NCBI GenBank assembly: GCA_016934535.1
Contig: JAFGSQ010000024.1
Coordinates: forward strand, 1 to 64,000
Direction: 5' to 3'
Source of the DNA: a candidate division WOR-3 bacterium
GTDB taxonomy: Bacteria; SDB-A
Length of the DNA: 64,000 nucleotides
How positions within the stretch are numbered: the first letter of the stretch is position 1; each line of letters starts with the position of its first letter. The position numbers and the translations under genes were made by a program. This document shows positions 1 through 64,000 of this stretch, in pieces. The notes under the pieces are model-generated. The model was given only the letters and a program-made list of their open reading frames with translations. It ran no database searches and was not told the origin of the DNA.

Positions 1-1
1 A

Positions 2-1333
2 ATCGCTCCGACGATAAAAAACAACATTATTACAGACTGCTCGTACGGTATCCATTTTCAGAATACCGGAAACACCATAGCTCCCAACCTTGATTTCAAT
101 GACGTCTGGAACTGCGGGCAGAATTACATAAATATCTCGGATTCAGGCGAAAATTCAATAAGTGAAAACCCGATGTTTACGGATCATTTGGCTGTTTATT
201 GCGGATCGCCATGCATAGACAGAGGGAATCCGATTTACTTTTTCAATGATCCCGACGGCACGAGAAACGACATAGGCGCCACACCAGTTTTTCAGGTTCT
301 CGGTTACGACGACATCCAAACCACTATAAATGATTTACACGATTATAATGTCATTGCTCTTCATTCAGGAACTTATAGTTTAAGCGAACCTCTTGATTTT
401 CAAGGAAAAGACATTATTTTGATGTCTCATGATTATTTTTCGAGAGCCACAATTACGACATACAACGACACACTTGATTTGTTCGTTTTCGATGAATCCG
501 AAACCGAATCGGCTGAGTTGAGAAACCTTATTCTTGAAGGCGGAAGGATTGCCGTTTGGTGTAAAAACTCTTCTCCCACAATAAGAGGAAACTTGATAAT
601 TAGTCAAAATGTACAGAACTGGGCTGCGATTGCTCTCTCAGGTATGAATTGGGCAAGTTCAGGAAATTCTCCGGCAAGGATAATAAACAACACAATTGCC
701 AATTCTGCAAACGGAGGCATCTCGTCATTTTCAACATCCGCCCCGGAAATAAGAAACAATATAATCATCAACTGTACGTACGGAATTCATAAGCAAAGCC
801 CTTTTTTGCCGCTTGTCAACGACTACAACGACGTCTGGAGCTGCACTAACAATTATATTAACTGCTTGGTCGGATCAAATTCGATATCTTGTGATCCGGA
901 TCTCAATGAAGATTTCCTTCTTAACGCTAATTCTCCATGCATTGACAGCGGTGATCCTGACACTGTATACAACGATCCAGACGGATCCCGAAACGATATG
1001 GGCTGGTTTCCTTACTGTCAATTATCATATGACCAATATGCATGTAGTGAATCGGATCATTCCCCTGTATTGTGGTTTAATTGTTCCAGTGTTTCCGAAG
1101 GATTTTCAATCTCTTTCCATCTGTCGTATCCATCAGATGTCAAAATTGATATCTACAGCGTTGATGGAAGACTTGTAATAAATTTTATGGAAGATTATCT
1201 GAATCAGGGAACACACGTTATCAATTGGAACGGAAAAAATATTTCCGATCAGATCGTGTCCAACGGTGTTTACTTTTTCACTTTCAGAACAGGCGAAATC
1301 ATAAAATCCTTCAAATCTGTTGTTATAAGGTAA
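2..1333 (+). CDS. Secreted right-handed beta-helix protein with C-terminal sorting tail, 5' end outside window
   Basis: The reading frame is open from base 2 with no stop, so the true start lies left of the window and only the last 443 residues are seen. The visible part contains two copies of one unit. Each has a run of short beta-helix-like strands (x-I-x-N-N-I-I), then an N-D-V-W segment, then S-P-C-I-D and D-P-D-G-x-R-N-D-x-G. This pattern is typical of extracellular parallel beta-helix proteins. The last ~85 residues form an Ig-like domain closing with SNGVYFFTF and a basic end, resembling type IX secretion type-A sorting domains. Inference: exported and surface-attached or released; substrate unknown. 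The next gene downstream is another protein of the same secretion class. Confidence 0.75.
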   Translation: MAPTIKNNIITDCSYGIHFQNTGNTIAPNLDFNDVWNCGQNYINISDSGENSISENPMFTDHLAVYCGSPCIDRGNPIYFFNDPDGTRNDIGATPVFQVLGYDDIQTTINDLHDYNVIALHSGTYSLSEPLDFQGKDIILMSHDYFSRATITTYNDTLDLFVFDESETESAELRNLILEGGRIAVWCKNSSPTIRGNLIISQNVQNWAAIALSGMNWASSGNSPARIINNTIANSANGGISSFSTSAPEIRNNIIINCTYGIHKQSPFLPLVNDYNDVWSCTNNYINCLVGSNSISCDPDLNEDFLLNANSPCIDSGDPDTVYNDPDGSRNDMGWFPYCQLSYDQYACSESDHSPVLWFNCSSVSEGFSISFHLSYPSDVKIDIYSVDGRLVINFMEDYLNQGTHVINWNGKNISDQIVSNGVYFFTFRTGEIIKSFKSVVIR

Positions 1334-1388
1334 AAGCATGTTGCAAATTTGTATTTAAGTTATACAATATTAACAAAAGGAGGCGGTT

Positions 1389-2690
1389 ATGTTTGGTACA
1401 ATTCTGAGTTTTTTAATGTCGCTAGTCTCAACTCCTGAAGGCGCATTTACTTTGACAGGTCAATACGACACCCCTGGCTGGTCTCGTGATGTATTTGTTA
1501 GAGATAATTACGCCTACGTCGCTGACTATGATATGGGTTTGAGAATTATTGACGTTTCAAATCCCTCCAATCCCCAGGAAATCGGATTTTGCTCGACACC
1601 CGGATATGCATTCGGTGTTTTTGTAAAAGACAACTACGCTTATATTTCCTGCGATGTATATGATTATTTCTGTATTGTCGATATTTCGAATCCTTCAAAT
1701 CCCGTCATCACCAGCTACACTCAAATATTCGGCTCGGGATACAATGTTTTCGTATCAGGAAATTACGCTTATCTTGCCGTCGGTGATTACTTGGGCGGAT
1801 TGTACATATACAATGTTTCCAATCCGTATGAGCCTGCAATGACAGGATATTATTGGACATATTCCTCAATTGGGGTTTATGTTGTTGACAATATTGCTTT
1901 GCTTGCGGCCGGTTACCTTTTCACAATCGATGTAACAAATCCCAACAATCCGGTGCCGTTAGACAGTTATTATGACAATTACAACGAATACGCATACGAC
2001 GTCTGTTGTGAAGGCAATTACGCATATTGCACCTTTGATTACGGCAATAAAACAAGTGAAGAAAATGACGCTTTGTTTTATTCAAAACTTCCAAAGTCAA
2101 ATAATTCCGAATGTCTTGTTTCAAACGGCGGATTGAGGATTATTGATATAGCAGATCCTGCGAATATCCAACTTGCTGGCTACGTCAATACTTCCATGGA
2201 CGCTTTTGGAGTATCCGTCAATGACGGGTATGCTTTTACCACGGGCTGGATAAACGGGGGAATACAGGCTGTAAATGTAATAAATCCTCTCAATCCTTTT
2301 CTTGCGGGATCATACAACACTCAGGGTGAAGCGAGAGATGTTTTCTGTTATGATAATTATATATTTCTTGCCGACGGTCAAAGCGGTTTGAAAATATTCC
2401 AGTATTCGGCGCTTGGAGTTGAAGAACAACCTGACAACAATGTACATAACAACAGTCTGACTATTACACAAAACCAAAACCGAGAAGTAACTTTTAATTA
2501 TTTTCTCGAAGGACCTGCCCAAATTGAATTAAAGATAATTGACGTTTCAGGAAGAATTGTTTTTGAGTCCTCAGCAGGATTTCATGGCGGGAATCAACAA
2601 TTCACATTCCGTGCTGAAAAAGCGGGCACATATTTTTTGATTTTCAAGAATTCAGAAAATATTTTAAACAAAAGCTTTATTGTTTTATGA
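1389..2690 (+). CDS. Secreted LVIVD-repeat beta-propeller protein with C-terminal sorting tail
   Basis: A 433-residue protein with an AAAGGAGG ribosome-binding site at 1376-1383 before the ATG. A short hydrophobic N-terminus is followed by about seven repeats of the form D-V-F-V-x-x-N-Y-A-Y-(V/I)-...-G-L-x-I-(I/V)-D-V-S-N-P-x-N-P. This is the LVIVD repeat, which folds as propeller blades and is common in bacterial surface proteins. The fifth blade carries an insertion of about 30 polar residues. The final ~80 residues are an Ig-like domain ending in AGTYFLIFK and NKSFIVL, again like a type IX secretion tail. The role is unknown; LVIVD propellers are usually extracellular binding scaffolds. 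It stands 55 bases after the beta-helix gene and may share its transcript. Confidence 0.8.
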
Positions 2691-2722
2691 TTTGAATTTA
2701 CTGACGCTTATGGGCGTTGCTC

Positions 2723-4066
2723 TTAAACATTGAAGATTTTTTTTAACTGTTCAATGTCCGTAAATTCAGCGTTTTGACTTTTAAGTAAATCAAGGATTTC
2801 AGTGTATTTCTCGAGCCCTTTTTCAAATCCCCCTTCCTCGCAATTAATGTTGTGCCAAAGAAGAGTGAAAAGCCCTCCCGTGAATTTGATGTGACCAATG
2901 ATCTCGTTCACAAGATCTTTTTCGCTGGAAACTTTGTTTCCTATGTATTTCGTGTAAGTCCTATCCATGAAATTCAACGGAAAAGCCGTGATTTTCAAAC
3001 TTTCTCCTTCTGTCAAAGGATGAAAAGGAACGGTTATACCGCCCCTGAATCTGCACGAATCGAAAAATCCCATAGAAAAATCGTTCTCAATTCCGGCTTT
3101 TTCCGAACTTATCCAGCTTTCAGGAAATACCATGTTAATGTAATGCTGTCTGTTGGAAGTCACTTTTTCACCCAAAAACTTTTCAAGCAACATTTTCTCT
3201 TCCATCATTTTATTGGGATCTTTGTTTGCGTAAAAAGAAGTGTGAAGTGCTAAAGAATTTCCTGATTTTTTCAAACGCTCGAAAAGCCACCCCGTTTTTT
3301 CGACAAAAACTGTTCCGCTTTTCTTAAAAACAGCTTTCAAAAAATTACCACTGTCGGTTAGAAAGAAATAAACTGATCTCGCGTCTTTTTCAGCTTCAGC
3401 TTTTTCAAAATCGCCGATGCAATTTAAATAGGGATTAGACCTGCCAAAAACCCTCAGAAAAGTTCTCATTGAGAAAACAATTTTAAGTTTTAATAAAAGC
3501 TGGAAGCTTCTCGCCAGCAAAAACAATCTCCAGGACGACAAATAGTCAATGTCGTGAGTCAATAATACATAAAATTTATCTTCACTGTTAAAAATAAATT
3601 TTTCGGTTTTCAAATATCCGTATGCAGATTTCAATATTTTTGCATAGTAATTTACGCTGGGAATACTCAAATCTTCATACAAAACATTTTCTCGGCTTAT
3701 CACGCGTCCGTATTTATCCAAAGGGCTTTCTTCTTCATATTCGAGAGAAATAAGATACTGCGAGGATCGGACAGGGTCAAAGCGCAAAGCAATAGAATTC
3801 AATTCTTTCGAATAATAAGCCGCCGCCGATCCGTCTTCAAAAAACAGCATGATCTCGCCTTCAAAATCGGTTTCCGATGTGAAATAAACCGGTATCTTTT
3901 TTTCATCGATCACTATGACTTTTCTTTTTTTTTCAGTTGATAATATTACTATTTTGTTCTTCTTGTAACTGTCAGACCATTCGATCGATGACGCATATTG
4001 CGTTTCAGCAGGTAAAACCGAATCGAACAGTTTCAATATCTGATCTTGTGATTTTATAAGGTCCAT
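2723..4066 (-). CDS. Polysaccharide deacetylase-like protein (NodB-type fold)
   Basis: A 447-residue protein without a signal peptide. Residues ~165-180 contain LLTHDIDYL, the metal-binding Asp/His strand of NodB-type carbohydrate esterases. A-L-H-T-S and S-N-R-Q-H-Y segments follow and probably complete the active site. The first ~140 residues form a separate N-terminal domain of the sort found in long bacterial deacetylase-family proteins. It is the last gene of a five-gene minus-strand run (ACP, SDR, AMP ligase, GNAT, deacetylase), 11 bases after the GNAT gene. Inference: it removes N-acetyl from a surface-glycan sugar, exposing an amine that the upstream acyl-transfer genes could re-acylate. 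Substrate and activity are not provable from sequence. Confidence 0.7.
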   Translation of the reverse strand: MDLIKSQDQILKLFDSVLPAETQYASSIEWSDSYKKNKIVILSTEKKRKVIVIDEKKIPVYFTSETDFEGEIMLFFEDGSAAAYYSKELNSIALRFDPVRSSQYLISLEYEEESPLDKYGRVISRENVLYEDLSIPSVNYYAKILKSAYGYLKTEKFIFNSEDKFYVLLTHDIDYLSSWRLFLLARSFQLLLKLKIVFSMRTFLRVFGRSNPYLNCIGDFEKAEAEKDARSVYFFLTDSGNFLKAVFKKSGTVFVEKTGWLFERLKKSGNSLALHTSFYANKDPNKMMEEKMLLEKFLGEKVTSNRQHYINMVFPESWISSEKAGIENDFSMGFFDSCRFRGGITVPFHPLTEGESLKITAFPLNFMDRTYTKYIGNKVSSEKDLVNEIIGHIKFTGGLFTLLWHNINCEEGGFEKGLEKYTEILDLLKSQNAEFTDIEQLKKIFNV

Positions 4067-4077
4067 GTCACCTCTTT

Positions 4078-5154
4078 TTATAGGGAAAGAAAAAATGAGT
4101 TGAAATCAATGTTTTTACTCCGTATGAAATCAGAATCTTTGCTTTTTATGTATATGTCAAAATTCATTTTTTTTCCAGGAAATAAATATCTTTTTAAACA
4201 TGACATGACCTTGTTTTTTTGACTTTTATAATAAGGCATGGAAAATTCAGGAAACACGACACATGATACTTTTTTTTTCTTGGCAAGGTATAAAATATAC
4301 TCGAATATACCTGAATACAGATTCAAATCCGCAACGTTCCAATATACTATCCAAATTGAGTTTTCCGGCTTTGTGCTTTTCCAAAGAATTATCCTTTTTT
4401 TGTTGTCCTCAAATTCGAGATTAATCAATCTTCCTGATTTAAAAAACCAGGAAACTGTTTTTGGATCAAGAGATATTCCCCACTGATTTTCAGTATATTC
4501 TTTTGTATACAATGCTTCTTCCGGTTCGTTTTCACTGTAACGAATATTTCCTGTTGAAACATTTGTAATAGAATTTTTCCAACTGTTCAATTTGTCAGAC
4601 ATTATGTTCAAAGCGAATAAAATCTTTATCGATATTTTTTGAAACGCGTTTTCAGCTGTTTCTTCCATGCTTTTATGTGAGATAATATTAAGGTACATTT
4701 TTTCCGACATGGAAATCTTTTTAAATCCGGACAATTTATTTATTAAACAAACACCGGGGTTCATGCTGATCGCATGAATTGGATCCACACCGTCTATCAT
4801 TGCCGCATTGTATAAACTCATAACCATACCTGAAAGAAGCGGCGTATCTTTACTCCCGTCGAAAACTGCTGATTTTCTGTATTTTTGATCGAGAATCATG
4901 GCTTCCGATTTGCCGGATTTCATTTCTCTTCCATCTTTTATTATTTTCACGGGAATTACAGAGCAATGACCGATAATTTTTTTTCCATCGTAAGCGAATG
5001 AGTGGTATGAATAACCGTAAGGATTTTTATTGAATTTATTCAAGCAGTAATCAAAATCAGCAAACCGTGAATCGAATTTCCCGTACAGATCCGAAACAGT
5101 TTTGATTATTTCTTCACTCAATGGTCCTTTGACAGCTTCTACAGATAGACTCAT
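4078..5154 (-). CDS. GNAT-fold acyltransferase
   Basis: A 358-residue soluble protein, larger than a simple GNAT. The N-terminal third has the layout of an N-acyltransferase: S-F-A-Y-D-G-K-K-I-I-G-H-C-S-V-I-P as the central strands, then G-K-S-E-A-M-I-L-D with the following K-Y-R-K at the acyl-CoA/ACP-binding position. The C-terminal part probably holds a second, degenerate GNAT-like half. Its start overlaps the stop of the AMP ligase by 4 bases (ATGA), so the two are translationally coupled. Inference: it transfers the acyl group activated by its neighbours onto a sugar amine or similar acceptor. FemAB-like or lipid-linked acceptors cannot be excluded. Confidence 0.6.
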   Translation of the reverse strand: MSLSVEAVKGPLSEEIIKTVSDLYGKFDSRFADFDYCLNKFNKNPYGYSYHSFAYDGKKIIGHCSVIPVKIIKDGREMKSGKSEAMILDQKYRKSAVFDGSKDTPLLSGMVMSLYNAAMIDGVDPIHAISMNPGVCLINKLSGFKKISMSEKMYLNIISHKSMEETAENAFQKISIKILFALNIMSDKLNSWKNSITNVSTGNIRYSENEPEEALYTKEYTENQWGISLDPKTVSWFFKSGRLINLEFEDNKKRIILWKSTKPENSIWIVYWNVADLNLYSGIFEYILYLAKKKKVSCVVFPEFSMPYYKSQKNKVMSCLKRYLFPGKKMNFDIYIKSKDSDFIRSKNIDFNSFFLSL

Positions 5155-6509
5155 GTATCCTTTTTATTTCTTGTTTTTTTTATTACAGAGGATTGCCCGT
5201 AAGATTCCATGAAATTCACCTCAACCGGTATTTTATATTCTTCGAGTTTTTTTCTGCAGTGAGCACGGATTCTTTTTTTAATTTCATTTTTTGTTATTTC
5301 TGATGTAATTAAAACATCGGCAGCGACAATTTTTCCAAGAATCGGATTGTTTTTACCATAAACCACAACTTCGGAAATTTCAGGCATTTCGTAAATGACG
5401 TTTTCAACCTCTAGAGGCAGGACTTTTTCTCCACCGACATTAATCACATCGGATTCCCTGCCCAGGATTTTAAAATACTCTCCGTCAACTTCTACTAAAT
5501 CCCCTGTTGGATAAAATCCTTCTTCGTCAAACGGATTTTCTTCGTTCAAATATCCAATCATTGATGATTCGGTCTTAATGTACAATTTCGAATCAATTAT
5601 TTTTGTTTTCAAAGATCCGTCATTCATTTTTATCCACTTTGAGTCCTTGCTCCTGTTTTTTGTCCTGAAAGAACCCGTCTCAGTCAAACCATATTTCTGG
5701 ATTATCTTTACATGAGGAAATTGCTCATTGAGTTTCATCAAAACGGAATCCATTATGGGTTCAGCTCCGTAAGTAATTATTTTTAGAGAAGATAAATCGT
5801 GTTTTTGATACTCTTTGGACAACAATAAAAGATTTAAAAAAGATGGGGTTGTCGGAAGCAGTTCGATTCCGTACTTTTCAATTGCTCGGCATACCGAATA
5901 CGGATCTCTGTTACGAACAGTAACTACCGTTCCTCCGTTAAGAAGAACATCAAAAAGGGTGTCGAGACCTCCGATATGATCAAAAAACATAAAAGGTATT
6001 GTTCGGAGAGAGGCGTGAACCGTGTTTTGAAATTTTCGCAGGAGTCTTGTCAAATCGTGTAAAACTCCCTTGCTCTTCCCCGTAGTCCCCGAAGTGAATA
6101 ATACAATCCCGGGTCTGATTTGCTTCGAAAAATCTATTATCATTCTGTTTTTGGGATTTCTGCCAGTGTCTGTAAAATTCAATTCTCCGTTCTCGAGAAT
6201 CACTGCCTCGCGTGAGACATCCGCTTCCTCGAAAAACTCACGTTTTCTCTGCGGGGAATTTGCCACGGGAACAATGATGTTGCTGTTTTTTATAAGCGCC
6301 ATCAACAGCGAAATCGATCCCATGCTGAAATCAGTTGCCAGGCCGACTGTTTCGCCGCCAGTTATTCCCTGGGATAAAATACTGCTGTATAACATTCCTA
6401 TTTTGTCTATTAATTCGCCGTACGTTGCTGCTTTATTCTCTTGAATAACAGCTTCTTTGGCCGTATCAATACCTTTGAGTCTTTCAAATAGCCAGGAAAG
6501 TTCATGCAT
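5151..6509 (-). CDS. AMP-forming acyl ligase of the ANL superfamily
   Basis: A 452-residue protein with most ANL motifs in order: the A3 phosphate loop TSGTTGKSKGV, A5 YGLTETGSF, A7 YPTGDL, and the hinge/A8 region GRESDVINVGGEKV. It is shorter than a typical acyl-CoA synthetase (500-550 residues), closer to stand-alone acyl-ACP loading enzymes. The C-terminal A10 region, which normally reads P-x-x-x-x-G-K, here reads ESYGQSSVIKKTR; the adenylation lysine seems replaced by Ser, although two Lys follow. It lies 6 bases after the SDR stop and overlaps the GNAT start. Inference: it activates a carboxylic acid and loads it onto the ACP encoded two genes upstream. Substrate unknown. Confidence 0.8.
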   Translation of the reverse strand: MHELSWLFERLKGIDTAKEAVIQENKAATYGELIDKIGMLYSSILSQGITGGETVGLATDFSMGSISLLMALIKNSNIIVPVANSPQRKREFFEEADVSREAVILENGELNFTDTGRNPKNRMIIDFSKQIRPGIVLFTSGTTGKSKGVLHDLTRLLRKFQNTVHASLRTIPFMFFDHIGGLDTLFDVLLNGGTVVTVRNRDPYSVCRAIEKYGIELLPTTPSFLNLLLLSKEYQKHDLSSLKIITYGAEPIMDSVLMKLNEQFPHVKIIQKYGLTETGSFRTKNRSKDSKWIKMNDGSLKTKIIDSKLYIKTESSMIGYLNEENPFDEEGFYPTGDLVEVDGEYFKILGRESDVINVGGEKVLPLEVENVIYEMPEISEVVVYGKNNPILGKIVAADVLITSEITKNEIKKRIRAHCRKKLEEYKIPVEVNFMESYGQSSVIKKTRNKKDT

Positions 6510-6515
6510 TAAAAA

Positions 6516-7214
6516 CTACCTGACACCGCCGAGATATATGACCTGACCTGTTATAAAATCGCTTTCAGGTCTTATAAAAAAATCTATGACATTTGATATA
6601 TCTTTGAATTCTCCCAATCTTTGGATAGTTTGACGTCCGATCAAAGAATCCATTTTTGATTTTGGAACATTTTTAATCAAATCGGTATAAACAGGTGTCG
6701 GACCAACTGCGTTGCATGTGATGTTGAAAGGAGCGAGCTCTTTTGCCATGATTTCAGTCATGCTTTCGACAGAGCTTTTAGAAGAGGCGTAAGCCATTTC
6801 ACCTTCAAGTCTTAAAGGAGTAGCCACGGTCGCGAAATTTATTATCCTCCCGTATTTCTTTCTCATCATTATTTTTGAGCTTTCTCTCGCAAAAACAAAC
6901 GTCCCCAAAACATTTGTTCTGTATATTTTTTCCATGGAAGCAAGAGGTGTCATAATGAAATGATTCATGGAAGCGATGCCGGCATTGTTTATCAAAACGT
7001 CTATTCCGCCGCTGTCTTTGCTGACCGCCCTTATCATTTTTACAACCGCGCCTTCATCTGATACATCAAGATTGAAATGACTGTATCTTCCGTGTTTTAA
7101 ATCGGATTCTCCACGGCTGCACCCTGCAACGGTTTTCCCTTTTTCAAGATAATATTCGGCAAGATATCTGCCTATCCCTTTGCTGGTGCCCGTTATAACG
7201 AATACATTATTCAT
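6516..7214 (-). CDS. Short-chain dehydrogenase/reductase, FabG-like
   Basis: A 232-residue protein, the classic SDR length. It has the NAD(P) motif TGTSKGIG at the N-terminus, NNAG in the central strand, and the Y-A-S-S-K catalytic Tyr/Lys pair. The residue 13 before the Tyr, usually the catalytic Ser, is Thr. The C-terminal F-I-T-G-Q-V-I-Y-L-G-G is typical of 3-oxoacyl-ACP reductases. Its start overlaps the end of the ACP gene by 8 bases. Inference: it reduces a 3-oxoacyl or sugar-keto intermediate while it is carried on the ACP or before transfer. With its neighbours it points to a small acyl-modification pathway rather than general fatty-acid synthesis, since no ketosynthase is present. 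Confidence 0.8.
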   Translation of the reverse strand: MNNVFVITGTSKGIGRYLAEYYLEKGKTVAGCSRGESDLKHGRYSHFNLDVSDEGAVVKMIRAVSKDSGGIDVLINNAGIASMNHFIMTPLASMEKIYRTNVLGTFVFARESSKIMMRKKYGRIINFATVATPLRLEGEMAYASSKSSVESMTEIMAKELAPFNITCNAVGPTPVYTDLIKNVPKSKMDSLIGRQTIQRLGEFKDISNVIDFFIRPESDFITGQVIYLGGVR

Positions 7215-7512
7215 CGTGTTTGCTGTTCATCAACTTAAACACATAATCAGTCAAAGCGGCTATCGTTCTGAACGGTGAAGATCTCTGGCTCATGGCTCTT
7301 TCATCCGCAATTACAATTTCTTTTTTATATTCGTCCGATATTTTTTGCTCGACAGATGTCAAAATATTGACGAGCCCCAATGAATCGACGATTCCGTTTT
7401 CTCCATATAGAATTGTGTCATCGCCAGGATTTTTCCTGGTTTTTATGTTCATCTCTTCAGTCGTTTCAACGACAGAATGAATAATTATGGATTTAATACT
7501 TTCGATATCCAC
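7207..7512 (-). CDS. Acyl carrier protein-like protein
   Basis: A 101-residue protein starting at GTG with GGGAG just upstream. The key element is D-S-L-G around residue 44 in helix two, the site where 4'-phosphopantetheine is attached to Ser. The surrounding GIVDSLGLVNIL and the acidic helix match carrier proteins. It is the first gene of the minus-strand cassette and probably carries the acyl group that the AMP ligase activates, the SDR reduces and the GNAT transfers. It is longer than the primary ACP of fatty-acid synthesis (~78 residues), which supports a dedicated carrier. A clear TATAAT at 7543-7548 lies upstream. Confidence 0.8.
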   Translation of the reverse strand: MDIESIKSIIIHSVVETTEEMNIKTRKNPGDDTILYGENGIVDSLGLVNILTSVEQKISDEYKKEIVIADERAMSQRSSPFRTIAALTDYVFKLMNSKHDE

Positions 7513-7542
7513 TCAAACTCCCTGTCAATAAAAATTTTGAAT

Positions 7543-7548
7543 ATTATA
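7543..7548 (-). promoter_or_regulatory. Probable -10 box for the ACP cassette
   Basis: Read on the minus strand this is a perfect TATAAT, 31 bases upstream of the GTG of the ACP gene. The -35 region at normal distance is weak (TTATAG). It lies in the 165-base divergent gap 7513-7677, the only obvious promoter space for the five-gene cassette. On the plus side of the gap, before the flippase-like gene at 7678, I see AT-rich sequence but no convincing promoter or ribosome-binding site. Confidence 0.45.
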
Positions 7549-7677
7549 GACACCAAACAAAATAACTATAAAACGTACTTCTCGGATTGTGCTGAATTTT
7601 TACCTATGATATATTATTGAACAATTTATGTCAACTTTTGGGACCATTGAGTAACGTTTTGGAATAATTCAATAATA

Positions 7678-8628
7678 ATGAAGAGTAAAATATTCAATGC
7701 ATTAATGCTTGCCCTGCTTTTGATTTCAATCGCTTTTTTAATTAAAAACATATATGGCAATTGGAATCAAATCAGAAACGTTTCATTTAAACCTAACTAT
7801 ACTCTTTTGACAGCCTCATTTTTACTTGAAATATTCATCCAGTTCTTCGGAGTTTTTCTGTGGCTGAGAATTGTCAGACTTTTTAAAGTCAATGTGTCGT
7901 ATAAAAAAGTGTTAAAAATCTGGTTTGTTTCATCTCTCGGCAGATATATTCCTGGAAAAATATGGCATTTCGCCGGAATGACATATTTTTTAACAAAGGA
8001 AGGCGTCAACACTGAAGTCTCTTTCACTTCATCATTTATTGTACAGATATATTCTATTCTAACAGGGGCGATAATCGGCGCTTTCACCTTGGTCTCAATT
8101 ACTAAAAATCTCAATCCCATAGCTTTGGGAATTTTCATAATTTTATGCTTCGTTCTTGGATTAATTGTTTCGAATAAAAAATTGATTAACTCATTTTTAT
8201 ATTTTATCGCCGAAAAAAGAAAACAGAAAAAACAAGAGATTGAATTCAGTTCCTTTTATCTGCCTTTATTCCTGCTTCTGTATGTTTTCTTTTGGTTTGT
8301 AAGAGGACTTAGTTTTTATCTGTTCATAAAATCTTTTACGATGCCGGAAGTGAATGCACGCGTGTTTTCCTGTGAGTTTTTAACGGCCACATCTGTATTT
8401 TCAGCAAGCTATATTTCAGGTCTCCTCTTTTTACTTTCTCCAGGCGGAGTAGGAATCAGAGAAGGCGTAATGTCATCGTTGTTGAATAAATGCATGGGAA
8501 TCTCTATTGGGATTTCATCAATGATAACTGTTTTTAACAGGATCATGCTTACCGTAACAGAATTGCTTTGTCTTTTTATCAGCCTGGCAATCAACTGGAG
8601 GAAAAGTGGGAAAACAATCAAAAAATGA
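7678..8628 (+). CDS. UPF0104/AglD-type membrane protein, flippase-like
   Basis: A 316-residue integral membrane protein with about eight hydrophobic segments. The family signature G-R-Y-I-P-G-K-I-W-H is at residues ~85-95. S-P-G-G-V-G-I-R-E-G, typical of the lysylphosphatidylglycerol-synthase transmembrane/UPF0104 family, is near the C-terminus. These proteins lack the MprF synthase domain and often sit with glycosyltransferases, where a role in moving lipid-linked intermediates is suspected but not general knowledge. It heads a plus-strand run: the next gene starts 23 bases before its stop. No Shine-Dalgarno motif precedes the ATG. Confidence 0.75.
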   Translation: MKSKIFNALMLALLLISIAFLIKNIYGNWNQIRNVSFKPNYTLLTASFLLEIFIQFFGVFLWLRIVRLFKVNVSYKKVLKIWFVSSLGRYIPGKIWHFAGMTYFLTKEGVNTEVSFTSSFIVQIYSILTGAIIGAFTLVSITKNLNPIALGIFIILCFVLGLIVSNKKLINSFLYFIAEKRKQKKQEIEFSSFYLPLFLLLYVFFWFVRGLSFYLFIKSFTMPEVNARVFSCEFLTATSVFSASYISGLLFLLSPGGVGIREGVMSSLLNKCMGISIGISSMITVFNRIMLTVTELLCLFISLAINWRKSGKTIKK

Positions 8629-11041
8629 CCTCAAAGTATCATTTAAGTTTAAAACCTATTGGTATGTGATCATTATAGCCGTTTTATTATTGATTTCATT
8701 CGGTTATATGCTGCTTCCGGGAAGAATGCTCGATTGCGGAGATCAGCTTCTCGGGTACTCAAACAAATTATTCTCCTCTTCTAATATGCTCCACGGAAAG
8801 GGCATCCCCTTGTGGAATCCTTATCTTTTTTCCGGATTGCCTTTCATAGGGGCAATGCACGGAGACATACTTTATCCTTCTCTTTTTCTTCGCCTGATTT
8901 TTCCTCCTGAATATGCGCTTGCGCTTTTATTTTTGCTTCATTTTCTTTTTGCGGGAATTTTTATGTTTTTCTTGGCGAAAGAATTGGGTTCGGATAATTC
9001 TGTGTCCCTTCTCATAGCCTTTTTGTACATGTTCACCGGAATAATTATTTCACAGGTAAATCCGGGGCACGACGGCAAAGTAATCGTGGAATCTTTCACG
9101 CCAGCTGTTTTTTTGTTTCTCACAAAAGGGATTCGCACGAGAAGATTGTTCTATTATCTTGTCAGCGGGGGATTTATCGGACTGTGCCTTTTGGCGCCGA
9201 ATGTCCAGTTGACTTATTACATGTTGATGGGAACCTTGATATGGTTTGTATCGGAACTCGTAGGTAATTATAAAAAAGATTTTAAAAATTACTATAAAAA
9301 CATTTCTTTTGCTTTGATAGCTTTGGGATTCGCTTTAGCGGTTTCTGCCGCTCAATTTATACCATTTCTCGAATACAGCTCTCTCTCACCAAGACAAACA
9401 ACCAGAGGATGGGAATTTGCAACGAGTTGGTCAATGCCTTTACCCGAATTTTTCGACGCGATGATTTCCGGATTTTCAGGTATTAAAGAAAAATACTGGG
9501 GTGAGAATTTTTTTAAACTGCACACAGAATACATGGGTGTCATTCCGTTTTTATTCGCCCCTTTGGCTTTATTCTCAAAAAATAACCGAGACAGGAGAAG
9601 AGCATTTACGTTGGCAGGAATATCCGCCTTTTTCCTCATTGTTTCATTTGGAGGTCACACGGCTTTTTATAAACCTCTCTATATACTTATACCGGGATTC
9701 AATAAATTCAGAGCGCCCAGCATATCTTTTTTCATGTTCTGTTTCTCTCTAATTGCATCGACGTCTTTGACCATGAAAAACATACTCGCATCAGAAATTA
9801 AAAAGATGCCTTTGATTGTATTTTCGATCTTACTTTTAATTCTGATTGCATTGAGTCCGGCCCTGGCCTCAAAAATTGCTCAAAACTCCGATAAAATTGC
9901 TTTAGCTGCTCAAAACACGAAAGAATTAAACAGCGGAGCGATGATCTCATCTTTCGTTTTAATTTTTTCTGTTGCATCCATACTGCTCTGTTTAAAATAC
10001 CCCGAAAAAAAACGCTACATTTTCTTTCTTTTCTGTTTCGTCGCTTTTACTGATTTATACAGAACTAACAGCAAATTCGTACAATTCATCAGGGATGATT
10101 CAGGTAAATACCTTTCGGCGGAAGAAATATACAAACCGGATTTTTCCGTTAATTTTGTAAAAAACAACGATTCTCTTTACAGAATAATGCCAACTACATA
10201 CTTCGATCTGCTGATAACTCAAAACGGAGTTCGTCCTGTTGACAATCATTCCAGCGACAACTACCTGATGGCGAACGGACTTTATTCGCCGGGCGGATAT
10301 CACGGAAACCAGCTTCAGAGATATCAGGACCTCATAGGTCTTCCGCAGACTATAATGTTCCAGAACGGAGGACTTCTGTCGGAAAACATAAATCTTTGCA
10401 GACTTCTCGGCATCAAATTCCAGCCTCTCAGCAAAATCCTGTACTCGGAAATCGTGAGACTTTCCTCCGAAGATCCCGACAGGGCCGCTCAGCTCGCAGA
10501 CATGTTCGGGCTTTGTAAAACCGGTCGCATCAGGATGGATTCAGGCGTTGTCGTAGACGCGGGCAACATGGTTTTGCTTGTAGACACTCTCGCTCTGCCT
10601 AAAGCCTTTCTCGTTCCTTCATGCAGAGTAATAACTGATGACGAAGCCTGCCTGGCCGCAGTCCACGACGAAAACATCGATTTCTCCAGGACTGTTATTC
10701 TCTCTGAAGAGCCCGGTATTGCCGGCTCATCAGGAGGAAGCGCCGAGATAACAGAATACTCGCCCGACCGAATAAAAGTTTCAATCACTACTGAAGGGCC
10801 CTCTTTTCTCGTCATAAACGACAATTACGCCCCGGGTTGGAAAGCATACGTAGACGGAAATAATACCGAAATTTTAAGGGCGTATTACTCTCTTCGGTGT
10901 GTTCCGGTTTCATCGGGCGGAGAACACGAATTGCTGATGATTTACGATCCTCTTTCTGTTAGAATTGGATATGCAGTTACGCTTGCGGCTATAATCTTAT
11001 GGTCAATCCTCATGATAATCAGCTGGAGGAAAAAAATATGA
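8606..11041 (+). CDS. YfhO-family membrane protein (GT-C type)
   Basis: An 811-residue protein starting at GTG, with GGAGG at 8597-8601 inside the end of the upstream gene. It has an early D-C-G-D-Q-L loop, G-K-G-I-P-L-W-N-P-Y-L-F-S-G-L-P in the first large periplasmic loop, about twelve membrane helices, and a C-terminal soluble domain containing D-N-Y-A-P-G-W-K-A. This is the YfhO pattern, a family thought to use polyprenyl-phosphate sugars to glycosylate envelope polymers or lipids. The adjacent downstream gene makes such donors. Base composition changes sharply inside the gene (see findings): the membrane half is AT-rich and the C-terminal third much richer in GC. Confidence 0.8.
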   Translation: MGKQSKNDLKVSFKFKTYWYVIIIAVLLLISFGYMLLPGRMLDCGDQLLGYSNKLFSSSNMLHGKGIPLWNPYLFSGLPFIGAMHGDILYPSLFLRLIFPPEYALALLFLLHFLFAGIFMFFLAKELGSDNSVSLLIAFLYMFTGIIISQVNPGHDGKVIVESFTPAVFLFLTKGIRTRRLFYYLVSGGFIGLCLLAPNVQLTYYMLMGTLIWFVSELVGNYKKDFKNYYKNISFALIALGFALAVSAAQFIPFLEYSSLSPRQTTRGWEFATSWSMPLPEFFDAMISGFSGIKEKYWGENFFKLHTEYMGVIPFLFAPLALFSKNNRDRRRAFTLAGISAFFLIVSFGGHTAFYKPLYILIPGFNKFRAPSISFFMFCFSLIASTSLTMKNILASEIKKMPLIVFSILLLILIALSPALASKIAQNSDKIALAAQNTKELNSGAMISSFVLIFSVASILLCLKYPEKKRYIFFLFCFVAFTDLYRTNSKFVQFIRDDSGKYLSAEEIYKPDFSVNFVKNNDSLYRIMPTTYFDLLITQNGVRPVDNHSSDNYLMANGLYSPGGYHGNQLQRYQDLIGLPQTIMFQNGGLLSENINLCRLLGIKFQPLSKILYSEIVRLSSEDPDRAAQLADMFGLCKTGRIRMDSGVVVDAGNMVLLVDTLALPKAFLVPSCRVITDDEACLAAVHDENIDFSRTVILSEEPGIAGSSGGSAEITEYSPDRIKVSITTEGPSFLVINDNYAPGWKAYVDGNNTEILRAYYSLRCVPVSSGGEHELLMIYDPLSVRIGYAVTLAAIILWSILMIISWRKKI

Positions 11042-11751
11042 AAGCCCTCGTAGTGATACCGACTTACAACGAAATTGAGAACATTGAAAAAATATTAATC
11101 AAGATACTCGAACAGGACGACAGACTGGATGTCCTCGTAGTTGACGATTCTTCTCCCGATAACACAGGCGAAAAAGTCCTCGAAATGAGAAAAAGCAGAC
11201 CGAGGATACATCTCAAAAGACGTTCCGGAAAGATGGGGCTCGGAACGGCTTATGTCGACGGATTCAAATGGGCAATAGAGAATAAATACGACTGCGTTTT
11301 CGAAATGGACGCGGATTTCTCTCACGACCCGACGATGCTTCCCGTATTTCTCGAAAAAATAAAGAAATACGACCTGGTAATAGGTTCAAGATACATAAAC
11401 GGAGTCAGCGTAATCAATTGGCCCATGAGCAGGCTTCTTTTGAGTTATTTCGCCAATAAATACGCCTCTCTTGTCACAGGCTGCCCCATAAAAGACCTTA
11501 CCGGCGGATTCAAATGTTTCAGAAGACAGACGCTCCAATCTCTCGACCTGAACAGGATCCATTCCGACGGATATTCCTTTCAAATTGAAATAGATTTCAA
11601 AGCCTACGCCAAGGGTTTGAAAATAAAGGAGATTCCTATTATTTTCGCCGACAGAACCGAAGGCAAGAGCAAGATGTCGAAAAAGATAATCTGGGAAGCA
11701 ATTTTCATGGTCTGGCGTCTCAGAATGGCAAAGATTTTCAGAAAATTATGA
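11038..11751 (+). CDS. Polyprenol-phosphate mannosyltransferase-like GT2
   Basis: A 238-residue soluble GT2 enzyme of the DPM1/dolichol-phosphate mannose synthase type. Motifs in order: VVIPTYNE, VDDSSPDNTGE for the nucleotide, E-M-D-A-D-F-S-H-D-P carrying the metal DxD, and DLTGGFKCF near the acceptor site. The ATG at 11038 is chosen because it has GGAGGA at 11025-11030 and forms an ATGA overlap with the yfhO stop; an in-frame upstream ATG would add residues absent from the family. It lacks the C-terminal membrane domain some relatives have. Role: transfers a sugar, probably mannose, from its GDP form to polyprenyl phosphate, supplying GT-C enzymes such as the adjacent YfhO. Confidence 0.85.
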   Translation: MKALVVIPTYNEIENIEKILIKILEQDDRLDVLVVDDSSPDNTGEKVLEMRKSRPRIHLKRRSGKMGLGTAYVDGFKWAIENKYDCVFEMDADFSHDPTMLPVFLEKIKKYDLVIGSRYINGVSVINWPMSRLLLSYFANKYASLVTGCPIKDLTGGFKCFRRQTLQSLDLNRIHSDGYSFQIEIDFKAYAKGLKIKEIPIIFADRTEGKSKMSKKIIWEAIFMVWRLRMAKIFRKL

Positions 11752-13136
11752 TAGTCAGCAAAACCGAAAAAATAAACAAATTTTTCTGTCTTTGGGACAT
11801 ACTTGCGACAATTCTTCTTTTCGTGTTTCTCCAGTTTTTCGTTCAGATGTTTTTCGCCGAGACGACCTATCAAACTGCCTTGCAGAGACTGCAGAGGCTT
11901 CCCTGGGTACTGCCGCTTACTGCAGTTCTCTGGGCTTTTTTCCTGAATGCCTATCAAACATATCCGAAATCAGAAACCCGTAAAACGGCTGAACTTCTCC
12001 TCCCTGTATTGAAATCAATTGTAACTTCGGGAAGCATTTTAGGCCTATTTTTCTTTTTGACGAAGTCATACATACAAAGCAGGTCGGTTTTCGTTTTGTT
12101 CATGCTTGCGGATCTCGGCATAATACTGTTAAACAGATTCCTGCTTCTAAAGATAAGGAACAAGCTGATGAAACTGAACATAATCATCATCTCCGACGAA
12201 CGCAACAGCAGAAACATAGAAAAGATAATAAGGAAAAATCTTTCAATAGGAAAAAGGATACTGGATATCATCAGAATCAAAGAAGAAATCACCGATGAGA
12301 GAATGAGTGAAATTTTCGACAAAATAAGCCTCGGAACTGTGGATTGGATAGTAGTAGGACTCGGTCCTTCCAACTACGTACATTTTAAACCTCTCGTCGA
12401 GTTCTGCGAAGAAAAAGGCGTGCCCGTCTCTCTGCTGATAGACACTTCGATAAAACCTAAAATATCCTGGCTAAAAGTCGAAGAGATATCCGGTTTTCCG
12501 TTTTTCACTTTTTACACGACTACGGGAAGAGTGTGGGGACTCATATCCAAAGACATTATTGACAAAGCGCTTGGAGTACTCGGAATTATTGTTTTATTTC
12601 CTCTTCTGGCTCTCATAAGCGCAGCCGTAAAAATATCTTCACCGGGAACTGTAATTTTCAGCCAAATCCGGAGCGGACTTAACGGGAAACCTTTCAAAAT
12701 GCTTAAGTTCAGAACAATGCGGGAAGGTTCCGAAGAGCTTCTTCCATCTCTTCTTGAAAGCAATCTTATCCAGGGTTGTGCGTTCAAACACCCTAAAGAT
12801 CCGAGAGTGACAAAAGTCGGCAAATTCCTGCGCAGGTGGAGCCTCGATGAACTTCCACAGCTCGTTAACATAATTAAAGGGGAAATGAGTTTTGTCGGTC
12901 CGAGACCCCCTCTTCCAGAAGAAGTAAAAATGTACAAGAACTGGCAGAAAAGAAAATTGTCCATGAAACCGGGACTGACTTGCCTTTGGCAAATAGGCGG
13001 CAGAAGCAAAATACTCGATTTCGACAAATGGGTCAAATTGGATCTCGAATACATTGACAATTGGTCGCTGTGGTTAGATATTAAGATCATGATCAAGACT
13101 CTTCCCGCCATAATAAGCGGGATGGGTGCTTACTGA
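11748..13136 (+). CDS. Polyprenyl-phosphate hexose-1-phosphate transferase (WbaP/PglC superfamily)
   Basis: A 462-residue protein with four N-terminal membrane helices, a nucleotide-binding-like middle domain, a membrane segment near residue 280 and the monotopic catalytic domain. The catalytic signature is clear: K-F-R-T-M, then R-W-S-L-D-E-L-P-Q-L with the Asp/Glu pair, and G-E-M-S-F-V-G-P-R-P. The enzyme starts lipid-linked glycan synthesis by moving a sugar-1-phosphate from a nucleotide sugar to undecaprenyl phosphate at the inner membrane. ATGA overlap with the preceding gene shows translational coupling. It indicates that this cluster builds a surface polysaccharide or O-antigen-like glycan. 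Confidence 0.9.
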   Translation: MIVSKTEKINKFFCLWDILATILLFVFLQFFVQMFFAETTYQTALQRLQRLPWVLPLTAVLWAFFLNAYQTYPKSETRKTAELLLPVLKSIVTSGSILGLFFFLTKSYIQSRSVFVLFMLADLGIILLNRFLLLKIRNKLMKLNIIIISDERNSRNIEKIIRKNLSIGKRILDIIRIKEEITDERMSEIFDKISLGTVDWIVVGLGPSNYVHFKPLVEFCEEKGVPVSLLIDTSIKPKISWLKVEEISGFPFFTFYTTTGRVWGLISKDIIDKALGVLGIIVLFPLLALISAAVKISSPGTVIFSQIRSGLNGKPFKMLKFRTMREGSEELLPSLLESNLIQGCAFKHPKDPRVTKVGKFLRRWSLDELPQLVNIIKGEMSFVGPRPPLPEEVKMYKNWQKRKLSMKPGLTCLWQIGGRSKILDFDKWVKLDLEYIDNWSLWLDIKIMIKTLPAIISGMGAY

Positions 13137-13152
13137 TAAACACGGAGGTATT

Positions 13153-15300
13153 ATGTTTATATTAGCATTCCTCGCTTTTTTATTATCCGCCGGAGACGGG
13201 ATAACGATTTACACTTCTCACGCTCAAGTCAACAGACTTGAGTTTCTCGGCGGGAAACTAGTCACAATGAGTTCGGGAGGGATCTGTGTTTCCGACTCCT
13301 CGGGACACGAAGTAGTTATTAATAATTCCGACGGACTTCTCGACAACAACGCTATGGACGCAGTCTTCGACGAAAACGGGAACCTCTTCGCCGGGACTTC
13401 CAGCGGGTTGACTGTTTTTTCAAGGGACTTCTCGGAATTCATTCAGCTGACCTCTTTTTTTCAGGGTATACCTCACGGTGAAATCAGGGAACTGGAATAC
13501 AGAGACGACACACTTTGGGCCGGAGGAGAGAACGGCTGTTGGTGCTGGAACACCGGGGGCAATCCTCTCACATTTTCCTACGGACATTCATCGAGATTTT
13601 TATCGGACAGAACCGTCAACGCTCTTTTACTGAACGGAGATATTCTCGCGGCGGGAACAGTAGGCGAACTTTTTTTCATACCCGCCGGAACATTCGGGGA
13701 CACAACAACATACTCCGGTTTCTCAAAAGGATTAAGCGCGCAGGAATCAGTTCTCTCAGTTGTCGTTTACAACGACACTGTATGGATTTCGACGAGCAGT
13801 TACGTTAAATTCCTGTCGGGAGACAGTTTCGTCTCTACAGGGATAAATTCGCGAAAAATGCGCTTGTCCGTCGTTAGAGACACTCTTTTCGTCAACGATT
13901 ACGAAAACTGGTCGGTCAAAAGATGGAACAACGGAACGTGGAATCAATACGGTCCGGGAATTCCGTCGAGACCGGTCAGCGTTTCTTTGAATCCCGACGG
14001 CCGTTTATGCGCGGGAACAGCCACTCTGTCGAATTATTGCTACGAATCAAATTCGTGGAGACAAGTCATGCCTCCGGGGCTTTTTAAACCGCTCGTTTCA
14101 TCCGCCGCCATGCTCCCTAACGGTATAATAGCCGCCATACATTTCGGCAACGATTACGGAGACGCTGTCTCCCTGAGATATCCGGACGGAGAATGGGAAA
14201 TATTAACTTCTCTCAACTACGACACAACCGGTGACTGGGGAGCGGGAAGGTTTATTTCCGTCAGGAACGATTCTACTTTTGTAATAGGGGTCTGGGGCAG
14301 GCCGGGCGCTCTGATTTTCCTTTATCCCGGTAAAACGAGCGCCGACTCCTCCCGTTTCGAAAAACTGGCTCTGCCATACACTCCAAGCGATCAGCAACAG
14401 CCGATAAGCGCTTTGACCGTCGACCCCAACGGAGACGTATGGTGCGCTTCTTTCGACAATCAGGGCCCGTATCTATTCAGGGTAAAACCGGACAACTCGG
14501 TAATAACTTATTACAACAATCTTTTTATATATATTTATTCAATATGCATGCTCAAAGACGGAAGAGTGGCTTTCGGAACGGCTCATTTGAACGCCAACGG
14601 TTTCGCAAGCATTTTCAATCCGTCGGATTCCTCCGTTTCCCCTGAAATACTGACGCTGTCCGGAAACGACATAAACTCAATAGACAACTTTAAGGACCAT
14701 CTTATCTTCATAGGGTCCAACGGCGGTATAAACACATTCGACTTAACCTCTTACACGGTCACAGACACAATAACTAATTCAAACACACAGGGCGGTTTGA
14801 TAGGTCCTTCAGTGGTTTCTCTCCTCTACATTCCCGGAAACGGTCTTTGGGCGTTGTGCGATAACGCGGGGCTCTCGCACAGGAAAGAAGACGGCACCTG
14901 GGAAAAATTCGAACAGCCTTCGACTCTTCCGGGCATTCCTGTAGGAGATAACAGAGGGGGTCTTTTCTATCATGCCGATTCAGGTATTCTGTTAGTCCCG
15001 ACGAGCAAGGGACTTTGCCTGTTTCCAGTAAAAAGCGAATCCGACGCAACCGAGGGTGAACTGCTTGTTTTCCCTAATCCGTGGCGCCTTGACTGCCCAT
15101 TGACTTTAGTGACTGACAGCGCAGAATATTTTTACATTTATTCTATGGACGGAATGCTTGTATATTCTTCGGCTTTATCAGACAATGGAAATCTAGTAAT
15201 ACAACCTCAATCGCTAAGCGAAATTGCGTCCGGTCTTTATTTCGTCGTCGCTAAATCAAACAAGACGACTGCGAGAGGAAGGCTCGTTATCGTAAGATAA
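13153..15300 (+). CDS. Secreted beta-propeller protein with C-terminal sorting tail
   Basis: A 715-residue protein. The start at 13153 is preferred because GGAGG lies at 13144-13148 and the first residues (FILAFLAFLLSAGDG) form a signal peptide; an upstream in-frame ATG would hide it. The body consists of repeating strands such as L-W-A-G-G-E-N-G and V-W-C-A-S-F-D-N, like ligand-binding sensor propellers (two-component regulator propeller type). The last ~75 residues begin V-F-P-N-P and end with ASGLYFVV and a basic end, the type IX sorting layout. It lies 16 bases after the phosphoglycosyltransferase gene. Function unknown; probably exported through the outer membrane. Confidence 0.75.
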   Translation: MFILAFLAFLLSAGDGITIYTSHAQVNRLEFLGGKLVTMSSGGICVSDSSGHEVVINNSDGLLDNNAMDAVFDENGNLFAGTSSGLTVFSRDFSEFIQLTSFFQGIPHGEIRELEYRDDTLWAGGENGCWCWNTGGNPLTFSYGHSSRFLSDRTVNALLLNGDILAAGTVGELFFIPAGTFGDTTTYSGFSKGLSAQESVLSVVVYNDTVWISTSSYVKFLSGDSFVSTGINSRKMRLSVVRDTLFVNDYENWSVKRWNNGTWNQYGPGIPSRPVSVSLNPDGRLCAGTATLSNYCYESNSWRQVMPPGLFKPLVSSAAMLPNGIIAAIHFGNDYGDAVSLRYPDGEWEILTSLNYDTTGDWGAGRFISVRNDSTFVIGVWGRPGALIFLYPGKTSADSSRFEKLALPYTPSDQQQPISALTVDPNGDVWCASFDNQGPYLFRVKPDNSVITYYNNLFIYIYSICMLKDGRVAFGTAHLNANGFASIFNPSDSSVSPEILTLSGNDINSIDNFKDHLIFIGSNGGINTFDLTSYTVTDTITNSNTQGGLIGPSVVSLLYIPGNGLWALCDNAGLSHRKEDGTWEKFEQPSTLPGIPVGDNRGGLFYHADSGILLVPTSKGLCLFPVKSESDATEGELLVFPNPWRLDCPLTLVTDSAEYFYIYSMDGMLVYSSALSDNGNLVIQPQSLSEIASGLYFVVAKSNKTTARGRLVIVR

Positions 15301-15301
15301 T

Positions 15302-17314
15302 ATGGGAGCCTACATCCAGCTTTCGGATTTTCTTTGTTCAGCTGAATCAAGTTCTTTTTACTCTGAAAAGCTTAAAAAGCAAGGTTACGGACCATTCGCT
15401 TCCCACACGCTTAGGCTGACAAGATCTGTATCCGGCGCATCTCATTCGAAACAGGCTTCTTTATTCGTCGAGAAACACAGAAAAACAGGTGTTATAAGAG
15501 TTTCTTTCGAAGGCAATTTAAAAACCGAACTGTCGGATATGCTTTTAAAGACTTTGACCAAAAAAAGTTCCGAAAAAAACATTGATCTCGAAAAAACTCT
15601 CTATCATCTGTATTCGAGGATTTCGGAGACTGATCCTGATCTGATCCCCATTCTCGATGCGTCAGTCTATAAACTGGCTGAAATAGCTACCGCTCCAGTA
15701 TTGTTCTCGCTTCCTGCAAAAGACGCTGTAAACAAAGCCAGTTCTGTAGCGGGAAGGCTAAGAGAAGCCCTCAGAAGCGTCAGAAAACTTTTAAAAAGCA
15801 GAAACACCTCTTTCAATCTGTGGCTCGATCTGACAATTTTACCTGTTGTAGGACCTGTGTGGGATGATCTTTCACTTGAAATTGCGTCAAACATAATTAG
15901 CGAACTCGGTCTGCCACCGACTATTTTTTCGTCAATTTACAAATCGGTTTCCAAATACGCTATATCCAGAGAAATCGCCAAGTTCACCGATGAAAAACCG
16001 CGATTCAGCTCGGAAGACCTCTCAATACTTGAAGAGAGGATAAACAGACTCGGTTCGGAAATCTCGATTGAGGACCTGAAAAAACTTGAAAAATCGGCCA
16101 AAAAAAATCCTGTTGAAATCGGCAGAAGCTTTCATTTGATGTCCGAAAAACAATCACTAAGTTTTTCTGATGTAATAAACTCATTCGAAAATCTTTTCGA
16201 ACTGATAGCTTTTCCTCCGGGAGACCTGCTCAATCTGATTTCAGACGAGCTCACTCAGCAATACAGGTTCATTTCTAAAATTGATAAAAAAGATTCCAAA
16301 ATTGAACAGGAAAACATAATTCTTAGAAACCTAAACCTCGCGGGAAAAAAATACATGGCTGACGCAAAAGGCGCGCTCGATGGCGTCAGAGCTATTATTG
16401 TAGGTGTTTTCGAACCCATAATGACCGCAAAATCCTTTATCGAGACACTGAGAATCTGGCCTGACGAAGAACTCAACGAGAGTTGGAGCCCCTGGGACGT
16501 AGCCAATCACGCCGCTCTTGTCCTGGTCGAAAACGAGAATTTCTATCGTTTCGGACTACAAGGAAAAGTCATTCTCGATAGGGACAAGGACCAGCCGCTA
16601 TTCAAAGAAATTAACGAAAAAATAAACTCTTCGTCGGCAATCCTCACTCTCGTCTTCGGAGACATAGAGACTACATCGGACGAAGACACCGAAGGTCTGT
16701 TTTCGAGCGTCTCTGAAATAATAGACCACATTAGAAAAGCGAATCTTTCGATCCGGTCTTTTGGCCCGTTGACTTTTGCTGTTACGGCTGATAATTCCGA
16801 GGGAGGAGCCATGAAGATTGCCAAAGTGCTTGACGCGCTCATACCCTTCGACGAAACTCCCGTGCCGGGGATAGGCATAGCTTCAGCTCCCTACGGAGAG
16901 GGTTTCTTAGCCAAGACTTACTCCGAAGGCGTTCTCGTAGCAGCCGGAGAAACAGTCAAACGCTCCATGATACTTTCCAGGCTTTCATGGAGCGTCAAAA
17001 GGGTTCTGTGTGATCTTTCATCGACTCTTTCCCTAATAAAATATTGCGACGAATTCAGGATACTCCCATACAGAAGCGCTTCCTTTCCGCAGTTTGACGA
17101 CCCGAAGGAAATTCTCGCGAATATTCTGTACAGAAGGACAGAACCTCACGACATCGCTATGATGTCTCCCCCTCTTCACTTTCAGTTTTTCGGAGCTCTG
17201 AACAAGTCCCGCCAGCTGATTTCAACGGACGATTACGGCGGAGATTTGTCAACTCTGACGGGAAGCAACATAGAAGGTCCGGTTTTTTCGATCACGAAAA
17301 AGCGTCCGGATTAA
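15302..17314 (+). CDS. Large protein of unknown function with a degenerate class III cyclase-like domain
   Basis: A 670-residue soluble, mostly helical protein with no signal peptide; not assignable to a named family by eye. Residues ~445-565 resemble a class III adenylyl/guanylyl cyclase domain. LTLVFGDIETT matches the first metal strand, IGIASAPYGEG matches G-I-x-x-G-x-x, and G-E-T-V-K-R-S-M-I-L-S-R-L matches the G-x-x-V-N-x-A-x-R-L helix. The second metal Asp is replaced (S-F-G-P instead of G-D) and the transition-state Asn is Lys, so catalysis is unlikely. Residues 1-350 are unrecognised helices. It starts one base after the preceding stop and ends with a four-base tail-to-tail overlap with the GT4 gene. 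Confidence 0.55.
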   Translation: MGAYIQLSDFLCSAESSSFYSEKLKKQGYGPFASHTLRLTRSVSGASHSKQASLFVEKHRKTGVIRVSFEGNLKTELSDMLLKTLTKKSSEKNIDLEKTLYHLYSRISETDPDLIPILDASVYKLAEIATAPVLFSLPAKDAVNKASSVAGRLREALRSVRKLLKSRNTSFNLWLDLTILPVVGPVWDDLSLEIASNIISELGLPPTIFSSIYKSVSKYAISREIAKFTDEKPRFSSEDLSILEERINRLGSEISIEDLKKLEKSAKKNPVEIGRSFHLMSEKQSLSFSDVINSFENLFELIAFPPGDLLNLISDELTQQYRFISKIDKKDSKIEQENIILRNLNLAGKKYMADAKGALDGVRAIIVGVFEPIMTAKSFIETLRIWPDEELNESWSPWDVANHAALVLVENENFYRFGLQGKVILDRDKDQPLFKEINEKINSSSAILTLVFGDIETTSDEDTEGLFSSVSEIIDHIRKANLSIRSFGPLTFAVTADNSEGGAMKIAKVLDALIPFDETPVPGIGIASAPYGEGFLAKTYSEGVLVAAGETVKRSMILSRLSWSVKRVLCDLSSTLSLIKYCDEFRILPYRSASFPQFDDPKEILANILYRRTEPHDIAMMSPPLHFQFFGALNKSRQLISTDDYGGDLSTLTGSNIEGPVFSITKKRPD

Positions 17315-18567
17315 AAGCTTTCATACCTGATTTTGTCGAGTTCTTCGCAAAGACTCCCCGTGAGTTTTTTCCTGTCGTAATCAGGATGCGATCTGCGTGA
17401 ATTTAACGACCGCCTTGATTTTTTTTTGATCAGGTCTTTTATTTTCTCAGAAAGTGTTTCATGGTCGTCGGGGGAAACCACATCTCCGGCTCCGGTCTTT
17501 CTCAAAACTTCTGCGGCGTCAGTATTGTTCGGAATCGAAGCGATTATCGGAAGTCCCGTTCCGAGATAATCAAACAGCTTGCCAGTTGAGACGGCATCTC
17601 CTTCCGAAGGAGAAATGTAAAACCACAAAACATCAGATTTCATTGCCTCTTTAATTGCGTCTTTGTGACTCAGGTAGCCAAGGCTCTCAATTTTTACTTT
17701 CAGACCTTTCTCTTCGGCCGTTTTCAGAGCGCTGTCGGAATTTTTTCCTATAAACACAGCTTTGATATTTTCAAATCTGAGCAGGTCCAGAGCTCTGAGA
17801 AGGACGTCAGGTTTTCTCCCTCTCAAAAGCGAACCCATATGACAAACTGTGAATGTCTCCCTGCTTTGCAGAACCATTTCGGGAAAATCATCCGGATCGT
17901 AACCGTGAGAAATTACGGCGGTGTTTTTCGTGCCGTGCCTTTCTAATATGCTGTTTCTGATTTTTTCGTTTATAGTTATGATCAAAGACGAATTCCTGAC
18001 TACCGATTTTTCCAGTTCAAGATTGAACCACGCGTGGTATTTCGTCGCGCTCGGAAATAGTTTTTCGTCAATCCAGGGATCTCTGAAATCTATGGCGAGC
18101 GGCAGTCCGCATCTTTTACTGACCAGAAGTCCGGCGAGGGCAGATGAAAAAGGAGGAACAGAACACATGACAGCGTCGAATTTGATTTTCCCGCAAAGTC
18201 TCACAGCGTAATCGGCGCAGAAGGGCACCCAGCCGATCTCCGGATCTGGAAACGCGAAAGAACGTGATTTTCCAAAATTTGAAAGTTTTTCCTTTTTTGG
18301 CGACAGAAAAAATTTTTCGAAAAATGGAAGATGAAAATGGTCCAAAGAAGGTATTCTGTGGATATCAGTTTTATTCCTGATTTCTTCATACATTTTTCTG
18401 TCGAAAGCGAAGTACCATCGAGGTCTGGATGTCAGTACAGTAGCTGACCAACCGAAATCAGGCATGTATTTGCAGAATTTAGCCTGTCTCTGAACGCCCG
18501 ACAATCCGAGAGGGGGGAAAAAATATGATATGAAAAGAAGTTTTTTGACTGTTTCGGTTTTTTTCAA
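17311..18567 (-). CDS. Glycosyltransferase family 4 protein
   Basis: A 418-residue two-domain GT-B glycosyltransferase. The N-terminus reads ISYFFPPLGLSGVQRQAKF, with the P-P-x-G-x-G-type loop of GT4 enzymes. The C-terminal donor domain includes H-M-G-S-L-L-R-G-R-K-P and a late segment S-P-S-E-G-D-A-V-S-T-G-K-L-F-D-Y-L-G-T-G-L-P, the nucleotide-sugar-binding E-x(7)-E region of the family. It probably acts at the cytoplasmic face of the inner membrane on a surface glycan. It is the last gene of the long minus-strand run, six bases after its neighbour, and its stop overlaps that of the convergent gene at 17314. Confidence 0.8.
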   Translation of the reverse strand: MKKTETVKKLLFISYFFPPLGLSGVQRQAKFCKYMPDFGWSATVLTSRPRWYFAFDRKMYEEIRNKTDIHRIPSLDHFHLPFFEKFFLSPKKEKLSNFGKSRSFAFPDPEIGWVPFCADYAVRLCGKIKFDAVMCSVPPFSSALAGLLVSKRCGLPLAIDFRDPWIDEKLFPSATKYHAWFNLELEKSVVRNSSLIITINEKIRNSILERHGTKNTAVISHGYDPDDFPEMVLQSRETFTVCHMGSLLRGRKPDVLLRALDLLRFENIKAVFIGKNSDSALKTAEEKGLKVKIESLGYLSHKDAIKEAMKSDVLWFYISPSEGDAVSTGKLFDYLGTGLPIIASIPNNTDAAEVLRKTGAGDVVSPDDHETLSEKIKDLIKKKSRRSLNSRRSHPDYDRKKLTGSLCEELDKIRYESF

Positions 18568-18573
18568 GATGAA

Positions 18574-19578
18574 TCAGCGTTTCACGGCATCATACAGGAT
18601 TTTTCCGCCGACTCTTCTGAAATTGATATCAAAATATCCGGTCTCGAGTCTGTCTTTGTAAGGATAAACTCCTTCGGCGACAATTGTGCCGAGTATTTCC
18701 TTTTCGTGAACCTTTTCTTCTTCTAAAGATACAGAGCCCCTGCCAATGAGGAATTCGTCTCTCGAAAGGAAAATAGCGGTTAAAGTCAGTGATGCGCTCA
18801 GCAGAAAAATAATCACGGCAAAAACAATAACCGTCATAAAATTAAAATCTATCTTTTTGTCCGGGTCTTCCCCTTCCGTCTTCTTCTTCAAAATACCTAT
18901 CGCTTTTTTCTGATTCAGAGACGCCAGAATTTTGTAAATCTTGACCCTCGAGGGTATCGGCAGATGAAGAATTTCGCCCAGATATTTCTTGTTCCCGACG
19001 AAATTATAAAGAAAACGCTCTTCCCTTGTGAGTTTTTCAACTGAAACACTGTTCACAGAGATAAGCGTTTCTTCGTCGCCAATTGATTCAACTATAAGCT
19101 CCATGTTTTCGACGGACTTCAGGTAATCGTTCCAGAGCGATTCTATGTCCTCTTCAATTTCGAGTTCCGATTTATGATAGAGCAGCTCGTTTTCAGCGAA
19201 CGTAGTTCCCGCTATCTCTTCGTTTTTAAGGGAAAAGACATTGAACGCAATGTCTCGTATCTTGCCTTTTATAAATCTTATTCTCTTTTCAGGCGACAGG
19301 TTCCCCGAACCTGATAAAAGCTCTCCGGTGCTCAGATCTTTTTCCTGCGCAGTTTTTTCGAGTCCGGAGAATTCTTCGTCGCTTATCAGTTCGCTGTTAG
19401 TCTGAAGGTAGAACCAGAGAGGCACGGCCTTCCCGTCCTTTGTCTGCCAGATTGCGGCACTGATCTTTCCCGATGAAATGTTAAGAAAAATGTTGTCTCC
19501 CAAAGATGTGATTATGGAGAATATTCCGTTTCTCTCTTCTTTGCTCAACTTTATCATCATATCGTATATCATGCTCAT
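18574..19578 (-). CDS. Single-pass membrane protein of unknown function, PATAN/DUF4388-like N-terminus
   Basis: A 334-residue protein. Residues 1-70 (N-I-F-L-N-I-S-S-G-K-I-S-A-A-I-W) faintly resemble the strand order of PATAN/DUF4388 modules of bacterial signalling proteins; this is tentative. Residues ~185-235 (REERFLYNFVGNKKYLGEIL) look like the R-x-x-x-L-F-x-x-I-D-G-x-x-x-x-x-I-L helix set common after such domains. One strong membrane helix lies near residues 245-272 and the last ~60 residues would be outside the cytoplasm. It begins two bases after the stop of the 19581 gene, so the two probably act together. No enzyme motif seen. Confidence 0.5.
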   Translation of the reverse strand: MSMIYDMMIKLSKEERNGIFSIITSLGDNIFLNISSGKISAAIWQTKDGKAVPLWFYLQTNSELISDEEFSGLEKTAQEKDLSTGELLSGSGNLSPEKRIRFIKGKIRDIAFNVFSLKNEEIAGTTFAENELLYHKSELEIEEDIESLWNDYLKSVENMELIVESIGDEETLISVNSVSVEKLTREERFLYNFVGNKKYLGEILHLPIPSRVKIYKILASLNQKKAIGILKKKTEGEDPDKKIDFNFMTVIVFAVIIFLLSASLTLTAIFLSRDEFLIGRGSVSLEEEKVHEKEILGTIVAEGVYPYKDRLETGYFDINFRRVGGKILYDAVKR

Positions 19579-19580
19579 CG

Positions 19581-21530
19581 CTACGCCCCTTCATTCCTTG
19601 AAATCAAATATGAAAACAAGCCGAAAAGTACGTAAACAGAGGCAAAAACAGCTAAAGACAATATTAATAAAAAACCGCTCATTCCTTTTGCATTCACGTA
19701 ATAAACGGTAAACAAAGTTACTATGCCTGCGGTCACTGCCGCGAAATCGAATCTGAATCCTTTTCCTTTTATGTTGTGAACGAAACCGGGAAGAAGCATC
19801 GAATAAGCGAAGTAAAGTCTCTTTCTCTTGTTCTTCAATGATTCTGAAATTTCATTCACTATTCCTTTTTCGTCGGCGAGTTTTCCAAGTTTTTCAACTC
19901 TGGAAATGCAACCTGAACAAAGCAGTGTGCCTTTCTGGCTTCTCTTGCATAGATTGCAAACCGGAGCTCCGCAGAGGTCGCAGAATTCAACAGTAATTTT
20001 CCTGAAAGCGACAAAGTTGAAGAAAAGCCCGGCCATCAGAAAAACCGACATCATCAATGCGGTTTTCCTGAGTCTCGTTCCGAATACAGCAGAAAACCTG
20101 TTATCGTATACGGATCCCTGAGAAAATATCCGGGAGGGAACGAGCATTTTCTGCGGAATTATCTCTATAGTCAAAAATTCCGAAGTCGGCAACAGAGAAA
20201 GCATGCCGAAACTTTTTTCCTCGAGAAATCCCGGTGACAGTTTTTCCAGATTCAATTTGAAAAGTTCGGACTTGTCTTTTTGGAAAGTTTTGAGGTAATA
20301 CACGTAGAGATTGTAATTAATTTCGGGGTCGGTGCTGTCAATTCTCCACGCGCTCTGAAAACAATTATACGCCGAATCTCTTATCCCCATGTCGAAAAAT
20401 ACACAACCTCTGTTGTTTAATATTATCTGTTTCGGCATAGCGGGTGCCGCGCGGGAATACAGTTCCAGAGCCGATCTGAAATCCTTGTCTCTGCGACACA
20501 GAACAGCCGATGCGAAAACTTCTTCTTCAGCGGCTCCTTCCTCAGGATAGGGATTACCTCCTCCTTCGAGAAAAAGTATTTTCTCGTAAATGCTTCTTCC
20601 AGGTGAATTTAACGAAAATCCCCTCAGTGCGGCGCTGATTTCAACCGATAGAAGAGACAGAATAAAAGCTCCGAGTCCCGCCGCTGTCATTGTAATTTTT
20701 TCTTTTTTCCCGAGCATTGAAAATGAAATTCCAAAAAGAAACGAACCGAGATAGAAAGGTTTGCTTGCGAGAATAAAAAATGACGACAGAATCAGCGAAG
20801 ACGAAAATTTCGAAGAAAGATCGAGGCGCAGAAATTTTTTGGAAAGATGATATATGCTGTGCCAGATATACACCGCGTTCTTGAAAAAGGCGCATATAAT
20901 AATGTAGAAACCGAAAGCAAGCAAAAATACCGCGAAAGCATATAGAGGAGTCTGAATAAAGTCGAGGGCGTTGTATGGTTTTCTCAGCAATGAAAAGTAC
21001 GCTATAACTTCAGACACCAATTTGGAAAACTGCTTTTTTTTCCAGTAAATAGACATAATCTCCCTGGAAACCGCCTGATTTTCAGCGAAACTTCTCGACA
21101 GATTCAGAAATCGCAGTTTTTCATCTTCGCTGACGGACTGCCCGGCTTTAAGATAAAAATATCCGCTGAGATGTTTTGACCCCTTCATTCCTTTTGAAGA
21201 AAGGATATCGCTAATCCACTGCAGTTCTTCTTCCTTTACTGAGTCATTGTCTGAAAGCATGAAAAAATAGAAATGAAAAAAAAGATTGTTAGATGCGATG
21301 CTGTCAGCTTTTTTGAGGCTTTCTCTGTCGTCAGAGAGTACAAAAATCCTGAAAGCGTTGTCTTCATGCGCTCCGCTGAGTATGGTTTCAAGCTTTTCTT
21401 CCGGAATTCTCAGGATGCTGTCAATTGAAGATGTCTGGAAAGCTTCATAGATCTCTATCTGTGCTTTTAGAAGGTCGGCGGGAACAGCAGAACTGAAAAC
21501 AGAAATCACTAAAAAAGTTATCAGAGCCAT
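19581..21530 (-). CDS. Multi-pass membrane protein with TPR-like repeats and a six-cysteine motif
   Basis: A 649-residue protein with an N-terminal signal-like segment, a helical domain, two or three membrane helices near residues 190-300, a TPR-like region (S-A-L-E-L-Y-S-R-A-A then N-N-R-G-C-V-F-F-D-M-G), and further membrane helices at the C-terminus. Near residue 535 six cysteines sit as C-x2-C-x4-C-x2-C-x9-C-x2-C, a likely zinc-binding knuckle. I do not recognise the family. It overlaps the yraN gene by 10 bases and is followed two bases later by the PATAN-like protein. The layout suggests a membrane assembly or sensing component with its zinc site on the cytosolic side. Confidence 0.55.
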   Translation of the reverse strand: MALITFLVISVFSSAVPADLLKAQIEIYEAFQTSSIDSILRIPEEKLETILSGAHEDNAFRIFVLSDDRESLKKADSIASNNLFFHFYFFMLSDNDSVKEEELQWISDILSSKGMKGSKHLSGYFYLKAGQSVSEDEKLRFLNLSRSFAENQAVSREIMSIYWKKKQFSKLVSEVIAYFSLLRKPYNALDFIQTPLYAFAVFLLAFGFYIIICAFFKNAVYIWHSIYHLSKKFLRLDLSSKFSSSLILSSFFILASKPFYLGSFLFGISFSMLGKKEKITMTAAGLGAFILSLLSVEISAALRGFSLNSPGRSIYEKILFLEGGGNPYPEEGAAEEEVFASAVLCRRDKDFRSALELYSRAAPAMPKQIILNNRGCVFFDMGIRDSAYNCFQSAWRIDSTDPEINYNLYVYYLKTFQKDKSELFKLNLEKLSPGFLEEKSFGMLSLLPTSEFLTIEIIPQKMLVPSRIFSQGSVYDNRFSAVFGTRLRKTALMMSVFLMAGLFFNFVAFRKITVEFCDLCGAPVCNLCKRSQKGTLLCSGCISRVEKLGKLADEKGIVNEISESLKNKRKRLYFAYSMLLPGFVHNIKGKGFRFDFAAVTAGIVTLFTVYYVNAKGMSGFLLILSLAVFASVYVLFGLFSYLISRNEGA

Positions 21531-21898
21531 AGATTGTCCGTCAAAGCGTTTTCAATGTGAGTCAGTTCTCCTGATTCAAGGTCAACACAAATAAAATCCA
21601 GCCTCACGTCGGTTTTTCCCCACATTCCGTTTTCAACAAGATACTTTTTTACGGCTCTGAGAAACGTTTTTCTTTGCTTGGCGCTCCAGGATTCAAGCTC
21701 ACTGTCCCAGCTATCTTTGCTTCTCGTTTTAACTTCAACAAAAACAGCGGTAGTCCCATCACGCGCTATTATGTCTATCTCAGCCTTCCCCTCTCGAATG
21801 TTTCGCTTTTCGACATTGTATCCTTTTTTTTTCAGATATTCAACGGCGATATTCTCGCCATAGATCCCCGTTTGAATTTTCAGGTTTTTTCCCGGCAC
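21521..21898 (-). CDS. yraN: YraN/UPF0102 family nuclease-like protein
   Basis: A 125-residue protein with the complete UPF0102 pattern: G-x-x-G-E-x-x-A-x-x-Y-L at the N-terminus, R-N-I-R-E-G-K-A-E-I-D-I-I-A, and VFVEVKTRS. The E, D and E-x-K residues are those of restriction-endonuclease-like folds; cellular function remains poorly defined in all bacteria. Its first 59 bases lie within the end of rnhB in another frame, a longer overlap than usual but the conserved N-terminus supports this start. The rnhB-yraN pairing is common across bacteria and follows the trmD-rplS block here. Confidence 0.85.
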   Translation of the reverse strand: MPGKNLKIQTGIYGENIAVEYLKKKGYNVEKRNIREGKAEIDIIARDGTTAVFVEVKTRSKDSWDSELESWSAKQRKTFLRAVKKYLVENGMWGKTDVRLDFICVDLESGELTHIENALTDNLWL

Positions 21899-22502
21899 TT
21901 GAATCCTTTCTGAGAGGTTTGAAACTCATCCTGTGAATGGGTGAAGGACCTATCCCATCAAGGGCTTCGAGGTGTTTTTTTGAAAGATACCCGGCGTTTG
22001 TCGAAAATCCGTATCCCGGATACAAAAGATCATAAAGCTCCATCATTCTGTCTCTTATGACTTTAGCAATTATGGATGCCGCTGCGATTGAATAACATTT
22101 TGAATCACCTCTGACAACAGTTTTCTGAACGATTCCGGGCACTGGTATTTCAAAAACGCCGTCAACAAGTATGAAATCCGGTAAAACAGACAGAGAAACC
22201 ACGGCGTTTTTCATGGCTTCAAGAGAAGCTTTTAGGATGTTTATCAGATCAATCTTCTCGGGAAGAACGTAACCTATGCCGATTTCAAGAGCGGCGCATT
22301 TTATTTCGTGATAAAGAATCTCTCTTTTGTTCCTGGTAAGCTTTTTAGAATCTTCCACGCCCTTAATTTTTTTTTCTATAGGCAATACGCACGCCGCAGC
22401 CACTACAGGGCCTGCGAGAGGACCCCTTCCGGCTTCATCGACTCCGCATATAATTCTCGCCCCTTCTCTTCGTGCTTTCCTCTCAAAGAAGAGGTTCGGC
22501 AA
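21840..22502 (-). CDS. rnhB: Ribonuclease HII
   Basis: A 220-residue enzyme that cuts RNA in RNA-DNA hybrids and removes single misincorporated ribonucleotides. The signature GVDEAGRGPLAGPV carries the first catalytic Asp and Glu; D-F-I-L-V-D-G holds another Asp, and K-C-Y-S-I-A-A-A-S-I-I-A-K-V is the conserved helix. The length is typical. It lies two bases after rplS. The C-terminal ~25 residues are polar and overlap the start of yraN. Confidence 0.92.
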   Translation of the reverse strand: MPNLFFERKARREGARIICGVDEAGRGPLAGPVVAAACVLPIEKKIKGVEDSKKLTRNKREILYHEIKCAALEIGIGYVLPEKIDLINILKASLEAMKNAVVSLSVLPDFILVDGVFEIPVPGIVQKTVVRGDSKCYSIAAASIIAKVIRDRMMELYDLLYPGYGFSTNAGYLSKKHLEALDGIGPSPIHRMSFKPLRKDSSAGKKPENSNGDLWREYRR

Positions 22503-22504
22503 AA

Positions 22505-22849
22505 TTACCGCCTTTCTTTTATCTTTGTAGCTTTGCCTTTTCGTTCTCTCATGTAATAAAGCTTAGCTCTTCTCACTTTCCCTTTTTTGAGTAATTTTAC
22601 GCTTGATATTATGGGCGAGTGAATAGGGAAGACTCTTTCGACGCCGACTCCGTCCGAAATTTTTCTTACCGTAAAAGTTCCCCTTGCTCCTTTTCCATTA
22701 TTCATGGCTATGACTGCGCCTTTAAAAAGCCTAATGAGTGTTTTATCGCCTTCTTTAATCTTTATCCTGACTGCAACAGTGTCGCCGACGGATATGTCGG
22801 GAACTTCCTGCGTCATCTGGGACGCTTCGATAGCTTTCACCCTTTCCAT
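22505..22849 (-). CDS. rplS: 50S ribosomal protein L19
   Basis: A 114-residue protein of standard length. [13 protein letters not shown], then [16 protein letters not shown][10 protein letters not shown] and the basic [10 protein letters not shown] form the L19 signature. L19 sits at the interface between the ribosomal subunits. It follows trmD by four bases in the widespread trmD-rplS order. Confidence 0.95.
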
Positions 22850-22853
22850 TTTA

Positions 22854-23531
22854 TCACCTTTTTTCCCTTTCCTTTTTTTTTCTTTTTTCTGTTCTTTCTA
22901 TCCTTCTCGACTCCCGCCAAAGGGCAATTTTACCATGGTCTCCCGACAAAAGGACATCGGGAACTTTATTTCCTTCAAACATTGAAGGCCTGGTGTAAAG
23001 TTCCTCTTCGCACAGTCCGTCCGTGGAGAAGGAATCGAGGATCAGATTTTCTTCATTGTTGAGAACTCCCGGAATGAGCCTTACAACAGCTTCGGCGATT
23101 ACGAGAGCCGGCAGTTCTCCTCCGGACAACATATAATCGCCAATCGATATCTCTTCATCGACGAAATTATCTATGAACCTCTGATCAACTCCTCTGTACC
23201 TTCCACAGACAAGTATCAAGTGCTTTTTCCTGGAAAGCTCCCCTGCTTTTTCGCGGTCAAACAAACATCCCTGAGGGGAAGTGAGAACTATCCATGATTC
23301 GTCGTCTTTAAGTTCCTTAACAGCAGCGGCGAGCGGAGGTGCCATAAAAACCATACCGGGACCTCCTCCGAAAGGGTAATCGTCCACTCTGCCGTGCGGA
23401 TCGTCGGAATAATCCCTGAGATTGACGAAATTCAAAACAGCGAGATTTTTTTCTGCGGCTCTCGACAGTATTCCGAATCCGGCGTAAGGCATTATAGCTC
23501 CCGGAAATATTGTAATTATATCTATTTTCAT
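22854..23531 (-). CDS. trmD: tRNA (guanine-N1)-methyltransferase
   Basis: A 225-residue enzyme that methylates G37 next to the anticodon using SAM. It has the trefoil-knot SPOUT motifs [23 protein letters not shown], and [15 protein letters not shown]. The start is the ATG at 23531; no Shine-Dalgarno precedes it, and a GC-rich hairpin with a T-rich tract lies immediately upstream (23545-23564). rimM, usually found between khpA and trmD in this operon type, is absent here. rplS follows four bases later. Confidence 0.95.
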
Positions 23532-23544
23532 TATAAAGAAAAGC

Positions 23545-23564
23545 CGCCAGGGGAAACCCTGGCG
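23545..23564 (-). terminator. Hairpin with T-rich tract upstream of trmD, terminator or attenuator
   Basis: An eight-base perfect stem (CGCCAGGG paired with CCCTGGCG) closes a four-base loop. On the minus strand it is followed by GCTTTTCTTTATA and then directly by the trmD ATG. This is the shape of a short intrinsic terminator, set in the 45-base gap between khpA and trmD, the second-largest gap in the surrounding run. It could end the ffh-rpsP-khpA transcript, attenuate trmD-rplS expression, or mark an RNA processing site. Confidence 0.6.
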
Positions 23565-23576
23565 ACGTATTAAGAT

Positions 23577-23828
23577 TCAGTCCAGTATTTCGAGAATGGC
23601 TCGTTTTCCGGTTTTCATAGCCGCGGCAGAGACTATATGTCTGAGAGCTTTTGCCGTCCGGCCTTCTTTACCTATAATTTTTCCGAGATCGCCTGAACCG
23701 ACTTTGAGTTCGAGATAAACTGTTTTCTGATGGTCGGTTGTTGTCACTTTGACCTCGCCGGGATCGTCGACGAGTTTTTTCGCAATGAACTCTACCAGTT
23801 CCTGAACCGACTGATTTGAATTGTTCAT
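23577..23828 (-). CDS. khpA: KH-domain RNA-binding protein KhpA
   Basis: An 83-residue protein consisting of one type II KH domain. The RNA-contacting loop reads I-I-G-K-E-G-R-T (G-x-x-G = GKEG), followed by A-K-A-L-R-H-I-V-S-A-A-A. In many bacteria it stands between rpsP and rimM/trmD, as here, and works with KhpB in RNA binding and cell-size control. It lies 10 bases after rpsP. Confidence 0.9.
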   Translation of the reverse strand: MNNSNQSVQELVEFIAKKLVDDPGEVKVTTTDHQKTVYLELKVGSGDLGKIIGKEGRTAKALRHIVSAAAMKTGKRAILEILD

Positions 23829-23838
23829 CTTCCGCTCC

Positions 23839-24087
23839 TTACTGAGATTGTTCTTTTTTGTGTCTGCGAATTAGGGATGAAACCGTTTCGGTTACGGAGG
23901 CTCCTTTTTGCACCCAGTTTGTGAGTTTTTCGTAATCCAAGCTGAACTCAGCCGGTTTTCTCGGATTGTAATAACCGAGCTTTTCGATGCACTTTCCGTC
24001 TCTTCTGTGCCGCTTGTCTGCGACAATTATGTGGTAAAAGGGCGAATTTCTTTTTCCGAATCTCGCAAGATGTATTCTAACTGACAA
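23839..24087 (-). CDS. rpsP: 30S ribosomal protein S16
   Basis: An 82-residue protein when started at the TTG at 24087. This start gives S-V-R-I-H-L-A-R-F-G-K-R-N-S-P-F-Y, exactly where S16 proteins begin, and has AGGAGG at 24098-24103, ten bases upstream. A longer in-frame ATG start would add 15 residues not seen in the family and leave the AGGAGG inside the gene. The body continues with I-V-V-A-D-K-R-H-R-R-D-G-K-x-I-E-K-L-G-Y-Y-N-P. Ffh lies upstream and khpA downstream in the common ffh-rpsP order. Confidence 0.92.
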   Translation of the reverse strand: MSVRIHLARFGKRNSPFYHIIVADKRHRRDGKCIEKLGYYNPRKPAEFSLDYEKLTNWVQKGASVTETVSSLIRRHKKEQSQ

Positions 24088-24137
24088 AGGTTCGATACCT
24101 CCTCTTAGTATTATTAGTGATGAACGAAACATTTATA

Positions 24138-25472
24138 TTATCTTTTCTTTCTTTTCTTTGTCAAGCCCTTTGTCAGGGCCATTTTTGCCAAAGATTGCCT
24201 GCCTATTATACCTTTGAGCATTTTTTTCGACGATTCAAACTGTTTTACCAGGTTAGTCACGTCTGAAATTTGAGTTCCGCTTCCGGCCGCTATCCTCTTT
24301 TTTCTGCTCGCGTTAATTATTTCGGGGTGCTGTCTTTCTCCGGGAGTCATTGAAAAAATCAGGGCTTCGATTTTGTTTATTTCTTTTTCGTCAATTTTCA
24401 CGTTCTGGACGGCAGTGCCCGGCAGCATAGACAGAAGGTTTTCGAGAGGTCCCATTTTTTTCAGAGTTCTGAGTTGGTAGACAAAATCCTCCAGAGTAAA
24501 AGAAAGATCCGCCATTTTTTTTGCCATCTTTTCCGCTTCGACCTGGTCCGACGCTTCCCTGGCTTTTTCTACCAGCGAGGCTATGTCTCCCATGCCGGTT
24601 ATTCTGGAAGCCATTCTTTCGGGGAAAAACTCAGATAATTCTTCGGCCTTTTCCCCTGTCCCTACGAATTTCACAGGCGCTCCCGTTGCTATTTTCATGC
24701 TGAGAGCTGCGCCGCCTCGCGCGTCTCCGTCAAGTTTTGTCAGCACAATTCCTGTGATGCCGACTTTTTTGTCGAAGGATTCTGCTACTTGCAGGGCGTC
24801 TTGACCAGTCATGGCGTCCACCACGAGTAGTACTTCATGCGGCTTGAATTTGTCTTTAATGTCCGCGAGTTCCTCTATCATTTCTTCGTCTATGTGCAGT
24901 CTTCCGGCCGTGTCGAGCAGGACCGCTCCTTTCATATTTTTTCGCGCTTCGGATATCGCGACTTCGACGCTTTTCATTGCGCTTTCTGTGTTTACTGGCG
25001 AGAAGGACAAGCCATATTTCGCGCAGAGCACTTCGAGCTGTTGAGAAGCAGCGGGTCTTTTCACATCACAAGCGGAGAGGAGAGGGTCTATTCCTTTGTT
25101 TTTCAGAAACAAACCGAGTTTTGCGCATGTTGTCGTTTTGCCGCTGCCCTGCAGTCCGACAAGCATAATCAGAGGAGGATTTCCGCTCAAACGCAGTTCC
25201 TGTTTTGAGCTTCCGAGCATGATCCTTATTTCGTCGAAGACAATTTTTGCGACTACATCACCGGGAGAAATACTTTTTAGAACTTTTTCTCCGACAGCTT
25301 TTGTTCTGATGTTTTCACAAAAATCGCGGGCAATCTTATAATTTACGTCTGCTTCCAGCAATATTCTTCTTATTTCCCTGAGGATTTCGTCAACATCCTT
25401 TTCCGTTAGATGTCCTCTTCTTTTCAGTTTTGCGAATACTTCAGAAAAGTTTTTTGTCAGGTTTTCAAACAC
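24138..25472 (-). CDS. ffh: Signal recognition particle protein Ffh
   Basis: A 444-residue SRP GTPase that brings nascent membrane and secreted proteins to the Sec/YidC machinery. The NG domain has G-L-Q-G-S-G-K-T-T-T (P-loop), D-T-A-G-R-L-H-I-D, and T-K-L-D-G-D-A-R-G-G. The methionine-rich M domain occupies the last ~130 residues and ends in a basic K-K-R-K-K-R tail; M-P-G is present as L-S-M-L-P-G. The length is standard. Its start overlaps the stop of the glycerate kinase gene by 16 bases. Confidence 0.95.
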   Translation of the reverse strand: MFENLTKNFSEVFAKLKRRGHLTEKDVDEILREIRRILLEADVNYKIARDFCENIRTKAVGEKVLKSISPGDVVAKIVFDEIRIMLGSSKQELRLSGNPPLIMLVGLQGSGKTTTCAKLGLFLKNKGIDPLLSACDVKRPAASQQLEVLCAKYGLSFSPVNTESAMKSVEVAISEARKNMKGAVLLDTAGRLHIDEEMIEELADIKDKFKPHEVLLVVDAMTGQDALQVAESFDKKVGITGIVLTKLDGDARGGAALSMKIATGAPVKFVGTGEKAEELSEFFPERMASRITGMGDIASLVEKAREASDQVEAEKMAKKMADLSFTLEDFVYQLRTLKKMGPLENLLSMLPGTAVQNVKIDEKEINKIEALIFSMTPGERQHPEIINASRKKRIAAGSGTQISDVTNLVKQFESSKKMLKGIIGRQSLAKMALTKGLTKKRKKR

Positions 25473-26590
25473 TTGACTTGTCCTTTTTTTACAATTTCAA
25501 AAACAATTTCAGCCATTTCCCGTGCCGTCCTCGCAAGATTGTTCTCCGCGGATTTCAAAGCTTCATCGAGATTCATTGGCCCCGGCAAAATGGATATCAC
25601 TTGTGACCCTTTCAAGCGGGCGTCAATCCAACCTGTCAGCGTCAGAACAGAGACGCCTGCAACGGAGGCTTTTTTCGCCACGAAACCGGTTATTTTTCCG
25701 GAACCGGAAGTTGTGTCGACTTTTCCTTCTCCCGTCACGGCGAGAAAGCATTCAGACAGTCTTTTTTCAAATGAAGCCAAAGAAGCTACGTATTCTGCTC
25801 CGCTGACAGTTCTGCTGTCGAACAAAACTTTCATTAATGAGGGAACTCCACCGGCGGCTCCTCCGTGTTTTATCTTTCCAGCGTCTTTGCCGGTTTTTTT
25901 TAATAACACTTGCCTGAAGTTTTTGAATGATTTTTTTAGAAATTCAACCTCTTCATCCGTCGCCCCTTTTTGTCTCGAAAACACCTCCACACCGCCCTTT
26001 TCTCCCAACAGCGGATTTTTGACGTCGCAGAGAACGATAAACTCGGCTTTGAGGGCGCAAGAGAATATATTTGCTGTGTCAATTCTTCGGAGACGCATCA
26101 GATCGGCTCCTCTTGACTTGATTTTTTTCCCCCTCGAATCAAAAAACCCGGCGCCAAGGGCTTCCATGATCCCCGTTCCTCCGTCTGCCGTCGCAGATCC
26201 TCCCGCACAAAGATATATTTTTCCGGCTCCAGCTTCCAAAGCTTTTTTTATTACTACACCGGTTCCATATGTGCTGCCGAAAAGTGCGGGTTTCGAAGTC
26301 GGGTCTACCAGTTTCAGACCCGATGAAAGGGCAAGTTCAACGAGGGCTGTTTTTTTATCGAGCATTAAAAATTCAGTTTCGATGGGTTTCCCGAAAGGAT
26401 CGAATGTCCGGACTCTTTTTGTAACCCCTCCGGAAAAATATTTCACGGCCTCCAGAGTCCCGTCTCCTCCGTCAGCGAGTGGAAGTTCTATCGTCGAAAA
26501 ATATTTTACGAACTCAGCGGATATAATCCTGCAAGCTTTTACAGCTCCTAAAGATCCTTTGAAGCTTCCCGGACAGACAAGTACTTTCAC
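25457..26590 (-). CDS. glxK: Glycerate kinase, GlxK/GarK type
   Basis: A 377-residue protein. The N-terminus K-V-L-V-C-P-G-S-F-K-G-S-L and the segment P-L-A-D-G-G-D-G-T are diagnostic of the GlxK/GarK family, which phosphorylates glycerate to 2-phosphoglycerate. Further motifs L-C-A-G-G-S-A-T-A-D-G-G-T-G and A-V-T-G-E-G-K-V-D-T-T-S also fit. The length is typical (375-385). It overlaps both neighbours, ffh by 16 bases and the propeller gene by four, placing a metabolic enzyme within a housekeeping operon with no visible functional link. Confidence 0.9.
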   Translation of the reverse strand: MKVLVCPGSFKGSLGAVKACRIISAEFVKYFSTIELPLADGGDGTLEAVKYFSGGVTKRVRTFDPFGKPIETEFLMLDKKTALVELALSSGLKLVDPTSKPALFGSTYGTGVVIKKALEAGAGKIYLCAGGSATADGGTGIMEALGAGFFDSRGKKIKSRGADLMRLRRIDTANIFSCALKAEFIVLCDVKNPLLGEKGGVEVFSRQKGATDEEVEFLKKSFKNFRQVLLKKTGKDAGKIKHGGAAGGVPSLMKVLFDSRTVSGAEYVASLASFEKRLSECFLAVTGEGKVDTTSGSGKITGFVAKKASVAGVSVLTLTGWIDARLKGSQVISILPGPMNLDEALKSAENNLARTAREMAEIVFEIVKKGQVKCLKT

Positions 26591-28635
26591 AATCCGAAGT
26601 AAGCGTAGGACTGATTGAAATGCGAATCTATCGCTTTTATCATGATGACTCTGTCCGCAACACCCGTGAGCGTCACATGAAAATTCTCAGTCTTCGAGTC
26701 GAACACTCCGTCTTCAGGTTCAACTTCCGTCCAGTTTATTCCGTCAAAACTGAACGAGACATTTACTATCCTCGACCTTGAATCTGCCGCCGAAAAATTC
26801 GCCGCAGTCGCTGAAGTCGAAAATGATACTATCTGAGGTCCGGTATTGTCAATCGTGAATGTTTCCGTAAAGGCCGTGTCGCATAAAAAAGAGCCGGCGG
26901 AATTGGACAAGCTGTCCGAGGCTATTACCCTGAGAATATATTCTCCGTCTGCAAAAAACAACCGGTTGAAAGCGAAGTGTTTTTCTTTTAACTGCCATCC
27001 TATTTTCATCCAGTCCGTTCTGTTTTTATCTCTTATAAAAACCTCGTATGTAATGCTGTCACCGTCAGGATCGCTCGCTTCAAAAGATACCCCCTGATGT
27101 GTCGGTTGTATCGAAACAGGATTTTGAGGCGTCTGCCATCCCCCCAGATTCATCATTCGTCTTTCGGCGTCGCCAAGAGAATTTACCCTTAATTCCGGCA
27201 CTGTCTGCGAGACACCGTAGGAAGCCGAACCCGGAGCAAATACAACAGGTCTCTGGAGTTCCGGTTTCCTGTTCCCGGAGGAATAGAGAAATTCGAATTT
27301 CTCTACGTAACCGTCAAAGAGCACTCTGAATTGGATCCTCTCTCCGGGCGGCAATTCGTCTTTCACGGAACCGAAATCCGTTGTTTCTCTGGTCCAATCC
27401 GACCACATAGCGTCAGGAGAAGCCGTGTTTCCTGTTCTCGCCTGGATTCTCACATTACCTTCTCCAGTCCACAAAAATTCTCCCCACACGGGAAAATCTC
27501 CCGCGTCGAGAGTCTGAGTCGTGTAAATTCCTTCGCCGGAACGGTTTTGACTCATTCTGAATAACGTCAGCGGGTTTGTTCCGAGAAGCATTGGTCCGCT
27601 GTGAACGGATCCGGCCCAGGCGGTAAAAATTCTCTCTTCCGGAGCCCTGAAAGAACTCAGTTCGTTTTTTTCAGTGTCGAAAATAAGCACAGTCCCGTCC
27701 GGAGATCCTATAGCGCATATCTCTTTTTCAGAAATCCAGAAAAGCGATGTCACAGGAGGGTTGGGCGAAGCGAAAAGCGCTTCAGATCTTCCGTCTTGAT
27801 ATTTAAAAACACGCGAAACGATTTCAGCGGAAGACGGTGGAACGTTGAAGTAAGGGTCCACAGTCAGCCTTAAAGATGTAAGACCGGTTATGTCTATATT
27901 TCCGGATATTGACGAATAGACTATAAAATTTCCGAACGTACAGATGCTGTTCACTTCCGATCCCTCCGGATCAGCTGCGGCATACGCCGTAGCTGACGAA
28001 AGCGAATAAGCAAAAAGAAAGCCCTTTCCAGATGTTCCCGCGTAAAGAGTGTCGCCGCTGACTGCGAGGCACACTGCAGCTTTGTCGCCGGTCTCGACAC
28101 TGTCCAGGAGAATTCCCTCCACAGACAGTAAAAAGATTTTTCCACCGGTGGAAGTGGCTAAAGCGAGTTTGCCGTTTTCAACGCATATCATGTCCCAAAC
28201 AGACATTGAATCCCTTTTAAAAATTATCTCTGCCTCATTTCCTCTGATCCGCAATATCTCGCCACGGGGAGACACTGCCGCATAAACGTCTTTTCCGTCT
28301 GTGCAGATCCCGAACACTCCCCCGCTTTCATATTGAACCACTGTGTCCAGGTCGCTGCCGTTCCCGTTGCATGCGAAAACGGCTGCCGGCGAAGCTGAAG
28401 AGATGTAATACTTTCCCCTGCATTCCACCATACGCCAGCCGTAAACGACGTTCATCTGGAGTAATTTATTTATCTCACGCGAAACGCTTATAGTGCCGTT
28501 GTAGTTCAGTAGAACATTTTCAAACTTTCCGGGTGTAAAATCCGAATAAGAATTGATGATCCAATTCTGGGTTTTGCCTGCAAAAGCACCATGAAAAATA
28601 AATATCAAACCTGCGGCAATAAATCGAATCTTCAT
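26587..28635 (-). CDS. Secreted protein with beta-propeller and Ig-like C-terminal domains
   Basis: A 682-residue protein with an N-terminal signal peptide (FIAAGLIFIFHGAFA then G). The first ~340 residues consist of repeats such as V-Y-A-A-V-S-P-R-G-E-I, L-Y-A-G-T-S-G-K-G-F-L and E-I-C-A-I-G-S-P-D-G-T, the blade pattern of WD/NHL-like propellers. The C-terminal half contains D-P-D-G-D-S-I-T-Y-E-V and D-G-E-Y-I-L-R-V-I-A-S-D, cadherin- or fibronectin-like strands. No sorting tail. It overlaps the S55-type gene by four bases and probably works with it in the periplasm. I do not recognise a characterised homologue. Confidence 0.7.
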   Translation of the reverse strand: MKIRFIAAGLIFIFHGAFAGKTQNWIINSYSDFTPGKFENVLLNYNGTISVSREINKLLQMNVVYGWRMVECRGKYYISSASPAAVFACNGNGSDLDTVVQYESGGVFGICTDGKDVYAAVSPRGEILRIRGNEAEIIFKRDSMSVWDMICVENGKLALATSTGGKIFLLSVEGILLDSVETGDKAAVCLAVSGDTLYAGTSGKGFLFAYSLSSATAYAAADPEGSEVNSICTFGNFIVYSSISGNIDITGLTSLRLTVDPYFNVPPSSAEIVSRVFKYQDGRSEALFASPNPPVTSLFWISEKEICAIGSPDGTVLIFDTEKNELSSFRAPEERIFTAWAGSVHSGPMLLGTNPLTLFRMSQNRSGEGIYTTQTLDAGDFPVWGEFLWTGEGNVRIQARTGNTASPDAMWSDWTRETTDFGSVKDELPPGERIQFRVLFDGYVEKFEFLYSSGNRKPELQRPVVFAPGSASYGVSQTVPELRVNSLGDAERRMMNLGGWQTPQNPVSIQPTHQGVSFEASDPDGDSITYEVFIRDKNRTDWMKIGWQLKEKHFAFNRLFFADGEYILRVIASDSLSNSAGSFLCDTAFTETFTIDNTGPQIVSFSTSATAANFSAADSRSRIVNVSFSFDGINWTEVEPEDGVFDSKTENFHVTLTGVADRVIMIKAIDSHFNQSYAYFGL

Positions 28636-30254
28636 CTTCCCTCCACTACGATCCTGTTGACGACTGCTCCGCTTACGACAGAGTTCACCTCAATTTCGAG
28701 GAAATTTATTACGTTCAGAGCCGTAAAGTCAGGTATCGCGTTTATGTTTCCGTATTTCAGAACGCTCATGACCGACACCGGCGTTTTTTCGAAAGATTCC
28801 TCTCCGAAAGCCATATCAGTCTGCTTTTCATAAAGAACGATATAAATCTTGTTGTTAGAAGGAATTTTTTTTATGGCTTCCAAAAGCCCGTCAAAACTCC
28901 TGTAATCCACCCATAGAGGATTTTCCATTGAGAAAAACAGGGAAAGATTCATGGCGTCGCAGGCGATTATTCCAAGAGTGTCCGGAGCCAATATTCCCTC
29001 TGCCGCCATATCCACGCTCAGGACTTGTGTCCTGGAATCGTCCAAAATTAGGGAGACCGTCACTGAAAAAGTTTCCCCTTCCCGGATTCTCGATGAACTC
29101 AGCATTAAATCGTTAATTTTCGCCGTTCTTGGTTCTCTGTAATTGTGTACAGTTATATCTACAGAATCAGGATAAATCATGCTGTATGTGTTGGACGACA
29201 GGACATTCAATGTAAGCATCATGCCGTATGACCAGCTTTCGTTGACAGCATTTATGCCGTTGTATGAATTGGAAAGCGTAAGTTTTTGCTCCCGTGGAAG
29301 ATAAATATTTGTGTTAATGTCGCAAAATCCTCCGTAACTGTACAATGAACTGGTCTGAACGGCGCTCAAAGCTAGCACTGGAATGAGAACGGGCGTGAAC
29401 AAAGCGCTTCTGCAAACCCAGAATTCGTATTTTTTTTCCGTCCCTTCTGAAGTGACCGTCACTTTTACAGGCGTGATCTCAGGCACTGGTCCTATTATTC
29501 CTGACACTCCAGTCGATACGTCGCTTGTCAGAGTTCCGATCACGGCTGTCGGCGAAGTCATTTTGAAACCGAGTGTCGTGAGCGGCATTACGGTATTGAC
29601 AAAACCTCCCGCCATAGGGTATCTGCACGCTCCTTCTCCGAGAAATGGGTGCCCGAAGCCGATCACCGTGTCTCCATTTACAAGGGTAACCGTTCCCGTG
29701 GCGGCTACCGTGGCGTCTCCGCCGGCGAGAATTACGCTCAGGACGCCGCCGGGAGTTATTTCAGTCTCTTCCTGTATCTGGCGCGAGCCTTCAGTCAGTG
29801 TAAAATTCCCGGGAAGATTGCTCTCGAGAAGGATTTCAGCTGCAGCTGACAGCCCTGAACTCATCAGGCACACTTCATAGTTTTTAAGCCTCTCGCTTTC
29901 CGTAAATCCCGACAGTCCGAACCTGACATCTTCCAGCATCTCGTCTATAGGTGTTATTCCCGCTATCGGTTCTCTGCTGTCCTGCCATGCAGCTGAAATG
30001 GCGCCTATGAGTTCACCCTGGTAATAAACGGGACTGCCGCTCATCCCGTAAAGAACACCTGTTCTTTCGAGATATTCGCCCTCGCATCTTGCTATTATCA
30101 TGTTGCCTGAAATTCTTCCTGAGTTTATTGTCGTCATGTAAGTCAGGTCGAAAGTGTCTATCTTCGTGCCTTTGAACACGGACAATCCTGTTAGGCTTGC
30201 TCCTTCCGGTATCGTGACAGCGGAAATCAGACATGAAAAAAATATAGTGAACAT
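28632..30254 (-). CDS. SpoIVB-type S55 peptidase-domain protein
   Basis: A 540-residue protein with a signal-like N-terminus. G-M-S-G-S-P-V-Y-Y-Q-G-E-L-I-G-A around residue 74 matches the catalytic Ser motif of the SpoIVB peptidase (family S55). The His candidate is V-I-G-F-G-H-P-F-L-G at about residue 202. In SpoIVB itself the His precedes the Ser, so the order here is reversed, as in non-sporulating relatives annotated as S55-domain proteins. The C-terminal 250 residues are beta-rich and unassigned. It is coupled to the propeller gene by overlap. Likely a periplasmic serine protease or scaffold; substrate unknown. Confidence 0.75.
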   Translation of the reverse strand: MFTIFFSCLISAVTIPEGASLTGLSVFKGTKIDTFDLTYMTTINSGRISGNMIIARCEGEYLERTGVLYGMSGSPVYYQGELIGAISAAWQDSREPIAGITPIDEMLEDVRFGLSGFTESERLKNYEVCLMSSGLSAAAEILLESNLPGNFTLTEGSRQIQEETEITPGGVLSVILAGGDATVAATGTVTLVNGDTVIGFGHPFLGEGACRYPMAGGFVNTVMPLTTLGFKMTSPTAVIGTLTSDVSTGVSGIIGPVPEITPVKVTVTSEGTEKKYEFWVCRSALFTPVLIPVLALSAVQTSSLYSYGGFCDINTNIYLPREQKLTLSNSYNGINAVNESWSYGMMLTLNVLSSNTYSMIYPDSVDITVHNYREPRTAKINDLMLSSSRIREGETFSVTVSLILDDSRTQVLSVDMAAEGILAPDTLGIIACDAMNLSLFFSMENPLWVDYRSFDGLLEAIKKIPSNNKIYIVLYEKQTDMAFGEESFEKTPVSVMSVLKYGNINAIPDFTALNVINFLEIEVNSVVSGAVVNRIVVEGR

Positions 30255-30263
30255 TTATCCTGC

Positions 30264-30872
30264 CTAAATTGAAACAGCCACGTTGTTCATGTTGAACAGC
30301 ATGTGGTCTAAATGGTACCCTTCGGATTCGGCAATTTTAGTCAGACCGATGGTTTTGTTGAATCTGTTAGAATAACCTTCCGGAAATTCAGGGAACTGAA
30401 GAATGAACCACTTATTGTCTTTCGCTTCTATGCGGATAATCCTCTGGTCGTACGCAGTCTTGTGAAGGTAAGTTTTTCCTTTTACAGTCACTCCGAAATC
30501 GTTTATTCTGACCATCACTGTGGCGAGATGAGCTCTTTCCTCGACGATCCTTTTTTCCGGTTTGTTGCCGGTAGGAATCATGGGTTTGAGATCGAAAAGA
30601 AATATGATGTCTGCCGCCGGAATCTGATAACTCGTGTATACTCTCAAAGGGGGATTGTCCCATCTGCTTTCTCCCTCGACGACAAGTTCCGACACTTCCA
30701 CGTCTCCTCCGTGAGGAGAACCGTAAAAATTAAGAAAATCTTTACGCCCGACGTTGGACCCATTGAGCAAAAAACCTTTATCGATGCTTCTTACGAAATT
30801 TTCGTCAATCCATCCCACTATCTTTGAAGTTTTTGTCATCACGAGCGTTTTTCTCATCCCCGGCATGAGCAT
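30264..30872 (-). CDS. Protein of unknown function
   Basis: A 202-residue soluble protein with no signal peptide or recognised motif. The start is set by AGGAGG at 30878-30883, five bases before the ATG; this makes the gene overlap the end of the upstream PHP-domain gene by 68 bases in another frame. The sequence alternates beta-strand segments (A-D-I-I-F-L-F-D-L, A-T-V-M-V-R-I-N-D-F-G-V-T-V) with charged loops, suggesting a beta-rich fold. The neighbouring S55 peptidase gene starts 10 bases downstream. I cannot assign a role. Confidence 0.55.
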   Translation of the reverse strand: MLMPGMRKTLVMTKTSKIVGWIDENFVRSIDKGFLLNGSNVGRKDFLNFYGSPHGGDVEVSELVVEGESRWDNPPLRVYTSYQIPAADIIFLFDLKPMIPTGNKPEKRIVEERAHLATVMVRINDFGVTVKGKTYLHKTAYDQRIIRIEAKDNKWFILQFPEFPEGYSNRFNKTIGLTKIAESEGYHLDHMLFNMNNVAVSI

Positions 30873-31713
30873 AGATTCCTCCTCTTTCTTTCAACTTTTC
30901 AATGATATTATAATCAATGTCGTAATTGAATTTCAACATATCTCTTCCCGAAATGCCGTGATAATCAGTTCCGGCGGTCATAATCAATCCAAAGTCTTTT
31001 GCCTGCCTGGAATATTCGAATATCTGGATGTGAGTGTGCGAAGGATAATAGACCTCTATGCCGTCGAGGCCGTTGTCTACCAGTGAAATAAATATTTCCT
31101 GATAAACCTCTCTGGACGTATATCCTTCACCCGGGTGAGCAAGAACTGCCACTCCGCCGGATCCGTGAATCATCTCTATGCCCTCCTTTATCCCGGATCT
31201 GTATCTCGGAGCGTAAGCTTTTCTGCCTTTGGCTATGTATTTTACAAAAGCTTCGTGATGGTTTTTTACAAAACCTCTGGCGAGCATCGCCTCAGCTATG
31301 TGGAGGCGTCCTATATTCACTGTTTTTCCAGCGGCTCTGACAATCTCGCTGTAGTCCATGTCAAGTCCGGCTTCTCTCAGCTTGCTCAAAATCTCGCGGT
31401 TCCTGTCTTCTCTTGAAAGAGATATTTTTTTCAATTTATTTCTTAAAAGAAGGTCGTCCTGGTTGAAAAGATAACCCAAAAGATGGCAAGTGGCCTTGTC
31501 GCCGACTTCCAGGCTCAACTCTACGCCGCTTATAACCTCTACTCCGAGCTCCTCGCCTTTTTTCTTTGCGCATGACACGCCCTCTACCGTGTCGTGGTCT
31601 GTTATCGCTACGATTTTCAGGCCGGATTTACAGCATTCGGACACGGTTTCTTCAGGACTTGTCAATCCGTCCGAATAATTGGTGTGCACGTGCAGGTTTA
31701 TCTGAGGAAGCAT
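30805..31713 (-). CDS. PHP-domain phosphoesterase
   Basis: A 302-residue protein of the PHP superfamily. N-L-H-V-H-T-N-Y-S-D-G at the N-terminus gives the first metal ligands, followed by I-T-D-H-D-T, S-G-V-E-L-S, L-A-H-P-G and G-T-D-Y-H. This is the layout of the RNase AM/YciV and 3',5'-nucleoside bisphosphate phosphatase group. It probably hydrolyses a phosphate ester on a nucleotide or short RNA; the exact substrate cannot be read. It lies six bases after purN and its end overlaps the next gene by 68 bases. Confidence 0.85.
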   Translation of the reverse strand: MLPQINLHVHTNYSDGLTSPEETVSECCKSGLKIVAITDHDTVEGVSCAKKKGEELGVEVISGVELSLEVGDKATCHLLGYLFNQDDLLLRNKLKKISLSREDRNREILSKLREAGLDMDYSEIVRAAGKTVNIGRLHIAEAMLARGFVKNHHEAFVKYIAKGRKAYAPRYRSGIKEGIEMIHGSGGVAVLAHPGEGYTSREVYQEIFISLVDNGLDGIEVYYPSHTHIQIFEYSRQAKDFGLIMTAGTDYHGISGRDMLKFNYDIDYNIIEKLKERGGIYAHAGDEKNARDDKNFKDSGMD

Positions 31714-31719
31714 CGTATT

Positions 31720-32313
31720 TTACCGGAGTCCGATCTCGCCCCTGCTTATCTTTCCGACAATTTCCGGATATAATCTGTGTTCGACAGTGAGTACTTTTTG
31801 GGCGAGAGTTTCGGGAGTGTCGTCTTTCAATACCGGCACGGGTTCGTAAGCCAAAGTCCTTCCCGAATCGTAATCTTCATCAACAATGTGTATCGTGGGG
31901 CCGGATATTTTTGTTTTGCTCTTTATTACGGCACGATGAACTTCCAGTCCATACATGCCTTTCCCTCCGAACTGAGGAAGCGGCGCGGGATGAATGTTTA
32001 AAATCCTGCCTTTGAAATCCGAAAGAAGAGGACACTTTACGAGTTCGTCGTATCCGGCCAACACGACAAAGTTGATTTTTAGACTGTTAAAAAGCTGCGA
32101 CATGTAAAAATATCTCTTCTTTGGATAATTGTTCCTCGAAAAGATAAAGACCGGCGTCCCGTTATCTCTCGCGGCTTCAATTCCTTTGGCCGTCGACCTG
32201 TTTGAGACGACGCAGATTATCCTGCCGTCAATTCCTCCGGCGTCGCATGCTTCCTTGAGAGCCAGCATGTTCGATCCCTTGCCTGAAATCAGGACGGCAA
32301 TTCTAAGGGACAT
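31720..32313 (-). CDS. purN: Phosphoribosylglycinamide formyltransferase
   Basis: A 197-residue enzyme using 10-formyl-tetrahydrofolate to formylate GAR, the third step of purine synthesis. The ATG at 32313 is chosen since it gives SLRIAVLISGKGSNML, the family N-terminus; a longer frame start adds 19 unrelated residues. Catalytic elements are N-I-H-P-A-P-L-P (Asn and His) and H-I-V-D-E-D-Y-D-S-G (Asp). No other pur gene is nearby. It starts 16 bases after the disordered membrane protein gene and is followed six bases later by the PHP gene. Confidence 0.9.
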   Translation of the reverse strand: MSLRIAVLISGKGSNMLALKEACDAGGIDGRIICVVSNRSTAKGIEAARDNGTPVFIFSRNNYPKKRYFYMSQLFNSLKINFVVLAGYDELVKCPLLSDFKGRILNIHPAPLPQFGGKGMYGLEVHRAVIKSKTKISGPTIHIVDEDYDSGRTLAYEPVPVLKDDTPETLAQKVLTVEHRLYPEIVGKISRGEIGLR

Positions 32314-32329
32314 CCCTGGCTCCGCGGCA

Positions 32330-32941
32330 TCATTGCCTGAAAAACGGCAGGACCGACATGAAAACGGCAATAATTGAAGCTATGAGCGCCACTATGGATG
32401 CTATCAGCGGTTTTATGTCATTTTTCTGTTTGGCAATATCAGATATCAGGTTTTGCTGTTCAAAATATTTTTTTTTCAGGGCTTCAATTTCCCTGGTCAG
32501 GTCTCCGGTGTTTTGCTTTCTGTGGTCGTCGAACCTGCTCGGTCTTTCAAATCTGTCGCCGCTTTTTGAAAAATCTTTTTTAGGTTTTTTGAACTGCTGT
32601 GAAGCCTGCCTGTTGTCTCCGTATTTGAATTTCGCTTCGCCGTTTCCGGAAAATCTTTTTGAATCTCCGTAAGAATTTTTCTTTGGATAATTCTTCGACT
32701 GTCTGTTTTTATTCTCTATGGAAATTGAATGCTCTCTGCTTTCGATCGGCTTGCTCTGCTGTTCGCCTTTATTTTGGACCGCATCGTTTGCCTGCTTTTC
32801 CATTTCTTTAGCCATCACTGGGATTTCTGTGTCTTTGGGTCTTTCTACTTTCACTTCGGTCTTCGTAAAATTATCCGTGTTAACTTCCACATCGTGCGCG
32901 GATCCTCTCGATCCAGGTCCTTTTCTCTTTGTCTCATCCAT
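32330..32941 (-). CDS. Disordered, basic, tail-anchored protein of unknown function
   Basis: A 203-residue protein. Residues 1-145 are low in hydrophobics and rich in Lys, Arg, Asn, Gln, Ser and Glu, with aromatic and Arg spaced patches such as R-F-E-R-P-S-R-F-D-D; this predicts disorder. A short coiled coil (REIEALKKKYFEQQNLI) is followed by one hydrophobic helix near the end and F-F-R-Q, like a tail anchor. No signal peptide. It overlaps nadC by eight bases. A role in binding nucleic acid or ribosomes at the membrane is possible, given its charge, but nothing in the sequence proves it. Confidence 0.5.
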   Translation of the reverse strand: MDETKRKGPGSRGSAHDVEVNTDNFTKTEVKVERPKDTEIPVMAKEMEKQANDAVQNKGEQQSKPIESREHSISIENKNRQSKNYPKKNSYGDSKRFSGNGEAKFKYGDNRQASQQFKKPKKDFSKSGDRFERPSRFDDHRKQNTGDLTREIEALKKKYFEQQNLISDIAKQKNDIKPLIASIVALIASIIAVFMSVLPFFRQ

Positions 32942-33791
32942 TTTCAGCTCCTTTTTTCACTATATCGAGGGCTATATCGAGCGATTTGTATGAGTGGGTT
33001 AGTTTTCCCACTGAAATGAAATCCACTCCAAGAGCCGAGACGGCTCTCACTTTTTTCTCGTTCATTTTTCCCGAGACTTCAATTTCACATCTTCCGCCGA
33101 TTATTTTCACGGCTTTTTCGATATCCCTCAGCGTCATGTTGTCGAGCATTATCCTGTTCACGCCTGCCCCGAGGGCGGCCGAGATTTGCTCGAGACTGTC
33201 GACTTCGACTTCGACGAATTTTCCCGGAAAGCGTTTTTTTACTTTTGCGATAGCGGAAGACACGTCCGAACCGCATACGGCTATGTGATTGTCTTTTATG
33301 AGCGCCATGTCGTATAGCCCGAACCGGTGGTTCATGCCGCCGCCTTTGAAAACGCTGTATTTCTCGATTTTCCTGGAACCGGGACAAGTTTTTCTGGTGT
33401 CCAAGATTCTTGTTTTCCCCGTCGCCAGGCCAACAAATTTTCCGGTGATTGTAGCTATCCCGGACATTCTCTGAAGATAATTCAGAGCCACTCTCTCTCC
33501 CGTCAAGATCGCTTTCAGTTTTCCTTTTATTCCGATTAAAACGTCTCCTTTTTTTATTTTTTCACCGTCGGTTTTTTTCATTTCAAAAAAACACTTTGGG
33601 TCCAGCATCCTGAATGTTTCTCTGGCAAAATCCAAACCGGCCACTATCCCCTTCTCGCGAGTAATAATAACAGCAGAGGCGATTATGTCATCTTCTACTA
33701 CGGCTTCCGTCGTCACATCGCCTGTGCCCACGTCCTCCTCCAGAGCACGAGCGACACAGACACTAATTTCTTCTTCTGTAAATATTATCAG
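32934..33791 (-). CDS. nadC: Nicotinate-nucleotide pyrophosphorylase, probable non-ATG start
   Basis: Converts quinolinate and PRPP to nicotinate mononucleotide in NAD synthesis. Motifs: G-T-G-D-V-T-T-E-A, E-R-V-A-L-N-Y-L-Q-R-M-S-G-I-A, T-R-K-T-C-P-G, G-G-G-M-N-H-R-F-G-L-Y-D, and I-M-L-D-N-M. The first standard start codon in frame is GTG at 33731, but it cuts the conserved A-L-E-E-D-V-G-T-G-D segment. The frame is open to 33806 with no ATG, GTG or TTG. A CTG at 33789-33791 with GGGAG at 33798-33802 is the best start and gives 285 residues, the normal length. Starting at 33731 would give 265. It follows the GGDEF gene by 21 bases. Confidence 0.85.
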   Translation of the reverse strand: MIIFTEEEISVCVARALEEDVGTGDVTTEAVVEDDIIASAVIITREKGIVAGLDFARETFRMLDPKCFFEMKKTDGEKIKKGDVLIGIKGKLKAILTGERVALNYLQRMSGIATITGKFVGLATGKTRILDTRKTCPGSRKIEKYSVFKGGGMNHRFGLYDMALIKDNHIAVCGSDVSSAIAKVKKRFPGKFVEVEVDSLEQISAALGAGVNRIMLDNMTLRDIEKAVKIIGGRCEIEVSGKMNEKKVRAVSALGVDFISVGKLTHSYKSLDIALDIVKKGAENG

Positions 33792-33812
33792 GAAATTCTC
33801 CCGGTCTCAGAA

Positions 33813-34916
33813 TCAGGCGGTTTCAGAAAACAAAACAGTGCGGTTTTTCCCGCGTCTTTTTGCTTCATACATCGCTTTATCGGCATAAAACAGCAATTCG
33901 TCTTCATTCTTTATCCCGCCTATCTTTGAAGCTTCGGCAACTCCGAGGCTTATTGTTTTCTTAAAATTCGTGCTTCCTGTTTTGAATTCGATTTCTGATA
34001 TTTTTTTTCTTATTTTCTCGGCGATTCGTTTCGCCTGATCTTCGTCCGTATTAGGAAGCAAAACGAGAAACTCCTCTCCACCGAAACGGCCGGCCGTGTC
34101 TTCTTTTCTTATCCCGTCAAAAATGACGCCGGCAATTTTTTTGAGTACTTCGTCGCCGACGAGATGGCCGTATTCATCGTTGCACTTTTTGAAATCGTCA
34201 ATGTCTATCATCACGCAGGACAGAGGGGAGCCGTGCCTTTTGGTTCTGCTGAATTCCTTTTCGAGGGAGTCCATTACGTAAGCCCTGTTATGGATGCCTG
34301 TGAGCCTGTCAGTTATAGCCGTCCTGTAAAGTTCAGCATTCTTTTTCTGAAGCTCCGAGTTAAGGTTTTCGATTTTCTCGTTGATGTTTTTAAGATCTTC
34401 GTTTCTTTTCTCCAGTTCAAGTTTAGCGTTTTCCAGCTGTTTGTACAGGTCTTTTATCTTTTTTAGATATCCGAGAGTCAGTACGCTGACACCGTCGGAT
34501 CTTCTCAATTTCTCGATTATCTCATCTACGATGTTCGAATACGTTTTCGGAAGAACTTCGAATATCTTCGAAAGTTCCCTGGGTTCTATGACGGCTATTT
34601 TTGTGTCTGAAACCGCGTAAACACTGGCAGAAGTTGTCTTGTCGTGACCCAGAACACCCAGCTCTCCGAATATTTCACCTTCTTCCCTGTGAGCTATGTG
34701 AACTTCCTTGTCGTCGGACATTGATTTGGCGACCTTTACCTGGCCTTGAAGAATGAGATAAAGATTTCCGGCTTTTGAATTTTCCTGAATAATGGTCTCG
34801 TTAGGTTCGAAATCCGTTATTGTAAAAAATTCCTCGGGTATCTTTTTTATGTCATTTGCGGCTACGTTTCTGAAAAAACGGTTTGCCGCCAGTTTGGAAA
34901 TTACAATTTCGTCCAT
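33813..34916 (-). CDS. Cyclic-nucleotide-binding domain / GGDEF diguanylate cyclase
   Basis: A 367-residue two-domain protein. Residues ~10-125 form a cNMP-binding fold with G-E-I-F-G-E-L-G-V-L-G, keeping the ribose-binding Glu; where Crp-like sensors have P-R-(S/T)-A the sequence is T-T-S-A-S, so the phosphate-binding Arg is lost and ligand is uncertain. A coiled coil (residues ~165-215) leads to a GGDEF domain: R-F-G-G-E-E-F is an active-site motif and R-K-E-D five residues upstream is the inhibitory site. It should make c-di-GMP. The ATG at 34916 is preferred over an earlier one because it matches the domain boundary. It heads the long minus-strand run and is divergent from the large cyclase. 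Confidence 0.85.
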   Translation of the reverse strand: MDEIVISKLAANRFFRNVAANDIKKIPEEFFTITDFEPNETIIQENSKAGNLYLILQGQVKVAKSMSDDKEVHIAHREEGEIFGELGVLGHDKTTSASVYAVSDTKIAVIEPRELSKIFEVLPKTYSNIVDEIIEKLRRSDGVSVLTLGYLKKIKDLYKQLENAKLELEKRNEDLKNINEKIENLNSELQKKNAELYRTAITDRLTGIHNRAYVMDSLEKEFSRTKRHGSPLSCVMIDIDDFKKCNDEYGHLVGDEVLKKIAGVIFDGIRKEDTAGRFGGEEFLVLLPNTDEDQAKRIAEKIRKKISEIEFKTGSTNFKKTISLGVAEASKIGGIKNEDELLFYADKAMYEAKRRGKNRTVLFSETA

Positions 34917-34987
34917 ATTTTCGCCTGATTTGAGCAAAAGGATTCTATAACATCGAATGTCTTTTTTCAACAACTCTTTGCTTTCTG

Positions 34988-35015
34988 TTGACAAGCCAGG
35001 CCCGTTAACTATACA
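34988..35015 (+). promoter_or_regulatory. Promoter of the large cyclase gene, suggesting a leaderless transcript
   Basis: TTGACA at 34988-34993, 16 bases, then TATACA at 35010-35015. The ATG at 35023 lies seven bases after the -10 box, where transcription would begin, and no Shine-Dalgarno precedes it. This supports the start at 35023 rather than 34957 and a leaderless mRNA. Boxes read by eye only. Confidence 0.4.
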
Positions 35016-35022
35016 TAATCCT

Positions 35023-38000
35023 ATGCGCGATTTGATCCCTCAATTCATAGCGGCAAATTATTCCAACGGAGTTAAATGCGGCAAATTTGACGGTGCAGTC
35101 ATTTTCGCAGACATATCGGGATTCACGGAGATGACTAAAACCCTCATGGAAAAAGGCACCGAAGGTATAGAAGTACTCACCCTTACCATAAACGACGTTT
35201 TTACCCCGGCTCTTTCTATCGTCAGTTCCTCAGGCGGATTCGTGACGGTTTTCGGAGGAGACGCTTTCTACGCCGTTTTCGATTCCTCTTCAGACGATTT
35301 TACATCGAGAGCTCTTTTTTGCGCGCAGGAAATCACGAAACTGTTCGAAGAGTCAGGAATAAAAAAGACATCGTCAGGCGTATTCACTCTATCAGTCAAA
35401 ACCGGTCTTTCCCTCGGTGAAATCAACTGGGGCATAATTGAAAATCCATTTCAGAACTCGTATTATTTCAAAGGGCCTCCGATAGATTCGGCGGCAAAAA
35501 TCCAGAGTTTCTGCAAAAAAAACTCTGTCGCCGCAGACGGTTTTTTCGCGGCTTCTTTCAAAGACCGCAGGATGTTTCATCAAACAGAAAACGGCGTCTT
35601 TTCAACGCTTTGTAAAGTTTCTCCCACAAAAAACAGGCTTCATCAAAAAAAGACCGCTTTTTCTGTTGCTAAAAGTTTCTTCCCTGCCGGAATTTTAGAG
35701 ACTACGGTTAAAGGCGAGTTCAGAGAGGTAGTAAGCGTTTTTTTTTCTTTCAAAGACACTCCTTTTACTTCCGATAACATATCAAAAACAATAAGCCTCG
35801 TCGCGAAGACCGGAGGATATTTCAACAGAGTGAGTTACGGCGACAAAGGCGGTTTCGTTCTCGCTTTTTTCGGCGCACCCTCCGGTAAAGAACTGCTCTG
35901 CGAAAGAGCTTCAAAAATGGCGCTTTCCGTCTCGAAAATACCGGATTTTATGATTTGCGCCGGAATTTCTTTCGGAATGTGCTTCGCCGGTTTCACAGGA
36001 AGCGAAGAAAGAGCAGAATACACCTGTCAGGGTGAAAAAGTTAATCTCGCAGCGAGACTAATGTCGCTCAAGGACGAAAACCTGCCCCGGGAGCCCAGAA
36101 TTCTCATAGATAAGGAGGTCTTCGGTAAAATTAAAGACGGGTTCTCTGCGGAATTCCTGAAAAACGCCACCTTGAAAGGTTTCGAAGAACCGGTTCCTGT
36201 CTATCTGCTGAGTGATGACAGAGAAGAAAGATCCCGCGTTCGTAAAGGCGGGAAAATAGTCGGAAGACAGAAACAGCTCAGAGCCGCATCTGACCTTTTA
36301 ACGAAGGCAAAGGAAGGCGCCGGAGGAGTATTGATGCTGAAAGGAGACGCGGGGACAGGAAAAAGCTTTTTTATAGAGGAGCTGGCGTCGCTTCATCCTT
36401 CCTTCACTTGGATATTCATGCCCTGCGATCAGATATTCAGATCTTCTCTGAATCCCGCTTCTCATTTCATCAAGGATTTTTTTTCCATATCAAAAAATGC
36501 GAATTCCGAAAATACTCTTGAATCGATAAGGGAAAAGACAAAAAAAATTATGATGAGCGGCGAAATCCGCGACAAGAGAGAACATGATATAATCGTCTAT
36601 TATTTTGCAACTCTCGCGGGACTGAACCCAAAAGACTCTTTTCTCGACTCTCTCAATCCGAAGAATAAAAAAGATGAAACCGTCTATTATGTCAAATCGC
36701 TCATAAAGTCGATGTCCCAAAATAATCCGACGGCGGTTTTCATAGACGACCTTCACTGGATTGACGAAGATTCGAAGGTTCTTCTCAAGGATATTTGTTC
36801 AAACACCCTGAACTTACCTCTCGTCGTAATAACGGCTCAGCGCCCGATTGATGAAATTGTTGAAAGATCTTTCATGCAGGACCTGCCGGGTCGGGTGACA
36901 CAAATTATGCTCGAACCGTTTTCCCGCAGTGATTCATACGAACTCGTCCGCGAACTTCTCGGCTCTGACGAAGTCCCGCTGTCTACACTCGACAGAATAC
37001 ACGACAAATCCGAGGGCAATCCCTTCTTCATTCAGCAGACAGTGAGTTTTCTGACTGAAAATAAAATTTTGTCCGATGATTTCAGATTTTCAGAGGGCAC
37101 GGATTTCATACCGTCAGACGTCCGGACAATTATCGTCTCCAGGGTGGACAGATTTGAAAAATTCCTGAAAAATGCCGTTTTGAAAGCTTCCGTCCTCGGA
37201 AGAGAATTTTCATCTGATATCCTGGCCTCCATGGATCTGGAAAGACCTCTCGAAAATGTTATTGCCGATGGACTCCGGACAAATGTATGGAGAAATATCG
37301 GAGGACGGAAATTCGAGTTCACGCACGCACTCATAAGGGACTCGGTTTACGATATGCAGTTAAAAAGCGACCTGAGGGCGCATCATGCCAGAGCCGCGAG
37401 AATTTACGAAAATTTGCCCGGGGACAGGCGGGAATCCGATCCGGGTATAATTGCCCATCACTACGATATGGCTATGGACTCGGAAAAAGCGCCCTTTTTT
37501 TTGAAAAAAGCGATTGAAAAAGCTGAAAATAACTTCGCAACAAGTGATGCACTGCGGTTTTGCGACGCTCTCGACAAATATCTTCCTCCGGGAAAAGAAA
37601 AAATCTCAAACTCAATAGAAAAAACAAAACTGATGCTTTTGGATGGAAATCTCAACGAAGCGGAGATTTTCGGAGAAAAAATTCTTTCGGAAATCACAAA
37701 AAGCCGCGAAAACGATTTTCTGCCGAAATGCCTTCTCCGTTTGATAGAGATCACTCAAAGACTTTTCAAACTCGACAAAAACATGTCTTATATTAAACAG
37801 GCCAAAAAATATCTGGCGACATTTAAAGACGAGGATTTCGAAATGGACATCCTCAAAGCCACCGCTTTTTATTGGCACAGCAAGGAAAATATAAAAAAAG
37901 CGTTTGAATATTTTGAAAAAGCCCTCGATCTTTCCCGCAGACTGAAAGACAAAAAATCGGAATCACACCTGCTGTCGGACATAGCAATATTCTGCGGCAA

Positions 38001-38892
38001 TGAACTCGGATTCGACAAAGTGCTGGATTATCTTTTTGAAGGTCTGAAAATCGCCGAAGAAATCGGAGACATAAAAAATGAAGAGATAATCTACTCAAAC
38101 ATCGCTCTTTCATACCAGGAACTTTTCCTCGACGTCGAAAAAAGCTTCGAATACTATCAAAAAGCGATGTCTCTTTCACAAAAGTTCGGTGACAAGCCGG
38201 CGCTGATGAATGAACTGAATAACATTGCTATAATTTATCAACTGAAAGGAGATGACGAATCCGCACTCGATTGCTTCAACCGGTCCCTCGACATGGCTGT
38301 TGAAAAAGGACACAAAATGGCTTCAGTTAACGCTCTTGGAAACCTGTCGGCTTACTTCAGATTCTCGGGTAATTTCACAAAATCCCTCGGTTACATAGAA
38401 AGAGCAGAAAGAATGGTAGAAAACACGCCGATGGAAGAACTGCTCCTGAGGATACTCATGGACAAATTCGAAACAATTCTCGGGCTTAAAGATTTCGAGG
38501 CAGCGGAAAAACTTCTGGAAAGGATAAATTTAATACACCGAAAACTTCACTCCTGTGACTGGGAAAAATACGCCTTCGGAAAATTGAGAATTTTTTACCT
38601 CACTACGGGTGAAAAACATGCGATAATCTCAATGGAAAATGAAGCGGAAAAAATAAAGGAAAAGTCTGTCAAGGCGTCTTTTTACTTGAAAATATGGGAA
38701 ATCACAGGTTCCAGTAAATACGCGGAACTGTCACGCGAATTTTTCACAAGAATAATAGAAGAGCCTCCTGAAAACTACAAAGATTTCTACTGGATTCTGC
38801 AAAGAAGAAAACTTGAAAAGTTTCTCGAAAAAAATTCAACCGCAGACGGGAAGCCGGAAAGTGAAAACACTTCCGGCACATCCTTCGGATGA
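35023..38892 (+). CDS. Soluble-adenylyl-cyclase-like protein: two cyclase domains, AAA ATPase, TPR
   Basis: A protein of 1289 residues from the ATG at 35023 (a less likely ATG at 34957 adds 22). Cyclase domain 1 (~25-165) holds both metal Asp (F-A-D-I-S-G-F-T, D30; F-G-G-D, D80) but has D-S-A-A-K in place of N-x-x-x-R. Domain 2 (~235-380) lacks the first metal Asp but has the purine Lys in Y-G-D-K-G-G (K275), Thr 334 at the class IIIb position and N-L-A-A-R (N341, R345). The pair therefore rebuilds one heterodimeric site, as in soluble adenylyl cyclase. A P-loop (GDAGTGKS, ~441-448), a Walker B (V-F-I-D-D) and a long TPR region follow. Likely makes cAMP under control of the ATPase/TPR part. 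Its end overlaps the histidine-kinase gene. Confidence 0.85.
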   Translation: MRDLIPQFIAANYSNGVKCGKFDGAVIFADISGFTEMTKTLMEKGTEGIEVLTLTINDVFTPALSIVSSSGGFVTVFGGDAFYAVFDSSSDDFTSRALFCAQEITKLFEESGIKKTSSGVFTLSVKTGLSLGEINWGIIENPFQNSYYFKGPPIDSAAKIQSFCKKNSVAADGFFAASFKDRRMFHQTENGVFSTLCKVSPTKNRLHQKKTAFSVAKSFFPAGILETTVKGEFREVVSVFFSFKDTPFTSDNISKTISLVAKTGGYFNRVSYGDKGGFVLAFFGAPSGKELLCERASKMALSVSKIPDFMICAGISFGMCFAGFTGSEERAEYTCQGEKVNLAARLMSLKDENLPREPRILIDKEVFGKIKDGFSAEFLKNATLKGFEEPVPVYLLSDDREERSRVRKGGKIVGRQKQLRAASDLLTKAKEGAGGVLMLKGDAGTGKSFFIEELASLHPSFTWIFMPCDQIFRSSLNPASHFIKDFFSISKNANSENTLESIREKTKKIMMSGEIRDKREHDIIVYYFATLAGLNPKDSFLDSLNPKNKKDETVYYVKSLIKSMSQNNPTAVFIDDLHWIDEDSKVLLKDICSNTLNLPLVVITAQRPIDEIVERSFMQDLPGRVTQIMLEPFSRSDSYELVRELLGSDEVPLSTLDRIHDKSEGNPFFIQQTVSFLTENKILSDDFRFSEGTDFIPSDVRTIIVSRVDRFEKFLKNAVLKASVLGREFSSDILASMDLERPLENVIADGLRTNVWRNIGGRKFEFTHALIRDSVYDMQLKSDLRAHHARAARIYENLPGDRRESDPGIIAHHYDMAMDSEKAPFFLKKAIEKAENNFATSDALRFCDALDKYLPPGKEKISNSIEKTKLMLLDGNLNEAEIFGEKILSEITKSRENDFLPKCLLRLIEITQRLFKLDKNMSYIKQAKKYLATFKDEDFEMDILKATAFYWHSKENIKKAFEYFEKALDLSRRLKDKKSESHLLSDIAIFCGNELGFDKVLDYLFEGLKIAEEIGDIKNEEIIYSNIALSYQELFLDVEKSFEYYQKAMSLSQKFGDKPALMNELNNIAIIYQLKGDDESALDCFNRSLDMAVEKGHKMASVNALGNLSAYFRFSGNFTKSLGYIERAERMVENTPMEELLLRILMDKFETILGLKDFEAAEKLLERINLIHRKLHSCDWEKYAFGKLRIFYLTTGEKHAIISMENEAEKIKEKSVKASFYLKIWEITGSSKYAELSREFFTRIIEEPPENYKDFYWILQRRKLEKFLEKNSTADGKPESENTSGTSFG

Positions 38893-40584
38893 AACACTTA
38901 TGTTTCCTCCGTGAAGTTCGACCAGTCTTTTGACTATTGAAAGACCGAGGCCTGTCGTCTGTTCTCCGTTTGTTCCCAATCTCCTCGCTTCGGTGAATTT
39001 GTCGAATATTTTTTTTTTCATGTCATCGGGAATCCCTATTCCGTCGTCGGCTACGGAAACGACGGCCGATTCTGAATGATCAGCATTCTCTTTTCTCAAT
39101 GTCACTGATATTTTTCCGCCTTTGCTCGTGAATTTGAGAGCGTTCGAGAAAAGATTCTGCATAATCTGCCAGAATCTGTTGAAATCGACGCGGCAAATAC
39201 ATTCTCCGGATTCGTTTATCCATTCAAAGTCGACGCCTTTTTTCTGTGACAATCTCCTAAAATCTCCTGAAAATTCCGTTATCAGGCCGGATATGTCAAG
39301 TTTCTGAAGATCGAGCGAAAAATCCTCGCTTTCGATTTTGTTGACTTCAAGTATGTCATCGACAAGAACGAGAGCCCTTGTTACGTAATGATTGATTACA
39401 TTGATCGTCTCTTCAACCTCATCGTTGAGTTTCTGCTGCAGGGACAACATCTGCGACAGAGGCAGAATGGATCCTATAGTACCTTTGAGGTCGTGAGAGA
39501 CCACTCTCAGTATTGTGTCTTTGGACATGTTTATAGCGAGCAGTTCTTCGTTTTTTTTGGCGAGTTCCGCATTCTGGTTTTCTATTTTCGCGTAAGCACT
39601 CGCCAGTTCTTCATTTTTCATTTTATATATTTCCGCTTCCCTTTCCTTGACCCTAACTTCGAATCTTGCGTCCATTTCAGCTATTTTCGCGGTTTTTTCC
39701 TCGTTGAAAATGGCTTCCATTTTTTCAGCGCGGACCCGGCTGAAATAAAGAGCGTTTTGCAAATCTCCTTTTGTCTCAAATAACTCCGAAAGTATTTTTG
39801 CCGAATTCATCTGCCCCAAATTGTTTTCCGTGGAAAAATAAATGTCAAAAGCCTCTTTTGCGTATTCTAAAGATTTTTCAACATCCCCTTTTTCTTTCAT
39901 CACAAGGCCAATATTAAAAATCGCAGGAGCCTCCCCGTTTCTGTCTCCTAACTCATGCTTTAATGATAGAGCTTTTTCGTAAAATGTCAGGGCTTCGTCG
40001 AGATTCCCAGTTTCCCTGTATATCTCTCCGATGTTGTTGAAAATAAATGAAAGCGCTCTTTTGTCGCCCGTCTTTTCCGCGATTGTCCTCGCCCGTTCCA
40101 GGTATTCGAGACCTTTCTTGAATTCGCCGAAGCTTCTGTAGACGTTTGCTATGTTGTTACAGCTCTGCTGAATCCATTTGTCTACATTTTCCTTTTCTCT
40201 TATTTCAAGGGATTTTTTCATATATGTCAGCGCTTTTTCCCTCATATTCATCTTGGCAAAGACAATGCCTATTCCTTCGTATGAACTGGTCAGGGGATCA
40301 GTGTCCGTTTCCGTCTGGGCGACTTTGTGAAAATATTCGAGGGCCTTGTCGAAATCAGACATCTGAAAGCAAAGAAAACCGAGACGCAGAAGAGCCTTGC
40401 TTTTTTTCCCGTCTATGCCTTTTTTTTCACATATCTCAAGGGCAGTCAGAGCGCAGTTGAATGAAGGAACTATTTCGTATTTGTCGAAAAATTCTCTTGC
40501 TTTTTTGAGGAGAAAAGTGACCTTTCCCTCATCAGATGAAAGAGTCTCTACTTCGTCAAGGACATTTTCAGCTTTATCTGCCAT
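38836..40584 (-). CDS. TPR-containing sensor histidine kinase
   Basis: A 582-residue cytoplasmic kinase without membrane helices. The first ~300 residues are TPRs, ending in a coiled coil. The H-box is R-V-V-S-H-D-L-K-G-T-I-G, the N-box N-L-F-S-N-A-L-K-F-T, with V-A-D-D-G-I-G-I-P and G-L-G-L-S-I-V-K as the ATP lid. It autophosphorylates on the H-box His; the partner regulator is not adjacent. The ATG has AAAGGAG five bases upstream. Its last 57 bases lie antiparallel under the end of the large cyclase gene, so transcription of one could affect the other. The TPR part resembles the C-terminal region of the cyclase, suggesting related ligands. Confidence 0.88.
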   Translation of the reverse strand: MADKAENVLDEVETLSSDEGKVTFLLKKAREFFDKYEIVPSFNCALTALEICEKKGIDGKKSKALLRLGFLCFQMSDFDKALEYFHKVAQTETDTDPLTSSYEGIGIVFAKMNMREKALTYMKKSLEIREKENVDKWIQQSCNNIANVYRSFGEFKKGLEYLERARTIAEKTGDKRALSFIFNNIGEIYRETGNLDEALTFYEKALSLKHELGDRNGEAPAIFNIGLVMKEKGDVEKSLEYAKEAFDIYFSTENNLGQMNSAKILSELFETKGDLQNALYFSRVRAEKMEAIFNEEKTAKIAEMDARFEVRVKEREAEIYKMKNEELASAYAKIENQNAELAKKNEELLAINMSKDTILRVVSHDLKGTIGSILPLSQMLSLQQKLNDEVEETINVINHYVTRALVLVDDILEVNKIESEDFSLDLQKLDISGLITEFSGDFRRLSQKKGVDFEWINESGECICRVDFNRFWQIMQNLFSNALKFTSKGGKISVTLRKENADHSESAVVSVADDGIGIPDDMKKKIFDKFTEARRLGTNGEQTTGLGLSIVKRLVELHGGNISVSSEGCAGSVFTFRLPVCG

Positions 40585-40689
40585 CAGACTCCTTTCGAAA
40601 CTCTCAACCGATTTTAAACGAGTTCATTCAATATTGTAAGTGCAATTATTTTTTTGGCACTTTTACCGGTCTGATGCAATTTTTCACAA

Positions 40690-40717
40690 AAAAAAGGGGG
40701 CCAAAGCCCCCTTTTTT
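40690..40717. terminator. Bidirectional intrinsic terminator
   Basis: A run of A, then GGGGGC, a four-base loop, GCCCCC, then six T. The stem can be extended with A-T pairs and works on either strand. It lies in the 204-base gap between the start of the histidine kinase gene and the end of the sorting-tail protein gene, both on the minus strand. It ends the transcript of the gene at 40789-42672. The rest of the gap holds the kinase ribosome-binding site and no other clear signal. Confidence 0.85.
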
Positions 40718-40788
40718 CATCTCGTACAGAGATTATCTTTTCTAATTCATTTTGCTATGTCAAATGTAATTTTAACTATCGTTAAAAT

Positions 40789-42672
40789 TTATCTGACAAT
40801 ATTGACCTTCAATGATCTTTCTGTTCCGTTTACAGTCGCTCTGAGGAAGTAGAGACCTGATGAAATATCTTCAGAGTTAAATCCGAGACTGTGATTTCCC
40901 GCTGAAAGTGTTCCTGAGAAGATATTTCTTACATTTCTTCCCGACACGTCGAACAGTGAAACTGAAACGTCGGATTCGGTAACGACAGAAAGGCTGAAAA
41001 CAGATTTCGCTGTGACAAAAGTCGGACATGCGAGCCTGAACTGAGAAGGAACGGTTATTCCGATCTCGTCTACGCCGACCGAAGTCCACGTTCCAAAACA
41101 GGCTACCCAGACATCCTGCGTGGAAGACTCTCTGGAAGGTGCCCATGATCCGGTAAACTCGTAAGCTCTTCTGCTTACGGCTCCCGGAGGAACTGCGCTG
41201 GTTCCTGTCGAAAAAGTGGTTTGATTTACAGTGATCTGACCGACGTAAAAAGCTCCGTCGTTTATTACGACTGCAGGGCTGACCGGCGCTTTGAACCACA
41301 ATCCGGCTTGTGCAGTCGTCACAGGTAATCTCGTCGAAAACAGTATTGTTCCAGGTCCGCCGTCGGTTCCATCGTCGTCCATAATAATCAGTTCGACATC
41401 ACCGTTTGCATCAACAGAAGCCGGGAAGAATCCTACTGAATCTATAGTGAAGGGATAATTCGGGGGTTCGTACATGTTGCCGTATCCGGATGAATCTCCG
41501 TTCCATGAAGATCCGGAAGCCGGTATTGTGTCGTTTCCGTAATTAAACCAGGCCGGAGCTGTAAATGCCTGAAGCCTTAGTGTTATCGAGTCGTTGCCGG
41601 GGGTCATGTCGCCGGTCAAATAAGTTCTGACCTGAACCCGGTAAGTAGTGTCTATATCGGGAAGGAGGAAAGAATCAAAATTACAGACAAAAACATCGCT
41701 GGGATTGAGAGTGGTCGTTACGGCAACCGTGTCAGCGAACAGAATTGTCGCTCCGGTTTTATTATATATTCTCAGTATAGCGTTGAAGTTTGTTTCAGGC
41801 TGATTACCGTAGTTTGTAATCTCTGCCACAGGATAATATACAGAACCCCTGTCCCTGAAAATACCGCCTGTTATGGGATTGTCTATGTACGAAATACCTA
41901 CATCGTGAATCTGAAGGGTAGTTGATTCCGGCGGTATATAGGCGACTGCCATTCCATCTACAGGTCTGGCAGCGCCGGCACCTGCTGCACCGTCGCGGAA
42001 ATACTGAAGACCTATTGTTCCTGTGTTATTTTCTATACCAGCCATATCGTGTTCTGAGCCTGAATGGTTGTAAGTTCCATTCTGCGGTCCGTACTGCATG
42101 GTTATGCAACTGTCAGCTTTAGTCAGAATGACCTGGAAAGTGTGATAAGTACCGGGAACAGCCCATTCCTCAACACTGTCAAATGTGACTATGAATGTAT
42201 CCAATGTCGCAGATGTATAATGGTAAACCGAAGGTGATCCGACTCCCGGAGAATGATCAAGGTCTCCGGTGAATATTGCCAAAAGATCGTTCGGAGGTGT
42301 ACTCAAGGGTATATTGTGAAAAGGATCAGCAAGGTTCGCGTTGCTTGAAAATGACAGGTAACCATTTGAACCTATGTATACATGATCAACTGTGTACCAA
42401 TAGTAGGGAAAATCAAAACCGATCGGAAAAGGCCCTACTACATTGTCGTCCATAAGACCCGTCACTAAAGTCCCTGACGTCGATATGTCAATCCAGTTGT
42501 AAGTCGGACCGCCCGGGTCTCCGGATTTGACGTATACATATCCGTAAGCATCAGGCGTTCCCGAATCGGGAGAGAGGAAACTGACTCCAGAGCTCAGATT
42601 ACTCCCCGTCCACGGCATTGCCGTGATTGCCGCTGCCGCGAAAATTGCGACGACGAATAACATTTTCTTCAT
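40789..42672 (-). CDS. Secreted protein with beta-sandwich domains and C-terminal sorting tail
   Basis: A 627-residue exported protein with a clear signal peptide (MLFVVAIFAAAAITAMP) and AAGGAG before the ATG. The N-terminal region carries F-P-I-G-F-D-F-P-Y-Y-W, V-Y-I-G-S-N-G-Y-L-S-F and D-P-F-H-N-I-P, typical of large outer-surface proteins with nidogen-like or choice-of-anchor jelly rolls. A CARDB-like beta domain (I-H-D-V-G-I-S-Y-I) follows. The last ~80 residues end in S-S-G-L-Y-F-L-R-A with V-N-I-V-R, a type IX-like sorting tail. The strong promoter upstream and the terminator downstream make it a single-gene transcript, probably highly expressed. Confidence 0.8.
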   Translation of the reverse strand: MKKMLFVVAIFAAAAITAMPWTGSNLSSGVSFLSPDSGTPDAYGYVYVKSGDPGGPTYNWIDISTSGTLVTGLMDDNVVGPFPIGFDFPYYWYTVDHVYIGSNGYLSFSSNANLADPFHNIPLSTPPNDLLAIFTGDLDHSPGVGSPSVYHYTSATLDTFIVTFDSVEEWAVPGTYHTFQVILTKADSCITMQYGPQNGTYNHSGSEHDMAGIENNTGTIGLQYFRDGAAGAGAARPVDGMAVAYIPPESTTLQIHDVGISYIDNPITGGIFRDRGSVYYPVAEITNYGNQPETNFNAILRIYNKTGATILFADTVAVTTTLNPSDVFVCNFDSFLLPDIDTTYRVQVRTYLTGDMTPGNDSITLRLQAFTAPAWFNYGNDTIPASGSSWNGDSSGYGNMYEPPNYPFTIDSVGFFPASVDANGDVELIIMDDDGTDGGPGTILFSTRLPVTTAQAGLWFKAPVSPAVVINDGAFYVGQITVNQTTFSTGTSAVPPGAVSRRAYEFTGSWAPSRESSTQDVWVACFGTWTSVGVDEIGITVPSQFRLACPTFVTAKSVFSLSVVTESDVSVSLFDVSGRNVRNIFSGTLSAGNHSLGFNSEDISSGLYFLRATVNGTERSLKVNIVR

Positions 42673-42709
42673 AGCGCACTCCTTTCCTTATTTTTAAGGA
42701 TAAAAGAAT

Positions 42710-42738
42710 ATTAAATACAATAGGTTTATATATGTCAA
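42710..42738 (-). promoter_or_regulatory. Strong promoter of the sorting-tail protein gene
   Basis: On the minus strand: TTGACA at 42733-42738, a 17-base spacer, then TTTAAT at 42710-42715. The expected transcript starts about 30 bases before the ATG at 42672. A six-base stem (TCCTTA with TAAGGA) lies in the leader just ahead of the ribosome-binding site. The rest of the 123-base gap 42673-42795 is AT-rich. Confidence 0.6.
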
Positions 42739-42795
42739 GGAAGTTATATTATTAACTAAAAAATTTTATTTAATTCATAATTATATATGATGTTT

Positions 42796-44013
42796 TCACG
42801 TCTTCAGTTCTTTCTTCTTGGCGGCAGGGAATAGGACGTTGTTGAGAATAAGCCTGTAGCCGGGCGAGTTCGGAAAAAAAGAGAGATTCGTCGGGGGATC
42901 GCCGACGTAGTGAGTGAAATCCTCGGGGTCGTGACCTCCGAGATATGCGAAACTGCCCTGTCCTATGTTGCCGCAGAGATATTTTATCTCGTCGGCGCCC
43001 GGCACGTCGCCGAGAACGGTTATCTCTGATCTGACACATGAACGCCTGAATCCGGTGCATTGACCGAGAAACTCCCTGACTGTCCCGACGTGATTCTGGA
43101 CGAGCATCGTCGGAACGGGGTCCTCCTTCGCGCTGAATTCGTAGAGGGCGAAAAACACATCTTCTCCGCGCAAATGAGCCTCCTGCGAGACGTCTATCGT
43201 CGAATGTTCGTACACGTTCGGATCAGTGATTATCTCAAAACAGGTGAATGCCGGGGAGCTCGAAGTGTCCGGCGCCAGCGTTCCGACGGGATCTCCGTCG
43301 AAAGGCTCGGCTACAATGTCCCTGCCGTATGCGGCCAAAGCTATTTCCCACGTGTCCGTAGCCGAGCACATCGCGAACAGATAGCCTCCGTTTTCGACGT
43401 ACTCGTAAAGCTTTCTTGCGACTTCGTGCTTGAGTTCCCAGACCTTGGAGAATCCGAGAATCCGGGCCGTCTCTTCGTTGAGTCTGACCTGATCCATGTA
43501 CCACTCGTTGTTTCTGTACGAAGCCCAGAACTTTCCGTACTGACCCGTAAAATCCTCGTGGTGAAGATGGACCCATTCGTAATCGGAAAGCTTTCCTTCG
43601 ATCACTTCAGCGTCCCATATTCTGTCGTAACGGATACCTGCATAGTCGAGCGCGAGGACGACCGCGTCGTCCCATGGCTGTGCCGTCGGAGTCTGATAAA
43701 CGGCTACTTTTGGAGCTTTAAGCAGGAGGACGACGTCGGCGTTCGTGCTCTGGATTTCGGATTTAATAAGGGCTTCTTTCTCCGGTGAAATAACCGTGTA
43801 CACTACTCCGGAAAGTTTGAGGTCGTCTTCAATTCCCGGATTGTCCTCCAATATGAAACTTCCTCCCCTGTAATTTATCAGCCATTCGACTTCCAGTCCC
43901 ACCTCCAGTGACCTGTACGCGACGCCGTAAGCTTTAAGGTGGTTGGTCTGAGCCATATCCATCGGAACAAAAATCCTCGAAGAAAGCGCCAAAAATAAAA
44001 TTCCCGCGGTCAA
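42796..44013 (-). CDS. Exported protein of unknown function, family often labelled asparagine synthetase B
   Basis: A 405-residue protein from the TTG at 44013. This start gives a short hydrophobic signal sequence (TAGILFLALSSRIFVP), has GGAG eight bases upstream, and overlaps the upstream stop as TTGA. Residues M-A-Q-T-N-H-L-K-A-Y-G and W-L-I-N-Y-R-G-G-S-F match proteins I recall from Bacteroidetes genomes labelled asparagine synthetase B; the amidotransferase and synthetase motifs of AsnB are not seen, so that label is not supported. The segment W-V-H-L-H-H-E-D-F-T-G-Q-Y and several H and D residues could bind metal. Probably a periplasmic protein. Function unknown. Confidence 0.6.
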   Translation of the reverse strand: MTAGILFLALSSRIFVPMDMAQTNHLKAYGVAYRSLEVGLEVEWLINYRGGSFILEDNPGIEDDLKLSGVVYTVISPEKEALIKSEIQSTNADVVLLLKAPKVAVYQTPTAQPWDDAVVLALDYAGIRYDRIWDAEVIEGKLSDYEWVHLHHEDFTGQYGKFWASYRNNEWYMDQVRLNEETARILGFSKVWELKHEVARKLYEYVENGGYLFAMCSATDTWEIALAAYGRDIVAEPFDGDPVGTLAPDTSSSPAFTCFEIITDPNVYEHSTIDVSQEAHLRGEDVFFALYEFSAKEDPVPTMLVQNHVGTVREFLGQCTGFRRSCVRSEITVLGDVPGADEIKYLCGNIGQGSFAYLGGHDPEDFTHYVGDPPTNLSFFPNSPGYRLILNNVLFPAAKKKELKT

Positions 44014-45428
44014 ATCTGTTTCTCCGTTTCTTCTTCTAAAAGTTTCCGCGCAAATTTCAAGCCGTCTTCGAGGCAATCGAAATCCCCGTCGAGCTGAGCT
44101 TCGTAAATCCTGGACAAAATTTTTCCCATAAAAGGCGTGGATGCGACACCGAGTTCAAGAAGATGCCTTCCCATTACTATGGGTTTGAGCTGTTCACTGT
44201 CAATCTTCATTTCCTCGACAGTATTCTCGAGCCACGATATTTCTTCCGAAACCCCCAAAACCTGGCCTCTTCCGTATTTGTCGGCAAGAAAAAGGGGCTT
44301 CATCAGATCGAGCTCTGTCTGACTCATCAGCCGTCTCAAAGCGCCTTTTGTCACAATATCACGAGATTTCCACAAGTCGTATATCCTGTGGTGCGACATG
44401 ACCAGAGACGAAACCCGTTCCGTGACCGATTTTGGAGCCCTCCATCTGTTGAGGACATCTCTGGCTATTCTGGCCCCGAGGGGCTGGTGTCCGGGAGAGA
44501 TAATTCTGCCGGTTTTTTTACCCTCTTCAGCCTGTCTGGAAGTTACGGTCTTTCCTATGTCGTGAAAAAGAACGGCGAGCATCAGCACCAGCTTGTCTTC
44601 GTCTGATTTTATGTTTTTCCTCAACGTGGCCGCGACGTCGAGTGAAAGAACCGTGTGAATAAAAACACTCCCTTCGGGGTGCCACAAAATGTCCTGCGCA
44701 CATTCCACCATCGAAGTGAGTTCAGGCTCCCGGGAAAGAAGAAAAAGCGAGTGTGCGGTCAAAAGCCCTCTGCCCGGAAAATCGGCCTCTATTAACATTT
44801 TCTTTATCTCTCCGAACACCCTCTCTGCCGGCAGGTTAGATACATCAATCCTTCTGCAAAGCTCCATGGTTCCGGTTTCTATGGGAAAACCGAGCGTAGC
44901 CGTAAACCTCATAGCCCTGTATGCCCTCAAAGGGTCCTCGGCAAAATGCTTTGGGTCGCAGGCGCGCAGAATCCCGTTTCTGATGTCCCTGACTCCTCCA
45001 AGCGGATCTATTATCTCGCAAGTCAGAGGGTCTTTCAGAATGCTGTTTACGGTGAAGTCTCTTCTTCTGCAGGCTTCAGGAAAAGACATCCCGGGAGCGA
45101 TTTCCACTTCAAATTCCTTGTGCCCTTTTCCAATGCTTCTGTCTTTTCTCGGCAAAGATATTTCAAGTGTGCCGGTTCTGTAAACAGCGAAAGATTTTCC
45201 CGTAAGGTCCACTTTTCCGAATTTCCTCATAATTTTCTCGAGCTCGTCCGCCTTGAGTCCGTAAACTTCGGCGTCCATCTCGTAGTTTTTCCTTTTCAGA
45301 CCCAAAATAGAATCCCTTACAGTTCCTCCGACTTCGAAAAGCCTTCCTCCGGAAGCTTTGACTTCCCGAGAGATATTTTTTAGCAAAACCTCGTTTTCCT
45401 GGATATTACAAGTCAAAAAAACCCTCAC
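44010..45428 (-). CDS. cca: CCA-adding enzyme / tRNA nucleotidyltransferase with HD domain
   Basis: A 472-residue class II nucleotidyltransferase. The head domain has L-F-E-V-G-G-T-V-R-D and the metal motif M-D-A-E-V-Y-G (D-x-E type), R-R-D-F-T-V-N-S-I for the ribose/base region, and D-P-L-R-A-Y-R-A-M-R-F. The C-terminal third carries an HD phosphohydrolase domain (V-L-F-H-D-I-G-K-T and S-H-H-R). It adds or repairs the CCA end of tRNAs; the tRNA-Leu in this window has no encoded CCA, which fits. It overlaps the MazG-like gene by 23 bases and the downstream exported protein by four. Confidence 0.88.
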   Translation of the reverse strand: MRVFLTCNIQENEVLLKNISREVKASGGRLFEVGGTVRDSILGLKRKNYEMDAEVYGLKADELEKIMRKFGKVDLTGKSFAVYRTGTLEISLPRKDRSIGKGHKEFEVEIAPGMSFPEACRRRDFTVNSILKDPLTCEIIDPLGGVRDIRNGILRACDPKHFAEDPLRAYRAMRFTATLGFPIETGTMELCRRIDVSNLPAERVFGEIKKMLIEADFPGRGLLTAHSLFLLSREPELTSMVECAQDILWHPEGSVFIHTVLSLDVAATLRKNIKSDEDKLVLMLAVLFHDIGKTVTSRQAEEGKKTGRIISPGHQPLGARIARDVLNRWRAPKSVTERVSSLVMSHHRIYDLWKSRDIVTKGALRRLMSQTELDLMKPLFLADKYGRGQVLGVSEEISWLENTVEEMKIDSEQLKPIVMGRHLLELGVASTPFMGKILSRIYEAQLDGDFDCLEDGLKFARKLLEEETEKQI

Positions 45429-45711
45429 CTTCCGGACACGAACAGGGATTCCCGCCGCAGGAAGGACACTTGCCTAAATATTTTCCGGCGGCTTTCTCTA
45501 CGTCCACTCCTGCGAGATTAGCGCAGGTCATCATCCAAGCCAGCACGTCGGCGAATTCGTTTTCGCAGTCCACCAGTTTTTTCTTTCTCAGCGCCTGTGC
45601 CAACTCTCCGACCTCTTCGACGAAATGGTTGAAGCTCTTTGAAAAACCGCGCCTTTCGTCTCTTTCACCGAAAAGATCTTTTATATTTTTCTGAAATTCC
45701 TTCACAGTCAT
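45406..45711 (-). CDS. MazG-like nucleotide pyrophosphohydrolase with cysteine tail
   Basis: A 101-residue all-alpha protein. V-E-E-V-G-E-L-A-Q-A-L and C-E-N-E-F-A-D-V-L-A-W give the E-x-x-E ... E-x-x-D metal site of the MazG superfamily, which cleaves NTPs to NMP and pyrophosphate, often for house-cleaning. The C-terminus adds C-P-S-C-G-G-N-P-C-S-C-P, a probable metal-binding knuckle not usual in small MazG proteins. It is the first gene of the operon that continues with the CCA-adding enzyme. A TATAAT on the minus strand at 45771-45776 could be its promoter, but the -35 is poor. Confidence 0.75.
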   Translation of the reverse strand: MTVKEFQKNIKDLFGERDERRGFSKSFNHFVEEVGELAQALRKKKLVDCENEFADVLAWMMTCANLAGVDVEKAAGKYLGKCPSCGGNPCSCPEGEGFFDL

Positions 45712-45827
45712 TTTATTCCCTTGTTTATTGCCATGTTGATAACTTTTCCCCTTGATTGCTTGAAAAATATATTATATCTCTTTACACAAAGCGAAAAAGG
45801 ATTTTTTATTCGACGTAAAATCTTAAT

Positions 45828-46697
45828 ATGAAAAAATCAATCAAAGAAATTCTTTTCCAGATCTTCCTGACGCGCGAAGCCTGGATATTCTGGGCATCAA
45901 CTTACATAATCCTCGTCCTGATGTACAGATCCGCTCCATACTGGAGCTCTCTCGTTCTCAATTACACTTATTCGACTTTCCTTTTTCTCCTTCTGCCTTT
46001 GGCAGTGGCCTCTTTCCCGGAAAAGAAAAACTTCGGAAACATCCTTTTCTGGACAGCCGCCATGACGGCCGCAATTGTTCCGCTTGCCTCAGGCGATCTT
46101 CTGCCTGAACTGAGACAGCGGCTTTTCCCGCCTTATTCGCCTCTTACAGGCCCTTTGTATCCCTTTATAACAGGCGTTTTTGTGACGGTGCCCCCCGCAT
46201 TGGTGATTTTTTTCTACTGCAGGCACACAGGATTCAGTCTGCGATCTCTGGGTCTCGGTATAGGAAAATGGAAATTCTGGCTTCCGCTTATACTGTCGCT
46301 GACCGCACTCATGACGCCCGTTCTTTTTTATTTCTCCAAAAAACCCGACTTCATAACCACTTATCCCCTGTTCAGGCACATGATAAAAACCACCGCGGAT
46401 TTCTGGTCGGTTGACCTGACGTGGTTTTATTATCTGTACGTTTGGGAATTCTTTTTCAGGGGTTTTATGCTGTTTTCTCTCGCCAAAAAAATGGGACCGG
46501 TGCGCGCTATTTTCGTCCAGGCCGTAATTTTTTCCTTCGCCCATCTTGGAAAACCTGAAATAGAAGTATATTCCTCGATGATAGGCGGCGTGCTTGTCGG
46601 CGCTCTTTCCTATCTTTCGTGTTCGGTTCTTCCCGGCGCCCTCATACATTGGCTGATAGCGCTGATTATGGACATATTCGTGTTTTTCCTCAACTGA
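45828..46697 (+). CDS. CPBP/CAAX-protease-like membrane protein, likely missing catalytic residues
   Basis: A 289-residue protein with about eight membrane helices. The C-terminal half follows the CPBP (Abi/Rce1) pattern: Y-V-W-E-F-F-F-R-G, then F-S-F-A-H-L, then G-A-L-I-H-W-L-I-A. The first motif is normally E-E-x-x-x-R, and here the first Glu is Trp; the last is normally H-x-x-x-N and here N is replaced by Ala. It may be a non-proteolytic relative. No ribosome-binding site; TAAAAT lies six bases before the ATG, so a leaderless start is possible. It stands 57 bases ahead of the Roadblock gene. Confidence 0.65.
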   Translation: MKKSIKEILFQIFLTREAWIFWASTYIILVLMYRSAPYWSSLVLNYTYSTFLFLLLPLAVASFPEKKNFGNILFWTAAMTAAIVPLASGDLLPELRQRLFPPYSPLTGPLYPFITGVFVTVPPALVIFFYCRHTGFSLRSLGLGIGKWKFWLPLILSLTALMTPVLFYFSKKPDFITTYPLFRHMIKTTADFWSVDLTWFYYLYVWEFFFRGFMLFSLAKKMGPVRAIFVQAVIFSFAHLGKPEIEVYSSMIGGVLVGALSYLSCSVLPGALIHWLIALIMDIFVFFLN

Positions 46698-46754
46698 ACA
46701 CCTTGTTTGATAATATGATGAATAAGTGATATAAACTGACAAAAAGGAGAAGAA

Positions 46755-47156
46755 ATGATTGAATACGCGATATCGTCTAACGCCGAGGAAATCCTCGCCA
46801 TGCTGGAAAGATTCGTAAAAGAGCACAATTTTGTCGAAGGAATGACAATTGCCGACAAAGACGGCCTGTCTATTGTGAGCTATTTTCACACAGAATCGCA
46901 GGAAGAGATCCTCGCGGCCATTTCTCCGGTCATCATAAAAGATCTTTCATCCCTGCCCTTGGGAGAAATAAGGTATTTCATCGCGATGGGCAAGGACGCT
47001 TTTGCAGTAGTCAAACCCCTTGACACTCAGACTTTCCTTTCAATGTTCTCCCAGCTCGATGTCTGGAACGGTCTCATGGGACAGAAGGACATAATAACGG
47101 ATTTTGAAATTCTCACGGCCCAGCTCATGAGAATGGGGTATAAAAATGAAATATAA
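46755..47156 (+). CDS. Roadblock/LC7-domain-like protein
   Basis: A 133-residue single-domain protein, preceded by AAAAGGAGAAGAA. The core G-M-T-I-A-D-K-D-G-L-S-I-V-S-Y, an amphipathic helix, and E-I-R-Y-F-I-A-M-G-K-D-A-F-A-V-V match the Roadblock fold, whose members usually dimerise and regulate small Ras-like GTPases such as MglA. No GTPase gene is seen in this window. Its last 11 bases overlap the next gene, a peptidase/propeller/barrel fusion, so the two are coupled. Role unknown; possibly a regulator of the downstream envelope unit. Confidence 0.6.
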   Translation: MIEYAISSNAEEILAMLERFVKEHNFVEGMTIADKDGLSIVSYFHTESQEEILAAISPVIIKDLSSLPLGEIRYFIAMGKDAFAVVKPLDTQTFLSMFSQLDVWNGLMGQKDIITDFEILTAQLMRMGYKNEI

Positions 47157-49998
47157 ATATCCGGCGCCGAAAATATTTTTCGTATTTTTACCGCTTCTCT
47201 TTATACACATCCCTATTCACTCTCAGTATTTCGGACAGAATAAACTTCAGTACAGGAGCTTCGACTGGAAAGTCACCGAGACCGAACATTTCAGGATATT
47301 CTACTATCAGGGCATGGATGAAATAGCCGATTTCGCCTGCCAGGTGTCCGAAGACGCTTATTCAGACATGTCCGTGAATTTCGATCACGATTTCAGCGTC
47401 AAAATACCTGTTCTGATATACAGAAGCCCCAACGATTTTTCACAGACCAACGTCATTCTCGATCTGATATCGGAATCGGTCGGCGGATTCACCGAATTTC
47501 TCAAAAACAGAGTCGTCGTTCCTTTTAACGGATCTTTCTCGGATTTCAGGCACGTACTCACGCACGAGATAACCCACGCCTTTCAAAACGACGTACTCTA
47601 CGGCCACACCAACATATTCATGAAAATATATTCCATGGACGTACCGCTGTGGTGGTTCGAGGGCTCGGCTGAATTTGAATCCAGCGGATGGAATTCCGAA
47701 TCGTACATGTACTTGAGAGACCTCGTCTTCTCCAACAAACTCGTCAGCCTTTTCGATCTTGATTATTACGGCGGATACATAATATACAAAGAAGGGCAGT
47801 CCGTCATGTATTTCATAGCCCAGAAATACGGAAGACAGAAAATCGGAGAAATATTTCACAACATAAAAGTCACGGGCTCTCTCAGAAGAGCCATACAAAA
47901 AACTCTGAACATAGACTACGAAACGTTCAATGAAGAATGGACAAAATTCCTTTATTCGCTGTACTGGCCCCATTACAACTCCTACGCTGAAATTGACGAT
48001 TATTCAGTGAGACTTACCGACACCAAAAAACAGTCTAATTACATTAACCTCTCTCCCGTAATTTCCCCCGACGGCCTGGACGTCGTCTTCATCAGCGACG
48101 CAGGAGTTTATCTGGACATACTGAAAATGTCTGCTCTGACAGGCAAAGTGGAAAAAAAACTCGTCGGAGGGCAGAGAACGCCTCAATTCGAAGGTCTTCA
48201 CATTCTGACAAGCCACGCTTCCTGGTCGCCTGACGGAAGCAGGATTATTCTCTCCTCACTGAGCGAAGGAAGAGATCTTTTCTGGATCATTGACGCGGAA
48301 TCGGGACAAAGGATAAAGAAACTCGATTTCGACCTCGACATCGCGCGATCTCCTTACTGGTCTTACCAGAACATAATTTATTTCGTCGGCACCGTTAACG
48401 GAAAAACAGACATATACTCGACGGACCCGGAAGGCGTCCTTCTGCACAAGCTGACAGACGACATTTTTGACGACAAGGATCCCTTTGCCTCGAATGACGG
48501 AAAATACCTCTACTGGTGCAGTGACAGGAATGAGAACGATTCATGGGAATATGGCGATTACGCTGTATTCGAAATGGATCTCGAAAACGGAACTGTCAGG
48601 GAACTGACCCCGCGCAATTCGTCAGTGTCAAATCCCTGCCTTTCTTCCTCTTCGGAAAACTCGCCTGCCAGATTGCTTTTTCTCGCATCCTACACGCCCG
48701 GCAACAACCTTTACTCATGCGATCTCGAAACCGGCGAGATAACTCAACTGACAAATCTTCCCGGAGAGATACAGAGTTTTTCTATGGACGCTAAATCAAG
48801 CAGGATGGTACTCAGCGTTTACACATCAGGCAAATGGGACATATTCACTTTACAAAATCCTCTCGAAACCCTCGAAAAACTGGAATTTTCTTTAGACAGC
48901 GCGGAGTTCATAGACGTCTATACCGAAGTCGACAGAACCCAAGACACTCTCCTTTGGAAGAAACCGGGTATTGAGATCAGCGCCGATTGGGGTCAGGCTT
49001 CGATGGCGTATTCGAGTCTTTATGGATTCGCCGGTATTCTTACAATATACCTCAGCGATTTCATGGGAAATCACAGATTTTTGATTCAAACGGATCTCGC
49101 TCAGGACGTTCTGAAATCCAATTTCAATCTGATTTATTACTATCTGCCCAAAAGATGGGACGTCGGTTTTGGCGTCTATCAGCAAAGTTACGCCTACTGG
49201 TACAAGGACGACACGATAAACGTAGACAAGTATCTGGGCGGAGAAATACTTTTTTTGTATCCGTTCAACAGATTTCAGAGATTCGATCTGATGATGGACG
49301 TCTATCAGATCGAGAGAAAACACTATTATTACGATTCTTTCCAGGCTGAAGCTTTTTTTTCAGGTGAGACTTCCGAGGTTTTTATCGCCCCTTCACTTTA
49401 CTACGTGTTCGACAACTCCCTCTGGGGCTACACGTCTCCTTTTCTCGGAACGAGAATGAGATTCGGAGGAGGAGTCGCACAGCGGATCTCGACCAATTCG
49501 AGATATTACTGGGGAAGTTTTGACTTCAGAAAATACTGGCGCATAACCCCGAGAAGCAACCTGGCTTTCAGGCTCTATCTTTCCGGGATACGAGGAACAA
49601 ACCCGCCGAATCTTTATCTTGGCGGATACAACAACCTGAGAGGATACGATGTCAATGAATTAACCGGCTTCAACACCGGATTTGTTTCGATTGAAGCGCG
49701 TTTTCCGTTCGTTGATTATCTTGACGTGATCTTCCCCGTTCCATTGCTTTTAGGAGGACTCAGAGGCTGTCTTTTCATTGACGCCGGCGGAACGGCTGAT
49801 TACATAAAAGAATTCAACGTCTTTTCGGACGACCAGGAAAGAGGATTCGGCCTTGAGGACATGAAACTCGACATAGGATGGGGAATAAGGATGTTTTTTA
49901 TGTCTGCAGTACTCAAGCTTGACTTCGCCATTCCCACTGACCTGCGTAATATAGACAACAGGACGAAGATACATTTTTCAATCGGAGAAGATTTCTGA
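47146..49998 (+). CDS. Outer-membrane protein: peptidase-MA-like, TolB-like propeller, beta-barrel
   Basis: A 950-residue exported protein with three parts. A signal sequence (FFVFLPLLFIHIPIHS) is followed by a zinc-peptidase-like domain: V-L-T-H-E-I-T-H-A-F-Q gives H-E-x-x-H at residues 140-144, and W-W-F-E-G-S-A-E supplies a third ligand. Residues ~290-590 contain PD40/TolB blades (I-S-P-D-G-L-D-V-V-F, W-S-P-D-G-S-R-I-I-L). Residues ~620-950 are amphipathic strands including G-G-Y-N-N-L-R-G-Y, the G-x-x-x-x-R-G-Y signature of Omp85/surface-antigen barrels, and the last residue is Phe. The operon continues with sugar ABC permeases only five bases later. Function unknown. Confidence 0.8.
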   Translation: MKYKYPAPKIFFVFLPLLFIHIPIHSQYFGQNKLQYRSFDWKVTETEHFRIFYYQGMDEIADFACQVSEDAYSDMSVNFDHDFSVKIPVLIYRSPNDFSQTNVILDLISESVGGFTEFLKNRVVVPFNGSFSDFRHVLTHEITHAFQNDVLYGHTNIFMKIYSMDVPLWWFEGSAEFESSGWNSESYMYLRDLVFSNKLVSLFDLDYYGGYIIYKEGQSVMYFIAQKYGRQKIGEIFHNIKVTGSLRRAIQKTLNIDYETFNEEWTKFLYSLYWPHYNSYAEIDDYSVRLTDTKKQSNYINLSPVISPDGLDVVFISDAGVYLDILKMSALTGKVEKKLVGGQRTPQFEGLHILTSHASWSPDGSRIILSSLSEGRDLFWIIDAESGQRIKKLDFDLDIARSPYWSYQNIIYFVGTVNGKTDIYSTDPEGVLLHKLTDDIFDDKDPFASNDGKYLYWCSDRNENDSWEYGDYAVFEMDLENGTVRELTPRNSSVSNPCLSSSSENSPARLLFLASYTPGNNLYSCDLETGEITQLTNLPGEIQSFSMDAKSSRMVLSVYTSGKWDIFTLQNPLETLEKLEFSLDSAEFIDVYTEVDRTQDTLLWKKPGIEISADWGQASMAYSSLYGFAGILTIYLSDFMGNHRFLIQTDLAQDVLKSNFNLIYYYLPKRWDVGFGVYQQSYAYWYKDDTINVDKYLGGEILFLYPFNRFQRFDLMMDVYQIERKHYYYDSFQAEAFFSGETSEVFIAPSLYYVFDNSLWGYTSPFLGTRMRFGGGVAQRISTNSRYYWGSFDFRKYWRITPRSNLAFRLYLSGIRGTNPPNLYLGGYNNLRGYDVNELTGFNTGFVSIEARFPFVDYLDVIFPVPLLLGGLRGCLFIDAGGTADYIKEFNVFSDDQERGFGLEDMKLDIGWGIRMFFMSAVLKLDFAIPTDLRNIDNRTKIHFSIGEDF

Positions 49999-50003
49999 AA
50001 CGG

Positions 50004-50936
50004 GTGTTTTTTAAAAATAAATCCCACTGGCTTTATCTCCTACCCGCTCTTTCTGTGCTCGTCGTGTTCAAGGTTTTTCCGATAGTCCTGTCATTCATCG
50101 TCAGCTTTTTCAAATGGAACATGGCGGGACCGAACGCGTTCATATTTTTAGGTAATTACGTTTCCGTTCTTACGGACTCTCTTTTCTGGCAGTCTTTCAT
50201 CAACACGGTTTACTATACTCTTTTCAGTCTTCCTTTTTCGATAGCTATTTCAATGCTTTTCGCCGTTTTATTAAATTCAGTTACGAGAGGCAGGGCATTT
50301 TTCCGCGTCGTCTATTACCTACCTGTCGTAACTTCCATAGTCGCCGTCTCAGTCATCTGGAAATGGATATATCATCCGAGAGTCGGGCTCATAAATTCTT
50401 TTCTCTCTATTTTCGGCATAACGGGTCCGGCCTGGCTCGGAGAATACAGGGGCATTTTCGAGATCGCGGCTGGACGGAACCTGCCTTATCTGATAAAAGG
50501 TCCTTCTCTCGCTCTTGTCAGCCTAGCCGCGATGTCCGTCTGGAAAAATCTGGGTTACGACGTTCTGATTTTTCTGACCGGGCTTCAGGGAATTCCACAG
50601 GCATATTACGAAGCCGCGAGATTGGACGGAGCAGGCGCATGGCGCACTTTCAGGCACGTCACTCTGCCTCTTCTGTCTCCGACTACTTTTTACGTTTTCA
50701 TAATGTCCACGATCGGCTCTTTTCAGGTCTTCGCTCCCGTCTGGCTCATGACCGGGCCTCCCGCCGGAGGACCCCTGGACAGCACGAATGTAGTTGTTTT
50801 TTATCTTTACGAAAAGGCTTTTCAATTTTTCAAATTCGGAGCGGCCAGCGCCACTGCGTTTATTTTGTTTTCTCTACTTCTCGTTCTGACGGCCGTTCAA
50901 AAAAAATATTCCGAAAGAAAGGTATTCTACGGTTAA
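50004..50936 (+). CDS. ABC transporter permease, sugar MalF/UgpA type
   Basis: A 310-residue inner-membrane protein with six predicted helices, starting at GTG five bases after the preceding stop. The EAA loop, G-I-P-Q-A-Y-Y-E-A-A-R-L-D-G-A-G-A-W, docks onto the ATPase subunit; this is the typical CUT1 family form. It pairs with the permease that follows and with the substrate-binding lipoprotein. No ATP-binding subunit is encoded in the cluster, so a shared MsmK/UgpC-type ATPase elsewhere must be assumed. Confidence 0.9.
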   Translation: MFFKNKSHWLYLLPALSVLVVFKVFPIVLSFIVSFFKWNMAGPNAFIFLGNYVSVLTDSLFWQSFINTVYYTLFSLPFSIAISMLFAVLLNSVTRGRAFFRVVYYLPVVTSIVAVSVIWKWIYHPRVGLINSFLSIFGITGPAWLGEYRGIFEIAAGRNLPYLIKGPSLALVSLAAMSVWKNLGYDVLIFLTGLQGIPQAYYEAARLDGAGAWRTFRHVTLPLLSPTTFYVFIMSTIGSFQVFAPVWLMTGPPAGGPLDSTNVVVFYLYEKAFQFFKFGAASATAFILFSLLLVLTAVQKKYSERKVFYG

Positions 50937-50985
50937 AGCTAAAACCATTATCGTTTACACTGTTTTAGCCGCAGGGGCAGTTTCC

Positions 50986-51747
50986 ATGGTTCTGCCTTTT
51001 TACTGGATGATAGTGACCGCTTTTAAAACACCTTCCGAAGCCATAACCGTCCCTCCGACATGGATCCCGTCGGAATTCACTCTCTCCAATTTCAGGGAAG
51101 CATGGACCAAGGTCCCATGGATAAGGTATTTTTTCAACACCGCGCTCGTCGCATTCCTGATACTGGCGGGAAATCTTATCACGTCTGTCATGGCGGGATA
51201 CGCATTTTCCAATTTTGAATTCAAGAGCAAGGAAAAAGTCTTTCTTCTTTTTCTGGCGACAATGATGATTCCCATGCCGGTTTACATAATTCCAGGCTAC
51301 CTGATACTTACTTACATGAAGTGGATTGACACTTACGCCGCTCTCATCGTCCCCTGGACAGTCAGTGTATTCTCCGTCTTTCTGATACGCCAGCACATGA
51401 AGACGATACCTTCAGAACTTTGGGACGCCGCGAGAATGGACGGCTGCGGAAGGTTCGGCTACCTGTGGAAAATAGTCGTTCCTCTTATCAAGCCGGCTTT
51501 GGCTACGGTTTCAATATTCTCCTTAGTCAGTTCATGGAACAGTTTCCTCTGGCCTCTCGTCGTTACCAATTCGAAAAATCTGCGCCCCATCCAGGTCGGA
51601 CTGGCTTATTTCACACAAGAACAGAGCACCGACTACACTCTTCTTTCCGCCGCCGCGGCTTTCACGGCATTACCGCTGATAATACTTTTTTTGTTCGCTC
51701 AAAAACACATAATAAACAGTTTTACGAGATCCGGACTTAAAGAATGA
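50986..51747 (+). CDS. ABC transporter permease, sugar MalG/UgpE type, true start upstream
   Basis: A 253-residue reading from the first ATG, containing [12 protein letters not shown], the EAA loop of CUT1 permeases. The first membrane helix normally starts well before L-P-F-Y-W-M, and here it is cut in half. The frame stays open back to base 50890 and encodes [15 protein letters not shown], the missing part of the helix, but it has no ATG, GTG or TTG. A rare start such as ACG at 50929 (AAAGG six bases upstream) or ATT at 50908 is likely. The previous gene ends at 50936, so the genes would overlap. Confidence 0.85.
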
Positions 51748-52994
51748 AAAAACTATTTTTCATCATTTGTCTGCTCACCGGGATTTCCTGTACAAACGGT
51801 TCTCGCGGCAGGGTCACAGTCACTTTCTGGCATGCCATGGGAGGTAGACTGGGAACGGTTCTCGACAGCCTCGTTGAGGATTTTAACAGCAGACACGCGG
51901 AAATAAAAGTCGTCGCGTCTTCAGTCGGCAATTACGGCGCTCTCGCTCAGAAATTAATGGCTTCCGTTATGGCCGGTAAACCTCCGGTCATGGCTCAAAG
52001 TTACGAGTCGTGGACCGACCAGTTCAGGCAAGCGGGTGCAATAGTCCCGTTTAACGCTTTTATTAATTCCGACGCCGGCTATTCGCAGAGTGAAATTGAA
52101 GATTATTTCGCGCCCGTATGGATCAACAACACATGGGGAGACACTGTTTGGAGCATGCCGTTCAACAAAAGCCTTGGAGTCCTGTTTTACAATCTGGATT
52201 ATTTCGACTCTCTAGGCATTCCTTTTCCTTCAACATGGGAGGGACTACTCGGCGTCTGCTCTCTCTATACATCCCCAGAAGAAGGACGCTACGCTTTTGC
52301 CCTGCCTTCGAACACGTGGTTTTTTGAGACCGCCCTTTTTCAAAGAGGCGGAGCGCTTTTTGACGAAAGCACAGGTGCGGTCCTTTTCGACAACAGCACG
52401 TCGGTTGACCTTTTGTCACAACTCGTCCGGCTTCTCGACGACTCCGGGACTTGCTATCTGGGAACCGGATACGAGGGTCAGGACGAATTCGTAACGGGTA
52501 GAGCGCTCATGATGTGGGGAAGCGTGGTCTCGTATTCTTTCATGGCAAAAAAGGCGCCTTCTTTCAGAATCGGAATTTCAACACTTCCCCCTCCTTCCGG
52601 AGGCAATGACGTCAGCGTGATATCGGGAACCAACATAATAATATTTTCAGGAGCCTCCCCGGAACAACAAGTCGCTGCGTGGGAATTCATAAAATGGTTC
52701 AATTCCCCTGAAGTCCAGGCGGTTTGGTCCGTAAACACAGGTTACATTCCAACCCGCGAAAGCTCGCTCGAAACAGACGAGATGAAAGCTTTCCTGTCGG
52801 AAATTCACGGCGCCGAATCGGTTTACCGTAAAATGGCCTCTGCCGTGGCTGAACCAAAAACAGGCGCGTGGTTTTCCGGAAGGATATATCTGTCGCAGTC
52901 TATTGAATACGCCCTGAGAGGAGTTGCTTCTCCCGAAAAGAGCCTTCGTACCGGTGCCGACAAGCTGAGACATGACCTTCTCGAGGATTTTTAG
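51744..52994 (+). CDS. ABC transporter sugar-binding lipoprotein
   Basis: A 416-residue extracellular solute-binding protein, family 1. The N-terminus [16 protein letters not shown] is a lipoprotein signal with the lipobox L-T-G-I-S-C. V-T-V-T-F-W-H-A-M-G-G opens the ligand-binding fold, and the second half has G-I-S-T-L-P-P-P-S-G-G and W-E-F-I-K-W-F-N-S-P-E-V-Q, a conserved feature of UgpB/MalE-type proteins. It overlaps the permease stop by four bases (ATGA). In a Gram-negative cell it would sit in the periplasm anchored by lipid. The ligand is probably a sugar, oligosaccharide or glycerol-phosphate type compound. Confidence 0.9.
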   Translation: MKKLFFIICLLTGISCTNGSRGRVTVTFWHAMGGRLGTVLDSLVEDFNSRHAEIKVVASSVGNYGALAQKLMASVMAGKPPVMAQSYESWTDQFRQAGAIVPFNAFINSDAGYSQSEIEDYFAPVWINNTWGDTVWSMPFNKSLGVLFYNLDYFDSLGIPFPSTWEGLLGVCSLYTSPEEGRYAFALPSNTWFFETALFQRGGALFDESTGAVLFDNSTSVDLLSQLVRLLDDSGTCYLGTGYEGQDEFVTGRALMMWGSVVSYSFMAKKAPSFRIGISTLPPPSGGNDVSVISGTNIIIFSGASPEQQVAAWEFIKWFNSPEVQAVWSVNTGYIPTRESSLETDEMKAFLSEIHGAESVYRKMASAVAEPKTGAWFSGRIYLSQSIEYALRGVASPEKSLRTGADKLRHDLLEDF

Positions 52995-53011
52995 AGCTTA
53001 ACTGTTTCATT

Positions 53012-53039
53012 TTTACAGACGGCTAAATAATGATATAAT
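53012..53039 (+). promoter_or_regulatory. Promoter of tRNA-Leu and the tig-clpP-clpX genes
   Basis: TTTACA at 53012-53017, 16 bases, TATAAT at 53034-53039. The expected start, about seven bases later, falls just before the tRNA at 53050. The same transcript may run on into the trigger factor gene, since no terminator is visible between them. Confidence 0.6.
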
Positions 53040-53049
53040 TCATTTCTCT

Positions 53050-53131
53050 GCGAGAGTGGCGGAACTGGCAGACGCGCTGGACTTAGGATCCAGTCCTTTT
53101 CGGGGTAGGGGTTCGATTCCCCTCTCTCGCA
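53050..53131 (+). tRNA. tRNA-Leu (anticodon UAG)
   Basis: An 82-base cloverleaf. Acceptor GCGAGAG pairs with CTCTCGC followed by the discriminator A. The anticodon stem is CTGGA/TCCAG with loop CTTAGGA, anticodon TAG. The variable arm is short for a class II tRNA, and the T arm is GGGG-TTCGATT-CCCC. CCA is not encoded and must be added after transcription. It lies 55 bases after the sugar-binding protein gene and 36 bases before the trigger factor. Confidence 0.95.
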
Positions 53132-53167
53132 ATTGTTTGATCCATCTCTTTTTGAAAAATGGAGGAT

Positions 53168-54445
53168 ATGTTGAAAGTTGTAGTTGAAAAAGCGTCTTCG
53201 GTTAAAAGAAACCTTCAAATCGAGGAATCTTCCGAAATAATAGACAGGGAAGAAAAAAAGATAATAGCCGAAATAGCAGCGAACAGGAGCTTCCCCGGCT
53301 TCAGAAAAGGAAAGGTTCCGCTGTCAATAGTCAGAAAAATGTTCGGTGACGACATAGCCGAGACGAGTCTTAACAGCGCCATAGAAAATCTGTCGCGCAA
53401 TGCGATCGAGCAGGAGAATCTCAAACCCCTCGGCAGAATAGAAGAAAAAAACGTCAAAATCGAAAACGGCATGCTCAGTTTCACTATTACTTTTGAAGTC
53501 CTGCCGGAAATTGAAGAAGTCCCTCTTGAATCAATCGAAGTTGATAAACCTGTCTATTCGGCTTCCGAAATGCTTGTCAAGGAAAGACTAGACCTGATAA
53601 GAGAAAGATCTTCTTTTCTCTCATCCGTGGAAAGAGTTTCAAAAAAAGACGATTTCGTCCAGTGCGATTTTACAGTCCGGGATGAAAGCGGAGAAACGGT
53701 TTCCGAACTATCCTTCAAAGACAGAATGATAGGGCTTAACGAAAATGCCTTCTGGAAAGGTTTTTACGAAAATCTGACTGACAGAAAAAAGGGCGAAAAT
53801 TTCACTTTTGAGTTCACTGTCCCGGAAGATGACTCTAAATACGGAGGGAAAAAACTGGTTTTCGGAGTCGAAATCAAAGAGATAAAAGAAAAAACTCTGC
53901 CCGAACTGGACGACGACCTCGCGAAAGAGTTTAATTATTCAGACATTGCTGAAATGAAAAACGACGTCGAAAAAAAACTTGAAGAGGATGTGGCAGTTAA
54001 AAGCGAGGCTGACTTCGAAAACAACATACTGAAAATCCTCGAGGAATCATATTCTTTTGAGGTTCCCTCAACTCTCGTCGAGAACGAGATCGAAAACATG
54101 CTGGACCTGCTGACAAAACATCTGAAAATCGACAAAAGCAGGGAAACCCTTCGGTCCGAAATAGAAGATTCGGCGAGAAAAAGAGCGAAACAAAACATAA
54201 TCCTCGATCATTTGTCAGAAAAACACGGCATAGAAATTCCTGACGAAGAACTGAGGGAAAACCTGATAATGGCTATATCAAATGAAGTCGGTTACGATAA
54301 ATTGAGCAGACCGGCAATCAAGAACAAACTCGACGATCCGGAATTTGTCAAAGACGTATACTGGAAAGTCAAGAGAAGAAAAACGCTCGAAAAAATAAAA
54401 GAACTAATAACGGTCAAGGAGGTTCGCGAAAATGAACCGGAATGA
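53168..54445 (+). CDS. tig: Trigger factor
   Basis: A ribosome-associated chaperone of 425 residues. The ribosome-binding loop [10 protein letters not shown] is present near residue 45, followed by a PPIase-like domain with reduced conservation and a long helical C-terminal chaperone domain. The N-terminus [19 protein letters not shown] fits the family. GGAGGA at 53161-53166 is only one base from this ATG and five from a TTG at 53171; an ATG at 53159 would have no site. The true start is one of these three. It overlaps clpP by 14 bases in the common tig-clpP-clpX order. Confidence 0.92.
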
Positions 54446-55082
54446 AAACCAATCATATGTCATCCCCCTTGTCATAGAAAGGACTTCGAGAGGAGAACAG
54501 GCTTACGACATATACTCGCGCCTTCTCAAAGACAGAATAATATTCATAGGATCCCCCATTGATGACAACGTGGCGAACGCAGTGGTCGCTCAGCTTTTGT
54601 TTCTCGAAGCCGACGATCCTGAAAAAGACATAAATCTCTACATAAATTCCCCCGGAGGCAACATCTCCTCGGGGCTTGCCATCTACGACACGATGAGATT
54701 CATAAAACCCGACATTTCAACAACTTGCCTTGGACAGGCTACGAGTATGGCTGCGGTTCTGCTTGCTACAGGCAAAAAAGGCAAAAGGTACGCCCTTCCT
54801 CATTCAAGAATAATGATACATCAGCCGTGGGGCGGTGTTCAGGGACAGGCGGTGGATATTGAGATCGAAGCGAGAGAGATACTGAAACTCAGAAAAGAAC
54901 TCGAAAACATCCTCTCCTATCACACCGGACAGCCTAAGGAAAAAATATCCGTTGATTCGGACAGAAATTACTGGATGAACGCCGAAGAAGCCAAAGATTA
55001 CGGCATCGTCGACGAAGTGATCCTCTCAAGAGCAAAAGAACTCGAGAACAATAAAGAGCCCAAAGATGAAAAAGAGGGTTAA
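54432..55082 (+). CDS. clpP: ATP-dependent Clp protease proteolytic subunit
   Basis: A 216-residue serine protease subunit. The catalytic Ser lies in G-Q-A-T-S-M-A-A, the His in R-I-M-I-H-Q-P, and the Asp in [10 protein letters not shown]. The hydrophobic loop Y-I-N-S-P-G-G is intact. It forms the double-heptamer barrel fed by ClpX, whose gene overlaps its end by 17 bases. The N-terminal extension before I-P-L-V-I-E is short, consistent with limited self-processing. Confidence 0.95.
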
Positions 55083-56352
55083 AGACGATTTCGGCAAGAC
55101 ATGTTCTTTCTGCAATTCCAGAGAGAACATAGGAAATTACCTGATTCACGGAAAGAACGCTTACATTTGCGTAAATTGCGTAAAACTTCTGTACGAATCT
55201 ATTTTTAAAGCCCGTGAAAAACAGCCCGCGTTCGGCGCGGGGCACATCGAATTACCGCTTCCGGCAGAAATAAAATCCCAACTGGATGAATATGTAATAG
55301 GTCAGGACTACGCCAAGAAAGTAATTTCAGTCGCGGTTTACAACCATTACAAAAGAATAGTCAGCGCAATGCGAGAGTCGGAAGTGGAAATCGAGAAAAG
55401 CAACATAATACTTATAGGACCGACAGGTTCCGGAAAAACACTCATAGCTAAAACCCTCGCCAACATCCTACATGTCCCATTCGCCATTTCCGACGCAACA
55501 ACCCTGACGGAAGCGGGTTACGTGGGAGAAGACGTAGAAAATGTCATAACAAGACTCCTTCAAGCCTGCGACTACAACATCGGCGAAGCTGAAAAAGGCA
55601 TCGTCTACATAGACGAAATAGATAAAATCAGCAGACTCAGCGAAAACAGATCAATAACCAGGGACGTGTCTGGAGAAGGCGTACAGCAGGCACTTCTGAG
55701 ACTTGTAGAAGGGACCATAGCCAATATCCCGCCGTACGGAGGAAGAAAGCATCCCGAACAGCAGTTCCTTCCTGTCAATACTTCCAATGTCCTTTTTATA
55801 TGCGGAGGTACTTTTGACGGAATTGAAGGAATAATTGAAAAGCACATGGGTAAAAACACTCTTGGTTTTATGAAAAACAAACAAAGTTCCGGATTCTCTC
55901 ACGAGATCTACCCGGACGCTTCAAATTCCCTCGGCGCGAGAGCTTTCGTAGAACAGGACGACTTAGTCAAATACGGAATGATACCTGAATTTGTAGGAAG
56001 ATTTCCAATAATAGCGCCTCTTCAGGACCTCGACAAGGAAACCATGAAAAAGATACTGCTCGAACCAAAAAACGCCGTCTTGAAACAGTACAAAGAACTC
56101 GCAAAAATCGAAAACGTGGAACTTTCTTTCACGGACGACGCAATTGAGGAGGTCTGCGACATGGCCGTAAAAAAGAAAATAGGAGCCAGAGGTCTTAGAT
56201 CGATAATTGAACAGACCATGCTCGATATAATGTTCGATATTCCAAACCTTAAAAAAAACAAAAATCTGAAAAGATGCCTGATAACTAAAGACGTACTGAC
56301 AAAGAAAACCGCTCCCGTGTATTCTTTCACCAGAAAGGCTTCTTCTCAGTGA
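55066..56352 (+). CDS. clpX: ATP-dependent Clp protease ATP-binding subunit ClpX
   Basis: A 428-residue AAA+ unfoldase. The zinc-binding domain has C-S-F-C and C-V-N-C; the ATPase has G-P-T-G-S-G-K-T (Walker A), V-Y-I-D-E-I-D-K (Walker B), the pore loop G-Y-V-G-E-D and sensor 2 G-A-R-G-L-R. The ClpP-docking loop reads L-G-F rather than I-G-F (N-T-L-G-F-M). Recognises and unfolds tagged substrates for ClpP. The gene begins within the end of clpP; the K+ transporter gene follows 28 bases later. Confidence 0.95.
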
Positions 56353-56380
56353 AAAAAAAACCGGCAACTCTTTTCCTGCA

Positions 56381-57829
56381 ATGAAAAAATCATTTACAAG
56401 AAAAACGGCATACCTTCCTTTCGCTCTCAGAGTAACGCTTTACGTGAAAAAACACCTTACTCCAAACCGCGCTCTTCTGTCCGGCTTCGTTTTTTTTATC
56501 TTTCTGGGAGCTTTCCTCCTCAGCTTCCCGTTTTCTCACTTCGGTGACGGAACTTCTTTCATCAATTGTGTCTTCACTTCCACATCCGCGCTTTGCGTAA
56601 CAGGACTGATAGTCGAGGACACCGCAGTCAAATGGACCCTTTTCGGAAAAACAGTAATTTTACTACTCATTCAGATCGGAGCTCTCGGTTACATGACTTT
56701 CGCCAGTTTTTTGATTATTTCACTCGGAGGCAAAGTTACGGTTTATCCAAGACTGATAATGAAAGAATCCCTTGCCAGTCAAAACATATACGGACTCGGA
56801 AGATTTTCTAAAAGAGTAATCCTCATCACTTTGTTTTTCGAATTCCTTGGAACCCTCGCTCTCTCATTCGTGTTTGTCCCAAAATTCGGATTCGTTCGAG
56901 GCTTGGGTCACGCTCTTTTTCAAAGTGTCAGCGCTTTCTGCAATGCCGGATTCTCTTCTTTTTCAGACAGTCTCGTAGGATTCAGGGCAAACCCGGCTGT
57001 TGTTTTCACCGTTTCCGCCCTGGTGATTGCAGGAGGCGTCGGCTTTGTCGTGCTTCTCGACCTCAAAAAATATTTATATCTTAAGTTCATGAAACTGTTT
57101 TCAAGAAATGATAAACTTCCCAGACCGGTTCTTATTCCATACACGAAACTCATTCTTTTTGCTTACGTCGTCATGATTGCCGTTCCTTTTATTTTTTTCT
57201 TTCTTCAGGAATTCTGGATCAGCCAATTCTCCTTTTCTGAAAGGTTTCTTTCGGCATTTTTCCAATCTGTCACACCCAGGACCGCGGGTTTCAATTCGAT
57301 CGAACTGAACATATTTTCGAACACTTCACTTATCATAATCATGTTGCTCATGTTCGTGGGCACCGGTTCAGGAAGTACCGGCGGCGGTGTAAAAATTTCA
57401 ACAGTCGCTTTGGCTATCTCCACGTTGATAGCTTCTCTTCAGGGACGTGAAAAAATTTCAATAATGAAAAGAAACATACCTTCCGTTCAGATATTCAGGG
57501 CTTTTTCCCTGATCACTCTGTCTATTCTCTGGATAATCATTATTTTTATTTTGATACAGCTTTTCAATCCGAGTTTCTCGAGCGAAAGAATCATTTACAA
57601 ACTGGTGTTCGAGATAATTTCAGCTTTTGGAACCGTAGGTTTGTCACTCGGATCAAAAATTTATCCCACTTGCTCTTTTTCGGCTGATCTCTCCGGTGTG
57701 GGTAAGCTATTTCTAGTGGCGACAATGATAATGGGCAGACTCGGTCCTCTGACTTTCGGAGCCGCTCTCGTCAAAAGAACGAAATCGAAGAACATAAATT
57801 TCGTTAAAGGATTCATGCCGATAGGCTGA
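56381..57829 (+). CDS. trkH: K+ uptake channel subunit, TrkH/KtrB family
   Basis: A 482-residue membrane protein with four repeated M1-P-M2 units. The filter sequences S-A-L-C-V-T-G-L, S-A-F-C-N-A-G-F, T-P-R-T-A-G-F-N and S-A-F-G-T-V-G-L-S each carry the conserved Gly. The gating loop G-T-G-S-G-S-T-G-G-G is present between repeats three and four. It takes up K+, with the TrkA/KtrA-type subunit encoded just downstream as the regulator. No Shine-Dalgarno is seen before the ATG. It may be read from the clpX transcript. Confidence 0.9.
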   Translation: MKKSFTRKTAYLPFALRVTLYVKKHLTPNRALLSGFVFFIFLGAFLLSFPFSHFGDGTSFINCVFTSTSALCVTGLIVEDTAVKWTLFGKTVILLLIQIGALGYMTFASFLIISLGGKVTVYPRLIMKESLASQNIYGLGRFSKRVILITLFFEFLGTLALSFVFVPKFGFVRGLGHALFQSVSAFCNAGFSSFSDSLVGFRANPAVVFTVSALVIAGGVGFVVLLDLKKYLYLKFMKLFSRNDKLPRPVLIPYTKLILFAYVVMIAVPFIFFFLQEFWISQFSFSERFLSAFFQSVTPRTAGFNSIELNIFSNTSLIIIMLLMFVGTGSGSTGGGVKISTVALAISTLIASLQGREKISIMKRNIPSVQIFRAFSLITLSILWIIIIFILIQLFNPSFSSERIIYKLVFEIISAFGTVGLSLGSKIYPTCSFSADLSGVGKLFLVATMIMGRLGPLTFGAALVKRTKSKNINFVKGFMPIG

Positions 57830-57861
57830 ACCGGATTTTTTATCTATCAAAAAATTATGTG

Positions 57862-57890
57862 TTGAAATTGATATATCTTGCTATTAGAAT
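57862..57890 (+). promoter_or_regulatory. Promoter of the trkA operon, suggesting a leaderless transcript
   Basis: TTGAAA at 57862-57867, exactly 17 bases, TAGAAT at 57885-57890. Each box differs from consensus by one base. The trkA ATG at 57898 lies seven bases after the -10 box, at the expected transcription start, with no Shine-Dalgarno motif. The pattern matches the one before the gene at 35023. Confidence 0.5.
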
Positions 57891-57897
57891 AGACGCT

Positions 57898-58566
57898 ATG
57901 GATAATGCAGGGAATTACAAGTATTTCGGTGTAATTGGAATAGGGCGTTTCGGATTTTCAATTGCCGAAAGCCTTGTTCGCAATGGCGCGAGGGTTATCG
58001 CTCTCGACAAAAGCGAGGAATCGTTGACTCCTCTTCAGAATCTCGCCGAAGCCGTAGTCATCGGCGACGCCACCGACCAGAAAACGCTCATGGAATCGGG
58101 ATTTCAATACACGGACATAGTCATCGTCAGTTTCGCGCAGGAACTGGCCACCAGCATTTTAACGACCATGCTTTTGAAAGAAATTGGCGTCAAAAAAATA
58201 ATCGCAAAAGCAAGAAACTTCACTCACGAAAAAATACTCAAGAAAATCGGTGCCGACGAAGTGGTTCTTCCGGAAATAGATTCCGGCCGGAGACTCGCGA
58301 ACAAACTATCATCTCCGGGTTTTCAGGAGATCATAGAATTCACTCCGGGTTACTCCATTGTAGACGTAAGGACACCTAAATCTTTCATCGGCAAAACCAT
58401 AAAAGAACTAGGTCTTCGAAACAATTACAACGTCAATGTCCTGGCGGTCAAAAAACCCGACAAATCGACAAACATTTCGCCGGATCCCGAAACCGTCTTC
58501 GATAAAAACGATACCGTGACGCTTTTGGGCAAGGACGAAGATTTACAGAGCTTCTCGAGGATATAA
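57898..58566 (+). CDS. trkA: TrkA/KtrA-type K+ channel regulator
   Basis: A 222-residue RCK protein. The Rossmann domain starts G-V-I-G-I-G-R-F-G, with A-L-D-K-S-E-E after the second strand (nucleotide-ribose site) and V-I-G-D-A-T-D. The C-terminal RCK_C domain is present (V-D-V-R-T-P-K-S-F-I-G-K-T-I, L-G-K-D-E-D-L). It binds ATP/ADP or NAD(H) and gates the adjacent TrkH/KtrB channel. The start at 57898 is chosen from the domain start and the promoter position; a GTG at 57859 would add 13 residues. It shares one base with the next gene. Confidence 0.9.
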   Translation: MDNAGNYKYFGVIGIGRFGFSIAESLVRNGARVIALDKSEESLTPLQNLAEAVVIGDATDQKTLMESGFQYTDIVIVSFAQELATSILTTMLLKEIGVKKIIAKARNFTHEKILKKIGADEVVLPEIDSGRRLANKLSSPGFQEIIEFTPGYSIVDVRTPKSFIGKTIKELGLRNNYNVNVLAVKKPDKSTNISPDPETVFDKNDTVTLLGKDEDLQSFSRI

Positions 58567-60038
58567 TGCCGAAAACAAACAAAGTTCTTGTTGTAGACGA
58601 CGAAGAAACACTGGCATCTTTCCTTTCAAAGATAATCGAAAACGACCCTCTTCTCGATTGCCAGGTCAAAACCGTCTTTACGGGAGAAGACGCTCTTGAA
58701 GTGATAAAAACATTCAAACCCGATATAGTCGTTTGCGACATAAAACTTCCTAAAATGAACGGTATAGAAGTCCTTTCAAAAGCCAAATCAATAGATCCCC
58801 AGATTTATTTTGTCATGATGACGGGTTTCACGTCAGTGGATTCAGCCATTGCTTCCCTCCGGGAAGGAGCTTACGATTACATAAACAAACCTTTCGACGC
58901 AAACGAAATGAAAGTCGTTGTCAGAAACGCCCTCGATCAGCGAAGATTCAAGGCCGAAAAAGAATGGCTCCTGAAGGAACTGCAGGAACGCAACGAAACA
59001 CTGGTCAGGCAGAAGAATCTTCTCGAAACAAATCTCGAAATCAGAATAGAAGAGCTGAATAAACTACAGAAACTCTCCAACATCCTCAGTGAAAGCTTCG
59101 GTATCGCTTCGCTGATAAAGGTCATTCCTAAAATCCTCGCCATGACCCTAGACGCCGACGGAGCTTTTCTTTCCTGGTTCAGTGAATTCGACAACACTCT
59201 GACGGTCAGAAACGCCCATCAAACCGAAGAAGCGTTCCCAAAAGGCATGAATCTGGACCTTTCTTCTCCTCCTTTCGACATCATTTTTAAGGAAAAACAG
59301 TCCCCCGTGGTTGTTTTTGACTACTCTCCCGGATCCGGCAGAAAAATTTCAGTTCTCGCCGTCGCTCAGCTTCTTGGCGCGGACAAACCCTTCGGACTCG
59401 TCGGCGTCTTATACAACGAAAAGAAGGTCGATACGGACATGAAATTTATTTCTCTCGTATCCACGGCATCGAGCATTATATCTCTCTCAATAAAGAATTC
59501 TCAGTTCTTTGAGACGATCAAGAAAAAAGATCTCGAAATCATGTCCTTTGTTCTGTCGCTGACGGAGACTTTCGGCATCAGTAAAAACTTTCAGCAGAAA
59601 TCGGCAAACATTGCCGTAGACATAGCGCGAGAACTTTCGGTCGACGAAAAATGTCTCCGTCAGCTCAGATACGCAACGCTTTTCATGCTGTTCGGCATTT
59701 CCATTCCGGGTCTTTCAAATCTCAATCAGGCGACAGACAAATTAATAGGCCTGATATCCAATCTTGAATTTCTGTCCGAACCTCTCAGCTACATACTTCT
59801 CTGCCAGGAAAACTTCGACGGAACCGGAAAAAATAAAATTAAAGGGAGTTCCATACCGGAGACTGGAAGAATATTGCGTGTGGTTTCCGATTTCGTCCTC
59901 TACATGAAAAGATACACTATGGAAAAATCAATTTCGGCAATCAAAGACGGTGCCGGAAGATTTTACGACCCGAAAATTGTAAACATGTTCGTATCGCAAA
60001 TATCCAATACAAAGTTATCCGAAAATCTCAATGCATAA
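58566..60038 (+). CDS. Response regulator: receiver, GAF-like and degenerate HD-GYP domains
   Basis: A 490-residue protein. Residues 1-125 form a receiver with the acidic pair V-D-D-E, the phosphorylated Asp in V-V-C-D-I-K-L-P, and the Lys in N-K-P-F. A coiled coil and a GAF-like domain (~165-315) follow. The C-terminal part aligns with HD-GYP domains, but the metal-binding H-D is replaced (T-L-F-M-L-F-G-I-S-I-P) and the GYP loop reads E-N-F-D-G-T-G-K-N, so c-di-GMP hydrolysis is unlikely. It may bind partners instead. The gene overlaps trkA by one base and the MEMO gene by eight. No kinase gene is adjacent. Confidence 0.8.
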   Translation: MPKTNKVLVVDDEETLASFLSKIIENDPLLDCQVKTVFTGEDALEVIKTFKPDIVVCDIKLPKMNGIEVLSKAKSIDPQIYFVMMTGFTSVDSAIASLREGAYDYINKPFDANEMKVVVRNALDQRRFKAEKEWLLKELQERNETLVRQKNLLETNLEIRIEELNKLQKLSNILSESFGIASLIKVIPKILAMTLDADGAFLSWFSEFDNTLTVRNAHQTEEAFPKGMNLDLSSPPFDIIFKEKQSPVVVFDYSPGSGRKISVLAVAQLLGADKPFGLVGVLYNEKKVDTDMKFISLVSTASSIISLSIKNSQFFETIKKKDLEIMSFVLSLTETFGISKNFQQKSANIAVDIARELSVDEKCLRQLRYATLFMLFGISIPGLSNLNQATDKLIGLISNLEFLSEPLSYILLCQENFDGTGKNKIKGSSIPETGRILRVVSDFVLYMKRYTMEKSISAIKDGAGRFYDPKIVNMFVSQISNTKLSENLNA

Positions 60039-60870
60039 AAAAATCAGGGAACCATCCGTCGCCGGCCAGTTTTACCCTGGTGACAAACCGTCGCTGGAAA
60101 AAACTCTCTCCGAGATTTTCTCCGGCGCAGGCTCCTCCAGACAAAAGGGCAAAGTTTTGGGTCTCGTCCTGCCGCACGCGGGTTATCCTTTTTCAGGTTC
60201 GACAACGGCCAAGGCAGTAGACGAGATAAATCCCAAGGAATACAAAAATCCTTCCGTTATCATTCTCGCTCCTTGCCACCGATTCGCATCCAAAAAAGCT
60301 TCCGTGTTCAGCTCCGGCTCGTGGAAAACTCCGTTAGGTCTGGTATCCGTGGACGAAACGCTCGCTCAATCTCTTCTGGAAAACGCTTCAATTTTTGACG
60401 ACAGTGAACTCCCGCATCTTACCGAACACAGCATAGAAGTCCAATTGCCTTTTTTTCAGCACATATTTAAAAATCAATTCAGCTTGGTTCCTGTCGCCGT
60501 TGGTAATCAATCTCCTGAATTCTGCGCGGCTTTAGGTGAAACGTTGCAGCCTTTCGCCGGAGAGGACAGAATATTGGTAGCCAGCAGTGACCTTTATCAC
60601 GGCTATTCGCTTTCTGAATGCCTGAACAGCGATTCAGAACTGATCCAGGCAATTTCAGAATACAATCTGACTCTCGTCTCTGAAATACTGGCGAGGGGCA
60701 CAAAAGCTTCCGAGCACGCCGGTTGCGGCATAGGCCCGATTTTAGCTGTGATGAAAGCTCTCGAAAGCTCAAAACAAGAGATATTTCTTGCCGGAAAGGC
60801 AAATTCGGCAGAATCGCCTTTTTCTTCGGCGGGATACGTCGTCGGCTACTCCTCTTTTGTAATAAAATGA
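60031..60870 (+). CDS. amrB: MEMO-family protein (AmmeMemoRadiSam system protein B)
   Basis: A 279-residue protein of the MEMO family. Motifs: R-E-P-S-V-A-G-Q-F-Y-P, L-V-L-P-H-A-G-Y-x-F-S-G, A-P-C-H-R, E-H-S-I-E-V-Q-L-P-F and A-S-S-D-L-Y-H-G-Y, with the metal-ligand His residues conserved. Related to extradiol dioxygenases; in prokaryotes it often occurs with AMMECR1 and a radical SAM enzyme, whose joint function is not settled. Here AMMECR1 follows with an ATGA overlap. No radical SAM gene is within the window. Confidence 0.88.
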   Translation: MHKKIREPSVAGQFYPGDKPSLEKTLSEIFSGAGSSRQKGKVLGLVLPHAGYPFSGSTTAKAVDEINPKEYKNPSVIILAPCHRFASKKASVFSSGSWKTPLGLVSVDETLAQSLLENASIFDDSELPHLTEHSIEVQLPFFQHIFKNQFSLVPVAVGNQSPEFCAALGETLQPFAGEDRILVASSDLYHGYSLSECLNSDSELIQAISEYNLTLVSEILARGTKASEHAGCGIGPILAVMKALESSKQEIFLAGKANSAESPFSSAGYVVGYSSFVIK

Positions 60871-61430
60871 ACGAATACAGTTTTCTCTGTTCCAAAGAAC
60901 AGACAATTCTTCTGAAAGCGGCGAGAGCCACGCTGGAAGCTTCCGCGCAGGGTGAATCAATACCCGCCTTTCCCGAACCGTTGGGGGAGCTTTCTGAAAA
61001 GAGGGGCATTTTCGTCACTTTACGCAAAAATGGCGAACTCAGGGGCTGTATAGGATACGTAATCGGCGTCGCTCCTCTCAATAAGGCAGTTGTTGAAATG
61101 ACTTTGGCAGCATCGCGGGAAGACCCCAGATTTCATCCTGTTACTAAAGAGGAGACAGACTCCATTGAAATTGAAATATCAGTTTTGACCCCGCCTGAAA
61201 TAATCTCAGACCCCGGCGATGTGACTGTCGGCAAAGACGGATTGATAATAAAAAAAGGACTTCGTCAGGGGCTGCTTCTCCCTCAAGTAGCCGTAGAATG
61301 GTGCTGGGACAGAGAAACCTTCCTCGATCACGCCTGTATGAAAGCCGGACTCCCTGCCAAATCATGGAAATCTCCCGGCGTCGAAATTTTCAAATTCAGC
61401 GCTCAGGTTTTCAGTGAATCCGGTAATTGA
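60867..61430 (+). CDS. amrA: AMMECR1-domain protein (AmmeMemoRadiSam system protein A)
   Basis: A 187-residue protein made of one AMMECR1 domain. The diagnostic L-R-G-C-I-G is present as G-E-L-R-G-C-I-G-Y, with F-V-T-L-R-K-N-G before it and E-I-E-I-S-V-L-T-P-P and G-L-L-L-P-Q-V-A-V-E-W after it. The ATG at 60867 gives the family N-terminus and an ATGA overlap; a longer frame start upstream adds unrelated residues. Its last 20 bases overlap the end of the convergent membrane-protein gene. Cellular role unknown, conserved from bacteria to humans. Confidence 0.88.
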   Translation: MNEYSFLCSKEQTILLKAARATLEASAQGESIPAFPEPLGELSEKRGIFVTLRKNGELRGCIGYVIGVAPLNKAVVEMTLAASREDPRFHPVTKEETDSIEIEISVLTPPEIISDPGDVTVGKDGLIIKKGLRQGLLLPQVAVEWCWDRETFLDHACMKAGLPAKSWKSPGVEIFKFSAQVFSESGN

Positions 61431-63249
61431 CAGGAGAAACCAAAAATGCATCGTCCGGGTTCGTTTTGATGCCTTCTGAAATCATACGGCGAACCAGCTC
61501 GCTGTTACCTGTCCTTTGAGCAATATAAGCTCCGAGCAACCATGCGCTCGAAGATCCAACGTTTACTTCACGGTATTTTTTCAGGTAAAAGACTGCCATA
61601 TCCACCTTCTCCTCCTGAAGAAAAAGGCGTGATTTTTCATAACACGTCAAATCGTAGCTGTCGTTTCCTGTTAAATAAAGCGTGTAGCAGTCGCCTCCAA
61701 CCACAAATGGTCTCAGCACGAGAGCGCTGCGCGAAAGATAATCCGAAAGACCAGATGAATCAAAACTGCCGACAATCACGTGTGTCACTCCGTATTCTTC
61801 GATAAGACCGCTGTCGATCATCCATTCAAACGCGGCCAAAGATTTAATCTCTGTTCCAAGTGTGAGAGCCGGCGCCAGAGAACCGGCAATGAGAGCTTTT
61901 TCTCCGGTTATGGATTCAATTTCAAATGACGCGCCTTTTGCAGATCGCATCGGAGACAACAGCCACGAAAAGAGCCGGCAGTTGTCGCAGAAAATATGAA
62001 GAAGGCATATCAATGCTATCAAATACGGCATGAACCTAACAGACTTTCTGTTTGAATAGCGCGTCAAAATAACAATTGCCCCCGACATGGCTATTGACAC
62101 TATCAGAAGAGGTAATTTTACAATCCTGAGAGAAAAGGCCATGAACTGATACGAAAAAAAAAGTGAAAACAGTAAAACAGGAACCGTGCATAGTTTACCT
62201 TTCGATATCCCCTCTTCCCGATGCTCCCCGAATGAGGAAACCAGAATAGCCGCAACATAAACGAAATAGAGAAGAAATCTCGCCGGCCTGTACGAGCTGA
62301 ATACGGCGTAAAACGATATGAGAGATGCTATCCAGCACAAGGTCAGAAACTGCATGTCACCTATCCGTTTTTGTCGGGAAATGAAAGCAGCCGCCAAAAA
62401 TCCCGAAAATATGACGAACGGAGTTGAAAAAGTCAGGTCGGGCATTCCCGTCCCCAAAAGTCTGTAAAAAAACAGATAAACGTCCGTTTTTTGATTTTCG
62501 GCGACGGATCTCAATCCTGACAGAAAATATGAATTGAACATTTCTTTAAACGGTAAATACAGGAAAACAAACCAAAGAGCTGCGACGACAGTCAGGCCTG
62601 CTGAATAATTTATGAGCGATTTTTTGTCTTTAACAGCTAAATAAACAAGCGCGGCGGGCAAAAAACTTACGGCGTGTATTTTAGCAAATAAAAAAGCGGC
62701 GGAGGTGAAAATTCCCGCCAATAAATATTTTTTATTTACCAGAAAAAGTACTGCAAACATCAAAACACAAGTTGAAGCATTTTCGGCCACCGGCGTCCTG
62801 CCGTATATTGCCAGAGGGTATGAAAACAATACGAAACAGGACGCGACGAAGCCCCTCATCGTCTTTCTGAAAGTAAGAAATATTGCAAGCGCTGACAGCA
62901 GACTGAAAGACAAACCCGGTAAAACTGCTGAAAAAGAGTTTGTACCTGCTATTTTGTATAATAAAAATGATACAAACCCGTTAACCGGCGAAAAAAGAAA
63001 TCCTGAAAAAGGCGGTTTTTCAACGTAAGGATAAATTCGTCCGAACTGCGCCAAATTCCGCGAGTCCAGAGTATAAGCCTGCCCGTCCGAGTATACAGCC
63101 CTGCTTTCGTGGGGTATCCCGGGAGCCAGGAAAGGCGGAGGGTCGGCGTCCGCCTTGAATGTTTTAGGAAAAACCGATATGACGGACACCGCCAAAAAAA
63201 GGAAACACGGCAGTGCCCGGTCGATGTTTTTTCCGCCGAAAAACCTCAA
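61411..63249 (-). CDS. GT-C-like multi-pass membrane protein
   Basis: A 612-residue protein with about eleven membrane helices and a soluble C-terminal domain of ~140 residues. The long N-terminal periplasmic loop (S-D-G-Q-A-Y-T-L-D-S-R-N and Y-P-Y-V-E-K-P-P-F-S-G) and the following helices match GT39/ArnT/PMT-like enzymes that use lipid-linked sugars; E-K-P-P is the typical acceptor-loop segment. The last 60 residues look like one TPR-type helical pair. It may glycosylate surface proteins or lipid A. Twelve bases separate it from the SIMPL gene upstream. Confidence 0.7.
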   Translation of the reverse strand: MRFFGGKNIDRALPCFLFLAVSVISVFPKTFKADADPPPFLAPGIPHESRAVYSDGQAYTLDSRNLAQFGRIYPYVEKPPFSGFLFSPVNGFVSFLLYKIAGTNSFSAVLPGLSFSLLSALAIFLTFRKTMRGFVASCFVLFSYPLAIYGRTPVAENASTCVLMFAVLFLVNKKYLLAGIFTSAAFLFAKIHAVSFLPAALVYLAVKDKKSLINYSAGLTVVAALWFVFLYLPFKEMFNSYFLSGLRSVAENQKTDVYLFFYRLLGTGMPDLTFSTPFVIFSGFLAAAFISRQKRIGDMQFLTLCWIASLISFYAVFSSYRPARFLLYFVYVAAILVSSFGEHREEGISKGKLCTVPVLLFSLFFSYQFMAFSLRIVKLPLLIVSIAMSGAIVILTRYSNRKSVRFMPYLIALICLLHIFCDNCRLFSWLLSPMRSAKGASFEIESITGEKALIAGSLAPALTLGTEIKSLAAFEWMIDSGLIEEYGVTHVIVGSFDSSGLSDYLSRSALVLRPFVVGGDCYTLYLTGNDSYDLTCYEKSRLFLQEEKVDMAVFYLKKYREVNVGSSSAWLLGAYIAQRTGNSELVRRMISEGIKTNPDDAFLVSPVNYRIH

Positions 63250-63261
63250 TAAGAATTTCTT

Positions 63262-63987
63262 CTATTTAAGTTCAAAAGAGACGGATATACTTGAATAGAC
63301 ACTTACCTGACCCGGGGCTATCGGGCTCTGATCTGCCCTTACATCGTTGCCGTAATAAGCATAATTTTGCGAATTCGACGCCCAGTTCATACCCCATGAA
63401 TTTGCAGCGTTCCACGACCAGTAGTTCGTCTGGTTTTCATAAATATATATAGCGTCACCGATTTGACATCCAAGTTCTCTCGCTATCAATTCAGCTTTTT
63501 CCTTCGCCGCTCTGATTGCTTCTGTCCTCGCCTGATTTCTCAGTTCTATAATCCTTGAAGTCTGGAAATCGATGCCGTGAATGTAATTCACTTCAGCTTC
63601 GAGTGCCAGAGATAACACCGCGTCGAGTTTTGAAACGTCTTTGAGAGTGGCAACTATCGTTTTTCTCGCGAAATATCCGTAAACGGTTTGTTGGTCGTAA
63701 TAATCATAGTTCGGTTCAACGCTGAGATAGTTGGTCTGAATGTCTCTTTCGCTGATGCCTGAGTTTTTGAGTGCACTTATCAGGTTTCTGACAACGGCGT
63801 CATTTTCGTTTTTTGCCGACCTGAGATTTTCTCCCTGAGTCTCAACTCCGAAAGTTATCACCACTTCATCGGGTTCGACGTCTATCTGGGCGTTGCCCGT
63901 GACTGTTATCGTTCTCTGATATTGATTTTCCTGAGCCGTCAACGAAACGGCCGCAATCAGAAAGACTGCAAGAATCATTTTTTTCAT
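63262..63987 (-). CDS. SIMPL-domain (DUF541) exported protein
   Basis: A 241-residue protein with a signal peptide (MILAVFLIAAVSLTAQ) and AAAAGGAGGAAAA before the ATG. R-T-I-T-V-T-G-N-A-Q-I-D-V-E-P-D-E-V opens the SIMPL domain, with T-F-G-V-E-T-Q-G and I-Q-T-N-Y-L-S-V-E-P-N-Y-D-Y following; the pattern is that of periplasmic DUF541 proteins such as YggE. Members are linked to stress protection and to outer-surface assemblies, but the biochemical function is undefined. The insert between the last two strands is rich in Tyr, Asn and Trp. Confidence 0.88.
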   Translation of the reverse strand: MKKMILAVFLIAAVSLTAQENQYQRTITVTGNAQIDVEPDEVVITFGVETQGENLRSAKNENDAVVRNLISALKNSGISERDIQTNYLSVEPNYDYYDQQTVYGYFARKTIVATLKDVSKLDAVLSLALEAEVNYIHGIDFQTSRIIELRNQARTEAIRAAKEKAELIARELGCQIGDAIYIYENQTNYWSWNAANSWGMNWASNSQNYAYYGNDVRADQSPIAPGQVSVYSSISVSFELK

Positions 63988-64000
63988 TTTTCCTCCTTTT

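Follow-up and report, generated by a model that had tools for sequence, protein, structure and literature searches.

Class III cyclases of the CyaB and CyaC type are homodimers in which a single domain carries all of the residues, and Thr replaces the adenine Asp. In human soluble adenylyl cyclase (sAC), bicarbonate is bound by K95 and R176, and the base of ATP is recognized by K334 (PMC12867704, Table 1) through a contact reported as water mediated (PMC12867704). The sAC enzymes of sea urchin and salmon, each with one of K95 and R176 replaced, are reported to be pH responsive and insensitive to bicarbonate (PMC12867704). Bacterial relatives of sAC were described by Roelofs and Van Haastert in 2002 and by Kobayashi, Buck, and Levin in 2004, as cited in PMC6660944 and PMC11006738, and the citation in PMC11006738 credits Kobayashi 2004 with bicarbonate activation of a Chloroflexus cyclase. 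Since such relatives have been published since 2002 to 2004, the protein analyzed here is, as far as these citations describe them, a further member of an already known type.

The window, the whole stretch of DNA that we analyzed, comprises 64,000 nucleotides from a candidate division WOR-3 bacterium. The gene at 35023-38892 on its + strand encodes a 1289-aa protein in which a pair of class III cyclase domains is followed by an AAA_16 ATPase and TPRs. The open reading frame listed for this gene opens at 34957 and is longer than the gene from 35023; the conserved N-terminal motif of the family, RxLIPxFI, begins at 35023, which indicates that the ATG at 35023 is the right start and that the longer frame is unlikely as the gene. 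The main parts of the locus are as follows.

34988 to 35022, + strand: TTGACA and TATACA-like elements, a possible leaderless promoter, read by eye and ending near the ATG at 35023
35023 to 38892, + strand: cyclase-AAA_16-TPR gene, with ATG 35023 chosen over 34957
35095 to 35532, + strand: cyclase domain 1, C1 type, the metal-binding half (Pfam Guanylate_cyc and domain 1 profile)
35710 to 36216, + strand: cyclase domain 2, C2 type, the base and transition-state half (domain 2 profile)
36256 to 36831, + strand: AAA_16 NTPase (Pfam E value of 2e-17 for the protein)
36343 to 36366, + strand: Walker A motif GDAGTGKS within AAA_16
37798 to 38538, + strand: TPR region (Pfam TPR_12, E value of 8e-19; NCBIfam TPR matches)

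Two stretches of the protein matched Pfam Guanylate_cyc above the cutoff, AAA_16 and TPR were also matched, and a phmmer search with the protein found human sAC with both domains covered, bearing out the two cyclase domains that the first-pass annotation had placed here. The TPR region had PDB matches of the LGN/Pins type. An identity as a TOMM kinase/cyclase (TIGR03903) was rejected, as the match fell far below the cutoff. The promoter-like elements, which suggest a leaderless or near-leaderless transcript, have comparable counterparts upstream of locus L086 and less exact ones upstream of L088; a consensus promoter scan did not return the TTGACA/TATACA-like pair before ATG 35023.

With a profile built from 26 tandem sequences, human sAC was the best match in the PDB (E value of ∼9e-59, profile positions 15 to 400), followed by Pseudomonas CyaB (3r5g; 1e-28) and Spirulina CyaC (1wc0; 3e-25). 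Each single-domain profile scored its human counterpart over 75 bits higher than the other half: that of domain 1 scored 105.8 bits against human C1 versus 27.2 against C2, and that of domain 2 scored 103.2 bits against C2 versus 11.7 against C1. A FastTree phylogeny of all domains grouped domain 1 with human C1 (0.993) and domain 2 with human C2 (0.989), with the non-tandem cyclases outside both groups; this separation is most simply explained if the C1/C2 split is shared by inheritance. When whole tandems were compared, human sAC fell among the tandem proteins of other bacteria (support of 0.91 to 0.96) and not with the family of the window protein. The first-pass description of a bacterial counterpart of ADCY10 is fair as a statement about architecture, but the protein is one of many (by hand count of the listed places, 40 of the 386 sampled genomes have a full tandem match) and human sAC branches elsewhere. 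Among genome contigs, the scan for relatives returned one, L068, which is the closest record, also belongs to candidate division WOR-3, and is 51% identical over the whole protein. The plasmid search gave a single match, a partial one to the second domain; no relatives of the tandem cyclase were found in the scan of viral contigs, and a literature search pairing WOR-3 with adenylate cyclase found no paper.

We then assigned the active-site residues by alignment, numbering them from the ATG at 35023 and taking the numbers and roles of the human sAC residues from PMC12867704 (Table 1) and PMC12250328. Conservation was scored over 69 bacterial sequences with both domains, drawn from the fetched loci; these rows were picked by similarity to the family profile and are a nonrandom set, which spans many bacterial families and includes distant sequences.

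35110 to 35112, + strand: D30, first metal Asp (human D47); Asp in 68/69 tandem rows
35248 to 35250, + strand: V76, in place of the bicarbonate-binding K95; Lys in only 4/69 rows
35260 to 35262, + strand: D80, second metal Asp (human D99); Asp in 69/69 tandem rows
35398 to 35400, + strand: K126, pyrophosphate Lys (human K144); Lys or Arg in 64/69 rows
35485 to 35499, + strand: degenerate N-x-x-x-R helix of domain 1, D155...K159, with A158 at the position of bicarbonate-binding R176
35746 to 35748, + strand: S242, lost first metal Asp of domain 2; Asp in 0/69 tandem rows and in 10/11 non-gap non-tandem rows
35827 to 35829, + strand: R269, at the adenine-lysine position (human K334) by alignment; common to a clade of 8
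35842 to 35850, + strand: D274-K275-G276, sAC-type C2 beta2/3 insertion (human FDKG 338-341; PMC12867704, Table 1)
36022 to 36024, + strand: T334, adenine-binding Thr (human T405; role from PMC12250328); Thr in 56/69 rows
36043 to 36057, + strand: N341-x-x-x-R345 (human N412 and R416); 66/69 rows each

Domain 1 retains both metal-binding Asp residues and has lost the Asn and Arg of its N-x-x-x-R helix, while the class IIIb Thr and the N-x-x-x-R motif are present in domain 2 (T334, N341, and R345), all as had been read at first pass. That reading had domain 2 losing only the first of its metal Asp residues; the first is indeed gone (S242), but the second is gone too, its position being occupied by G277, where Asp occurs in 2/69 tandem rows. 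A second correction concerns the adenine lysine, for which the Lys of Y-G-D-K-G had been taken. Human INKVFMFDKG aligns with FNRVSYGDKG of the window protein, such that K275 corresponds to human K340 in the C2 insertion and the adenine position (K334) is held by Arg269. The register is confirmed by the aligned non-tandem cyclases, 10 of whose 13 non-gap rows have Lys in the K334 column. The insertion itself is largely confined to tandem proteins: its Asp occurs in 60/69 and its Lys in 61/69 tandem rows, and 13 of the 15 non-tandem rows are gapped there. At the K334 position, the other tandem rows most often have Lys (32/69), and Arg is found in a clade of eight (support of 0.70) and in three further rows elsewhere; the Lys-to-Arg change is a derived one. 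The corrected position matters for any mutagenesis.

The two metal Asp residues of domain 1 occurred together with the Asn and Arg of domain 2 in 63/69 bacterial tandem rows, and a composite, heterodimeric site is therefore well supported. Judged from these sequences, the complementary residue pattern of the two domains is not chance. Direct computation gave the identity of the domains, the assignment and conservation of their residues, and their homology to human C1 and C2. Across the 69-sequence family, the composite metal and N-x-x-x-R site and the DKG insertion are widely shared; K95 and R176 are not.

Taking these results together, we favor the reading that the gene encodes a cytosolic sAC-type cyclase in which C1 and C2 form a heterodimer with one active site, with cAMP as the likely product and with gating by the AAA and TPR parts, and we give this reading a probability of roughly 0.7. 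From the comparisons above we infer its heterodimer fold, activity, product, and regulation. Within one chain, domains 1 and 2 would fold together as a heterodimer of C1 and C2 that has only one functional site. Domain 1 would contribute D30 and D80, which hold the two metal ions, and K126, which serves the pyrophosphate; from domain 2 would come the base-binding T334, probably joined by R269, and the catalytic N341 and R345. The second, pseudo-symmetric site would be dead. The AAA_16 NTPase and TPR arm would most likely be regulatory, gating the cyclase upon binding of a protein or ligand. An intramolecular sAC-type heterodimer that also carries AAA and TPR parts had already been proposed at first pass, and it is supported by the PDB profile search, the domain profiles, the domain tree, the 69-row conservation, and the Pfam matches. 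The face-to-face pairing of C1 and C2 is proposed from homology only; AlphaFold2, run with only two input sequences (the window protein and L068), gave a pLDDT of 36.8 and a pTM of 0.29.

As for the product, ATP would be favored over GTP by T334 and by the basic character of the residue at the lysine position, which is Arg here rather than Lys. In guanylyl cyclases, the two base-recognition positions are typically Glu and Cys; the window protein has neither, with R269 and T334 there. The most likely product would be cAMP. The same genome encodes several cyclic nucleotide monophosphate (cNMP)-binding proteins with the standard phosphate-binding Arg (one CRP-like, one MscS-type channel, and two single-domain proteins), which makes these proteins plausible cAMP receptors. 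The channel gene (L126, G000:C65) reads as a fusion of an MscS-type channel and a cNMP-binding domain whose phosphate-binding site is standard, and its product is a candidate cAMP-gated channel.

The tandem could instead be a noncatalytic module that senses nucleotides or serves in regulation, that is, a pseudo-cyclase. The genome (2.23 Mb) holds about 14 sAC-type tandem copies, including that of the window, besides several other class III cyclases, and nine of the 14 tandem paralogues retain all of D, D, K, T, N, and R. Numbered as in human sAC, the paralogue at C6:27309 (L022, G000:C6:27303-30686) has D47N, T405V, and R416M and is probably a pseudo-cyclase, that at C6:15114 has N412I and T405S, and that on C66 has T405M. 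Several paralogues of the same genome thus lack catalytic residues, and loss of activity does occur in the family; the replacement of the adenine Lys by Arg in the window protein points the same way. Against this, the window protein and its close orthologues down to 55 to 60% identity have kept all of the residues that serve the metals, the pyrophosphate, and the transition state, and we consider a pseudo-cyclase unlikely. Two other loci (L101, G002:C20; L098, G002:C13) each contain a pair of sAC-type tandem genes arranged head to tail, which suggests expansion by tandem duplication.

Less probable still is an active cyclase whose choice of substrate has been changed or broadened by the Arg at the adenine-lysine position. 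R269 is fixed in the clade of 8, while Lys is the commonest residue elsewhere; however, T334 is kept where guanylyl cyclases typically have Cys alongside their Glu, the change from Lys to Arg preserves the charge, and the K334-base contact is reported to run through water (PMC12867704).

A bicarbonate-regulated orthologue of sAC is very improbable. Bicarbonate or CO2 sensing had been suggested at first pass from the Thr; this residue is in keeping with class IIIb, but its presence alone does not mean that bicarbonate is sensed. The sAC-type C2 insertion also speaks for such regulation. The residues themselves do not support the sAC mechanism: K95 is replaced by V76 and R176 by A158, and sea urchin and salmon sAC, with one such change each, are reported to be insensitive (PMC12867704). 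Of the 69 bacterial tandem rows, 4 have Lys and 2 have Arg at the K95 position, 1 has Arg at the R176 position, and none has both K95 and R176. On this alignment, the protein is unlikely to bind bicarbonate where the mammalian enzyme does. The activation of the Chloroflexus cyclase, as PMC11006738 cites it from Kobayashi 2004, makes bicarbonate sensing elsewhere in the class possible, but the mammalian site is absent from the window protein.

The cyclase gene is flanked by two genes on the opposite strand.

33813 to 34916, − strand: cNMP-binding and GGDEF diguanylate cyclase gene, divergent neighbor upstream of the cyclase (Pfam)
38836 to 40584, − strand: TPR histidine kinase gene, convergent downstream neighbor (Pfam), its 3′ end overlapping that of the cyclase gene by 57 bp

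The convergent overlap with a TPR histidine kinase gene also occurs in L086, L087, and L104. An orthologue of the cNMP-GGDEF gene adjoins the cyclase in L068/L086, which are one and the same place; in G001 and G003, each of the two orthologous genes lies at the end of a contig and points away from that end, which fits adjacency without proving it, as the contig ends share no overlap. The neighbor has, as read from its sequence, GGEEF and an RxxD site. In the genus of the window, its cNMP domain has lost the phosphate-binding Arg (DKTTS, DKITS), which is kept in the G003 orthologue (RPRSA). Gene position suggests a relay from cAMP to c-di-GMP, and the missing Arg weakens it. We regard as tentative, and on balance doubtful, the idea that the sAC-type group with Arg269 is specialized and wired to the cNMP-GGDEF protein as such a relay, in a lineage that has expanded these proteins to ∼14 copies, each tuned differently and some having become pseudo-enzymes. 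Earlier examples of c-di-GMP enzymes under the control of cAMP are Bd1971, a cNMP-binding EAL protein, and Lcd1, which joins a cAMP-binding GAF domain to GGDEF (PMC8846402); the window neighbor differs from both in pairing a cNMP-binding domain with GGDEF and in the loss, within its genus, of the usual phosphate-binding Arg. A Pycsar-type defense cyclase with an adjacent effector, to which weak PADLOC matches point (the cyclase to PycC, the cNMP domain of the neighbor to Pycsar TIR effectors), was rejected as hardly credible, because the neighbor has GGDEF and not a TIR or membrane effector, such matches would come up for class III cyclases and cNMP domains in general, and the family is multicopy within the genome.

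The sAC-type heterodimer that we favor compares with described systems as follows. Like human ADCY10 (PDB 4clf and 4oya), the window protein has a C1-C2 tandem with the same division of residues, the DKG insertion in C2, and then an NTPase and TPRs. Unlike the human enzyme, it lacks K95 and R176 and has Arg in place of Lys334, so that the adenine lysine, a feature of a strict ADCY10 orthologue, is absent (R269), and other bacterial tandem proteins are nearer to human ADCY10. CyaB (3r5g) and CyaC (1wc0) share the catalytic fold and match much more weakly (1e-28 and 3e-25) than human sAC does (9e-59). With the published bacterial relatives of sAC, compared through the papers that cite them and above the level of single residues, the protein shares an sAC-related cyclase joined to a P-loop NTPase domain. 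Set beside these systems, it offers a clean, testable bacterial enzyme of sAC type without the mammalian bicarbonate site.
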